A stretch of 39,641 bases of DNA, taken from Desulfobacteraceae bacterium (lineage in GTDB: Bacteria > Desulfobacterota > Desulfobacteria > Desulfobacterales > JAABRJ01). A program made the translations under genes and the position numbers. The notes under the pieces were generated by a model that saw nothing but the letters and a program-made list of their open reading frames with translations, searched no databases and was not told the origin of the DNA. Where the stretch lies: the NCBI GenBank assembly GCA_022340425.1, contig JAJDNY010000177.1:1-39641 (forward strand). Direction: 5' to 3'. The stretch's first letter is position 1, and every line of letters starts with the position of its first letter. Below, piece after piece: positions 1 to 39,641 of this stretch.

Positions 1-55
1 CTCCTCTCGGCTGTATATGACGCAGGATTGCGCAGATGCAACGAGCCTGCCCGAA

Positions 56-1549
56 TCAGGGTTGCAGCTCGATTTCGCCGGGACGCCAGGTCTGGTTGAA
101 CCAGGGTTCCAGCGGGCCGTAGAGGCGCAGGATCATGAACCAGCCCTTGCCGGGAATCGTCTGCACCCAATTGTTTTCCTTGCCTTCCGGAGCTCGCGGG
201 CCAAAAAAGACGTCCACCGAACCGTCCTGGTTGACGAGGAGATCCTTGTTTTGGCTGCTGACACTGGGGAATCGTTGGTCGGTTTGCAGCATCGAGCGGG
301 TCTGTGTATCGTAGACGATGACCGACCAGAAATCCTTGGCCGGGACGTTCGGCGGCAGGCGCAGCTTGTAGGTCTTGCCCCCATCGAACGGATTGCCGTC
401 CGCATCCAAGGCGCACCAGGGGTACTGGGACCCTTTGCCGACCATTTCTTCCGCCATGGCCGGTGTCACGCCGGTGGCAAGGTAATAGAAGAACGCCGCG
501 CCGTCGAGATTGGAAACTCCGGGCGCTATCTCAAACTTGTAGCCGCCGAAAAACGGCAGGCGCCACGGGCTGTCCGGATAGAAGTAGGCCTGCGGGTCGC
601 GAATCTTGTAAGCGATCGCCCGTGCGGTCACGCTGCCGATCTTGGCGGCATCCGTGAGGATTTTCTTCATCCGTTCGTCGGGATTGAAGGGCTTGCCCTT
701 CTCGATGCCGATGGCGGCGAAGAGACCCAGGGTGGTGGGATTGCTGCCCGCGCTGGGTTCCTCCTGGATAGCTTCGTTCAGCATACTCCAGAAGGTGTAG
801 TCGCTGGGCGGGACGAAGTTCGAGTAAATGCCGGACGCATTGACGAACTTCATCTCGGGAGGATTGGCGGCATCGGCAAGCTGGTAGATCTTGAGATATT
901 TCTTGACCGCCTCGACACCCGGTTTGGTCGCGCCGTCCACGAGAAAGGAGCGGAAGGGCATCCAATTGCCGTAGGTGCTGGGACGGACGACGAAATAGCC
1001 CTCCGGCACTTCTCCCTTGTAGCCCGGGGGCAGGATCAGATACTTGCCGCCCTTGCCCTGGTCGGCGCCGGTGATACCGACGTCGGCCACCCAGTTGTAC
1101 CAGAAGTCGTCGATGAGCCCCAGAACCATGGGCGGGATTTCCACAACCAACGGCCCTTGCTTGGTATCGAGCCAGATGAAGCTGTAAATGGTATTGTCGT
1201 TGGCCGTCAGTTCCACGGTCTTCGAATCGACCAGATCCTCCCAGATCACATCCGTCTGGTTGACCGGTCCGAATTCCTCCAGGGTCGCTCGCATGCCTAC
1301 CTGGTTGACGATCGGGATGGCCAGCAGATAGGCCTGCAAGGCCCGGGAGGCATCCAGGTTGTCATAGATTTTCTGCGTGGTCGCCCCATCGGGGAGGCCG
1401 TCGTTCAGGTTCAGGGTGCCGATGGAGGTCTCGACCTTGTCCGGCACAGCCACGCCCGGCGCGATGGGCGTGGTCATTTTGTAGTCCTTGGCAGCCGCGG
1501 TCGTCACCATCAAAGCAGCCATCAGCGTATACAGCATGACGCGCTTCAT
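56..1549 (-). CDS. DUF1254/DUF1214 domain secreted protein
   Basis: A 497-residue protein that opens with a lysine/arginine n-region and a hydrophobic stretch ending in alanines (about residues 1-20), which reads as a Sec signal peptide, so it should be periplasmic. The N-terminal half fits the DUF1254 fold and the C-terminal part the DUF1214 fold: the aromatic-rich segment near the end (GWFMILRLYGPLEPWFNQTW) and the preceding NNWVQTIPGKG block are typical of this pair of domains. The biochemical role of the family is not established. The start at 1549 has a good ribosome site (GAGGG about 7 bases upstream). It is the last visible gene of a minus-strand set that includes an arylsulfatase, and the two families are often neighbours, so a role in handling the same sulfated substrate is an inference. 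Family assignment is confident, function is not. Confidence 0.85.
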   Translation of the reverse strand: MKRVMLYTLMAALMVTTAAAKDYKMTTPIAPGVAVPDKVETSIGTLNLNDGLPDGATTQKIYDNLDASRALQAYLLAIPIVNQVGMRATLEEFGPVNQTDVIWEDLVDSKTVELTANDNTIYSFIWLDTKQGPLVVEIPPMVLGLIDDFWYNWVADVGITGADQGKGGKYLILPPGYKGEVPEGYFVVRPSTYGNWMPFRSFLVDGATKPGVEAVKKYLKIYQLADAANPPEMKFVNASGIYSNFVPPSDYTFWSMLNEAIQEEPSAGSNPTTLGLFAAIGIEKGKPFNPDERMKKILTDAAKIGSVTARAIAYKIRDPQAYFYPDSPWRLPFFGGYKFEIAPGVSNLDGAAFFYYLATGVTPAMAEEMVGKGSQYPWCALDADGNPFDGGKTYKLRLPPNVPAKDFWSVIVYDTQTRSMLQTDQRFPSVSSQNKDLLVNQDGSVDVFFGPRAPEGKENNWVQTIPGKGWFMILRLYGPLEPWFNQTWRPGEIELQP

Positions 1550-1593
1550 TTTCTTTCCCTCTTAATTGCCAATCGTCTTACGACGCTGAACCG

Positions 1594-1623
1594 GCGGACC
1601 GCTCATCGATAAGAACGGTCCGC
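1594..1623 (-). other. Intercistronic hairpin before the DUF1254 gene
   Basis: A perfect 8-bp inverted repeat (GCGGACCG / CGGTCCGC) with a 14-nt loop lies in the 121-nt gap between the sulfatase stop and the DUF1254 start. There is no T-tract, so it is not an intrinsic terminator. It could stabilise the upstream mRNA or set relative expression within the operon. Confidence 0.4.
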
Positions 1624-1670
1624 GCGATTCACGATCGAAACCATTAGGCTTCAGGTTCGCTGCGCCGCTT

Positions 1671-4220
1671 CTAGTGCGGTCCGCCCTGCATGTGATGGAT
1701 CGGCTGGCCGTCCACCGCCAAGGCCGTCGTATTCTCGAGTTTCTTGATGTCCTCGGGTGACAGCTCCGGCCGGTCCACCTTGATGGTCAGCTTGTTGAGC
1801 TTGGCGGTCAGGGGGAAGGGCGGCGTGTAGTCCGCGTCGTTCACCCCGGTCAGGGTGTCGGAGCCGATATCGAAGCTTTCGTCCCACTGCAGAATCATGG
1901 GCAGGGTGCGCTTCATGGTGATGGTCTGGACGGTCTTGCCGTCCACCTTGAGGGCGCCGGTACCGGAGCGCCCGACACCGCTCATGTTGTTGAAGGCCAG
2001 GGTGCCGACCCCGAGCCCGTCGTATTTGAAGTCGAATTCGATGATATGCCGGCCCGGGGAGAGGGCCTCGGGCCCTTCCCAGCGAATGCGCTTGAGGTCG
2101 ACGAGATTCCACAGGAACACGGGCTTGCTCTTGAGCAGATAAAAGCCGTAGCCGGCAAAGCGCCCGCCCGAGGTCAGGATCACGCCGTCGGCCCCGCTCT
2201 GGGGCACGTCGATGTCCGCCGTGATGGTGTAGGAGGTGTTGAGCAGAGCCGGCGAATCACCCTGGGGCAGGCCCACCATGGGGCGGGTGTAGACGAACTC
2301 GGTGCGGCCGGCGGTGATGTTGGGTCGCGGGGCCGCGATGCGGGCCGCCACCGAGGCGTCCATGGGGAAGATCTGGTATTGCTCGGCTTGGGCCACGAAC
2401 TTCTTGCGCATCTCGGCCACCTTGTCCGGGTGCTGGGACGCGATGTCGTTGACCTGGCTGAAGTCCTTGGTCAGGTCGTAGAGCTGAAACACCTGGTTGT
2501 TCAGCGGATCGGGATTGGCCGCCCCGAAGGCCTGCCAGGGCGCGCGGTTGACCTTGGTGCTCAGAAGCCAGCCGTCGTCGTAGAGCGCCCACTGGCCCAT
2601 CATCTCGAAGTACTGGATCTTGTGGCGCGAGGGCGCCTTGGCGTTCGCCGAATCGAAGGTGTAGAGGAAGCTCGTGCCCTCCATGGGCGCCTGCTTGATC
2701 CCGTCCACGTATTCGGGGGCGGGGATGCCGGCGGCTTCCAGGATGGTGGGCACCACATCGATCACGTGGATGAACTGCTCGCGCAGCCCCCCCTTGTCCT
2801 TGATGCGCGCGGGCCAGGACACCACCATGTTCTGGTTGATCCCGCCGAGTCTCGAGGCATTTTGTTTGAACCAGTCGAAGGGCGTGTCGAAGGCCCAGGA
2901 CCAGCCGGCCGACATGTGGTTGTAGGTCTGCTCGGTGCCCCAGACGTCGTACCACTTCATCTGCACGTCCGCTGGCATTTCGTTGATGCCGTTGAAGAAG
3001 GCCACCTCGTTGGGGGTGCCCAGCGGTCCGCCCTCGGCGCTGGTGCCGTTGTCGCCGTTGATGTAGATGACCAGCGTGTTGTCGAGCCGGCCCGCGTCCT
3101 CGAAGGCCTGGACGACGCGGCCGATCTCGTGGTCGTTGTAAGCCGCGTAGGCGGCGAAGGTCTCGACCTGGCGGATGAAGAGCTTTTTCTCCACGGGCGT
3201 CAATTCATCCCAGGGTTTGAGCAAATCCTTCGGCCAGGGCGCCAGTTGGGTGTCGGCCGGGATTACGCCGAGCTTTTTCTGGTTCTCCAGAATCCGTTCG
3301 CGCAGCTTTTCGTAGCCGTCGTCGAAAAGGTGCATGGCGCGGACTTTGTCCACCCACTCCTTGGTGGGGTGATGGGGGGCGTGGGTGGCGCCGGGGGCGT
3401 ACTTGATGAAGATGGGCTTGGAGGGGTCCGTCTGGTGCATGCGGGCAATGTAGTCGATGGCGTCGTCGGCCATGCCGGTGATCAGGTTCCAGTCCGGCTT
3501 GCCCCTGAAGGGGTAGATCTGGGTGGTGTTGCGAAAGAGGTTGGGCTGCCACTGGTTGGCATCACCGCCGACGAAGCCGTAGAAGTACTCGAAGCCCATG
3601 CCGGTGGGCCACTTGTCGAAGGGCCCCACCTGACTGGCCGCGAAGGCCGGCGTGTTGTGGTTCTTGCCGAACCAGGCCGTGCAGTAGCCGTTGCCCCGAA
3701 GGATGCGGCCGATGGTGGCCTTGTCTTCGGAGATGATGCTGTTGTAGCCGGGGAAACCGGTGGACTGCTCCGAGATGACGCCGAAGCCGGCCGAGTGGTG
3801 GTTGCGCCCCGTTATCAGCGCCGCCCGCGTGGGTGAGCAGAGCGCCGTGGAGAAGATCCGGTTGTAGCGCAGCCCCTCATTTGCGAGACGGTCCATGGTG
3901 GGCGTGGGAATCACCCCGCCGAAGGTGCTCGGCACACCGAAGCCGGCATCGTCGGTGATGACCAGCAGGACATTGGGGGCCTTTTCGGGCGGCATCACCC
4001 GCGGCGGCCACCAGGGCTTGGAACTCAGGGCGTCTTGCTTGATCACGCCGCCGAACTCCGGGGGTGGCGGCGGGAGTTGTTGGCCGCTTAAGGTAACGGA
4101 GGCGCTGGGCGCACCCGCTTCTCCGTGGGTCGTCCCGGTACGGGCCGGCATGGACGTGCATGCCGCCACCATGAGGATGACCATGACGGCAATGATTATA
4201 GATCGGTGCTTGGGGGTCAT
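1671..4220 (-). CDS. Type I arylsulfatase, lipoprotein
   Basis: An 849-residue member of the alkaline-phosphatase superfamily that hydrolyses sulfate esters. The N-terminus is a lipoprotein signal with lipobox V-A-A-C (Cys21), so the enzyme should be anchored in the envelope. The metal-binding Asp pair (ITDDAGFG, about residues 88-95) is followed by the sulfatase signature CSPTR at Cys128-Arg132, whose cysteine is expected to be converted to formylglycine. Later motifs include KYAPGATHAPHHP and the INGDNG block with the second metal ligands. The extra C-terminal part (about residues 640-830) resembles the beta-rich tail of large arylsulfatases of the AtsA type. The start has a strong AAAGGAG site. 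No formylglycine-generating enzyme or anSME is in the window, so the maturase must be elsewhere. Substrate cannot be told from sequence. Confidence 0.93.
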   Translation of the reverse strand: MTPKHRSIIIAVMVILMVAACTSMPARTGTTHGEAGAPSASVTLSGQQLPPPPPEFGGVIKQDALSSKPWWPPRVMPPEKAPNVLLVITDDAGFGVPSTFGGVIPTPTMDRLANEGLRYNRIFSTALCSPTRAALITGRNHHSAGFGVISEQSTGFPGYNSIISEDKATIGRILRGNGYCTAWFGKNHNTPAFAASQVGPFDKWPTGMGFEYFYGFVGGDANQWQPNLFRNTTQIYPFRGKPDWNLITGMADDAIDYIARMHQTDPSKPIFIKYAPGATHAPHHPTKEWVDKVRAMHLFDDGYEKLRERILENQKKLGVIPADTQLAPWPKDLLKPWDELTPVEKKLFIRQVETFAAYAAYNDHEIGRVVQAFEDAGRLDNTLVIYINGDNGTSAEGGPLGTPNEVAFFNGINEMPADVQMKWYDVWGTEQTYNHMSAGWSWAFDTPFDWFKQNASRLGGINQNMVVSWPARIKDKGGLREQFIHVIDVVPTILEAAGIPAPEYVDGIKQAPMEGTSFLYTFDSANAKAPSRHKIQYFEMMGQWALYDDGWLLSTKVNRAPWQAFGAANPDPLNNQVFQLYDLTKDFSQVNDIASQHPDKVAEMRKKFVAQAEQYQIFPMDASVAARIAAPRPNITAGRTEFVYTRPMVGLPQGDSPALLNTSYTITADIDVPQSGADGVILTSGGRFAGYGFYLLKSKPVFLWNLVDLKRIRWEGPEALSPGRHIIEFDFKYDGLGVGTLAFNNMSGVGRSGTGALKVDGKTVQTITMKRTLPMILQWDESFDIGSDTLTGVNDADYTPPFPLTAKLNKLTIKVDRPELSPEDIKKLENTTALAVDGQPIHHMQGGPH

Positions 4221-4266
4221 GACATGCTCCTTTCCTTGAAGTGGCTGTTTTCGTTCAAGGGTGTTC

Positions 4267-5097
4267 TTATTTCAATTGGTCGACCCACGTCGGCTCGGCG
4301 AACCATTTTTCCCCCAAGGCCTTCATGAGGTTGGACTTGCGCAGGCCGTCCAGCACGTTTTCCAGCCAGTTGACCAGTTGCGGGTCGCCCTTGGGGACGG
4401 CGATGCCGATGGGCTCGTAGGTGATGGGCGCGTTCGCTGCCACCAGACCGGCATCCCGGTGGCGGTAGGCGGATACGATACATATGGGAAAGTCCGCGAT
4501 CATGGCGTCTGCCTCCCCATTGACCACCATTTGCACACCCTGGTCCTGGCTGGCAGCGGTTAGATGCTTCGCCCGGGGGGCGCCCTTGCGGACCACCAGT
4601 TCACTGGTCGACCCCCGCAGGGCCACAAACGTGAAGTCGGGACGGTTCAGTTCTTCTATCCGTTCAACCGTGACAAGCGTGCTGCGTTTGGTGAGCAGGC
4701 CCTTGCCGGAGACGAAATAGGGGCCTACGAAAGCGGCTTTCAGATTGCGCTCCGGGGTAATAGTCATGTTGGCGATGATCATGTCGATGCGCCCGGCTTC
4801 GAGGGCGGGCAGGAGTTCGGCAAACGGGATCGGCTGCAGGCTCAATTTCACGTTCATGGCATCGGCGATTATGCCGGCCAGGTCGGCATCCAGCCCGATG
4901 AGCTTCTCTTCCTTGGTGGTCATGTTCATCGGCGGCATGTCGCCGGACATCCCCACCCGCAGTTCCCCTCGGGAGAGAATTCGGTCCAGGATCGGCGATG
5001 CGTCGGCAGATTCGGCGGGCGTGGGCTGCATGTTGGCGCACCCAAGCATTACCGAAATCATCATGGTCATCGTTAAAATCATGGGGTGTTTTTTCAT
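4267..5097 (-). CDS. Family 3 extracellular solute-binding lipoprotein
   Basis: A 276-residue periplasmic binding protein of the amino-acid type (SBP_bac_3). It begins with a lysine-rich n-region and a lipobox ending M-L-G-C (Cys20). The typical opening of the mature fold is present (RGELRVGMSGDMPPMN), followed by LIGLDADLAGIIADAM and ALEAGRIDMIIANMTITPER, which are the diagnostic segments of the family. The start was set at 5097 because GGAG lies 8 bases upstream; the frame could be extended by six codons without support. No permease or ATPase partner is adjacent, so it may feed a transporter elsewhere or act as a sensor input. It sits in a sulfatase operon, which suggests that the ligand is a product or substrate of that system; this is inference. 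Confidence 0.88.
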   Translation of the reverse strand: MKKHPMILTMTMMISVMLGCANMQPTPAESADASPILDRILSRGELRVGMSGDMPPMNMTTKEEKLIGLDADLAGIIADAMNVKLSLQPIPFAELLPALEAGRIDMIIANMTITPERNLKAAFVGPYFVSGKGLLTKRSTLVTVERIEELNRPDFTFVALRGSTSELVVRKGAPRAKHLTAASQDQGVQMVVNGEADAMIADFPICIVSAYRHRDAGLVAANAPITYEPIGIAVPKGDPQLVNWLENVLDGLRKSNLMKALGEKWFAEPTWVDQLK

Positions 5098-5207
5098 GTC
5101 GGTTCTCCGAAACATTTTGTCTGCCCGCGTTTTCTACGAATGCGGCTCATCCTCATAGGCATAGGCGCCGACGGATGTTCCTTGGTGACGAATCAAAATC
5201 CGGCGCT

Positions 5208-5238
5208 ATCCTGTGGGATTATTTTTTACCGCGACCCT
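5208..5238 (-). repeat. 31-bp dispersed repeat, copy 1
   Basis: This stretch matches 29701-29731 in the same orientation at 27 of 31 positions, with an identical 17-bp core (ATCCTGTGGGATTATTT on the plus strand). It covers the last codons and stop of the monooxygenase-fold gene, so that the C-terminal residues GRGKK are encoded by the repeat. No third copy was seen in the window. Confidence 0.6.
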
Positions 5239-5653
5239 TGCACAGACGGTCCATTAGGTCCGGCCACGGCATTTGTTCGCCCCCCATCTTTTGGATGGTG
5301 CCGATGCCCGTTGAATGGTCAATCCAGTCGAAATGGATTTCAGGGGGTTCGCTCGCCATTTCCACCACCAGGAGCACGTTGCGGAATTCATCGGAGCGTA
5401 AATGCTTTTGAAAATGGTTCTCATCCGCCCATATTTCCTCGAACAGAAGCGTCTTTCCGCCCATGGCATTCTGGTAGAGGCAGCTGCTGAGGCAGCCCTC
5501 TTTGAGTCTGATGCGCATGATCATGGCGTAAAGGATACTGCGCGCCTCCTTGCGCTTGCCGGCCGGGATCAGCATGCGAATGGCCACGCGTACCCGGCCG
5601 GCACGGTCGGGAGGTCCTTTTCCGGCGTGATGCATCTCGCTGGTTTCAGTCAT
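5219..5653 (-). CDS. Antibiotic biosynthesis monooxygenase (ABM) domain protein
   Basis: A small protein of about 144 residues with the dimeric alpha/beta-barrel (ABM) pattern: a first beta strand (RVRVAIRMLI), helix (GKRKEARSILYAMIMRIR), then EGCLSSCLYQN and TLLFEEIWADENHFQKHL, which is the characteristic strand-turn-helix of quinol-monooxygenase-like proteins. These act on small quinones or reactive metabolites, but many members have no known substrate. The open frame runs 63 codons further upstream to 5842, but that part shows no ABM similarity and overlaps a candidate promoter, so the ATG at 5653 is preferred; neither 5653 nor the next ATG at 5635 has a convincing ribosome site. The C-terminal end lies in a short dispersed repeat. 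It appears to be the first gene of the sulfatase operon. Confidence 0.72.
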   Translation of the reverse strand: MTETSEMHHAGKGPPDRAGRVRVAIRMLIPAGKRKEARSILYAMIMRIRLKEGCLSSCLYQNAMGGKTLLFEEIWADENHFQKHLRSDEFRNVLLVVEMASEPPEIHFDWIDHSTGIGTIQKMGGEQMPWPDLMDRLCKGRGKK

Positions 5654-5814
5654 GAGGTGGTCATGTTTGATGTCAGGAGCATGAAATGCCGCGGAAGGAT
5701 GGGATAGAACAGTGCGAAAGCCATGCCCAATCCGGCGGGGCTTCGGAAAAAGCGCTGTCCGATCTAATTCATTGAAAAAAACCGGCGGGAAATGGCTTCG
5801 GGGGAAAGAGAAAT

Positions 5815-5830
5815 GGCAGTGGGTGTGCCC
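5815..5830 (-). promoter_or_regulatory. Candidate sigma-54 (-24/-12) promoter
   Basis: On the minus strand GGGCACACCCACTGCC keeps GG and GC exactly 10 nt apart, with a full GGCAC -24 box and TGC at -12; the consensus is TGGCAC-N5-TTGC. Expected transcription start is near 5804, leading into the ABM-SBP-sulfatase-DUF1254 set. It lies directly behind a gene for a sigma-54 activator. First base of the -24 box and one base of the -12 box deviate. A 5-bp inverted repeat (5826-5841) overlaps the -24 element. Confidence 0.42.
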
Positions 5831-5860
5831 GTAAATGGGCATTTTGACGATATTTAAGCA

Positions 5861-7900
5861 TCATTCGGTAGGCCGTTTGATACCCAGTTTCTTCATTTTG
5901 GCTTGCAGGGTGGTGCGCTTCAGGCCCAGAATTTCGGCTGCCCCGTTTTTACCGTCGACACGCCAGCCGGTTCTCTCGAGCACGCTCAGGATGTGGCGGC
6001 GCTCCACCTCCTTGAGCTTGTCTCCGGTCGGGGAAGCGCAAGGTGCAGGGGTGGGCGGTTGCAGGTGAAGCGTCCCGCCGCTGCCGGTGATCATGGCATG
6101 CTCCACAATGTTGCGGAGTTCCCGGGCGTTGCCCGGCCAGGCGTAATGCTGGAGGGCTTCCATGCTCCGGTGGGGGATGCGGTCGACGCGCTTGCCCAGC
6201 TTTTTCTCATTCTGCCTCACAAACGCCCACACCAAAGGGGGAATGTCTTGGATGCGTTTCCGAAGGGGCGGGATCATGATGGGAAAGACGTTCAACCGGT
6301 AAAAAAGATCGGCGCGAAACCTGTCTTCGGCCACGGCCCGCGCAAGGTCCCGGTTGGTGGCCGCGATGATGCGCACATCTACCTTGAGTGCGCGGGTAGA
6401 CCCCAGCCGCTCGAACCGACCTTCCTCTAAAACCCGAAGAAGCTTGGCCTGAAGGTCTATGGAGAGCTCGCCGATTTCGTCCAGAAACAGCGTGGACCGG
6501 TTTGCCACCTCGAAACGGCCGGCCATCCGGGTCAAGGCGCCGGTGTAGGCGCCTTTTTCCCGGCCGAAGAGCTCGCTCTCGATCAGGGTGGGCGGCAGCA
6601 CCGCGCAGTTGAGGGTGACGAGCTGCCGGTCCTTGCGCCGGCTCAGGCGGTGGATGTTGCGGGCCAGAAGCTCCTTGCCGGTGCCGGTTTCCCCCTGTAG
6701 AAGAACGACCGCGTCCGTCGGTGCCACCTGTTCCACCTGGCCGAGAACACGTTTCATGGCTTGGCTGACGCTGACCATCTCCCCGTGCTCCTGGTGGAGC
6801 TGGATCTCCTGACGGAGATAGACGTTCTCTTGCTCCAATTCGAGTTTCAGACGGTCGATCTCCTCCAGTTGGTCCCGGAGCCTCTCCTCCATTTCCTTGC
6901 GCTGGGTGACATCGATGGCAACGCCCATTACGCGTTCCGGCTGTAACGACGTGGCCGGGTAGGACCGCCCGCGGGAGACGATCCAGCGCACGCCGCCATC
7001 GGGGAGCACGATGCGGTACTCGAGCCGGGTCAGATCTCGCGTCCGGAGACAGCGGGCAAGGGTTTCTTTGGCGCTTTGACGATCGTCCGGGTGCACGCTT
7101 TCCAGAAACCGATCGAAGCCCAAATCCTCCTCAGGGGCGAAATGAAAAATGTCCCGCAGCTTGTCGGTGGCCCAAAGCCGCCCGGTGTCGACATCCATGA
7201 CCCAGATTCCCGCCTCTGCCGAGGACGCCGCCAGACTCACCCGTTCTTCGCTGTCCCGAAGGGCCTGCTCGATGTTGCGGCGCTCCAGGGCGTTGATGAG
7301 GATCTCGCCCAGAAGCTGCAGCCGGGGGATGTAGGCCTCCGGCCAGGCGCGTTCCTTCTGCACGGAATTGATGGAGATTATGTGGACGAGGGATGCTTTG
7401 GTGAGAATCGGTATGGTGAGATTGGAGCGGATTCCCCAGTCGATCCAGGTCTGCTTGTCCACGTGGGCTTCATCCGGCATGTTCTCCACCCGCTCATAGG
7501 CCACCACTTCACCTTGCATCGTCAGTCGGTCATAGGCCCAGGGGTGGATTGAGCGGGGAAGCGCGGTGCCGATGGGAACCGGTGCGGCATTTTCCGAATA
7601 GGCGACATGCGTGATTTTCCATGAGTCCCTGCCGGGCAGGGCATGGAGCAGAGCGCAGCGGTCGACCTCGAAAAACTCCAGCACCTTTTTCAGGGCGTTC
7701 TCGATTTCGCCGTCGAGCCGTTCTGCGGGCACGTTGATGAAGCGCGCCGACAGATCCGAAATCATCTGCTCGAACCGCAGGCGCTCGCTGGTGACCGCAT
7801 CATTTTCCCGCAGTGTATCCCCACTCCCTTCACAGGATGCCGGATCGGCGTCCGCGAGGCGGCGTGGCCCGTTATCGTTATTCGAGAGCCGTCGCTTCAT
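5861..7900 (-). CDS. Sigma-54-dependent activator, GAF-PAS-AAA-Fis
   Basis: A 679-residue enhancer-binding protein. Domain order: GAF-like sensor (about residues 40-210), PAS with PAC tail (about 215-335; HPDDRQSAKETLARCL, EYRIVLPDGGVRWIV), a short coiled coil (335-375), the AAA+ central domain (about 380-600) and a Fis-type helix-turn-helix at the end (about 635-679). The AAA+ part has Walker A GETGTGKE, the sigma-54 contact loop as GAYTGA (Tyr in place of the commoner Phe, an accepted variant), Walker B TLFLDEIGE and an arginine-finger region. There is no response-regulator receiver domain, so control is by ligand or redox sensing through GAF/PAS. The start was moved to the ATG at 7900, which has GGGAG 7 bases upstream; the longer frame begins at a TTG. 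It probably activates the downstream sulfatase operon. Confidence 0.93.
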   Translation of the reverse strand: MKRRLSNNDNGPRRLADADPASCEGSGDTLRENDAVTSERLRFEQMISDLSARFINVPAERLDGEIENALKKVLEFFEVDRCALLHALPGRDSWKITHVAYSENAAPVPIGTALPRSIHPWAYDRLTMQGEVVAYERVENMPDEAHVDKQTWIDWGIRSNLTIPILTKASLVHIISINSVQKERAWPEAYIPRLQLLGEILINALERRNIEQALRDSEERVSLAASSAEAGIWVMDVDTGRLWATDKLRDIFHFAPEEDLGFDRFLESVHPDDRQSAKETLARCLRTRDLTRLEYRIVLPDGGVRWIVSRGRSYPATSLQPERVMGVAIDVTQRKEMEERLRDQLEEIDRLKLELEQENVYLRQEIQLHQEHGEMVSVSQAMKRVLGQVEQVAPTDAVVLLQGETGTGKELLARNIHRLSRRKDRQLVTLNCAVLPPTLIESELFGREKGAYTGALTRMAGRFEVANRSTLFLDEIGELSIDLQAKLLRVLEEGRFERLGSTRALKVDVRIIAATNRDLARAVAEDRFRADLFYRLNVFPIMIPPLRKRIQDIPPLVWAFVRQNEKKLGKRVDRIPHRSMEALQHYAWPGNARELRNIVEHAMITGSGGTLHLQPPTPAPCASPTGDKLKEVERRHILSVLERTGWRVDGKNGAAEILGLKRTTLQAKMKKLGIKRPTE

Positions 7901-7989
7901 CGGCGCTCTCCCTTCGCCCAAGGTTCCAAGAATTCTTTACCATAGGGCAACTATAGTGGCTGTCCAACCTTCAGGTCGCGAGTGGTTAT

Positions 7990-10812
7990 CTATTCCACCG
8001 AAAGAGAAAATTCCACAAGACCCCCATCACCTTCGGGTGCAGGGTTGATCTTGAACGGTTTCATTTGAATCCGTTTGGCCTCGATATGGGCTTTCTCGAT
8101 CAGGTAAGCGCTCACCGCTTCGGCACGCCTTTGGGCAAGCCGCTCCAATCGTTGGTCGTCGATAAATCTATCGGCGGAAGGCTCCCCCTGGGGTTCCTTC
8201 CCAACAGCATGATTCCCGTCTGGCGGGCGTTCATCCGGCAACTCTTCCAACAAAGCGTCACCATCCATCTGTCGGTCGGCCGTTCCCACGATTCCTAATA
8301 ACATGGCCTTCCTCTCCTTTAAAAATTTTGCCAGCGCATTCAATTTCAGGATTTCGCTTTCCGGCAATACGGAAGTGCCGAAGTCGAATACAACCGTCCG
8401 CAGTTCTTCACCCTTGATCCCATCGATTTCTGCTATGGCGGCAAACGGGGCGTTGCCCGCATCTTCGATTGTACCCGTGAGGGCAGTTTTAATGGCCTTT
8501 CCGAAATCAAACTGAGGATCTTTAACATTCCCTTTCACCGGCAGCTGCAGGGTGATGCGATCATTTTCGTCTTTTAACATCGCCACACCGAGCTTGATGG
8601 GGAGGGCGGGTGCATCGGGGCTGTCGACTTTTTCACCCAGCTCCAACTTGTCGATATAGATGATATTGTTGCCATCCACGGTATCCTGGTTGACTTGGTA
8701 CTTCAGCTCCGTGCGTAACGTTCCGCGGTCGATCTTGAATCCCACGAACTTGCCCGAGTAGGGTGAGACGGGTTTTAAAGCGAAATCCTTCAACGAAAAG
8801 TCCACCTTGCTGTAGGTGAGCGCATTCATCGGGTTCATCTGGCCGCTGCCTTCGATGGCGGCCGTTTGGTCGATGCTGCCGGTGAACTTGAAATCAGCCA
8901 TGGCGGAAGGGTCCGAGGACAATCCTTTGACTATCCCTTCAGTGATCTGAACTTGCGTGCTGTAGGTGGGTGAAATCGACGCATCCACGAAATCCCCCTT
9001 GAAATCCGCCAGCTGAACCCTTTCAATATCCATCGGCATGGGGCCTTTGAATTGCAGAATCAGAAAATTGACCAACCGTTTCAGCAGATTATCCTTTCGA
9101 TCGGCTTCTTTTGGCTGGACGGGCGTAAAGGTATTGACCAAATTGACCATGCCGTTCTGATCGATGGTAACCCTGGCGGCGGCACGCTCGATAAGGACGC
9201 GTGAGGTGTGCAGCTTATTGGGGATCAGCGCCAACGCGATCCCGCCGGCCTTGAAGTGTGCCAGGGTGAAAAAGTTTTCCTTTTGGACCCGGTCCTGGAG
9301 CTCCAGTGCATCGGCACTGAAATCGCCTTCGTAATGGATCTGCGGCTGGGCGTCCCGGCCCCGGTATCGGATACGGCCTGTGGAACTGATGGTACCGGCT
9401 GCGATTTGGGCGTTGACCGCCTCGTCGGCGTAGGGTTGAAAAGAACTCAAGGCGATTTTTTCGGAAACCAGCTTCAAATCTGCCTGCAAGGGATCGATGC
9501 TCGCAGTCCCATTTGCCCTGACATTGCCCGCCCGGTTGATTTGCATGGCAACATCGACAGTGGCCCGGGCACCTTTTTGGTTGGAGAGATTTCCCACGAC
9601 GACATCGATGTCATCGATCAAAATTTCAGCAGGGTGGGTCAAGGTCCGATCCTCGAAAACAAGGCTCCAGTCCCTCAACGCCATTTTCTTGAGCGATAGG
9701 TGCCAAGGTTGCACGGGAAGTGTTTGGTTATCGGGTTTTTCGGCGGCTTTTTTCTCCATCAACTTCTCAATGTCCGCCAGAAAGAGGTTCTGGATGGCAA
9801 AGGACCCATCCGCCGCCAGCCACGATCTGATTCGCGCATTCGCCGTTTGAATAGATTCGACGTTGATCTCACGAGCCTGCAAATCAGCCCCGATTCCCTC
9901 CATGGCAAATGCGGGCAAGGCAATCAGGACCTCTTTCTTGCCCTTTTCCACCAGCCTGAAATCCTCGAGTTCAAAGGTTCCGTTTTCCAGCCTGGCATTG
10001 AGCCGGCCATCGACAATCTCCACCGCGTAGTCACCGGCTACATCCATGACTCCGCTGATAATCTGGAACGAGACGAGGTCTTTGATATGCTCCCAGTAGT
10101 GGCTGATTCGGGTGCCGGCAATGTCGTAGCTTCCCTGAACCCTGACCGGGTTGACCGTGATTTGGCCGTTGACCTCAAATTGCCCGCCCATGGGGCCCAC
10201 GCCTGCAAAACGGTATTCCCCCTGACGTCCCGGCAGCGTGCTGAGGTTCTCCAAGGTGAACGAAATAGGGGTGAATTCCTCACGGATCGGCTCTTTTTCC
10301 GTCAGATTCTCAACGGCTGCTTTGCCGTCAACCACCTGGAACTTTTCGATGATGACCCGCGGCAATCCGGTTTCTTCCGTCGGTTCCGGTTTGGGCGCGC
10401 CCAGTTTGGTCAGGATGTCATCGATATTTAGCTTGTTTCCCGGCAACAGCTTCAGCACACCGAAAGGGCCCTGAACGCGAATCTCTCCGATGGTAAAGGC
10501 CCAATTGATTATGGATGAAAGCTGGACGTTGGCGTATAGCTCTTCGAAACCGGCGAAGGCTTGCCCATCGACCTCACGAACCGTCAGGTCGGATATCGTC
10601 GCGGCGGGGAACAGAGGATTGAGCTTGATTGCGCCGATGGTGACCTCACGGCCCAACAGAGCAGACAACTGCTCTTCCAATTTGGGCTTGAGCAGCGGGG
10701 GAACGACCCAAAAAACGATAATCGTGTAGAGTAAGAAAACTCCCACGACAATTATGCCGATTTTACCGAGCCGTTTAATGCGTTTGTTTTTCCTTTCACG
10801 AGCATCAATCAT
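7990..10812 (-). CDS. DUF748/AsmA-like large envelope protein
   Basis: A 940-residue protein with one N-terminal membrane anchor after a basic stretch (GIIVVGVFLLYTIIVFWVV) and a long exported part. The AsmA-like opening (LSALLGREVTIGAIKLNPLFPAATISDLTV, in two pieces) and the mid-section about residues 400-750 with repeated short beta-strand motifs fit DUF748, which belongs to the group of AsmA-related proteins with beta-groove folds implicated in lipid handling between membranes; that role is family knowledge, not shown here. The C-terminus (VVFDFGTSVLPESEILKLNALAKFL and EKAHIEAKRIQ) has the shape of an OmpA-like domain. The ATG at 10812 is preferred because GAGAGG lies 9 bases upstream; a GTG at 10839 is possible. 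Confidence 0.85.
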   Translation of the reverse strand: MIDARERKNKRIKRLGKIGIIVVGVFLLYTIIVFWVVPPLLKPKLEEQLSALLGREVTIGAIKLNPLFPAATISDLTVREVDGQAFAGFEELYANVQLSSIINWAFTIGEIRVQGPFGVLKLLPGNKLNIDDILTKLGAPKPEPTEETGLPRVIIEKFQVVDGKAAVENLTEKEPIREEFTPISFTLENLSTLPGRQGEYRFAGVGPMGGQFEVNGQITVNPVRVQGSYDIAGTRISHYWEHIKDLVSFQIISGVMDVAGDYAVEIVDGRLNARLENGTFELEDFRLVEKGKKEVLIALPAFAMEGIGADLQAREINVESIQTANARIRSWLAADGSFAIQNLFLADIEKLMEKKAAEKPDNQTLPVQPWHLSLKKMALRDWSLVFEDRTLTHPAEILIDDIDVVVGNLSNQKGARATVDVAMQINRAGNVRANGTASIDPLQADLKLVSEKIALSSFQPYADEAVNAQIAAGTISSTGRIRYRGRDAQPQIHYEGDFSADALELQDRVQKENFFTLAHFKAGGIALALIPNKLHTSRVLIERAAARVTIDQNGMVNLVNTFTPVQPKEADRKDNLLKRLVNFLILQFKGPMPMDIERVQLADFKGDFVDASISPTYSTQVQITEGIVKGLSSDPSAMADFKFTGSIDQTAAIEGSGQMNPMNALTYSKVDFSLKDFALKPVSPYSGKFVGFKIDRGTLRTELKYQVNQDTVDGNNIIYIDKLELGEKVDSPDAPALPIKLGVAMLKDENDRITLQLPVKGNVKDPQFDFGKAIKTALTGTIEDAGNAPFAAIAEIDGIKGEELRTVVFDFGTSVLPESEILKLNALAKFLKERKAMLLGIVGTADRQMDGDALLEELPDERPPDGNHAVGKEPQGEPSADRFIDDQRLERLAQRRAEAVSAYLIEKAHIEAKRIQMKPFKINPAPEGDGGLVEFSLSVE

Positions 10813-10872
10813 GATGATCATCCTCTCGATTTGCAGCACGTCCTCCTGTTGAGCGTCCCACTAGGGCCTCCG

Positions 10873-12075
10873 TCATATCCCGAACCACGGCCGGACCGCC
10901 ACCCCGCCGCGGGTGCAGCTATCTGCACCGCCGTGGACCAGGGTGGCGGCCTCAAGCGGCCGGCCGCTGAGGGCGCACCACCAGCGCAGGCCGGCCAGCA
11001 TGTCGCCGGCCACCGTCTGACCGGACTTGATCTCCACCGGAAAAAGCTCGCCGGCTTCCTCGATGATCAGATCCACCTCGTGCCCGCTGCGGTCGCGCCA
11101 GAAATAGAGCGGCGGGATCCGGCGGTGGTGCAGGTAGGCCTTGGCCGTCTCAGCCACCACGTGGTTTTCGAAAAGTGCGCCGCGCAGGGGATGGGCCGGA
11201 ATCTGGGCGGCTTGCCGGATGCCCAGCAGGTGGCACAGCAGACCGGTGTCGTAGAAGTATAGCTTGGGGGTTTTGATGAGCCGCTTGTTGAAATTGCGGT
11301 GGTGCGGTGGCAGCAGAAAAATGATGAAGCTGGTGTTTAGCACCGAGATCCAGCGCCGGGCGGTGTCCACCGCGATGCCGGCGTCGGCGGCGAGGCTGGA
11401 GTAGTTGAGCAGCTGGGCCGCCCGGCCGGCGCATAGCGCCAGAAATCGGCTGAAGAGGGCGAGGTCGCCGATGTTGGAAAGGCTGCGCACGTCGCGCTCG
11501 ATGTAGGTCTGCACGTAGTCGGAAAGCCACACCGCAGGCGGGATGCCCTGGTCGTGGATGCGGGGGTAAAAACCGCTGTGCAGGATGGCCCACAAGTCCA
11601 GGCCGGTCCGCAGATTGTCGAATAGTTCAGGCGGTGCGCCGGGTTCGGCTTGGGGCTGGTCTTCGAGTTCAGCCCGTGAAAAGGGCAGAAGGCTGAGAAT
11701 GGCGCAGCGCCCGGCCAGCGTTTGGCCGACCTTGGCCATGAGCAGAAAGTTCTGGGAGCCGGTCAACACGAAGCGGCCCGGGGTGGGATCCTCGTCCACC
11801 ACGGCCTGGATGTAGGACAGCAGGTCGGGTACGTGCTGGATTTCATCGAGAACAACCGGCCCGTCCAACTGGGTCAGAAACCCCCGCGGGTCCTCCCGGG
11901 CGAAGTCCCGTTGATCGAGGGCCTCCAGCGAGAGGTAGCGGTGCGAGGGAAAGGCGGCCCGCACCAGGGTGGTCTTGCCGGACTGCCGCGGGCCGGTGAG
12001 GGTGACCACCGGGTAGTAGCCGGTATCGCGGAGCAGGTAGTCTGTGAGGAGCCTGTGTTTCAGGAGGGACGTCAT
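10873..12075 (-). CDS. AAA ATPase with DUF4143 domain
   Basis: A 400-residue P-loop ATPase. The N-terminal AAA_14 domain shows Walker A (LTGPRQSGKTTL, near residues 26-37), Walker B (GPVVLDEIQHVPDLLSYIQ) and a sensor-1 type segment (RFVLTGSQNFLLM). The C-terminal DUF4143 region includes ERDVRSLSNIGDLALFSRFL, YFYDTGLLCHLLGI and the nuclease-like DRSGHEVDLIIEE...FPVEIKSGQ block, which resembles a PD-(D/E)XK core (Asp, Glu-x-Lys). Such proteins are common in accessory gene sets and their role is unknown. No Shine-Dalgarno site precedes the ATG; instead a promoter ends 6 nt before it, which suggests a leaderless mRNA. The next gene downstream on this strand is the DUF748 protein after a 60-nt gap. 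Confidence 0.9.
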   Translation of the reverse strand: MTSLLKHRLLTDYLLRDTGYYPVVTLTGPRQSGKTTLVRAAFPSHRYLSLEALDQRDFAREDPRGFLTQLDGPVVLDEIQHVPDLLSYIQAVVDEDPTPGRFVLTGSQNFLLMAKVGQTLAGRCAILSLLPFSRAELEDQPQAEPGAPPELFDNLRTGLDLWAILHSGFYPRIHDQGIPPAVWLSDYVQTYIERDVRSLSNIGDLALFSRFLALCAGRAAQLLNYSSLAADAGIAVDTARRWISVLNTSFIIFLLPPHHRNFNKRLIKTPKLYFYDTGLLCHLLGIRQAAQIPAHPLRGALFENHVVAETAKAYLHHRRIPPLYFWRDRSGHEVDLIIEEAGELFPVEIKSGQTVAGDMLAGLRWWCALSGRPLEAATLVHGGADSCTRGGVAVRPWFGI

Positions 12076-12081
12076 GTTGCT

Positions 12082-12110
12082 AATCTACGATCATATCGGC
12101 GATCAGTCAA
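12082..12110 (-). promoter_or_regulatory. Sigma-70-type promoter for the DUF4143 ATPase
   Basis: On the minus strand: -35 TTGACT (12110-12105, 5 of 6 matches), 17-nt spacer, -10 TAGATT (12087-12082, 4 of 6). The -10 box ends 6 nt before the ATG at 12075, so transcription should start at or next to the A of the start codon. The geometry is identical to that at 16047-16082. Confidence 0.6.
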
Positions 12111-12234
12111 TATTGCGTGTGCGCCATGCAGCGCAACCCCCACGAGGCTCCAGTAAGGATGCGAATGCCGCAGCTTACGCCCAACCAACGTCGATGCCGC
12201 GTCCAAAACCCGAAACGGGCGGCAGCAGGCGGCT

Positions 12235-12906
12235 TCAGGAAAGCGCGGCGATCAGTTCCGGGGAATCGTTGCGGACCGCGTTGACCGCCGTCGACACCGG
12301 CCAGAACCGGAAGTCCCGGTGGGTGCGGTGGGCCAGGATATGCGCGAGATCAGGGTCCGGTAACTGGGGGTCGAGCCAGGCGCGATAGGCGGCGGGCTTC
12401 AGTATAAGCGGCATCCGGTCGTGGATCTCCCGCAGGGCGGGGCTCGCCGTGGTGGTTAAAATCGTGCAGGTCTTCAAGGGGGCCGCGGCCCGGCCCCGGT
12501 CCTCCCAGACCTCCCACAGGCCGGCGAAAGCCATCGGGGCCTCTTCCGGCAGGGTGATGTAGACCGGCTGTTTGCGCCCGCGGGCGCCCCGCCACTCGTA
12601 AAACCCGTCGGCCGCCACCAGGCAGCGCCGCTTTCTGAAGGCCGCGCGGAAAGAGGGCTTGTCGGCCGCTGTTTCCGCCCTGGCGTTGATCAAGCGGTTG
12701 GCGATGGCGGCGTCCTTGGCCCAGAAGGGCACCAGGCCCCAGCGGAGGTGTACGAGCAGGTTCTGATCCCCCCGTCGGACCACCGCCGCCACCGGCTGGC
12801 TGGGGGCCACGTTGTAGCTGGCCGCCACCGGCGCCTCCACGCGGTCGATGGCAAAGTGTACCACCAGCCTCTCGAGATTGCTGAAGACCACGAATCTGCC
12901 GCACAC
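12235..12906 (-). CDS. SRAP-family (YedK/HMCES) abasic-site DNA crosslinking protein
   Basis: A 223-residue SOS-response-associated peptidase (SRAP) protein, close to the usual length. The family forms a stable thiazolidine link to abasic sites in single-stranded DNA through the N-terminal cysteine. The start must be the GTG at 12906: it places Cys at position 2 (M-C-G-R-F), as the chemistry requires after Met removal, and has GAGAGGTG a few bases upstream. The longer frame to 13008 would bury this cysteine. Other family marks: YNVAPSQ (active-site Asn), WGLVPFWAKD, INARAET, RRCLVAADGFYEW (catalytic Glu) and EIHDRMPLIL (catalytic His). No SOS box was identified upstream. It is followed by a 159-nt non-coding gap and the DUF4143 gene. 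Confidence 0.95.
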   Translation of the reverse strand: MCGRFVVFSNLERLVVHFAIDRVEAPVAASYNVAPSQPVAAVVRRGDQNLLVHLRWGLVPFWAKDAAIANRLINARAETAADKPSFRAAFRKRRCLVAADGFYEWRGARGRKQPVYITLPEEAPMAFAGLWEVWEDRGRAAAPLKTCTILTTTASPALREIHDRMPLILKPAAYRAWLDPQLPDPDLAHILAHRTHRDFRFWPVSTAVNAVRNDSPELIAALS

Positions 12907-13039
12907 GGCGCCACCTCTCTGGAGCCCTGAATTTGCGGGGTTGGCACTGCGGAAAAACCCCGGCAGTCCCTCCCGCGCGGTTTTATCCGAGCTTTCCGCC
13001 GCTCCCACCTGCCGGCCGCCTCGTCACCCGGTCCCTGTC

Positions 13040-14317
13040 TCAGCCGTCCACCATTCTGGGAACAAAAAGAACGATCTCCGGCAGGTAGGTCATCAGCACC
13101 AGCAGAGCGATCATGATGGTCAGAAACGGTGCGATGTGCCGGATGATTTCGGGCAGCTCGATGCGGGCGATGTTGCAGGCGATAAACAGGCAGATGCCCA
13201 GCGGCGGCGTCAGCATGCCGATGGCCAGTGCGGTCACCATGATCACGCCGAAGTGCACCGGGTCGATGCCGAACTGCTGCACCACCGGCAGAAAGACCGG
13301 CGTGAGGATGATCAGCGCGGCCGATGTTTCCATGAAGGTGCCCACCACCAGCAGGCACCCCAGGATCAGCGCGTAGAGCACGGCCGGGGAGGCGCTCATG
13401 GTAACCAGGTGGGCGGCGACACTCTGGGGCACCCGCTCGGCGGCCAGAATCCAGCCGAAAATGTTGGCCGTGGCGATCAGCAGCATCACCGTGGAAGTCG
13501 AGACGGCGGCTTTGGCCAGGATCCGCGGCAGATCCCGGAGCTTCAGCTCGCGGTAGACCAGGAAGCCGACCGCGGCCCCGTAGAGCACGGCCACCACGGC
13601 GGCTTCGGTGGGGGTAAAGATGCCGCCCAGGATGCCGCCTAAAATGATGATCGGCATCAGCAGGGCCCAGACGGCGCCGCCGAAGGTGCGCACGATTTCC
13701 CGCCCGCCACGGAAGCGGTCGCGGCCGTAGCCGGCACGCCTGGCGAGAAAATAGCTGGCGGCCATCAGGCCGAACCCGATCAGGGCCCCCGGGACGAGGC
13801 CGCCCATGAAGAGTTTGCCGATGGAGACCCCTCCCACCACCCCGAAGATGATCATCGGAATCGACGGTGGGATGATCACGCCGATGGCGCCGCCGGCGGC
13901 CTGCACCGCCGCGGCGAAGCCCCTGGGGTAGCCTTTGCGGATCATGGCCGGGATCGATACTGCGCCGACGGCGGCGGTGTCTGCGGCCGCCGCCCCGGAG
14001 ATCCCGGCGAAAAACATGGCGGCCACCACCGCCACCATCGCCAGCCCCCCGAAGACGAAGCCCACCAGGGCATGGGCGAAATCGAAGAGGCGCCGCGAGA
14101 TGCCGCCGCACTCCATCAGCTCCCCGGCCAGCATGAAAAACGGGACGGCCATCAGCGGAAAGGAATCGGTGCCGGTGAAGAGGCGCTGGGCCGCCAGGGC
14201 CAGGGGCAGGTCGGCGCCGAACTGCAGAGCGGCCACCGAGGCCACGCCCAGAGAGAAGGCGATCGGCATCCCCAGACCGAAGCAAACCAGCAGCGTAACC
14301 AGAAGGATGGCCGTCAT
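13040..14317 (-). CDS. dctM: TRAP transporter large permease (DctM)
   Basis: A 425-residue, highly hydrophobic protein with about a dozen predicted membrane helices, the ion-coupled translocation subunit of a TRAP transporter. Typical features are the opening LLVCFGLGMPIAFSLGVAS, the FFMLAGELMECGGISRRLFDFA segment, AADTAAVGAVSIPAM, GGIFTPTEAAVVAVLYG and the late PPLGICLFIACNIA motif. Its ATG overlaps the stop of the small permease by 4 bases (ATGA), so the two are translationally coupled. Together with dctP and dctQ it forms a complete importer for an organic acid; the exact substrate cannot be told from sequence. Confidence 0.95.
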   Translation of the reverse strand: MTAILLVTLLVCFGLGMPIAFSLGVASVAALQFGADLPLALAAQRLFTGTDSFPLMAVPFFMLAGELMECGGISRRLFDFAHALVGFVFGGLAMVAVVAAMFFAGISGAAAADTAAVGAVSIPAMIRKGYPRGFAAAVQAAGGAIGVIIPPSIPMIIFGVVGGVSIGKLFMGGLVPGALIGFGLMAASYFLARRAGYGRDRFRGGREIVRTFGGAVWALLMPIIILGGILGGIFTPTEAAVVAVLYGAAVGFLVYRELKLRDLPRILAKAAVSTSTVMLLIATANIFGWILAAERVPQSVAAHLVTMSASPAVLYALILGCLLVVGTFMETSAALIILTPVFLPVVQQFGIDPVHFGVIMVTALAIGMLTPPLGICLFIACNIARIELPEIIRHIAPFLTIMIALLVLMTYLPEIVLFVPRMVDG

Positions 14318-14808
14318 ACCCGCAACTCGCGGTCCAGCGGCCGGTTGCGGATGGTGCCGACCGACACCCGCAGCGAGTTGATCAGCATCAAGACGGCGCC
14401 CACCGGCACCGCCAGGTAGGGGTAGCGCATGGAGATGTGCATCGAGGCGGATTCCTGGAACTGGACGATTCCCAGGATTTTAAAGCCCCCCCAAACGATC
14501 ACCACGAGAAAGATCTGAACCATCAGGTTGACCAGCACCACCGCCAGGCGGTAGGGCCGGGTAGGCAGGATTTGCTGCATTAGGTCGATGCCCAGGTGGA
14601 CCTGGTAGCGGACCCCGGCTGCGGCGCCCATGAAGGAAATCCAGACGAACAGATAGCGGCCGGCCTCCTCCGACCAGGCCAGGGGGTCGTTGAGCACAAA
14701 GCGGCACCAGACCTGGGCGCTGACTACCGCCACCATAGCCGCCATCAGCAGGGCCAGGCACCAGTTGACGGCGCGGTCCATGAGGTTGAAAACGGTTTTG
14801 AAAAACAC
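14314..14808 (-). CDS. dctQ: TRAP transporter small permease (DctQ)
   Basis: A 164-residue protein with four predicted membrane helices, the small membrane subunit of the TRAP transporter. The family marks are SAQVWCRFVLNDPLAWSEE and RYLFVWISFMGAAAGVRYQVHLGID in the N-terminal half. The start codon is GTG at 14808, supported by an AGGGGG site just upstream. It lies 126 nt after dctP, with a strong hairpin in the gap, and overlaps dctM by 4 bases. Confidence 0.93.
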   Translation of the reverse strand: MFFKTVFNLMDRAVNWCLALLMAAMVAVVSAQVWCRFVLNDPLAWSEEAGRYLFVWISFMGAAAGVRYQVHLGIDLMQQILPTRPYRLAVVLVNLMVQIFLVVIVWGGFKILGIVQFQESASMHISMRYPYLAVPVGAVLMLINSLRVSVGTIRNRPLDRELRV

Positions 14809-14827
14809 CCTGCCCCCTTCAGTACAG

Positions 14828-14851
14828 GGCCGGCGGGGTGTGCCGCCGGCC
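14828..14851 (-). other. Strong hairpin between dctP and dctQ
   Basis: A perfect 9-bp, all-G/C inverted repeat (GGCCGGCGG / CCGCCGGCC) with a 6-nt loop sits 20 nt before the dctQ start. There is no T-tract behind it on the mRNA strand. It may protect the dctP 3' end or cause partial termination, so that the binding protein is made in excess of the permease. Confidence 0.55.
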
Positions 14852-14934
14852 GGAGACCTGCAGCCTGCCCCGCGCGGATGGCCCGGCCGGTTTGGGCGAC
14901 TGGGCCTTTTCCACGGCGTGTGTTCGGCGGCCCC

Positions 14935-15945
14935 CTATTTCACCTCGGCGCGCACCGCTTCGATCAGCTTCCAGCCCTTCTCGGGATTGCCGCCGCCGAT
15001 GGCCTGGATCACCGACGGGGTGCGGTAGACCCCGGCGACCGCTTCCACAAACGGCGCTTTGTCCGGATGGGTGACCGCCATGCCCGCTTGGGCCAGGGCG
15101 GCCTCCAGCTCCCGGTCGGCCTCCCGGGAGAGGTTGCGCTCGTAGTCGCGGGCCTCGGTGGCCGCTTCGGCCAGGATTCGTTGATGCTCCGGGTTCAAGG
15201 TCTGCCAGCTGATCTCGCTGACCAGCAGCACCGCCGGCGAGTAGAAGTGCCCGGTCATGGCCAGGTGCTGCTGGACCTCGAACAAGCGCGAGGAGTAGAT
15301 GACCGCCAGCGGGTTTTCCTGGGCGTCGACGACCTTTTGCTCCAGCGCTGTAAAGAGCTCGCCGAAGGCCATCGGCAGTGGGCTGGCCCCCAGGGCCTTC
15401 ATGGTCAGAATAAAGACCTCGTCCTCCATGACCCGGATTTTGAGGCCCTGCATGTCTTCGGGGCTGGTGATGGCGCGTTTGGAATTGGTGATGTTGCGAA
15501 AGCCGTTTTCGTACCACCCCAGGGAGCGGATGCCCACCCTGGTAAAGAGCGCCGCGATCCGGGTGCCGATCTCACCGTCCAGGACGCGGTAGCAGGCCTC
15601 GCGGTCCCTGAAGAGAAACGGCAGGTTGAAGAGCTTGACCTGGGGAACGAAATTGCCCAGCGGGCCGGTTGAGGTCAGCGTCATCTCGAGGGAGCCGAGC
15701 TGCAGGCCTTCGATCATGTCGCGCTCGGAGCCGAGCTGGGACGCCGGAAAGACCTGGATTTCGATCGCCCCGTCGGTGCGTTCGGCGACGATTTTGGCAA
15801 GATATTCCGCCGCTTGGTTGTAGATGTGGCTGGGTTGGGTCGCCGTGCCGCACTTGAGGATGATTTTGGCGTCGCTCGCCGGACAGCCGGGCGCCAGGGT
15901 TGCAAACAGGGCAAAAACGACTACCGTCACCAGTACTCTGCACAT
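14935..15945 (-). CDS. dctP: TRAP transporter solute-binding protein (DctP)
   Basis: A 336-residue periplasmic binding protein of the DctP family. The start at 15945 has GGAGG 5 bases upstream and gives a clean signal peptide; the preceding in-frame extension is rejected. The hydrophobic region ends with L-A-P-G-C, so it may be a lipoprotein rather than freely soluble. Family marks: YLAKIVAERTDGAIEIQVFP, QLGSERDMIEGLQLGSLEMT, the MQGLKIRVMED block that holds the arginine which binds the substrate carboxylate, and DAQENPLAVIYSSRLFEVQ. The ligand is most likely an organic acid. It is first in the dctPQM operon. Confidence 0.94.
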   Translation of the reverse strand: MCRVLVTVVVFALFATLAPGCPASDAKIILKCGTATQPSHIYNQAAEYLAKIVAERTDGAIEIQVFPASQLGSERDMIEGLQLGSLEMTLTSTGPLGNFVPQVKLFNLPFLFRDREACYRVLDGEIGTRIAALFTRVGIRSLGWYENGFRNITNSKRAITSPEDMQGLKIRVMEDEVFILTMKALGASPLPMAFGELFTALEQKVVDAQENPLAVIYSSRLFEVQQHLAMTGHFYSPAVLLVSEISWQTLNPEHQRILAEAATEARDYERNLSREADRELEAALAQAGMAVTHPDKAPFVEAVAGVYRTPSVIQAIGGGNPEKGWKLIEAVRAEVK

Positions 15946-15986
15946 AATTCCCTCCGCGCTGTGGGCAAAAAGGGTTGGTTTCAGCC

Positions 15987-16019
15987 GCAGCCACCTGAAC
16001 GGCGCGGGCAGGTGGCTGC
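15987..16019. promoter_or_regulatory. 11-bp inverted repeat in the dctP upstream region
   Basis: A perfect 11-bp inverted repeat (GCAGCCACCTG / CAGGTGGCTGC) with an 11-nt spacer gives half-site centres 22 bp apart, about two helical turns, which suits a dimeric regulator. It lies between the dctP start and the promoter of the divergent lipoprotein gene. It could equally form a hairpin in the dctP leader. No T-tract follows on either strand, so it is not an intrinsic terminator. Confidence 0.5.
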
Positions 16020-16046
16020 AAACGAAACGCTTCCCCGTTTTTGGAT

Positions 16047-16075
16047 TTGACAAGATTGTCCGGTGCGAATATACG
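16047..16075 (+). promoter_or_regulatory. Sigma-70-type promoter for the small lipoprotein gene
   Basis: A perfect -35 TTGACA (16047-16052), a 17-nt spacer and -10 TATACG (16070-16075, 4 of 6). The -10 box ends 6 nt before the ATG at 16082, so the transcript should begin at or beside the start codon. No ribosome binding site is present. Confidence 0.65.
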
Positions 16076-16081
16076 GTTTGG

Positions 16082-16525
16082 ATGCCGCCGCTATCGGATA
16101 ACGCCTCAAATTTGACCTACTGCCGCCGACTTTTGGGGGCCCTCCAGGCCCTCGGCCTCGTTGCACTCCTGCTTTCCGGTTGTGCCAGCTACAACAGCCA
16201 TCTCCAGGCGCAGAGTTTCGCCGAGTCGGCCCGTGCATACGGGCTCGCCATCCAGTGGTCCGATTACGATGCGGCCGTCAATTTCCTCGAGCACCCCCCT
16301 TCGCCCGAAGACCTGGCGCATATCCAGGCCTTCAAGGTCACGGCCTATGAGATCCGCAAGGTCAAGTTCCTAAATGACATGTCCCGGGCCGATCAGACCG
16401 TCGCCATCCGCTACTACAAAATCGACGAACTGATCGAACGCTCGGTTGTCGACCAGCAGACGTGGGTGTACCACCCCGAGGCGAAAAACTGGTATCTGCA
16501 AAGCGGGCTGCCCGATCTGGGGTGA
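16082..16525 (+). CDS. Small outer-membrane-type lipoprotein, unknown function
   Basis: A 147-residue protein with a signal peptide ending in the lipobox L-L-S-G-C (Cys at about residue 34). The mature part contains an FAESARAYGLAIQWSDYDAA segment, which suggests a small helical-repeat or NTF2-like fold, and an aromatic-rich end (WVYHPEAKNWYLQSG). I do not recognise a specific family. The ATG at 16082 is chosen because a strong promoter ends 6 nt before it; no Shine-Dalgarno site exists, so a leaderless mRNA is likely. A TTG 11 codons further in would also keep the signal peptide. It is convergent with leuB, 48 nt apart. Confidence 0.75.
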   Translation: MPPLSDNASNLTYCRRLLGALQALGLVALLLSGCASYNSHLQAQSFAESARAYGLAIQWSDYDAAVNFLEHPPSPEDLAHIQAFKVTAYEIRKVKFLNDMSRADQTVAIRYYKIDELIERSVVDQQTWVYHPEAKNWYLQSGLPDLG

Positions 16526-16573
16526 GCGCCGCGCGGGGCTTCTCCCGGTTTGTTTGGGAATTGCCGGCGGCCA

Positions 16574-17770
<1,197 letters not shown>

Positions 17771-17844
17771 CCCCATTTGCGGTGGCCTGGCCGGGGACGG
17801 TTGAAAAATCAGTTCAAGTCGCCCGGGCAGACCGCCGATACCTT

Positions 17845-17932
17845 TAGCAAACAGGGCGCAGACAGATTTCACCGGCCCAGCTGCGCTTTGCACCGTTTGC
17901 AGGGCGGCTCTTCCAAGGGCCGCCCTTTCTTT
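17845..17932 (+). ncRNA. Candidate small RNA ending in an intrinsic terminator
   Basis: Upstream of the terminator at 17902-17932 there is no plus-strand gene, yet the sequence can fold: GCAAAC (17847-17852) pairs with GTTTGC (17895-17900) and inside it GCGCA (17856-17860) with TGCGC (17882-17886), directly followed by the terminator hairpin. No convincing promoter was found in front, so the 5' end is open. The promoter of the downstream operon lies after the terminator, so this is a separate transcript. Confidence 0.35.
17902..17932 (+). terminator. Intrinsic terminator between leuB and the DUF1992 gene
   Basis: A 7-bp G/C stem (GGGCGGC 17902-17908 / GCCGCCC 17919-17925) is followed at once by TTTCTTT (17926-17932) on the plus strand. 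Confidence 0.7.
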
Positions 17933-17969
17933 ATGAGTCGCTGCGTTCGTTCCTGCCGGGCCTTTTGTT

Positions 17970-17998
17970 TTGACACTTGCAGCGTTATGGCGTATGGT
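17970..17998 (+). promoter_or_regulatory. Sigma-70-type promoter for the DUF1992-ddl operon
   Basis: -35 TTGACA (17970-17975, perfect), 17-nt spacer, -10 TATGGT (17993-17998, 4 of 6). Transcription should start near 18005, giving a leader of about 150 nt before the first gene at 18154; nothing else was recognised in that leader. Confidence 0.55.
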
Positions 17999-18153
17999 TT
18001 CCGGCGTTGGTTGAAAGTCCGAACGGCCTATCCCCTAGCCCGTGCGCTTTTCCTGAACCCGACCGCAGCGCGCCGCTTCGCCTGCCACACGGTGCTCGCC
18101 CGGGGTAAGGCCTCCCCTCAGATGCCCTCAGGCAGCGCGGTCAGGAGGCTTAG

Positions 18154-18567
18154 ATGCTGGCGGGGTTCGAAAAAATCGTCGAGGAACGGATCCGGATCGC
18201 CCAGAAAAAGGGGGCCTTCGACAACCTCGAAGGCCGCGGCAAGCCTTTGGTGTTCGAGGATGACCGCCACGTGCCCGAAGAACTCCGCCTGGCCTACAAA
18301 ATTCTCAAGAACGCCGACTGCCTTCCGCCGGAACTCGAATTGAAAAAGGAAATCCGGCGAACCGAGGACCTTTTGGCCGGCATGAGTGACACCGCCCTGC
18401 GCTACCGGACCCTGAAGAAACTCAATTTCCTTATCCTCAAACTCAATTCCCTGCGCAACACCGCCATTGCGTTCCAAGAGCCCCAGCATTATTTTGACAA
18501 ATTGGCGTCCCGAATCGAAAACGGCCCATCCGCCAAGGGTGGCGGCCATACATCTTCAAAACCATGA
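18154..18567 (+). CDS. DUF1992 (DnaJ-homologue subfamily C-like) protein
   Basis: A 137-residue protein with the DUF1992 core: EKIVEERIRIAQKKGAFDNL, GRGKPLVFEDD, EELRLAYKILKNADCLPPEL and the following helical part with RRTEDLLAGM. The family occurs alone in bacteria and fused to J-domains in eukaryotic DNAJC28; its function is unknown. The start has an ideal AGGAGG site 5 bases upstream. Its stop overlaps the next gene by 4 bases (ATGA), so the two are coupled. Confidence 0.9.
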   Translation: MLAGFEKIVEERIRIAQKKGAFDNLEGRGKPLVFEDDRHVPEELRLAYKILKNADCLPPELELKKEIRRTEDLLAGMSDTALRYRTLKKLNFLILKLNSLRNTAIAFQEPQHYFDKLASRIENGPSAKGGGHTSSKP

Positions 18568-19043
18568 TTGAGAAAAAAGAAAACCTTGGTTTGTTCAAAA
18601 GCGTGATGGTGGCCTATTCCATTTTACTCCTGCACGTCTCCGTGATTGCGGTGCTGGGAATTCTGGTGCTTTTTTTCCGCGGCATCGTAAACTACATGCT
18701 GTGGATTTTCTTGTTCGGATCGACGGCCATCGCGGTTTTCGCGTACCTCTTTTTCCGCCGCATGAAGCGCGAGGGCAAATCCCTGCGCGAGATGCTCAAC
18801 ACCCCGGTATTCAACGGTCGGCCGGTGGAGGTCAGCTTGCTGGGGGGGCTTGCCTCCTTCCGGTTGGGGGGCCGGCCGGGTTTCCCGGCGCTGGAGGGCG
18901 ATTATCTGGGCGCCAGCCATCAGCTGGAAGACCCGGATACCGTTCGCCTGCGCGAACTCGTGGAACTGGGCCGGATGTTCGAGAACAACCTGATCACCTT
19001 CGAAGAATTCAATCAGGCCAAAAAGAAGCTCCTCGAGGCATAA
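18564..19043 (+). CDS. Two-helix membrane protein with C-terminal SHOCT-like motif
   Basis: A 159-residue protein with two adjacent membrane helices near residues 17-39 and 44-63 (VIAVLGILVLFFRGIVNYML and WIFLFGSTAIAVFAYLFF), followed by a cytoplasmic basic stretch (RRMKREGK). The last 30 residues (LRELVELGRMFENNLITFEE, then FNQAKKKLLEA) have the pattern of a SHOCT domain, the short helical hairpin often found at protein ends. Function unknown. It overlaps the DUF1992 gene by 4 bases and ends 4 bases before ddl, so the three are one transcription unit. Confidence 0.8.
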   Translation: MIEKKENLGLFKSVMVAYSILLLHVSVIAVLGILVLFFRGIVNYMLWIFLFGSTAIAVFAYLFFRRMKREGKSLREMLNTPVFNGRPVEVSLLGGLASFRLGGRPGFPALEGDYLGASHQLEDPDTVRLRELVELGRMFENNLITFEEFNQAKKKLLEA

Positions 19044-19047
19044 GGCG

Positions 19048-20004
19048 ATGAAAAAAACGCGCGTCGCCCTGCTTTCTGGCGGGGTATCCTCCGAGCGGGC
19101 GGTCTCCCTGGAAAGCGGCAACCAGGTTTTCGCAGCCCTGGACAAGCAAAAATACGATGTCCGCCGCTATGACCCCCAAAGCGACCTGCCCCGGCTGGTG
19201 GCCGAGGCCGACCAGATCGATATCGCGCTGGTGATTCTGCATGGCCCTTTCGGGGAGGACGGCACGGTCCAGGGGATGCTGGATCTTCTGAGCATTCCCT
19301 ACCAGGGCTCGGGCGTGCTGGGCAGCGCGATCGCCATGAACAAGCTGGTCTCCAAGCAGCTTTACGAAAAATTCGGCATCCCGGTGCCGCCCTATCTCGC
19401 CCTTACCCGGCATGACCACCTGGATCCCGAGGCGATTTCCCAGCGGCTTGGCTTCCCCCTGGTGATCAAGCCGGTGGCGGGCGGCTCCAGCATCGGTATG
19501 TCGATAGTCAAATCGCCCGAGGCGCTGGCCGCCGGGGTCGCTCAGGCGCTGCAGTACGATACGGGGGTCCTGCTGGAAGCCTATCTCGCAGGAGTCGAGC
19601 TGACCTGTGGCGTGATCGGGAACGAGCACCTGGAAGCCCTGCCCCTGATCGAGATCGTCCCCGACAAAGCCCACCCTTTTTTCGATTACACCGCCAAGTA
19701 CACCGCCGGCGCTACCCAGGAGATCTGCCCGGCGCGGATCGATCCGGCCCTCGCCGAAAAGGCCCAGTCATACGGCCTGATGGCCCACCGCGCGCTCAAT
19801 TGCCGCGGCTACAGCCGAACCGACATGATTCTCAAGGACGGCGAGATTTTCGTTCTGGAAACCAACACGATCCCGGGCATGACCCCCACCAGCCTGCTGC
19901 CGCAGGCGGCCCGCGCGGCCGGGATGAGCTTCAGCCAACTGCTGGATCGACTCATCGCCCTCGCCCTGGAGGACCGCCCGCCGCGGGCAGACGGGCCGGT
20001 TTGA
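19048..20004 (+). CDS. ddl: D-alanine--D-alanine ligase
   Basis: A 318-residue ATP-grasp ligase that makes the D-Ala-D-Ala dipeptide for peptidoglycan. Marks in order: LLSGGVSSERAVSLESG at the start, HGPFGEDGTVQGMLDLL, the YQGSGVLGSAIAMNKLVSK loop, VIKPVAGGSSIGMS, YTAGATQEICPA (a small change from the usual YTPGATQE) and SRTDMILKDGEIFVLETNT-IPGMT with the magnesium ligands. Length is normal. The ribosome site is modest (AAGGCG next to the ATG), consistent with coupling to the upstream gene, 4 nt away. It is not inside a mur cluster here. Confidence 0.97.
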   Translation: MKKTRVALLSGGVSSERAVSLESGNQVFAALDKQKYDVRRYDPQSDLPRLVAEADQIDIALVILHGPFGEDGTVQGMLDLLSIPYQGSGVLGSAIAMNKLVSKQLYEKFGIPVPPYLALTRHDHLDPEAISQRLGFPLVIKPVAGGSSIGMSIVKSPEALAAGVAQALQYDTGVLLEAYLAGVELTCGVIGNEHLEALPLIEIVPDKAHPFFDYTAKYTAGATQEICPARIDPALAEKAQSYGLMAHRALNCRGYSRTDMILKDGEIFVLETNTIPGMTPTSLLPQAARAAGMSFSQLLDRLIALALEDRPPRADGPV

Positions 20005-20208
20005 AGCCAAGCGCCCTGATCGCGATCTGATCCGGGTCCTTCCGGGTTTCATACCCGCCCACCGTTTTCGGTCGGCTGCCGCATTTGGCCCCCCATGGCT
20101 GCCGAAACCTCACGGTTGGGGACTTGCCGCTTCCACGACGATCCAACCGCCCGTCATCGGGTCGGGCGCAACCCATAACCCGCAGCGTTGTCGAGAGGGA
20201 GGCGTTGT

Positions 20209-21981
20209 ATGAAAGTGCTGGTAGTGGGCGGCGGCGGCCGCGAGCATGCCCTGGTCTGGAAGATCAAGCAGAGCCCCCGGGTGAACAAAATTTTCTGCGC
20301 GCCCGGCAATGCCGGCATCGCCGAGCTGGCCAGCTGCGTACCGATCGCGGCCGAGGATATCCAGGGGCTGGCGGCCTTTGCCAAGAGCGAGCAGGTCGAT
20401 CTGACCGTGGTCGGGCCGGAGGGCCCGCTTTCCATGGGGATCGTGGATCTTTTTGAAAATGAAGGCCTGCGGATCTTCGGGGCCTCCCGCGACGCCGCGC
20501 GCCTGGAGGCGAGCAAATCCTTTGCCAAGAACCTGATGAACCGTCAAGGGATCCCCACCGCCGTCGGTCAGAGCTTTACCAGCCGCAGCAAGGCCCAGAG
20601 CTACATCCGTAAGATCGGGGCGCCGCTGGTGGTCAAGGCGGACGGGCTGGCGGCCGGCAAGGGGGTCATCGTCTGCCGCACGGTCCCGGAGGCCCTCAAG
20701 GCGCTGGACACCATCATGGTGGAGAAGGCCTTCGGCGATGCCGGGCGTACCGTGGTGGTGGAAGAGTGCCTAGTGGGCGAGGAGGCCTCCTTTCTGGCCT
20801 TCACCGACGGTAAGACCGTGCTGCCGCTGCCCTCCTCCCAGGACCACAAACCGGTTTTCGACAACGACCAGGGGCCCAACACCGGCGGCATGGGGGCCTA
20901 CTCGCCGGCCCCGATCGTGGACCGCTTCATCCACCAGCGGATCATGGATGAGGTGATGCTGCCCACGGTGCGCGCCATGGCCGAGGCGGGCTGTCCCTAC
21001 AAAGGGGTCCTCTACGCGGGGCTGATGATCGATCGGGACCGGATCAAGGTGCTGGAGTTCAACGGCCGCTTTGGCGACCCGGAAGCTCAGCCGCTGCTGA
21101 TCCGGATGAAAAACGACATCATTCCGGTGATGGAGGCGGTCATCGACGGGCGGCTGGCCGAGTGCCGGCTGGAGATCGACCCGCGGGCCTCGGTCTGCGT
21201 GGTGATGGCGGCGGGGGGCTACCCGGGAAGCTATTCCAAGGGATTACCGATCGCCGGTTTGGAAGCCGTCAAGCGCATGCGCGATGTGGTGGTGTTCCAC
21301 GCCGGCACCGTCCAGGGCGAAAAAGGGGCGGCAACCGCCGGCGGTCGCGTCCTGGGTGTCACGGCGCTGGGCGAAAGCATCGAAAAGGCCATCAAACGCG
21401 CCTACCAGGCGGTGGTCAAGATCTCCTGGGACAAGGTCCACTTCCGCACCGATATCGGCCAGAAGGCCCTTGCGCGCCTCAGCACCCCGCCCCTGGTGGG
21501 GATCGTGATGGGCAGCGATTCGGATCTCCCGGTGGTCGAGGGGGCCGTCATGGTCTTCAAAAAATTCGGCGTCCCCTTTGAGATCACCGTCGCCTCCGCC
21601 CACCGCAGCCCCCAGCGGGCGGTGGAATTCGCCGCCGGCGCCCGGCAGCGGGGGGTCAAGGTCCTGATTGCAGCCGCCGGTCATGCCGCCCATTTGGCCG
21701 GGGTGATGGCGGCGCACACCAGCTTGCCGGTGATCGGGGTGCCGATCGCCTCCTCGGACCTTTCGGGCTTCGATTCCCTGCTCTCCACGGTGCAGATGCC
21801 GCCGGGGGTGCCGGTCGCCACGGTGGCCATCGGCAAGCCGGGGGCCCACAACGCCGCCATTCTGGCGGTGCAGATCCTGGCCCTGGCTGACCCGGAGCTG
21901 ACCGCCCGGCTGGAGGCCTTCAAAGCCGAAATGGCCCATCAGGTTGAAGTCAAAGCGGCCCGACTCGCAGATTATCTCTAA
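20209..21981 (+). CDS. purD-purE: Fused phosphoribosylamine-glycine ligase and N5-CAIR mutase (PurD-PurE)
   Basis: A single 590-residue frame joins two purine enzymes. Residues 1-424 are PurD (GAR synthetase): GGGGREHAL, VGPEGPLSMGIVD, VKADGLAAGKGVIVC, the QDHKPVFDNDQGPNTGGMGA loop and EFNGRFGDPEAQPLL. Residues about 428-590 are PurE: GIVMGSDSDLPVVEGA, ASAHRSPQRAVEFA, AAAGHAAHLAGVMAAHT, LSGFDSLLSTVQMPPG and AIGKPGAHNAAILA. The PurE half has class I features (N5-CAIR mutase, which works with PurK), not the AGRSNALSG type of class II. The two steps are not consecutive (2 and 6b). The start at 20209 has GGGAGG 6 bases upstream. The fusion has no stop or frameshift at the junction. Confidence 0.95.
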   Translation: MKVLVVGGGGREHALVWKIKQSPRVNKIFCAPGNAGIAELASCVPIAAEDIQGLAAFAKSEQVDLTVVGPEGPLSMGIVDLFENEGLRIFGASRDAARLEASKSFAKNLMNRQGIPTAVGQSFTSRSKAQSYIRKIGAPLVVKADGLAAGKGVIVCRTVPEALKALDTIMVEKAFGDAGRTVVVEECLVGEEASFLAFTDGKTVLPLPSSQDHKPVFDNDQGPNTGGMGAYSPAPIVDRFIHQRIMDEVMLPTVRAMAEAGCPYKGVLYAGLMIDRDRIKVLEFNGRFGDPEAQPLLIRMKNDIIPVMEAVIDGRLAECRLEIDPRASVCVVMAAGGYPGSYSKGLPIAGLEAVKRMRDVVVFHAGTVQGEKGAATAGGRVLGVTALGESIEKAIKRAYQAVVKISWDKVHFRTDIGQKALARLSTPPLVGIVMGSDSDLPVVEGAVMVFKKFGVPFEITVASAHRSPQRAVEFAAGARQRGVKVLIAAAGHAAHLAGVMAAHTSLPVIGVPIASSDLSGFDSLLSTVQMPPGVPVATVAIGKPGAHNAAILAVQILALADPELTARLEAFKAEMAHQVEVKAARLADYL

Positions 21982-22627
21982 CCGCTTCGCGGTCGACCCC
22001 CACCGACCGGACCCGGCGGTCATCGAAAGCGCTGCGGGAATTTTGCGCCGCGGCGGGGTGGTGGTCTTTCCCACCCGCTGTCTCTACGGCCTGGCCGCCG
22101 ATGCGCTGAACGCCGCCGCGGTGGCGCGGGTCTTTGCCCTCAAGCGCCGGCCGGTCGACAACCCGCTCCTGGTGCTGGTGCAGGACCGGTCCGGGGTGGT
22201 GCCTCTGGTGCGGCGGGTGACATCCGCAGCCGATCTGTTGATGCGCCATTTCTGGCCGGGGCTGGTGACGGTGGTGTTTGCGGCGCGGGAGGGCCTGCCG
22301 CCAAATCTCACTGCCGGGACCGGCAAGATCGGCATCCGCGTGCCGTCCCACCCGGTGGCGGCCGCCCTTGTCCAGGCGTTTGGGGGGCCCCTCACCGGCA
22401 CCAGCGCCAACATTTCCGGACAGCCCGGTTGCGCCCGGGTGGCGCAGCTGGAACTGGAGCTGGCCGCCGGGGTGGATGCACTCCTGGATGCCGGGCCGCT
22501 ATCCGGTGGCCCGGGCTCCACCGTGGTGGACACCACCGGGGAGGCGCCGCGGGTGCTGCGCGCGGGCAGCGTTTCAGCCCGCGCCGTATTGCGCCTGCTG
22601 GTAAACCCTCAGCGGCAATTGGATTGA
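21944..22627 (+). CDS. Threonylcarbamoyl-AMP synthase family (TsaC/YrdC) protein
   Basis: A 227-residue YrdC-domain protein. The fold makes threonylcarbamoyl-AMP from threonine, bicarbonate and ATP for t6A37 of tRNA. Marks: VVFPTRCLYGLAADAL, the basic ALKRRPVDNPLLVLV loop, HFWPGLVTVVF, IGIRVPSHPVAAAL, LTGTSANISGQPG and STVVDTTGEAPRVLRAGS. It lacks the extra Sua5 domain, so it is TsaC-like, or possibly a YciO-type paralogue. The only plausible start is a TTG at 21944, which overlaps the end of the PurE part by 38 bases, so it is probably translated by coupling. The threonine-binding PTET motif is changed to PTRC here, a reason for some doubt about the activity. Confidence 0.88.
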   Translation: MKSKRPDSQIISNRFAVDPHRPDPAVIESAAGILRRGGVVVFPTRCLYGLAADALNAAAVARVFALKRRPVDNPLLVLVQDRSGVVPLVRRVTSAADLLMRHFWPGLVTVVFAAREGLPPNLTAGTGKIGIRVPSHPVAAALVQAFGGPLTGTSANISGQPGCARVAQLELELAAGVDALLDAGPLSGGPGSTVVDTTGEAPRVLRAGSVSARAVLRLLVNPQRQLD

Positions 22628-22652
22628 CAAATCGGCCCGATTTGCATATAAG
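22624..22652 (+). promoter_or_regulatory. Strong sigma-70-type promoter for tRNA-Leu
   Basis: -35 TTGACA (22624-22629, perfect), 17-nt spacer and -10 TATAAG (22647-22652, 5 of 6). The -35 box overlaps the stop codon of the YrdC gene. Expected start is near 22659, 3 nt before the mature tRNA. Confidence 0.8.
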
Positions 22653-22661
22653 CCGACCCAC

Positions 22662-22745
22662 GCCGGAGTGGTGAAACTGGTAGACGCAGAGGACTCAAAA
22701 TCCTCCGACCGCAAGGTCGTGTCGGTTCGATTCCGACCTCCGGCA
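22662..22745 (+). tRNA. tRNA-Leu (CAA)
   Basis: A complete class II tRNA of 84 nt. Acceptor GCCGGAG pairs with CTCCGGC and the discriminator base is A. The anticodon stem GAGGA / TCCTC encloses the loop CTCAAAA, giving anticodon CAA (reads UUG). The variable arm (CGACCGCAAGGTCGT region) is long, as in leucine tRNAs, and the T-arm is GTCGG TTCGATT CCGAC. The 3' CCA is not encoded. Confidence 0.97.
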
Positions 22746-22755
22746 CTCAAAAAAA

Positions 22756-22794
22756 CAAGGGGTCGCGATGCTTTTCGCGGCCCTTGTGGTTTTC
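22756..22794 (+). terminator. Terminator behind tRNA-Leu
   Basis: CAAGGG (22756-22761) pairs with CCCTTG (22781-22786), with an inner CGCGA / TCGCG helix across a small internal loop, followed by a modest T-rich stretch (TGGTTTTC). It lies 11 nt after the tRNA. Confidence 0.55.
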
Positions 22795-22940
22795 TGGGGC
22801 CGGCTTGGTTTTCCGCCCCGATCCGCGTCCTAAAACCCACCCGCGGTCCGGTTGCCGGGCCTTTCCAAACGCAGGGGAGCGGGTGCTGCGACCACCCGAC
22901 CAAAACCCGCACCTGTGAACCGGATTCCCCCCCTTTTCCT

Positions 22941-23396
22941 CTACCCCGAGGCCTTTTCTGCCCGGGCGCATGCGGCCGAAAATCGCGTTAGAATCGAAAC
23001 CGCTGTTTCTGCATCTTCCGACCGGATCAGGAGGTGGTCCATCCGAAAAGCGCACTGCGGAACGATGGCGATTCCGGCTTGGGCCAGGCGCTCGGCCGCC
23101 GGCAAAAGGTAACCGCTAATGTTCAGGTCGATCTCGAGGTCGAGCGTCACCACCCGGTAGGGGCCGGCGAGCGCCAGTGGGTGGACCTTTGGGAAGAGCG
23201 ACGACCACGCCTCGTGCCGCAGGGTCAGGGAGACCGCGTCTTTTTCGACCATCAGCGCCGCGAATTGATCTCCCCCGGCGGTCGCCAGCAGGGTGGCCGT
23301 CTTGAGTGCGTCATGCGGCAGGCTGACCAGCAGATAGTCCCCCGGCCAGGTCGTGATGCGTGTTTTGGCCCATAGGGCGCGGACGGTTTCGTTCAT
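22941..23396 (-). CDS. ACT-domain protein (CASTOR-like ACT pair)
   Basis: A 151-residue protein made of two ACT-type halves. The C-terminal half, with GPYRVVTLDLEIDLNISGYL, LLPAAERLAQAGIAI and CAFRMDHLLI, fits the family of stand-alone ACT proteins related to the CASTOR arginine sensors; the N-terminal half (residues 20-75, WPGDYLLVSLPHDAL) is the degenerate partner. Such proteins are thought to bind amino acids, but no ligand can be given. The start at 23396 is preferred over an upstream in-frame ATG because the preceding extension is low-complexity and basic. The ribosome site is weak (GGAA). It is 67 nt downstream of a secreted protein gene on the same strand. Confidence 0.8.
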   Translation of the reverse strand: MNETVRALWAKTRITTWPGDYLLVSLPHDALKTATLLATAGGDQFAALMVEKDAVSLTLRHEAWSSLFPKVHPLALAGPYRVVTLDLEIDLNISGYLLPAAERLAQAGIAIVPQCAFRMDHLLIRSEDAETAVSILTRFSAACARAEKASG

Positions 23397-23463
23397 AGCG
23401 CGTTGTTTCCAATCAGAGCGCCCCCGGGACGAAGGTCCTCGGCCGGCATTCTTTTTTTCCGGT

Positions 23464-23982
23464 TCACTCGGCCGGTGCCAGTTTGAAGGACTTTTCAAAA
23501 TCCTGGTCCAGCCGCTGCCGATTCAACCGGTCGGAAAGCGGGGCGTAGTAATAGGCCAGCTTGGTGCGGCCCTCTTTTTCATAGTGTTTCAGCTTGATGG
23601 TGACCTTACCTGCCTGCCAGATCAGAATCGTGCTGCCCAACCGCAGCTGGGCCCGCGCCTCCCCGTATTGGCCGGTGAGGGATCGGCGAGCCTGCTCGAA
23701 GGCTTCCCGGCCGTCCAGGTTGAGGTAGGCGGCAAAGAAACGCTCCTCGAAGAACCCATAGCGCACCGGCCCGGAATAGACGTTGGGGAGGTGGTAGACT
23801 TCCCGGGGGCGGTGGTGGTAGCTGAGATCGCCGTCGCGGGCGAGCTGTTCGAGTCCTTCAACCGCCGAAAGGGGTGTGCCCCAGGCAATGCCGCCAAAAC
23901 CTTCCCGCACGTCGGCTGCGCTTGCCAGGCTCGCCGCCGGAAATATCAACAGGCCGAGCGTCCAATAGACTATCTGTCGCAT
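23464..23982 (-). CDS. Secreted protein, unknown function
   Basis: A 172-residue protein with a clean Sec signal peptide (TLGLLIFPAASLASAADV; cleavage expected after the ASA). The mature part opens with FGGIAWGTPLSAVEGL, a pattern shared by many small periplasmic proteins that start with G-x-x-W-G-x-x. The rest has an RYGFFEERFFAAYLNLDG strand and a helical EAFEQARRSLTGQYG segment. I do not recognise a named family. The start at 23982 has GGAGG 9 bases upstream. A candidate promoter lies at 24085-24113. Confidence 0.8.
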   Translation of the reverse strand: MRQIVYWTLGLLIFPAASLASAADVREGFGGIAWGTPLSAVEGLEQLARDGDLSYHHRPREVYHLPNVYSGPVRYGFFEERFFAAYLNLDGREAFEQARRSLTGQYGEARAQLRLGSTILIWQAGKVTIKLKHYEKEGRTKLAYYYAPLSDRLNRQRLDQDFEKSFKLAPAE

Positions 23983-24084
23983 AGGTTCAGTCCTCCGATT
24001 TTGAAGGCGGCATGCAAAACGGTTACCTGCCATAGATTTGCAGACCGTTGGGTTCAGAATGCCCTGCACGCGTTGGAGTAGATC

Positions 24085-24113
24085 ACCCTAAGGGCTGCCG
24101 CTAGGGTTGTCAA
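24085..24113 (-). promoter_or_regulatory. Candidate promoter of the secreted-protein gene
   Basis: Minus strand: -35 TTGACA (24113-24108, perfect), 17-nt spacer, -10 TAGGGT (24090-24085, only 3 of 6). It would give a leader of about 95 nt. Confidence 0.35.
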
Positions 24114-24133
24114 CGGCTGCCTGCGCGGGCCTT

Positions 24134-25201
24134 TCAGGCCTCCCTCGGGTCCGGCACGAGGCTCATGGCCGCGGGGTTCAGCCGCAAGTGCACCTGTTGG
24201 CCGGGTCCCGGCGGCGGCGGGTTGTTGGGCAGGGTGAAGATCAGCGTGATGCCGTTTTCGGCTGTTGTCCGCAGGAGGTAGTGCTGCCCCTGGAAGAGGC
24301 GGGCCGTGACCCGGACCGCGATAACCGGTCCGCCAGGGTCGGCGAAACCGACGGGGGCTATGGAGGCGGCTTCAGGCCGAATGAGTACGGTAACCGGCGC
24401 GCCCCGGGCGGCCTTGGCGTCGGTGATCGGAAAGCGACCCAGGGGGGTCGCCACCGCACCGTCTGCAACCACCCGACCCGCCACCAGGTTGTGCAACCCG
24501 ATAAATCGCGCCACCAGCGGGCTGGCCGGCCGACGGTAGAGGGTTTCCGGGGGGGCGATCTGGGCAATCTGCCCGTCGTGGATGACGGCGACCGTATCGG
24601 CCACGGCAAAGGCCTCGGCCTGGTCGTGGGTCACCATGATGCTGGTGACCCCCACCTGTTTCAGAATCAGCTGCAGGTCGGCCATCAGGCGCTCGCGCAA
24701 CGCGCGGTCCAGGGCCCCCATGGGCTCGTCCAGCAGCAGCAGCCGCGGTTGGGGGGCCAGGCTGCGGGCCAGCGCCACCCGTTGGCGTTCGCCGCCGGAA
24801 AGCTCCGCGATGCGCCGAGCGGCAAACCCCGCGAGGCCAACCCGCGCCAGGGTCGCGGCAACCCGGCGTTTCAGCTCCGGTTGCGGCAGCCGCTGCAGCT
24901 CCAGTCCGAAGGCCACATTCTCGAAAACGTTTTTGTGGGGAAAAAGGGCGTACTCCTGGAACATCATGCCGAACTGGCGGCGGTGGGGCGGCAGCGGCGC
25001 CAGGTCCCGGCCGTCGAAGGTGATGCTGCCGCTGTCGGGGCGCTCCAGTCCGGCGATCAGCCGCAGCAGGGTGGTTTTGCCGCATCCCGAGGGGCCCAGC
25101 AGGCAGAGGATATCGCCCTCGGCCAGGCTCAGGCTCACCTCCCGGATGAAGGGCTGGTGGTTGAAGGTTTTCGAGACCCGCTCGAGGCTCAGGAGCACCA
25201 T
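24134..25201 (-). CDS. thiQ: Thiamine ABC transporter ATP-binding protein
   Basis: A 355-residue ABC ATPase. Marks: Walker A LLGPSGCGKTT (about residues 34-44), Q-loop MMFQEYALFPHKNV, signature ELSGGERQRVALARSL, Walker B RLLLLDEPMGALD and H-loop SIMVTHDQAEA. It has a C-terminal TOBE-type extension (about residues 240-355), as in PotA/FbpC-like proteins, and is thus longer than the roughly 230-residue ThiQ of enterobacteria. The thiamine role rests on context: it is the last gene of a unit with thiB and thiP under a TPP riboswitch. It starts 1 nt after the thiP stop, with GGAGGG inside the thiP end. Confidence 0.88.
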   Translation of the reverse strand: MVLLSLERVSKTFNHQPFIREVSLSLAEGDILCLLGPSGCGKTTLLRLIAGLERPDSGSITFDGRDLAPLPPHRRQFGMMFQEYALFPHKNVFENVAFGLELQRLPQPELKRRVAATLARVGLAGFAARRIAELSGGERQRVALARSLAPQPRLLLLDEPMGALDRALRERLMADLQLILKQVGVTSIMVTHDQAEAFAVADTVAVIHDGQIAQIAPPETLYRRPASPLVARFIGLHNLVAGRVVADGAVATPLGRFPITDAKAARGAPVTVLIRPEAASIAPVGFADPGGPVIAVRVTARLFQGQHYLLRTTAENGITLIFTLPNNPPPPGPGQQVHLRLNPAAMSLVPDPREA

Positions 25202-25202
25202 C

Positions 25203-26876
25203 TCAGAACCCTCCGGATGTTTCCGGGCGGAGCTTTTCGAGCAAAACGAAGCCGGCCGCGGTCACTATCATCAGCAGGCTGCTCATGGCCATGGCCTGGC
25301 CGTAGTTGAGGGCTCCCGGCTGGCCCAGGAACCGGAAAATGGCCAGCGGCATGGTGGGGGTCTGGGGGCGGGCGACCAGGGCCGTGGCACCGAATTCGCC
25401 CATGCTGACCGTAAAGGCGAAGACCATGCCCACCAAAAGCGCCCGGCCGATGATGGGCAAATCCACCGAGCGCCAAACCTGGCGGGGCGAGGCGCCCAAA
25501 AGGCTTGCCGCCTCCCGCAGACTTTCGGGGATGCTCCGCAGGGCCGGCAGCAGGCTGCGCAGGACAAACGGAAAGGCCACCAGGCAGTGGGCCACCGGGA
25601 CCAGCCACGGGGAATTGCGCAAGTTGAGCGGGGGGCGGTCCAGGGCGATGATAAAGCCAAAGCCCAGGGTGACGGCGGAGGTGGACAGCGGCAGCATGAA
25701 GAGCGGGTCCAGCAGGGCGCTTAGGCGGGACGGCGGGCCGGCCAGAAAAAGGGCCGCCGGCAGGCCCACGGCCAACGCCAGCAGCAGGGCGGTCAGCGCA
25801 AAGCCCACGGAGTAGCCCATGGCATGGAACGGCGGAACGAAAAAAAGGGACTGCGAGGGGTTTTCGACAAGGGCGCGGTAAAAGGCCAGCCCGAGCCCAT
25901 TCTCCGTGGTGAAGGACTGCAGCAGCAGGGCGGCCAGGGGGGCGCTCAGGAAGATCGCCGCAGGCAGCAGGCCGAGGCCCAAAAAAAGGCGCTCGCCCGC
26001 GGTTTGCACCGCCCGTCGGCCGAATGCGGGGGCCGCCGGCATCAGCGCCAGCGCGCTGCGGCGCTGGAGTGCGGTGTAGGCCCACATCAGCCCGAAGGTA
26101 AACAGGATCTGAATCAGGGAAAGCGCCCCGGCCAGGGGAAGATTGAACAGATGGACCGCCTGGCGGTAGATTTCGACCTCGATCGTGGCCAGCCGCGGGC
26201 CGCCCAGAATCAGGACGACGCCGAAGCTTGAGAAGCAGAACATGAACACCAGCAGGGCCGCCGCCAGGATGGCCGGCTGCAGCTGGGGCAGGGTGACCCG
26301 GCGAAAGGCCTGCCAGCCCGAAGCCCCCAGCATACGTGCGGCTTCGTTGATCTCCGGCGCCAACTGGGCCCAGAACCCGCCCACGATGCGCAGCACCACG
26401 GCATAGTTGTAGAACACATGGGCGGCCAGGATCAGGCCCACCGACTGGTGCACCCGGATCGGCGGCGCGGGGAGTTCCCAGATCGCCATCAGCCCCGTGT
26501 TCACCAGTCCGTGGGGGCCCAGCAGGGCCTGAAAAGCGCTGGCGACCACCACCGTCGGCAGGACGAAGGGGATTGTGGCGAGGGTTTGCAGCGTTGCCCG
26601 GCCCCGGAAATCGTAGCGCGCCAAGAGACCGGCGCCCGGCAGGGCCAAGGCCAGGGTGAGCAGCGTGGAAACCGCCGCCTGCCAGAAGGTAAACCACAGC
26701 CGGCTGAGGTAGTAGCCCGATGTGAACAGTTTTTTCGGCTCAAGCGGCGACCACAGATCGCCCGGAAAAAAGCTGACGGCGAAGATCCGCGCCAGGGGAT
26801 AAAAATAGAAGAGACCGAGGAAGAGCAGCGGCGGCAGAAGAAACAGCAGTCGACCTCTGGGCGGTGATGGTGCCAT
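25203..26876 (-). CDS. thiP: Thiamine ABC transporter permease (two-domain)
   Basis: A 557-residue inner-membrane protein with about 12 helices in two homologous halves, as in ThiP and FbpB. Each half carries the EAA loop that contacts the ATPase: EINEAARMLGASGWQAFRRV in the first and SLREAASLLGASPRQVW in the second. The ATG at 26876 is used; a GTG three codons upstream is possible, and neither has a clear ribosome site. It lies 69 nt after thiB and 1 nt before thiQ. Confidence 0.9.
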   Translation of the reverse strand: MAPSPPRGRLLFLLPPLLFLGLFYFYPLARIFAVSFFPGDLWSPLEPKKLFTSGYYLSRLWFTFWQAAVSTLLTLALALPGAGLLARYDFRGRATLQTLATIPFVLPTVVVASAFQALLGPHGLVNTGLMAIWELPAPPIRVHQSVGLILAAHVFYNYAVVLRIVGGFWAQLAPEINEAARMLGASGWQAFRRVTLPQLQPAILAAALLVFMFCFSSFGVVLILGGPRLATIEVEIYRQAVHLFNLPLAGALSLIQILFTFGLMWAYTALQRRSALALMPAAPAFGRRAVQTAGERLFLGLGLLPAAIFLSAPLAALLLQSFTTENGLGLAFYRALVENPSQSLFFVPPFHAMGYSVGFALTALLLALAVGLPAALFLAGPPSRLSALLDPLFMLPLSTSAVTLGFGFIIALDRPPLNLRNSPWLVPVAHCLVAFPFVLRSLLPALRSIPESLREAASLLGASPRQVWRSVDLPIIGRALLVGMVFAFTVSMGEFGATALVARPQTPTMPLAIFRFLGQPGALNYGQAMAMSSLLMIVTAAGFVLLEKLRPETSGGF

Positions 26877-26945
26877 GCGGGTCACGTTTTGGGGCTGTAG
26901 CGGGCGGGGATGCCGGCGCCTTCAGAAGGCGTCCGCAGCTCCGGG

Positions 26946-27992
26946 TCAGCGCAGCACGGTTTCGGTCCAGGCCTGGATCCAGCGCTCGCGGTGGGCGGCG
27001 ATCTCCTCCGGGGGCAGCGCCACCGGCTGTTCGGCCAGGCGGGTGTGGCGGCGGAAGACCTCGGGCAGGGCCGCCTGCCGGTTGGCGGGAAAAACGAACA
27101 TCTGCAGCGGGATGTCTTCCTGGAAGCCCCGGTCCAGCATGAAATCCACCAGTTGGCGGGCCAGCGCCAGCCGGGGGGTGCCCTTCAGAATGCCCACGAA
27201 TTCGATCTGGCGGAAACAGGACCCGGGGGCGGTGACCGCTGCGGTGGGGGCCTCGTCCAGGGGGCTTTCGGCAAAATGGACCTCGGCCGGCGGGCTGCTG
27301 GCGTAGCTGACCACGATCGGCCGGCTGCCCCTGGAGGCGCCGCTGAACTGCCCCCAGTAGGCCTCCTTCCAACCGTCCACCACCAGCACGTCGTTGTCCC
27401 GCAGCTTTTGCCAGAAATCGAGATAGCCGTTCTCGCCGAAGCGGCCCACCGTGGCCAGCAAAAAGGCCAGTCCGGGGGAGGAGGTGGCCGGGTTCTGCAC
27501 CACGGTAAGCCCCCTGAAAGCCGGCTGGGCCAGGTCTTCCAGGGATGCGGGCGGTCTCAGCTGCCGGGTTTGAAACCATTTTTTGTCGTAGTTCAGGCAG
27601 ACATCGCCGAAGTCCACGGGCAGCAGGCGGTTTTGCGGGTCAAGTTTGAGACGGTCCGGGATGGCGGCCAGCAGCGGCGAGTCGTGGGCCTGGAAGATGT
27701 CCGCCTTGAGGGCCCGGCTGAGATAGGTGTTGTCCACGCCGAAGAACACGTCCGCCATGGGGTTGGCCTTGGACAGGATCGCCTGGTTGAGGGCCGCGCC
27801 GGCATCCCCCGCCTTGAGAAACCGGAGCGTGGCCCCATGGGCCTGCTCGAAGGCGGCGACAGTTTGCCGGCTGATGCTGAAACTGTCGTGGGTCATGACG
27901 GTGAGCTGCGCAGTCTGGGCCGCCGCCTGGGAGAAAGCGGCGGTCAGCAGCAGGGCGGCGCCCCACAGCAGGGTCGAGACACGCGGTTTCAT
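26946..27992 (-). CDS. thiB: Thiamine-binding periplasmic protein
   Basis: A 348-residue binding protein with a signal peptide ending in A-A-A-Q. The mature part follows ThiB/TbpA: LTVMTHDSFSISRQTVAAFE, KANPMADVFFGVDNTYLSRA, PVDFGDVCLNYDKKWF, VVQNPATSSPGLAFLLATVG, VVDGWKEAYWGQF and IVVSYASSPP all have clear counterparts in Escherichia coli ThiB. It binds thiamine, TMP or TPP in the periplasm. The start at 27992 has a perfect GGAGGAGG site; longer in-frame starts run back into the terminator of the riboswitch and are rejected. The gene is controlled by the TPP riboswitch upstream. Confidence 0.93.
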   Translation of the reverse strand: MKPRVSTLLWGAALLLTAAFSQAAAQTAQLTVMTHDSFSISRQTVAAFEQAHGATLRFLKAGDAGAALNQAILSKANPMADVFFGVDNTYLSRALKADIFQAHDSPLLAAIPDRLKLDPQNRLLPVDFGDVCLNYDKKWFQTRQLRPPASLEDLAQPAFRGLTVVQNPATSSPGLAFLLATVGRFGENGYLDFWQKLRDNDVLVVDGWKEAYWGQFSGASRGSRPIVVSYASSPPAEVHFAESPLDEAPTAAVTAPGSCFRQIEFVGILKGTPRLALARQLVDFMLDRGFQEDIPLQMFVFPANRQAALPEVFRRHTRLAEQPVALPPEEIAAHRERWIQAWTETVLR

Positions 27993-28014
27993 GGCACCCT
28001 CCTCCATCCAGTGG

Positions 28015-28056
28015 AATGAAAACAAACGAGCCGTTCTGCCAGGGCAGGAACGGCTC
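28015..28056 (-). terminator. Riboswitch-controlled intrinsic terminator before thiB
   Basis: On the minus strand a 9-bp stem GAGCCGTTC / GAACGGCTC (28056-28048 with 28036-28028) is followed by GTTTGTTTTC. It lies right after the TPP aptamer and before the thiB ribosome site, so it is the expected expression platform. Confidence 0.8.
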
Positions 28057-28063
28057 GAATCCC

Positions 28064-28173
28064 GCATCGGGTTTCCTACACCGGCATTACCCGGCTCAGG
28101 TTCAACGGTCGGACCCTCTTACGCCCTCAAAGGGTCCCTCTCAGCCCGGTTTCACCGGGCTCCCGGCAGACGC
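28064..28173 (-). promoter_or_regulatory. TPP riboswitch (THI element)
   Basis: The minus strand carries the conserved aptamer marks in order: GGGAGCC, a P2/P3 helix closed by GGGCTGAGAGGG, a variable P3a hairpin (GGGACCC...GGGTCC), then GAACCTGAGCCGGGTAATGC and GGTGTAGGAA. These are the pyrimidine- and pyrophosphate-sensing segments of the THI element. It should bind thiamine pyrophosphate and favour the terminator at 28015-28056 when the vitamin is abundant. Exact ends are approximate. Confidence 0.95.
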
Positions 28174-28181
28174 TATGTCAA

Positions 28182-28210
28182 ATGATGGTCTTTTTTCCCA
28201 GGATTTCCAA
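28182..28210 (-). promoter_or_regulatory. Candidate promoter of the thiBPQ operon
   Basis: Minus strand: -35 TTGGAA (28210-28205, 4 of 6), 17-nt spacer, -10 CATCAT (28187-28182, 4 of 6). It would start transcription near 28175, just before the aptamer, which is the correct place, although both boxes are imperfect. Confidence 0.4.
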
Positions 28211-28242
28211 CGTATGATCTTTGGATCGCGGACGGACACCCC

Positions 28243-28443
28243 CTATATCACGGTCACATTGACGGCCGCTGGACCTTTCTGTCCCTCGGTAATTTCGAAT
28301 GTGACCCGATCGCCCTCTTTGAGAGACTTGAAACCGGTGGCGTTGATGCCGGTGTGATGGACGAACACGTCAGGTCCGTTTTCCTGCTCGATAAACCCGT
28401 AGCCCTTGCTGTCATTAAACCATTTTACCACGCCCTCTGCCAT
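28243..28443 (-). CDS. CspA-family cold-shock protein
   Basis: A 66-residue single cold-shock domain that binds single-stranded RNA or DNA. RNP-1 (KGYGFIEQ) and RNP-2 (DVFVHHTGI) are both present, followed by [27 protein letters not shown]. The start at 28443 has GGAGGAG 7 bases upstream. It is monocistronic with its own promoter and a leader of about 110 nt holding a strong hairpin, as in regulated cold-shock mRNAs. Whether it is cold-induced is unknown. Confidence 0.96.
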
Positions 28444-28525
28444 TCTAACTCCTCCTTTCAACAAAAATTTTCAAGGTCCCGGGCCCTAGGCCGCAGAATC
28501 GGAGCGCGGTTGAGGCGCAGGACTC

Positions 28526-28546
28526 CGCCCGCATCCGATGCGGGCG
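28526..28546 (-). other. Strong hairpin in the csp leader
   Basis: CGCCCGCATC and GATGCGGGCG form an almost perfect palindrome (about 8 bp of G/C-rich stem with a short loop), 7 nt after the predicted transcription start near 28553 and about 80 nt before the csp start codon. It may stabilise the mRNA 5' end or act in temperature control. Confidence 0.5.
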
Positions 28547-28559
28547 TTTAAACACCCTG

Positions 28560-28587
28560 AATATAGCGTAAAAAGATAAAAATGCAA
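28560..28587 (-). promoter_or_regulatory. Promoter of the csp gene with A/T-rich upstream element
   Basis: Minus strand: -35 TTGCAT (28587-28582), 16-nt spacer, -10 TATATT (28565-28560, 5 of 6). The DNA further upstream is A/T-rich and contains a perfect 14-bp palindrome, AAAATTCGAATTTT (28607-28620), which could work as an UP element or a regulator site. Confidence 0.55.
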
Positions 28588-28622
28588 TAAAATTGATGGA
28601 CCGATAAAAATTCGAATTTTAA

Positions 28623-28746
28623 GATGGTGGTGAAAAAAGCCCAAGTTACGGCGCGCAAATCTCAGCGGCGTGAGGCGTACGACTAAACGCCGCAGCGACT
28701 TCGAGATGCCGCGCAACGCAGAAAATGGACTTTTTACGCCGCCATC
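28623..28746. repeat. 124-bp interrupted palindromic element
   Basis: The two ends match as inverted repeats: 28623-28642 against 28727-28746 pair at 16 of 20 positions (GATGGtGG.../...CCgCCATC). Inside, GCGC, ATCTC/GAGAT and GCGGCGT (28665-28671) / ACGCCGC (28687-28693) pair again in nested order, so that the whole element can fold into one long interrupted hairpin. It fills the space between the rhomboid stop and the csp promoter region, and A/T-rich runs flank both ends. No second copy is in the window. Confidence 0.55.
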
Positions 28747-28776
28747 AAAATTTCTGGCGCTGCGGCATCCCCGGGT

Positions 28777-29655
28777 TCATCGCCCGGAGGCAAAACCGCC
28801 AAGCCCGCAGGACCACGCTGAAAACCCGATCACAGCAGCGGCCACCGCGAGCGCCCAGAACTGGCAGCGTCTGCCCGGGGGGGCTTGCGCCAGTAGGGCA
28901 AATCCGCCCCCAAGCGTTGCGCCGGCGGCGAAACCGAAGAGGTGGGCGAGAAGATCGGAGTTTTGGGCCGTTCCCAGCAAGGCGAGCAGGGCCAGGCCCC
29001 CGCCCAGGGGCAGCAGCGCCCGGAAGCGCTCACCGGCAACGCGGATGCGGCGGGTGAACTGGATGGCGCTTAAAATTCCCAGCGCGCCGAAAATGGCCGT
29101 TGAACTCCCCACCGATAGGTGCCCCGAGCGGAAGAAGACGGCATTCAGGGCGTTGCCGAGGCCGCCGCTGACCAGCACCATCAGCCAGCCGAGGCCCCAG
29201 CCGCAGAGGGAGGCCACCGCCGCCCCGAAAAGGGCGATGCCCACCAGGTTGCCCACCAGATGGAGCCCACCGGCGTGGATCATCAGGGCCGTGATCGTAC
29301 GGTGCCATTCTCCTTGGAGGATCGCTTCGGCCGAAGCGCCGCAGGCGCTGACGACCCGCTCGGGCGTGGCGCCGGAAATGCGCACCAGGTGCATCCCGGC
29401 AAGAAATGCCGCCGCCCACAGGCCGCTGAATATCCCCGGCGACGGTCGCCGGGTCGTGCCGGCAGGCTCCGGCGGCGGGTTCTCCACTTGGTAGCGTTCG
29501 AGGGCCTCACGGGCCCTGGGTGCGTCCTGCCGGGCGACCGAAAGGGTCCAGCCCTCCCCGGCGCGGCTCACGCTGTGGCGGATGTTCAACACCGAGCAGA
29601 CCAGGCTGTAGGTTCGGGCCTGCTCGCGTGTCAGGTTGTCCATCAGGGGGATCAT
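28777..29655 (-). CDS. Rhomboid-family intramembrane serine protease
   Basis: A protein of about 292 residues with a short cytoplasmic N-terminal domain (about residues 1-60, NLTREQARTYSLVCSVLNIR) and six or seven membrane helices. Rhomboid marks: HRTITALMIHAGGLHLVGN (the His/Asn of the oxyanion site), the catalytic serine in VGSSTAIFGALG and the catalytic histidine in LLAHLFGFAAG. It should cleave membrane proteins within their helices; the substrate is unknown. The ATG at 29655 is used; another lies four codons in, and neither has a clear ribosome site. A GTG at 29748 would place the start inside or before the dispersed repeat and is less likely. Confidence 0.88.
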   Translation of the reverse strand: MIPLMDNLTREQARTYSLVCSVLNIRHSVSRAGEGWTLSVARQDAPRAREALERYQVENPPPEPAGTTRRPSPGIFSGLWAAAFLAGMHLVRISGATPERVVSACGASAEAILQGEWHRTITALMIHAGGLHLVGNLVGIALFGAAVASLCGWGLGWLMVLVSGGLGNALNAVFFRSGHLSVGSSTAIFGALGILSAIQFTRRIRVAGERFRALLPLGGGLALLALLGTAQNSDLLAHLFGFAAGATLGGGFALLAQAPPGRRCQFWALAVAAAVIGFSAWSCGLGGFASGR

Positions 29656-29700
29656 GCGCCGCTTTTTTCGCCGGGTTGTCGGGGGTGCATCGCCGCCGCC

Positions 29701-29731
29701 ATCCTGTGGGATTATTTGTGGCCGCGGCCCT
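29701..29731 (-). repeat. 31-bp dispersed repeat, copy 2
   Basis: Direct-orientation match (27 of 31) to 5208-5238. This copy lies 46 bp in front of the rhomboid start, in non-coding DNA. Its outer part GGCCGCGGCC is itself a palindrome that is not kept in copy 1. Confidence 0.6.
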
Positions 29732-30159
29732 AAAGTATCGGCGCCCACGGCCGATCAAAATACTACATGCTTCTCGAATGTGCGTGCATCTTTTAACCCG
29801 GTCATCCTCAAAACAAAATAAAAAAAACTGCGGTGCCGCCGGTTGAAATAACGGCATTCAGAGAAGCATTCCTCCCGCGCGCAACGGCTGACGCAAAGGT
29901 CAGCGGATACGGTTTAAACTCAACTTCGCTCAGAAAGAAAGCGGCCCGCCCTCGGCGCCGCTTTCTTCGTTTTCAAGGCAACTGCCAGGGAGTTAGGGCG
30001 GCTGGCGGCCTTGCCAGGGGCGGCCGGGGTAATTAGCTTGCAGGAGTTTTTAATGCGCCGGCTTCCTTAAGATCAGCCCACCGGAGTCTGTCCCCGGAAA
30101 CCTCAAAAACGCGCCCCGCGCGCCGGTGTGCGGCAGGCCGTTTGAAAGCGAAGGAACCC
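29732..30159. other. Non-coding region between rhomboid and the 55-residue gene
   Basis: About 430 bp without a supported gene. It holds an A-rich run (29809-29828), a small hairpin GCTGAC-N6-GTCAGC near 29886-29903, and the strong inverted repeat at 29935-29967. Open frames here have no ribosome site and an arginine/alanine-biased composition. No clear promoter was found. Confidence 0.5.
29935..29974. terminator. Bidirectional intrinsic terminator
   Basis: A perfect 11-bp stem AAGAAAGCGGC (29935-29945) / GCCGCTTTCTT (29957-29967) with an 11-nt loop. On the plus strand CGTTTTC follows; on the minus strand TTTCTTTC is part of the stem end. No plus-strand gene precedes it. On the minus strand it could end read-through from aroB. 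Confidence 0.6.
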
Positions 30160-30327
30160 ATGAGTGAGTTTAAAAACGACCAACTGTTGACCATCGTTAC
30201 CCAAATCGCCGAGAAGCACGGCTGCAAGATCGTGGACATCGACCTGGAAAACCACACCCTCAATCTCGACGGTCCGGAATGCGACCAGGTGGCTTGCGCC
30301 ATCGAACTGGAATCGGTGCTGGGCTGA
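30160..30327 (+). CDS. Small conserved-looking protein (55 residues)
   Basis: A short, acidic protein with balanced composition, unlike the shadow frames around it. The pattern is helix (NDQLLTIVTQIAEKHGC), strand (KIVDIDLENHTLNLDG) and helix (ECDQVACAIELESVLG), with two or three cysteines. No family recognised. The ATG at 30160 has AAGGA 4 bases upstream. It converges with aroB; the 18-nt gap and both stop codons lie within one G/C-rich hairpin (30324-30349). Confidence 0.7.
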   Translation: MSEFKNDQLLTIVTQIAEKHGCKIVDIDLENHTLNLDGPECDQVACAIELESVLG

Positions 30328-30345
30328 GCCGGGCGCTCACCGCCC

Positions 30346-31371
30346 TCAGACCAGGTCCAGGGCCGCCCCCAGCTCCGAGAGCGTTATCTCCGTCACAACG
30401 GACCGGCCGATGTCCCTCAGCAGAACGAAGTGGACGCCGTCGCCGGTCCGCTTCTTGTCCTTGCCCAGGGCCTCCAGGACCGCTTCCCGATTGAAATCCA
30501 TCCGTGTCGGCAGGCCCAGCTTGGCCAAGAGCGCCTGCAGACGCTGGTAGGCGGCCGGCGGCAGCAGTCCGCGCTGGACCGACAGCGCCGCGGAGATCAG
30601 CATGCCGACGGCGACCGCCTCGCCGTGCAGCGCGCCGGTGGTCTTTTCCAGAGCGTGGCCGAAGGTGTGGCCGAAATTGAGCTTGCGCCGCTCCCCCTGT
30701 TCGTGCTCGTCGCGTCGGACCACTGCCGCCTTGATGGCCACGCAGCGCGCCACCAGGTGGTTGATGACCTCCGGGTCGAGGGCCATGGCCGCCTGCCAGC
30801 GGCTTTCCAGATGGGCGAAGAGGGCGGCGTCGGCGATCGCGGCGTGTTTGACGATCTCGGCAAACCCCGACGTCAGCTCCCGCTCCGGCAGGCTGTGCAG
30901 CATCTGCGGGTCGCAGAGCACCAAGGCCGGCTGGCGAAACGTTCCCACCATGTTTTTGTACCCGCCGAAATTAACCCCGTTTTTCCCCCCGACGCTGGCG
31001 TCCACCTGTGCCAACAGCGAGGTGGGCACCAAAGCGCATTCCACCCCGCGCAGGTAGGTGGCGGCGACAAAGCCGGCGATGTCGCAGACGATCCCCCCCC
31101 CGATGCCCACGATAAAGGTCGATCGCTGGGCCTCCATCGCCACCAGGCGCTCGAAGATGGCCGCGACGGTTGCCAGCGTTTTGTTGGCCTCGCCGGTGCC
31201 GATGCGGATCACCTCGCACGGCGGAAAGCGCTCACCGTAGATCCGCCAGAGATTGGGGTCGGTGATGAGGACGCTTTGGGACAGCGGGATGCGCGCGGCC
31301 AGCCGGTCGAAATTTTCGCCGACGAGAATCGTGGAGGTCCCTTCTCTGCCCTGGATCGTGACGGGGGTCAT
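30346..31371 (-). CDS. aroB: 3-dehydroquinate synthase
   Basis: A 341-residue enzyme of the shikimate pathway that converts DAHP to 3-dehydroquinate with NAD+ and a divalent metal. Marks: GGGIVCDIAGFVAATYLRG (NAD-binding), PTSLLAQVDASVGGKNGVNF, SGFAEIVKHAAI (metal Glu) and RKLNFGHTFGHALE plus LHGEAVAVGM (metal His residues). It starts 3 nt after the stop of the DAHP synthase, with AGGAG inside the end of that gene, so the first two steps of the pathway are made together. Confidence 0.97.
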   Translation of the reverse strand: MTPVTIQGREGTSTILVGENFDRLAARIPLSQSVLITDPNLWRIYGERFPPCEVIRIGTGEANKTLATVAAIFERLVAMEAQRSTFIVGIGGGIVCDIAGFVAATYLRGVECALVPTSLLAQVDASVGGKNGVNFGGYKNMVGTFRQPALVLCDPQMLHSLPERELTSGFAEIVKHAAIADAALFAHLESRWQAAMALDPEVINHLVARCVAIKAAVVRRDEHEQGERRKLNFGHTFGHALEKTTGALHGEAVAVGMLISAALSVQRGLLPPAAYQRLQALLAKLGLPTRMDFNREAVLEALGKDKKRTGDGVHFVLLRDIGRSVVTEITLSELGAALDLV

Positions 31372-31374
31372 GGG

Positions 31375-32385
31375 TCACTGCTCCTGGAAGGTCTCGAAGA
31401 TCGACCGCACCTGCCGGCAGAGGGTTTCAAACTGATGCGGGTAAAGGGACTGAGCCCCGTCGCTCATGGCTTTTTCAGGGGCGTGGTGGACCTCCACCAT
31501 CAGCCCGTGGGCGCCCACGGCCACCCCGGCGCGGCTCAGGGGGATCACCTGGTCCCGGCGGCCGCCGGCGTGGCTGGGGTCGATGATGATCGGCAGGTGG
31601 CTTTCCTTGCGGACCACCGGCACGGCCGAGATGTCCAGGGTGTTGCGGCTGTGGTTGACGAAGGTCCGCACGCCGCGCTCGCAGAGGATCACCGCGCTGT
31701 TGCCGCCCTCGAGGATGTATTCCGCGGCCATCAGCCACTCGTCGATGGTGGCGGCCATGCCGCGCTTGAGCATGACCGGTTTGCGGGCTTTTCCGGCCCG
31801 GCGCAGCAGGCTGAAGTTCTGCATGTTGCGGGTGCCGATCTGGATGATGTCGGCGTATTCCTCCACCAGGTCGAAGGTGTCGTCGTCCATGACCTCGGTG
31901 ACCACCGGCAGGCCGGTGGTCTCGCGCACCTTGGCCAGGATTTTGAGGCCCTCCAGGCCCATCCCCTGGAAGGAGTAGGGAGAGGTCCGCGGTTTGAAGG
32001 CGCCGCCGCGGAAGATCTCGGCGCCCGCCTGCTTGACCAGCTTGGCGATGGTCATGGCCTGGGATTCGCTTTCGATGGCGCAGGGGCCGGCAATCAGGGT
32101 CATGTGGCCGTTGCCGATGACCACATCGCCGACGTGGATGATGGTGTCTTCCATCTGGGATTCCCGGCTGACCAGCTTGTAGGGCCGGGTGATGGGGACC
32201 GCCTCCTTGACGCCCGGCAGCCCCAAAAAGGCGTCGGCATCGATGGGCCCCTTGTTGTTGAGAATGCCGATGGAGACCCGCTCCCCGCCCGGAATGGGGC
32301 GCGCGGTGTAGCCGTTGGCCTCGATGGTGGCCACAACGGCCTGAATTTCCTGCGGTGTGGCGTTCTGGTTCATGACGATCAGCAT
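31375..32385 (-). CDS. aroF: 3-deoxy-7-phosphoheptulonate (DAHP) synthase, type I-beta
   Basis: A 336-residue enzyme that joins phosphoenolpyruvate and erythrose 4-phosphate, the first step to aromatic amino acids. The N-terminal 80 residues ([20 protein letters not shown]) form the ferredoxin-like regulatory domain seen in Thermotoga- and Bacillus-type enzymes, which mediates feedback inhibition by aromatic amino acids. The barrel follows with [64 protein letters not shown] and [15 protein letters not shown]. The start at 32385 has AGGAGA 7 bases upstream. The gene is preceded by a leader peptide and attenuator. Gene symbol is by function; paralogues are often called aroG or aroH. Confidence 0.95.
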
Positions 32386-32419
32386 GGGAGATCTCCTCTT
32401 GATGGGTGAAGACGGGATG

Positions 32420-32454
32420 ATAAAAAAAACGCCGCGGGGCGGGCCCACGGCGTT
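32420..32454 (-). terminator. Attenuator terminator before the DAHP synthase gene
   Basis: Minus strand: stem AACGCCG (32454-32448) / CGGCGTT (32434-32428), a 13-nt G/C-rich loop, then TTTTTT. It lies between the leader peptide and the gene's ribosome site. Its left arm and loop (CCGTGGGC, 32450-32443) can instead pair with GCCCACGG (32476-32469). Confidence 0.8.
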
Positions 32455-32464
32455 TGAAACAAAA

Positions 32465-32494
32465 AGGACCGTGGGCTTTGGGGCCCGCGGTCCT
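32465..32494 (-). promoter_or_regulatory. Leader hairpin that competes with the attenuator
   Basis: Minus strand: AGGACCGCGGGC (32494-32483) pairs with GCCCACGGTCCT (32476-32465), 11 of 12, with loop CCCAAA, followed by TTTTTGTTT. The second arm is complementary over 8 bp to the terminator's left arm, so hairpin and antiterminator are mutually exclusive. With its own T-run it may also terminate. Confidence 0.7.
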
Positions 32495-32525
32495 GGGTCA
32501 GTTTTGGTCTGCCTGACGGCGCAAA

Positions 32526-32609
32526 CTATCCGGTAACCGGCCGAAGCCCCTTGGGAGCGGGTCGCCACCACCAGTACCAAAGATAATTTTTCGGGCTGTC
32601 AGGTCTCAT
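32526..32609 (-). CDS. Aromatic leader peptide (Trp/Tyr codon run)
   Basis: A 27-codon frame from ATG (32609) to TAG (32526) directly behind a strong promoter. Codons 11-15 read W-Y-W-W-W (TGG TAC TGG TGG TGG), with another Tyr at codon 9. Four tryptophans in five codons is far beyond chance and is the hallmark of leader peptides that sense charged tRNA. An in-frame TAA sits five codons before the ATG, so the frame is closed. The ribosome site is weak. It is followed by two competing hairpins and then the DAHP synthase gene. The tryptophan and tyrosine content fits a gene for the common aromatic pathway. Confidence 0.85.
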   Translation of the reverse strand: MRPDSPKNYLWYWWWRPAPKGLRPVTG

Positions 32610-32652
32610 GATCGTTTGGCTTTAAACTCGGGAAACAAGGTTAAGTGTTTTT

Positions 32653-32682
32653 ATTTTAGGGAAGCTCCCCGGGCTTTGTCAA
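32653..32682 (-). promoter_or_regulatory. Strong sigma-70-type promoter of the aroF-aroB operon
   Basis: Minus strand: -35 TTGACA (32682-32677, perfect), 18-nt spacer, -10 TAAAAT (32658-32653, 5 of 6). Transcription should start near 32646, 37 nt before the leader peptide. Confidence 0.8.
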
Positions 32683-32710
32683 GCGCTTTTTGGCGGTCCT
32701 TTGGCAACGT

Positions 32711-33790
32711 CTATTTCGGGGCCTCTTCGGCGGCTACCGGCTCCAGGAAGCTCTGGAGGTCCGCCGCGAAACTGTCCCGCCGCCATTGGGGGATGATGTA
32801 GGTCCAGGCGCCGAGGCGCTGGTTGAATGCGGCGATTTCAGCCGCCCGATCGGTGGGCGGGGCGTTTTCGCCTTCGGCCGCTGGCCCCTGGAAGGCGGCA
32901 TGCAGCCGGAGATAGTGGGCCTCGGGGTTCTCGGGCAGGGCCGGCCCGATCGTCAGGGTGTAGGTGCTGCCGTCAAAGAGCCGGTATTCCAGCAGCAGAT
33001 CGCCTGCGGCGGGGGCCGACGCCTTGGGATCGGCCACATCGTCGATCTCCAAGCCCGACAGGGCCTGGAGCACCTCATCCACCTTGGCCTGGCGGACCTG
33101 CCGCCCATCGGGTGCGGCCATCAGCTGGGCCCCTTGGCCTTCGGCCGGGCGCCGCAGGTTGTAGCGCACCTTGCCGGTTTTGGGGTCGCGGCCGGTCACC
33201 TCGTGGATTTTCTCCGCGGCGATGTCCAAAAGTCGGCTATCCAGCCACTCGGCGGCCGTTTTGCCGAGAAACTGAAAACTCTGGTCCACCAGGTAGACCT
33301 GCTTCTCGTTCACCGGCAGCACGTATTGGGTGTCCGTATTGGGGGAGGTTTTGCCCAGGAGCAGATCCACCAGGGGGCTGCCCTGGGCGTCCTGCAGGCT
33401 GATGCGGGTGGCGACCCCGTCGGGGGAGGCGCCCTCGGTTCCGGGGGGTGTCAGCGCCAGGCGCTCGGTGATCTCGGCGTCTGCTTCGAAGGCCCGCCCG
33501 ATTTTCATGTCCCGCAGCTGCTGCACCAGGCGGGTGATCTTGGCGAAATCGGCCGGAAAGTCGAAGCGGCTGGCAACCGTCCAGGTGTCGGTGGTGAACT
33601 TCAGCCGCACCTCCTCATCGGGACCGGTCAGCGTGATGGCGCTGATTTCCTGGATGGGCAGATCCGGCAGCAGTTTCTTGCCGAGCACGGCGCTGCTGTC
33701 TTCGGCAGGCTGCGGCCGGGTGATAAAAATCGCCGCTGCGCCCAGGGCGGCGCAGATGCACAGCAGGACGATCACGGTCTTTGGTTTCAT
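32711..33790 (-). CDS. DUF4340 domain protein
   Basis: A 359-residue protein with an N-terminal membrane anchor (IVLLCICAALGAAAIFI) and an exported beta-rich domain of the DUF4340 type: PIQEISAITLTGPDEEVRL, DFAKITRLVQQLRDMKIG, LLLGKTSPNTDTQYVLPV and VYLVDQSFQFLGKTAAEWLD. This family nearly always follows GldG-like genes, as it does here after 90 nt. It is therefore probably an accessory part of the same ABC complex. The start has AAGGGGGG 2 bases upstream. Confidence 0.9.
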   Translation of the reverse strand: MKPKTVIVLLCICAALGAAAIFITRPQPAEDSSAVLGKKLLPDLPIQEISAITLTGPDEEVRLKFTTDTWTVASRFDFPADFAKITRLVQQLRDMKIGRAFEADAEITERLALTPPGTEGASPDGVATRISLQDAQGSPLVDLLLGKTSPNTDTQYVLPVNEKQVYLVDQSFQFLGKTAAEWLDSRLLDIAAEKIHEVTGRDPKTGKVRYNLRRPAEGQGAQLMAAPDGRQVRQAKVDEVLQALSGLEIDDVADPKASAPAAGDLLLEYRLFDGSTYTLTIGPALPENPEAHYLRLHAAFQGPAAEGENAPPTDRAAEIAAFNQRLGAWTYIIPQWRRDSFAADLQSFLEPVAAEEAPK

Positions 33791-33880
33791 AACCCCCCTT
33801 TGTCGGCGTCCCCGTGCCGCCCGGAGCTTCGGCCGTCAATCGGACCGCGGGCAGGTCTTGGGTCGGCGCCTTTGGCACGG

Positions 33881-35764
33881 TCACGGGCGCATGCGGTTGC
33901 GCCGGTATAAGGCGTAGCCGATCCCCGCGATGCAGACCACCAGCGGCATCAGGAAGATGTTGATGAGCTTGACGCCCGTCCCCAACGCCTCGATATCGGC
34001 CCGCAGGTTGCGGCGCACCACCTTGAGCTCTTGGCTGATGCGCAGCTTTTCCTCCTGGAATTTCCGGATTTCCGCCTCCTGCTCCTCGCTGAGGATCAGC
34101 TTCTGGGAGGCGTCTTTGCGTTTTTCCAACTCCTGCAGCTTCTGATTGGTGGCCTCGATCTTTTGCAGCAGTTCCTGTTCGCGGTCCAGCCAGCGGGTCT
34201 GGGCTTTCTGCTCCAGGGCCTGAACCCGGGTAAAGGGGCGCTGGAACTTGCCCCGCGACCGGATGTTGATCAGGCTCTGGCCGCCGGCCAGCATCTCGGC
34301 GGCGTTGAGCACAAAATTCAAATTGTCGTTGAAGATCTGGGCCATTTCAAACCCGAGGAAGTTCTGGCGGCTGACGTAGTAGCCGTCAAAGAGCATGTCG
34401 GCGTCGGCAACGACGATCACCGTGGCGGACTTGACCCCCTGCCGCAGGGGCTCGGCTGCGACCGGGGCCGACTGTCCGGCGTCTTCGGTGTTCTCGCCTG
34501 CGGTGGTCGATGAGGGGCGTCCGTCCGGAAAGGCGGTTTGAAACACCCCGCTGAGTTTGACCGCCAGGTCGTAGGTATCGGGGGATGCCTGGAAGGTCCT
34601 GCGCACCTCCCCGAGGCCGAAGCGCGCGCTGAACCCGTCGGCCAGCGCCGAGTTGGCGCTGGAATGCACCAGGGGTTCATAGGTCAGCGGGCCGTCGGCG
34701 GTTTTTTCGATGCTTCCGGCCACCGGCAGCAGGAGGCTTTCCAGCTTGGAGGTGATGATATTCTCCGGGTTGAGGCCGTTTTGACGGATCGACAGCCAGA
34801 AGGGGTTGTCCTCGATTTGGTTGCTCTCGTTGCGCAGCCGGGTGGGATTGTCCATATCGACAACGGCCTGGGGGGCGCTGGTGCCGATGCCCCAGGCGGT
34901 GAACAGCGGCCCCAGCGGCTGGGCGTCGGCAGCGCCCTGTTGGGGGTCGGTGACGGTCAGCGGGTCGGTAAAGATCAGGAGGCTGCCGCCCCCCAGGACG
35001 TACTGGTCGATGGCGAACAAAAGGCGCTGGTCAAGCCCCCTGGGCTGTACCAGGAGCAGCAGGTCGATGGCCGCATCGATCTGGTCGGTCGTCGGCGGCA
35101 GAGTTTCCACCTCGTAGGTTTTGCGCAACTCGGTGACAAACAGCCAGGGGGCCATCCCCTGCTGGGGCATGCCGAAGCCCATGGGGGCGCGGCCCATCAC
35201 CGGCAGGCTGCTGATGATCGCGATCCGCGGCTTTTTGGCGGTCTGTACCCGGGCGATGATGCGCGTGATGTCGTACTCGAGGTTCTCTTCGCGGCTGGGG
35301 TCCAGAAAGGGGATGGTCTCCTCCTGGTCCGCGGCCGTTGCCACCAGCCCGAAATAGAGCGTCTCGCCGGTGGGCAGGTCAATGCCCCGGATGGCGTATT
35401 TCTGGGCCCATTCCTCCTCCTCGGAGTCCGGCCGGGGGTCGAAGACCTCAACGCTCACCCGGCCCCCGCTCTCGAAGCTGTATTCCGCGAGAAAGTCCAG
35501 CAGGCGACTGGCATAGGTTTTGATTTGCACCGGCGCGTTGACGATCTCCTGGCTGTAGAAGACTTTGACGGCCACGTCTTGCTCGAGGCCCGTCAGTATC
35601 TCGCGCGTGCTGTCGGAAAGCGAGTAGAGCCTGTCCTCGGTGGCGTCCCAGCGCAGGTTGACGCGCGCCAAAAGGAAGTTGAGGAGCACCAGAATCAGCA
35701 AGAGCAGGATCAGGCCGCCCGCTGAAAACAGGGATTTCTGGACGCCTATGCGTTTATCAGCCAT
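33881..35764 (-). CDS. GldG-like ABC auxiliary protein
   Basis: A 627-residue membrane protein with one helix near the N-terminus (GGLILLLLILVLLNFLLARV) and one at the extreme C-terminus (FLMPLVVCIAGIGYALYRR). The large exported part between them is the ABC-transport auxiliary domain (DUF4350/GldG): LYSLSDSTREILTGLEQDV, VEVFDPRPDSEEEEWAQKYA and LLVQPRGLDQRLLFAIDQYV are typical. A coiled coil is predicted at about residues 530-595 (many E, K and Q). In Bacteroidetes the homologue takes part in gliding; in other bacteria the unit's substrate is unknown. Ribosome site GGAGGA. Confidence 0.9.
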   Translation of the reverse strand: MADKRIGVQKSLFSAGGLILLLLILVLLNFLLARVNLRWDATEDRLYSLSDSTREILTGLEQDVAVKVFYSQEIVNAPVQIKTYASRLLDFLAEYSFESGGRVSVEVFDPRPDSEEEEWAQKYAIRGIDLPTGETLYFGLVATAADQEETIPFLDPSREENLEYDITRIIARVQTAKKPRIAIISSLPVMGRAPMGFGMPQQGMAPWLFVTELRKTYEVETLPPTTDQIDAAIDLLLLVQPRGLDQRLLFAIDQYVLGGGSLLIFTDPLTVTDPQQGAADAQPLGPLFTAWGIGTSAPQAVVDMDNPTRLRNESNQIEDNPFWLSIRQNGLNPENIITSKLESLLLPVAGSIEKTADGPLTYEPLVHSSANSALADGFSARFGLGEVRRTFQASPDTYDLAVKLSGVFQTAFPDGRPSSTTAGENTEDAGQSAPVAAEPLRQGVKSATVIVVADADMLFDGYYVSRQNFLGFEMAQIFNDNLNFVLNAAEMLAGGQSLINIRSRGKFQRPFTRVQALEQKAQTRWLDREQELLQKIEATNQKLQELEKRKDASQKLILSEEQEAEIRKFQEEKLRISQELKVVRRNLRADIEALGTGVKLINIFLMPLVVCIAGIGYALYRRNRMRP

Positions 35765-35781
35765 TTGCTTGCCTTCCTCCT

Positions 35782-36534
35782 TCAGGATGTTCTGCGGCCC
35801 TGCAGCACCACCCCGTTAACGCTCAGCATGAAGGTGATCACGGAAATGTAGTAGAGCAGGTCCCGCAGGTCCAGAACACCGCGCTGCATGGACAGAAAGT
35901 GGGTCAGAAAGCTCGTTGCCGATACCAGGTCCACCAGCCAGACCGGGGCCCAGCCGGAGAGCACGTTGGTGACCGGCGCAAAACCCGCCAGGACCAGAAA
36001 AAGGCAGATGACCACCGACAGGATGAAGCTGACCACCTGGCTGCGGGTCAGGGCGGAGGTCATCAGGCCCACTGAAAGAAAGGCGCCGGCCATGAGGAAG
36101 CTGCCCAGATAGCCCATGATGATCGGCCCGATGTCGGGCTGACCCAGGTAGAGGACCGTCAGGACCATGGGAAAGGTCAAGAACAGGGCCACGCCGATGA
36201 ACACCCAGGCGGCTAGAAACTTGCCCAGGATGGCCTCGGCGACCGTCACCGGCAGGGTCAAGATCAGCTCCAGGGTTCCCAGCCGGCGTTCTTCGGCCCA
36301 CAGCCGCATGGCCACTGCCGGCACCAGAAACAGATAAATCCACGGGTGCCACTGGAAAAAAGACCGCAGGTCGGCCTGCCCGACCTCGAAGAAATTGCTG
36401 ATATAGAAGGTGAAAAAGCCGTTCAGCAGGAGAAAGATCACAATGAAGACGTAGGCCACGGGGGAATTGAAGTAGGAGAGCAGCTCGCGCTTGAAAATGG
36501 CCCTGACAATGCCGAAAAGTCCGATTTTACCCAT
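35782..36534 (-). CDS. GldF-like ABC-2 permease
   Basis: A 250-residue protein with six predicted membrane helices, of the ABC-2/GldF type. Marks: FKRELLSYFNSPVAYVFIVIF at the N-terminus, MRLWAEERRLGTLELILTLP (the cytoplasmic coupling helix region), and the glycine-rich LGQPDIGPIIMGYLGSFLMAG. The start has AAAGGAG 6 bases upstream. It lies between the ATPase and the GldG-like gene with gaps of 54 and 17 nt. Confidence 0.92.
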   Translation of the reverse strand: MGKIGLFGIVRAIFKRELLSYFNSPVAYVFIVIFLLLNGFFTFYISNFFEVGQADLRSFFQWHPWIYLFLVPAVAMRLWAEERRLGTLELILTLPVTVAEAILGKFLAAWVFIGVALFLTFPMVLTVLYLGQPDIGPIIMGYLGSFLMAGAFLSVGLMTSALTRSQVVSFILSVVICLFLVLAGFAPVTNVLSGWAPVWLVDLVSATSFLTHFLSMQRGVLDLRDLLYYISVITFMLSVNGVVLQGRRTS

Positions 36535-36588
36535 ATCTCTCCTTTGGCGTCGCGGCGCGCGCGTGGCGCGGGAGCCGCTCGGGGGGCC

Positions 36589-37524
36589 TCAGTGGCCCGT
36601 GATGCGGCGGAACACCTCGTCCAGGCGGCCCTTCTCCACGAACAGCGACGTGATGGCATATTTTTGCTCTGACAGGCGCGCGACGAGTTTATCGGCGATG
36701 GGGCGGTCGCCGCGCTCGGGAAAGGCGCGGAAGTGCAGGATGCCGTTTTCGGATTTCAGAAATACGGCGGATTTGACGCCTTCGCTGGCCTGGATGGCGG
36801 CCAGGGGCGCCTCGGGGGCCACGGCTTTGATGGTCAGGCTGATGGCGCCGTGGTCCGGGGAGCTGGCCTTGAGGTTTTCGGGGCTGTCGTCGGCGATGAT
36901 CCGGCCGTCGTCGATGATGATCGCCCGGGTGCAGACGCTTTCGACCTCCTCCAGGATGTGGGTGGACAGGATGATCGCCTTGTGGGTGCTCATGTCGCGG
37001 ATCATCAGCCGGACCTCATGCTTCTGATTGGGGTCCAAACCGTCGGTGGGCTCGTCCAGGATCAGGTACTGCGGGTCATGCAGGATGCTCTGGGCGAAGC
37101 ACACCCGCTGCTTGAAGCCCTTGGACAGGGTGCTGACCGTCTGGTGGGTGACCTTGCCGAGGAAGCACTTTTCGATGGTCTCCGCCACCCGCCGTTTGCG
37201 CTCGTTGGCGCCGAAGCCCCTGACCTCGGCCACAAAATCGAGAAAGTCGAAAACGTTCATGTCCGGGTAGACCGGGGCGTTTTCCGGTAGGTAGCCGATC
37301 ATCTGGCGGGCGCCGATGGGGTCCTCCAGAAGGTCGCAGCCGCCGATCACCGCGGTGCCCCGGGAAGGCGGCAGGTAGCCGGTCAGCATCCTCATGGTGG
37401 TGGATTTGCCAGCGCCGTTGGGACCGAGAAAGCCCAGAATCTCCCCCTTCTCAACTGCGAAGGAGATGTTGTCGACCGCCGTTTTGGCGCCGAACAGCTT
37501 GGAGAGGTGCTTGGCTTCGATCAT
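36589..37524 (-). CDS. GldA-like ABC ATPase
   Basis: A 311-residue ATPase. Walker A FLGPNGAGKSTT, Q-loop IGYLPENAPVYPDMNV, signature TLSKGFKQRVCFAQS (SKG in place of SGG, normal in this subfamily), Walker B QYLILDEPTDGLDPNQ and H-loop AIILSTHILEEVE. The C-terminal 90 residues are the additional domain of export-type ATPases. It is the first gene of the Gld-like operon, with promoter at 37615-37642 and AAGGAG 10 bases upstream of the ATG. Confidence 0.94.
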   Translation of the reverse strand: MIEAKHLSKLFGAKTAVDNISFAVEKGEILGFLGPNGAGKSTTMRMLTGYLPPSRGTAVIGGCDLLEDPIGARQMIGYLPENAPVYPDMNVFDFLDFVAEVRGFGANERKRRVAETIEKCFLGKVTHQTVSTLSKGFKQRVCFAQSILHDPQYLILDEPTDGLDPNQKHEVRLMIRDMSTHKAIILSTHILEEVESVCTRAIIIDDGRIIADDSPENLKASSPDHGAISLTIKAVAPEAPLAAIQASEGVKSAVFLKSENGILHFRAFPERGDRPIADKLVARLSEQKYAITSLFVEKGRLDEVFRRITGH

Positions 37525-37614
37525 CTTTCATGGTCTCCTTCGGAAAGCCGGGTGTACGCGGGTTGTGCTGCGGCTGGGGGCGCCCCGCACATGGGAGGCA
37601 GGATTTTCAGGGGC

Positions 37615-37642
37615 ACTTTAGCCATTTTTTCCCTTTTGTCAA
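37615..37642 (-). promoter_or_regulatory. Promoter of the Gld-like ABC operon
   Basis: Minus strand: -35 TTGACA (37642-37637, perfect), 16-nt spacer, -10 TAAAGT (37620-37615, 4 of 6). It gives a leader of about 85 nt. Confidence 0.6.
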
Positions 37643-37705
37643 CCCCGCGGCGGCAACCCGGTCAAGACCCCCGCAGGCGACCGTTTGCGGGCCACGGCTC
37701 CCGTG

Positions 37706-37734
37706 TTGCCAGCCAGACCGGGTTCTGGTATGGA
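37706..37734 (+). promoter_or_regulatory. Candidate promoter of resB-ccsA
   Basis: -35 TTGCCA (37706-37711, 5 of 6), 17-nt spacer, -10 TATGGA (37729-37734, 3 of 6). Placed correctly, 33 nt in front of the GTG, but the -10 box is weak. Confidence 0.3.
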
Positions 37735-37766
37735 GAAAAACTCATTTCAACCCGAAAGGAAATTCC

Positions 37767-39221
37767 GTGACCGCAAACGCGTCTGATTCCGGGATACCCC
37801 GGCGGATCTGGAAATTTTTTGCCTCTGTCAAACTCACCGTGGGACTGCTGCTCACCTTGGCGGCGACATCGGTCCTGGGGACCCTGATTCCCCAGAATGC
37901 CGACCCCGCCCTTTATTTTCAGAAGTACGGCGAAAAGCTCTTCCGGCTGTTCTGGTTTTTCGATCTTTTCGACATGTACCACTCCTGGTGGTTTCAGTTC
38001 CTGCTGCTTCTGATGACGGTCAACCTCCTGGTCTGTTCGGTGGACCGTCTGTCATCCACCTGGCGGGTGATTTTTCCCCGCAAGCCGGTGTTCAACCGCG
38101 CCCAGTTTGAAAAGCTGCCGGACCGCCAAAGCTTCAGCGTTGACGGCACCCCGGAAGAACTGCTGGCGCGCTATCAACTCCTGCTGGCGCGTCGCTTCCA
38201 TTACAGCCGGCTGGAAGCCACCGCCGACGGCGGGGTGCTTTTTGCCGAAAAGGGACGCTGGGGCCGCCTGGGGGCCTACGTGGTGCATCTGGGTGTGCTG
38301 TTGCTGCTGATGGGCGGTCTGATCGGGTCCTGGGCCGGCTTCGAAGGCTTTGTCAATATTCCCGAAAAGGAGAGCATCGACAGCGTTCAATTGCGCAGCA
38401 GCGGTCAGCCCCACCAGCTGCCGTTTGCGGTGCGCCTGGACCGCTTCCAGATCTCCTTCTACGATGAGCGCAGCCGGATGCCCAAGGAGTATCGCTCCAC
38501 CCTGACGATCCTCGAAGACGGGGAGCCGGCGTTCACCCGGGATATCCTGGTCAACGCGCCCCTGCGTTACCGGGGCATCAACATCTTCCAGTCCAGCTAC
38601 GGCCAGATCGCCCCCAAGACAGCTGACACGAAGCCGCCGGAGGCCTTTACCCTGGTCTTCACCTCTTCGGCCAGCGGCATGGCCTACCGTCAGAAGGCCA
38701 CGATTGGGGAGGAGGTCGCCATCCCCGAGGGCCTGGGCAGCTTTGTGGTCCAATCCTTTCAACCGGCCTACGAATTTATGGGGCACGATCTCGGGGCGGC
38801 CCTGGTCGGTCGCCTGACCCCCTCCGATGGGCAGCCCAGCGAGGTTGTGCTGCCCCTGGAGCACCCCAACTTCGACAAGATGAGCGCGCGTTTCAACCAA
38901 CTGCGGACCGGGGCGGTGTTTGTCGCCGTCGATGACGTCGTCCGCAGCGCGCCACCGCCGGAGCGTCGGTATTACACGGGCCTGCAGGTCACCCGCGATC
39001 CCGGGGTGCCGGCGGTCTATGCCGGCTTTGTCCTGATACTAATCGGCTGCTGCATCGCCTTTTTCATCTCCCACCAGCGTGTCTGCGTCGCCGTCTCCCG
39101 CAGCCGGGGCAAGCGCAGCCAAGTCGTGGTGGCCGGGACGGCCAACCGCAACAAACTGGGGATCCAAAGACGGGTCGCAAATTTGGCCCGGTTGATGGCC
39201 GATTCCCAGGGGGGCGCCTGA
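37767..39221 (+). CDS. resB: Cytochrome c biogenesis protein ResB (CcsB)
   Basis: A 484-residue membrane protein of the system II haem-lyase. Helices: VGLLLTLAATSVLGTLIP, WWFQFLLLLMTVNLLVCSV, YVVHLGVLLLLMGGLIGSW (with the conserved His) and YAGFVLILIGCCIAFFISH, with a large exported domain between the last two that includes RYRGINIFQSSYGQIAPK. The start is the GTG at 37767, with AAAGGAA 6 bases upstream; the in-frame region before it is non-coding. With CcsA it moves haem and attaches it to CXXCH apocytochromes outside the inner membrane, in line with a cytochrome-rich respiration. Divergent from the ABC operon. Confidence 0.93.
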   Translation: MTANASDSGIPRRIWKFFASVKLTVGLLLTLAATSVLGTLIPQNADPALYFQKYGEKLFRLFWFFDLFDMYHSWWFQFLLLLMTVNLLVCSVDRLSSTWRVIFPRKPVFNRAQFEKLPDRQSFSVDGTPEELLARYQLLLARRFHYSRLEATADGGVLFAEKGRWGRLGAYVVHLGVLLLLMGGLIGSWAGFEGFVNIPEKESIDSVQLRSSGQPHQLPFAVRLDRFQISFYDERSRMPKEYRSTLTILEDGEPAFTRDILVNAPLRYRGINIFQSSYGQIAPKTADTKPPEAFTLVFTSSASGMAYRQKATIGEEVAIPEGLGSFVVQSFQPAYEFMGHDLGAALVGRLTPSDGQPSEVVLPLEHPNFDKMSARFNQLRTGAVFVAVDDVVRSAPPPERRYYTGLQVTRDPGVPAVYAGFVLILIGCCIAFFISHQRVCVAVSRSRGKRSQVVVAGTANRNKLGIQRRVANLARLMADSQGGA

Positions 39222-39344
39222 CCCGGCAGCGCCGATTGCGGGTGACGCCCGCCCCCGGCGTCTTTCTGGTGCGGCTTTCAAAAGACGCGCTTCCTAAAAA
39301 TTCCGTCGGCCCATCGTGCCGGCATCCAGCCCAGAGGAAAAACC

Positions 39345-39641
39345 ATGAACAGTTCCCTGCTTCTCTCGATTGTGACCTTTGTCTACGGTGCGGCGGCGGC
39401 GCTCTATCTGGCCGCCTGGATTTTCAAAAGGGCGCTGCCCGGCAAGCTGGCCAGCGCCCTGGTGGTGATCGCCGTCGTCGGCAACCTGGGCGGCATCCTG
39501 CTGCGCTGGTGGGAGTCCCACCAGCTGGGGTTCGGCCATGTTCCGCTCGCCAATTTGTACGAATCGCTGATCTTTTTTTCGGTGATGACCGCCGGCATCT
39601 ACCTGGTGGTCGAAGGCCGCTACAAGAATCGGGTGATCGGG
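39345..39641 (+). CDS. ccsA: Cytochrome c biogenesis protein CcsA (ResC), 5' part
   Basis: The first 99 codons of a gene cut by the window end. Two helices near residues 5-27 and 35-52 are followed by RWWESHQLGFGHVPLANLYE and SLIFFSVMTAGIYLVVE, which is the signature opening of CcsA/ResC proteins of the haem-handling family. Ribosome site AGAGGAAA is 6 bases upstream of the ATG. It lies 123 nt after resB, and the two should form one complex. Confidence 0.93.
   Translation, partial: MNSSLLLSIVTFVYGAAAALYLAAWIFKRALPGKLASALVVIAVVGNLGGILLRWWESHQLGFGHVPLANLYESLIFFSVMTAGIYLVVEGRYKNRVIG

Follow-up and report, generated by a model that had tools for sequence, protein, structure and literature searches.

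Genes and element borders at the locus

The window, by which we mean the whole stretch of 39,641 nucleotides analysed here from a Desulfobacteraceae bacterium, holds an intergenic palindrome between two genes of the minus strand. On one side lies an ORF taken from the ORF list and given its rhomboid-type name by an earlier note on this DNA (28777–29748, minus strand), whose end is 30 bp from the element described below; on the other side the ORF list gives a small ORF (28243–28464, minus strand, its ATG probably at 28443), which by resemblance we take to be of cold-shock-protein (csp) type. The interrupted palindrome of 124 bp that the earlier note had placed between them (28623–28746) is indeed present, with 20-bp arms that pair at 16 of 20 positions, and its supposed ability to fold as a single long hairpin is borne out, as both strands fold better than all 200 shuffled versions (plus strand, -51.8 kcal/mol, z -4.05; minus strand, -55.4 kcal/mol, z -4.65; 0 of 200 shuffles equal in either case). 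No gene lies inside the palindrome, in line with the view that it is non-coding; several mechanical ORFs extend into it, for instance one of 76 aa at 28486–28716 on the minus strand. Rfam covariance models run over the element gave no family, either at the gathering threshold or at E ≤ 1, and a search of 28200–29000 of the window for promoter- or terminator-like sites gave none. Beyond the csp-type ORF, a match to the TPP riboswitch (RF00059; 28055–28175, minus strand; 50.2 bits, E 1.1e-08), which goes unreported at the default threshold since the gathering score of 54.3 is higher, sits at the start of an ORF (26946–28067, minus strand) that presumably encodes a periplasmic binding protein, to judge by resemblance.

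When 42 copies from the same genome are aligned together with their flanks, the true unit turns out to be larger than the palindrome: it measures 152 bp (28595–28746, plus strand; model match of 164.3 bits) and starts 28 bp to the left of it. What had been overlooked is that the end motif occurs a third time, at 28595, and that a 6-bp duplication lies on both sides. The end motif, GA.G....CG.AAAAAGTC, is present in imperfect form at both ends of the element, and each element carries it three times, namely in the outer-left terminal repeat (28595–28613, plus strand), in the inner-left hairpin arm (28623–28642, plus strand) and in the right terminal repeat (28727–28746, minus strand). The inner-left and right copies, delimited by the copy alignment and by the covariation of the arms, form the foot of the hairpin, the right terminal repeat being at the same time its 3' arm; it is this internal motif copy that would turn 124 of the 152 bp into a stable hairpin. 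Immediately outside stand two direct copies of AAAATT (28589–28594 and 28747–28752).

The borders and the duplication are fixed by comparison of the filled site with an empty one. On either side of the element the window aligns with the other genome of the genus (G001), at 84 and 85% identity, and the element itself is missing there: G001 reads GCAAT-AAAATT-CCT, with a single AAAATT, where the window reads GCAAT-AAAATT-[element]-AAAATT-TCT. The simplest reading of the two sequences is that the element went in after the two species had diverged; the alternative, a precise loss of the element in G001, would leave the same picture. A regulatory structure of the host, proper to the rhomboid–csp intergenic region and not mobile, would account for the position between the two genes, but the region is intact without the element in the sister genome and more than a hundred copies lie elsewhere, so that we give this explanation hardly any credence. 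The origin of the palindrome as a host structure is refuted by the empty site, and there is no need for the extended 3' structure of the rhomboid mRNA once proposed, since the sister genome has both flanks without it. The intergenic palindrome is thus explained as an insertion by transposition; at this site the copy is most likely a neutral intergenic passenger, a later, co-opted effect, for instance on csp transcription, being possible.

Copies in the host genome and across the order

In the host genome (3.97 Mb in 209 contigs), BLAST gave at least 42 matches to the element (best 40 of 164 candidates scored). A covariance model, built from 40 aligned copies after two truncated rows had been dropped, and with a structure derived from the same rows, gave at least 143 matches at E ≤ 0.001 (150 of 1829 candidates scored), four of which are opposite-strand shadows as read from the match list, leaving at least 139 places. 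The 42 copies analysed closely were the top BLAST matches among about 139 places and therefore lean towards the copy of the window. Intergenic positions prevail among them, with 32 of 37 copies (the other five of the 42 had flanks too short to use), compared with 21% of random points (1462 of 1850 points fell inside called genes), the genes being those called by a home-made codon model, which missed the small csp ORF.

Target-site duplications, which had been named as something to look for, accompany many of the copies. Identical 6-bp flanks were found at 14 of the 39 copies with both flanks (shuffled right flanks: mean 1.35, maximum 5, in 2000 shuffles), and the window copy has its AAAATT pair; flanks agree at 5–6 of 6 positions in 23 copies (mean 4.80, maximum 11, in 2000 shuffles) and at 4 or fewer in the remaining 16. 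Other duplication lengths, from 3 to 10, never gave more than two exact flank matches in the same 39 copies. The 14 exact targets follow the pattern AANNTT, with few exceptions. Among the model matches listed there are also four head-to-tail pairs with a spacer of 6–7 bp (contigs C68, C92, C145 and C181), and the tandem in C92 has AACCTT at all three boundaries. These pairs were considered as proof of adjacent insertion and set aside as such, because the partners in two of them show identities of 0.919 and 0.900, the mean being 0.838, and duplication fits equally well.

The family extends well beyond the host. Model matches at E ≤ 0.001, some of them weak, occur in at least 30 of 58 genomes of the order including the host, that is, in at least 29 of the 57 others, and in one genome of another family (G020) all 150 candidates scored were matches, which gives at least 150. 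The size and layout of the element are similar across the order. In named genome contigs the end motif was found in at least 117 stretches, 80 of them listed; the listed contigs are mostly MAGs titled Desulfobacterales, Desulfobacteraceae, Desulfobulbaceae, Syntrophaceae, Deltaproteobacteria or Thermodesulfobacteriota, together with a few titled only Proteobacteria, Pseudomonadota or bacterium, one Schekmanbacteria and one Bacteroidales. A partner end lies within 400 bp at 57 of the 80 listed places, identical 6-bp flanks are seen at 29, and the elements there are 87 to 260 bp long; at 13 further places of the 80 the sequence is too short to judge. The element model has 30 matches inside the listed named loci, several being opposite-strand shadows. 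The end motif was also seen in two stretches of viral contigs.

Of the two types of element that the earlier note had in mind, REP and MITE, these data single out the latter. A REP, BIME or REPIN palindrome mobilised by a TnpA-REP (HUH/Y1) transposase would likewise be palindromic, largely intergenic and present in many copies, but it is contradicted by the 152-bp unit with its terminal repeats and 6-bp duplications, and by ends held in common with the IS of a DDE transposase, that is, with a partner of another kind. REPs are put at 20–40 bp in a passage of PMC3733652, and the element is no such short palindrome without target duplication; we therefore regard this explanation as very improbable. 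Nor is the element unique and its fold unconserved, the findings that had been held to speak against the earlier reading: it is multicopy, and the fold is kept among the copies.

Ends shared with a transposase-encoding IS

The partner was sought among 20 DDE_Tnp_1 loci from nine genomes, of which a single one, in the host genome itself (L274), lies between two end motifs. This IS (402–2297 of its locus, 1896 bp) consists, like members of the IS1182 family, of one ORF between terminal repeats; the ORF is intact, encodes 581 aa and ends at the right repeat, and the left end of the IS is identical to the outer-left repeat of the window element at 17 of 19 bases. The matching transposase is thus found as far as a DDE-type IS with the same ends is concerned, although the host's own IS stands without a matching duplication, its flanks being ATCCTT and AATTTT. 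Apart from the ends, the 40 elements gave no alignment over 21 bp with this IS, and derivation of the element by simple internal deletion was rejected for want of common sequence beyond about 20 bp of the end.

The L274 transposase matches the IS1182 model NF033551 over residues 39–525 (E 5.5e-46, 157.5 bits, below the NCBI cut-off of 270), PF13751 with 56.8 bits (above the cut-off of 25.1), PF05598 above its cut-off and PF01609 below it, so that on sequence grounds it would be a divergent relative of IS1182, below the family cut-off. ISDol1/ISNCY, which we had supposed might be the parent IS, was discarded, as the protein scores only 54.6 against NF033593 (ISNCY_1; cut-off 325). Homologs, some of them fragments or weak, occur in at least 28 of 146 genomes of the order including the host. 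Of 30 loci returned, the 13 homologs with long open frames were examined and fragments excluded, such as L292, which has both ends and unlike flanks. The end motif stands at both ends in 12 of the 13 (L274 and 11 more), and identical 6-bp flanks in six, from five genomes (L282, AAACTT; L284, AACCTT; L285, AATTTT; L286, AATCTT; L289, AATTTT; L308, AAAGTT); L283 has an 8-bp repeat, and the remaining six, L274 included, have no flank repeat. D152, D360 and E484 are invariant in all 13 and probably make up the catalytic triad. At L284 (G071, 1371–3402), the transposase IS lies beside a 133-bp element with the end motif, AACCTT being found at all three boundaries.

In view of the empty site, the copy number, the 6-bp duplications and an IS with the same ends, we consider it highly probable that the 152-bp element is one copy of a high-copy MITE, probably mobilised in trans by a transposase of the L274 kind: it is short, lacks a transposase gene and combines terminal inverted repeats with a duplication, an empty site and the ends of an autonomous IS. 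A transposase of this kind would bind the outer-left and right ends and insert the element at targets of the AANNTT type by way of cuts staggered by 6 bp, and gap repair would then create the duplication.

That the mobilising enzyme is instead a transposase other than the IS1182-related one seems improbable to us. It would be in keeping with the occurrence of the same ends on several other small elements, and with genomes that have elements and no homolog among the matches listed for them (G020, with at least 150 element-model matches; G004, 30; G001, 16; G008, 9; completeness 79–84% in G020, G001 and G008, and 97% in G004). Against it, L274 alone among the 20 DDE_Tnp_1 loci of nine genomes sits between two end motifs, and its relatives carry the same ends and duplications. 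Candidate IS ends in G020 stop at contig breaks, and in one of these, IS-like, the motif precedes ATG-ATA by 132 bp; the distance from motif to start is 86–141 bp in seven homologs, 130–133 bp in five of them, and many homologs begin with MI, a resemblance between the broken end and the transposase homologs that is suggestive only. Elsewhere, no autonomous IS was found at end motifs of the host genome outside the model matches, in 10 stretches (about 100 of 118 motif matches being listed); the end-motif loci of G015, G046 and G004 are small elements (about 145–155 and 310 bp) with no transposase recognised by eye among the ORFs listed; and none was recognised by eye beside the 15 ends checked in named contigs.

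Correia elements and other bacterial MITEs of 100–200 bp are similar in size, intergenic spread and hairpin potential, but differ from the present element in their ends and target duplication. Correia elements are also named in a part of PMC4853749. Also comparable are the MITEs that a passage of PMC3852290 assigns to ISMac2 (IS1182 family) of Methanosarcina acetivorans and gives as 160 and 169 bp long: they are of similar size, non-autonomous and paired with an IS1182-type partner, which here falls below the family cut-off. They are archaeal, however, with repeats of 26 and 25 bp in place of about 19 bp, their direct repeats measure 4 and 0 bp in place of 6 bp, and that passage does not mention a third occurrence of the end motif such as the one described here. 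The 6-bp duplications also differ from what is given for IS1272, reported to replace stem-loops without duplications (PMC5678879), and for ISPse1, listed with a 4-bp duplication (PMC3281130). Among the titles and abstracts of open-licence PMC articles, no description of the family was recognised. The element thus represents a MITE family undescribed in the literature searched, tied to a divergent transposase related to IS1182 and to 6-bp duplications.

Hairpin arms and other elements with the same ends

Across the 40 aligned copies, standard pairs fill 96.9% of the pair cells of the hairpin, against at most 46.2% when the arms are slid, and 39 cells show a double change, against 10.8 in shuffles (0 of 500 as high). 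When the first 10 bases are compared, inner-left and right arms agree at 8.30 positions on average, against 7.29 after shuffling (0 of 2000), and the outer-left and right ends at 4.33, against 4.45. The same holds for 29 elements from elsewhere (inner arm versus right, 7.76 against 6.81 shuffled, 0 of 5000; outer end versus right, 5.79 against 5.96), for which the position and orientation of the arms were picked by the best arm match, a choice that favours pairing. This set comprises 16 of 27 model rows and 13 of 30 matches in named loci. Excluded were the host's own copy and 10 rows whose ends were less distinct, along with 17 matches, one of which (L199) has a higher score than two of those included. 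A single MAG contributed three of the 29 (L166, L214 and L219), and the named contigs may share organisms with the other genomes sampled. Since the arms covary and the outer-left end shows no such link with the right one, it is apparently the pairing of the arms that is maintained, and not that of the termini.

Ancestry was taken into account with a tree built from the core sequences of the 69 elements, in which independent supported pairs differing in one arm were compared at five arm positions. Where the inner arm differs, the right arm changes alike in 4.8/5, 4.0/5, 2.8/3, 1.8/2 and 1.9/3, and the opposite way in 0.0 at each of the five positions; where the outer end differs, it changes alike in 0.5/5, 1.0/6, 0.1/2, 1.1/6 and 0.0/2. 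Sign tests based on the tree point in the same direction, none of them reaching p 0.05 with at most five supported independent pairs per position.

The paired changes most likely stem from template switching between the arms during replication, perhaps together with selection on the fold; PMC7202029 and PMC8604942 document such switching for the arms of imperfect palindromes. A MITE whose hairpin is itself selected, as an insulator or stabiliser of transcripts or as a cruciform preferred by the transposase, is a possible reading, to which we give well under half of our belief. It would fit the covariation of the arms in the 40 own copies and the 29 others, which the outer-left end does not share, as well as the likeness of length and layout across the order, and IS1272, of the IS1182 family, is reported in a passage of PMC5678879 to choose stem-loop targets. 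Template switching, however, yields the same pattern without function, the number of pairs with ancestry controlled is as small as given above, and neither an Rfam family nor a terminator consensus was found at the window copy. We are slightly more doubtful that the hairpin is the selected working part, with a right terminus that is both transposase end and base of the hairpin and that evolves in concert with the internal arm and not with the opposite terminus; if true, the element would be a mobile structured module kept at about 151 bp across an order, acting either as RNA, to insulate or stabilise, or as a cruciform that the transposase uses. Under either cause, with more than 100 copies per genome and three motif copies per element, the family offers a natural data set on whether palindrome pairing is kept by selection or by template switching.

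The same end motif also borders other small elements, of about 310, 145–155 and 133 bp, at L137 and L138 (G046), at L121, L122, L125, L126 and L129 (G015) and at L143, L157 and L174 (named MAGs); because the motif is shared in this way, several MITE families may rely on transposases of one kind. At L262 (contig C305 of G020, about 2050–2200), a copy of the element interrupts the ORF of a DDE transposase. Finally, at L128 (G015, 84–1316) two end motifs in inverted orientation, each bordered by AACGTT, surround an ORF which we take from its resemblance to be a heterodisulfide-reductase subunit and not a transposase; it is possibly a passenger gene, or there by chance.
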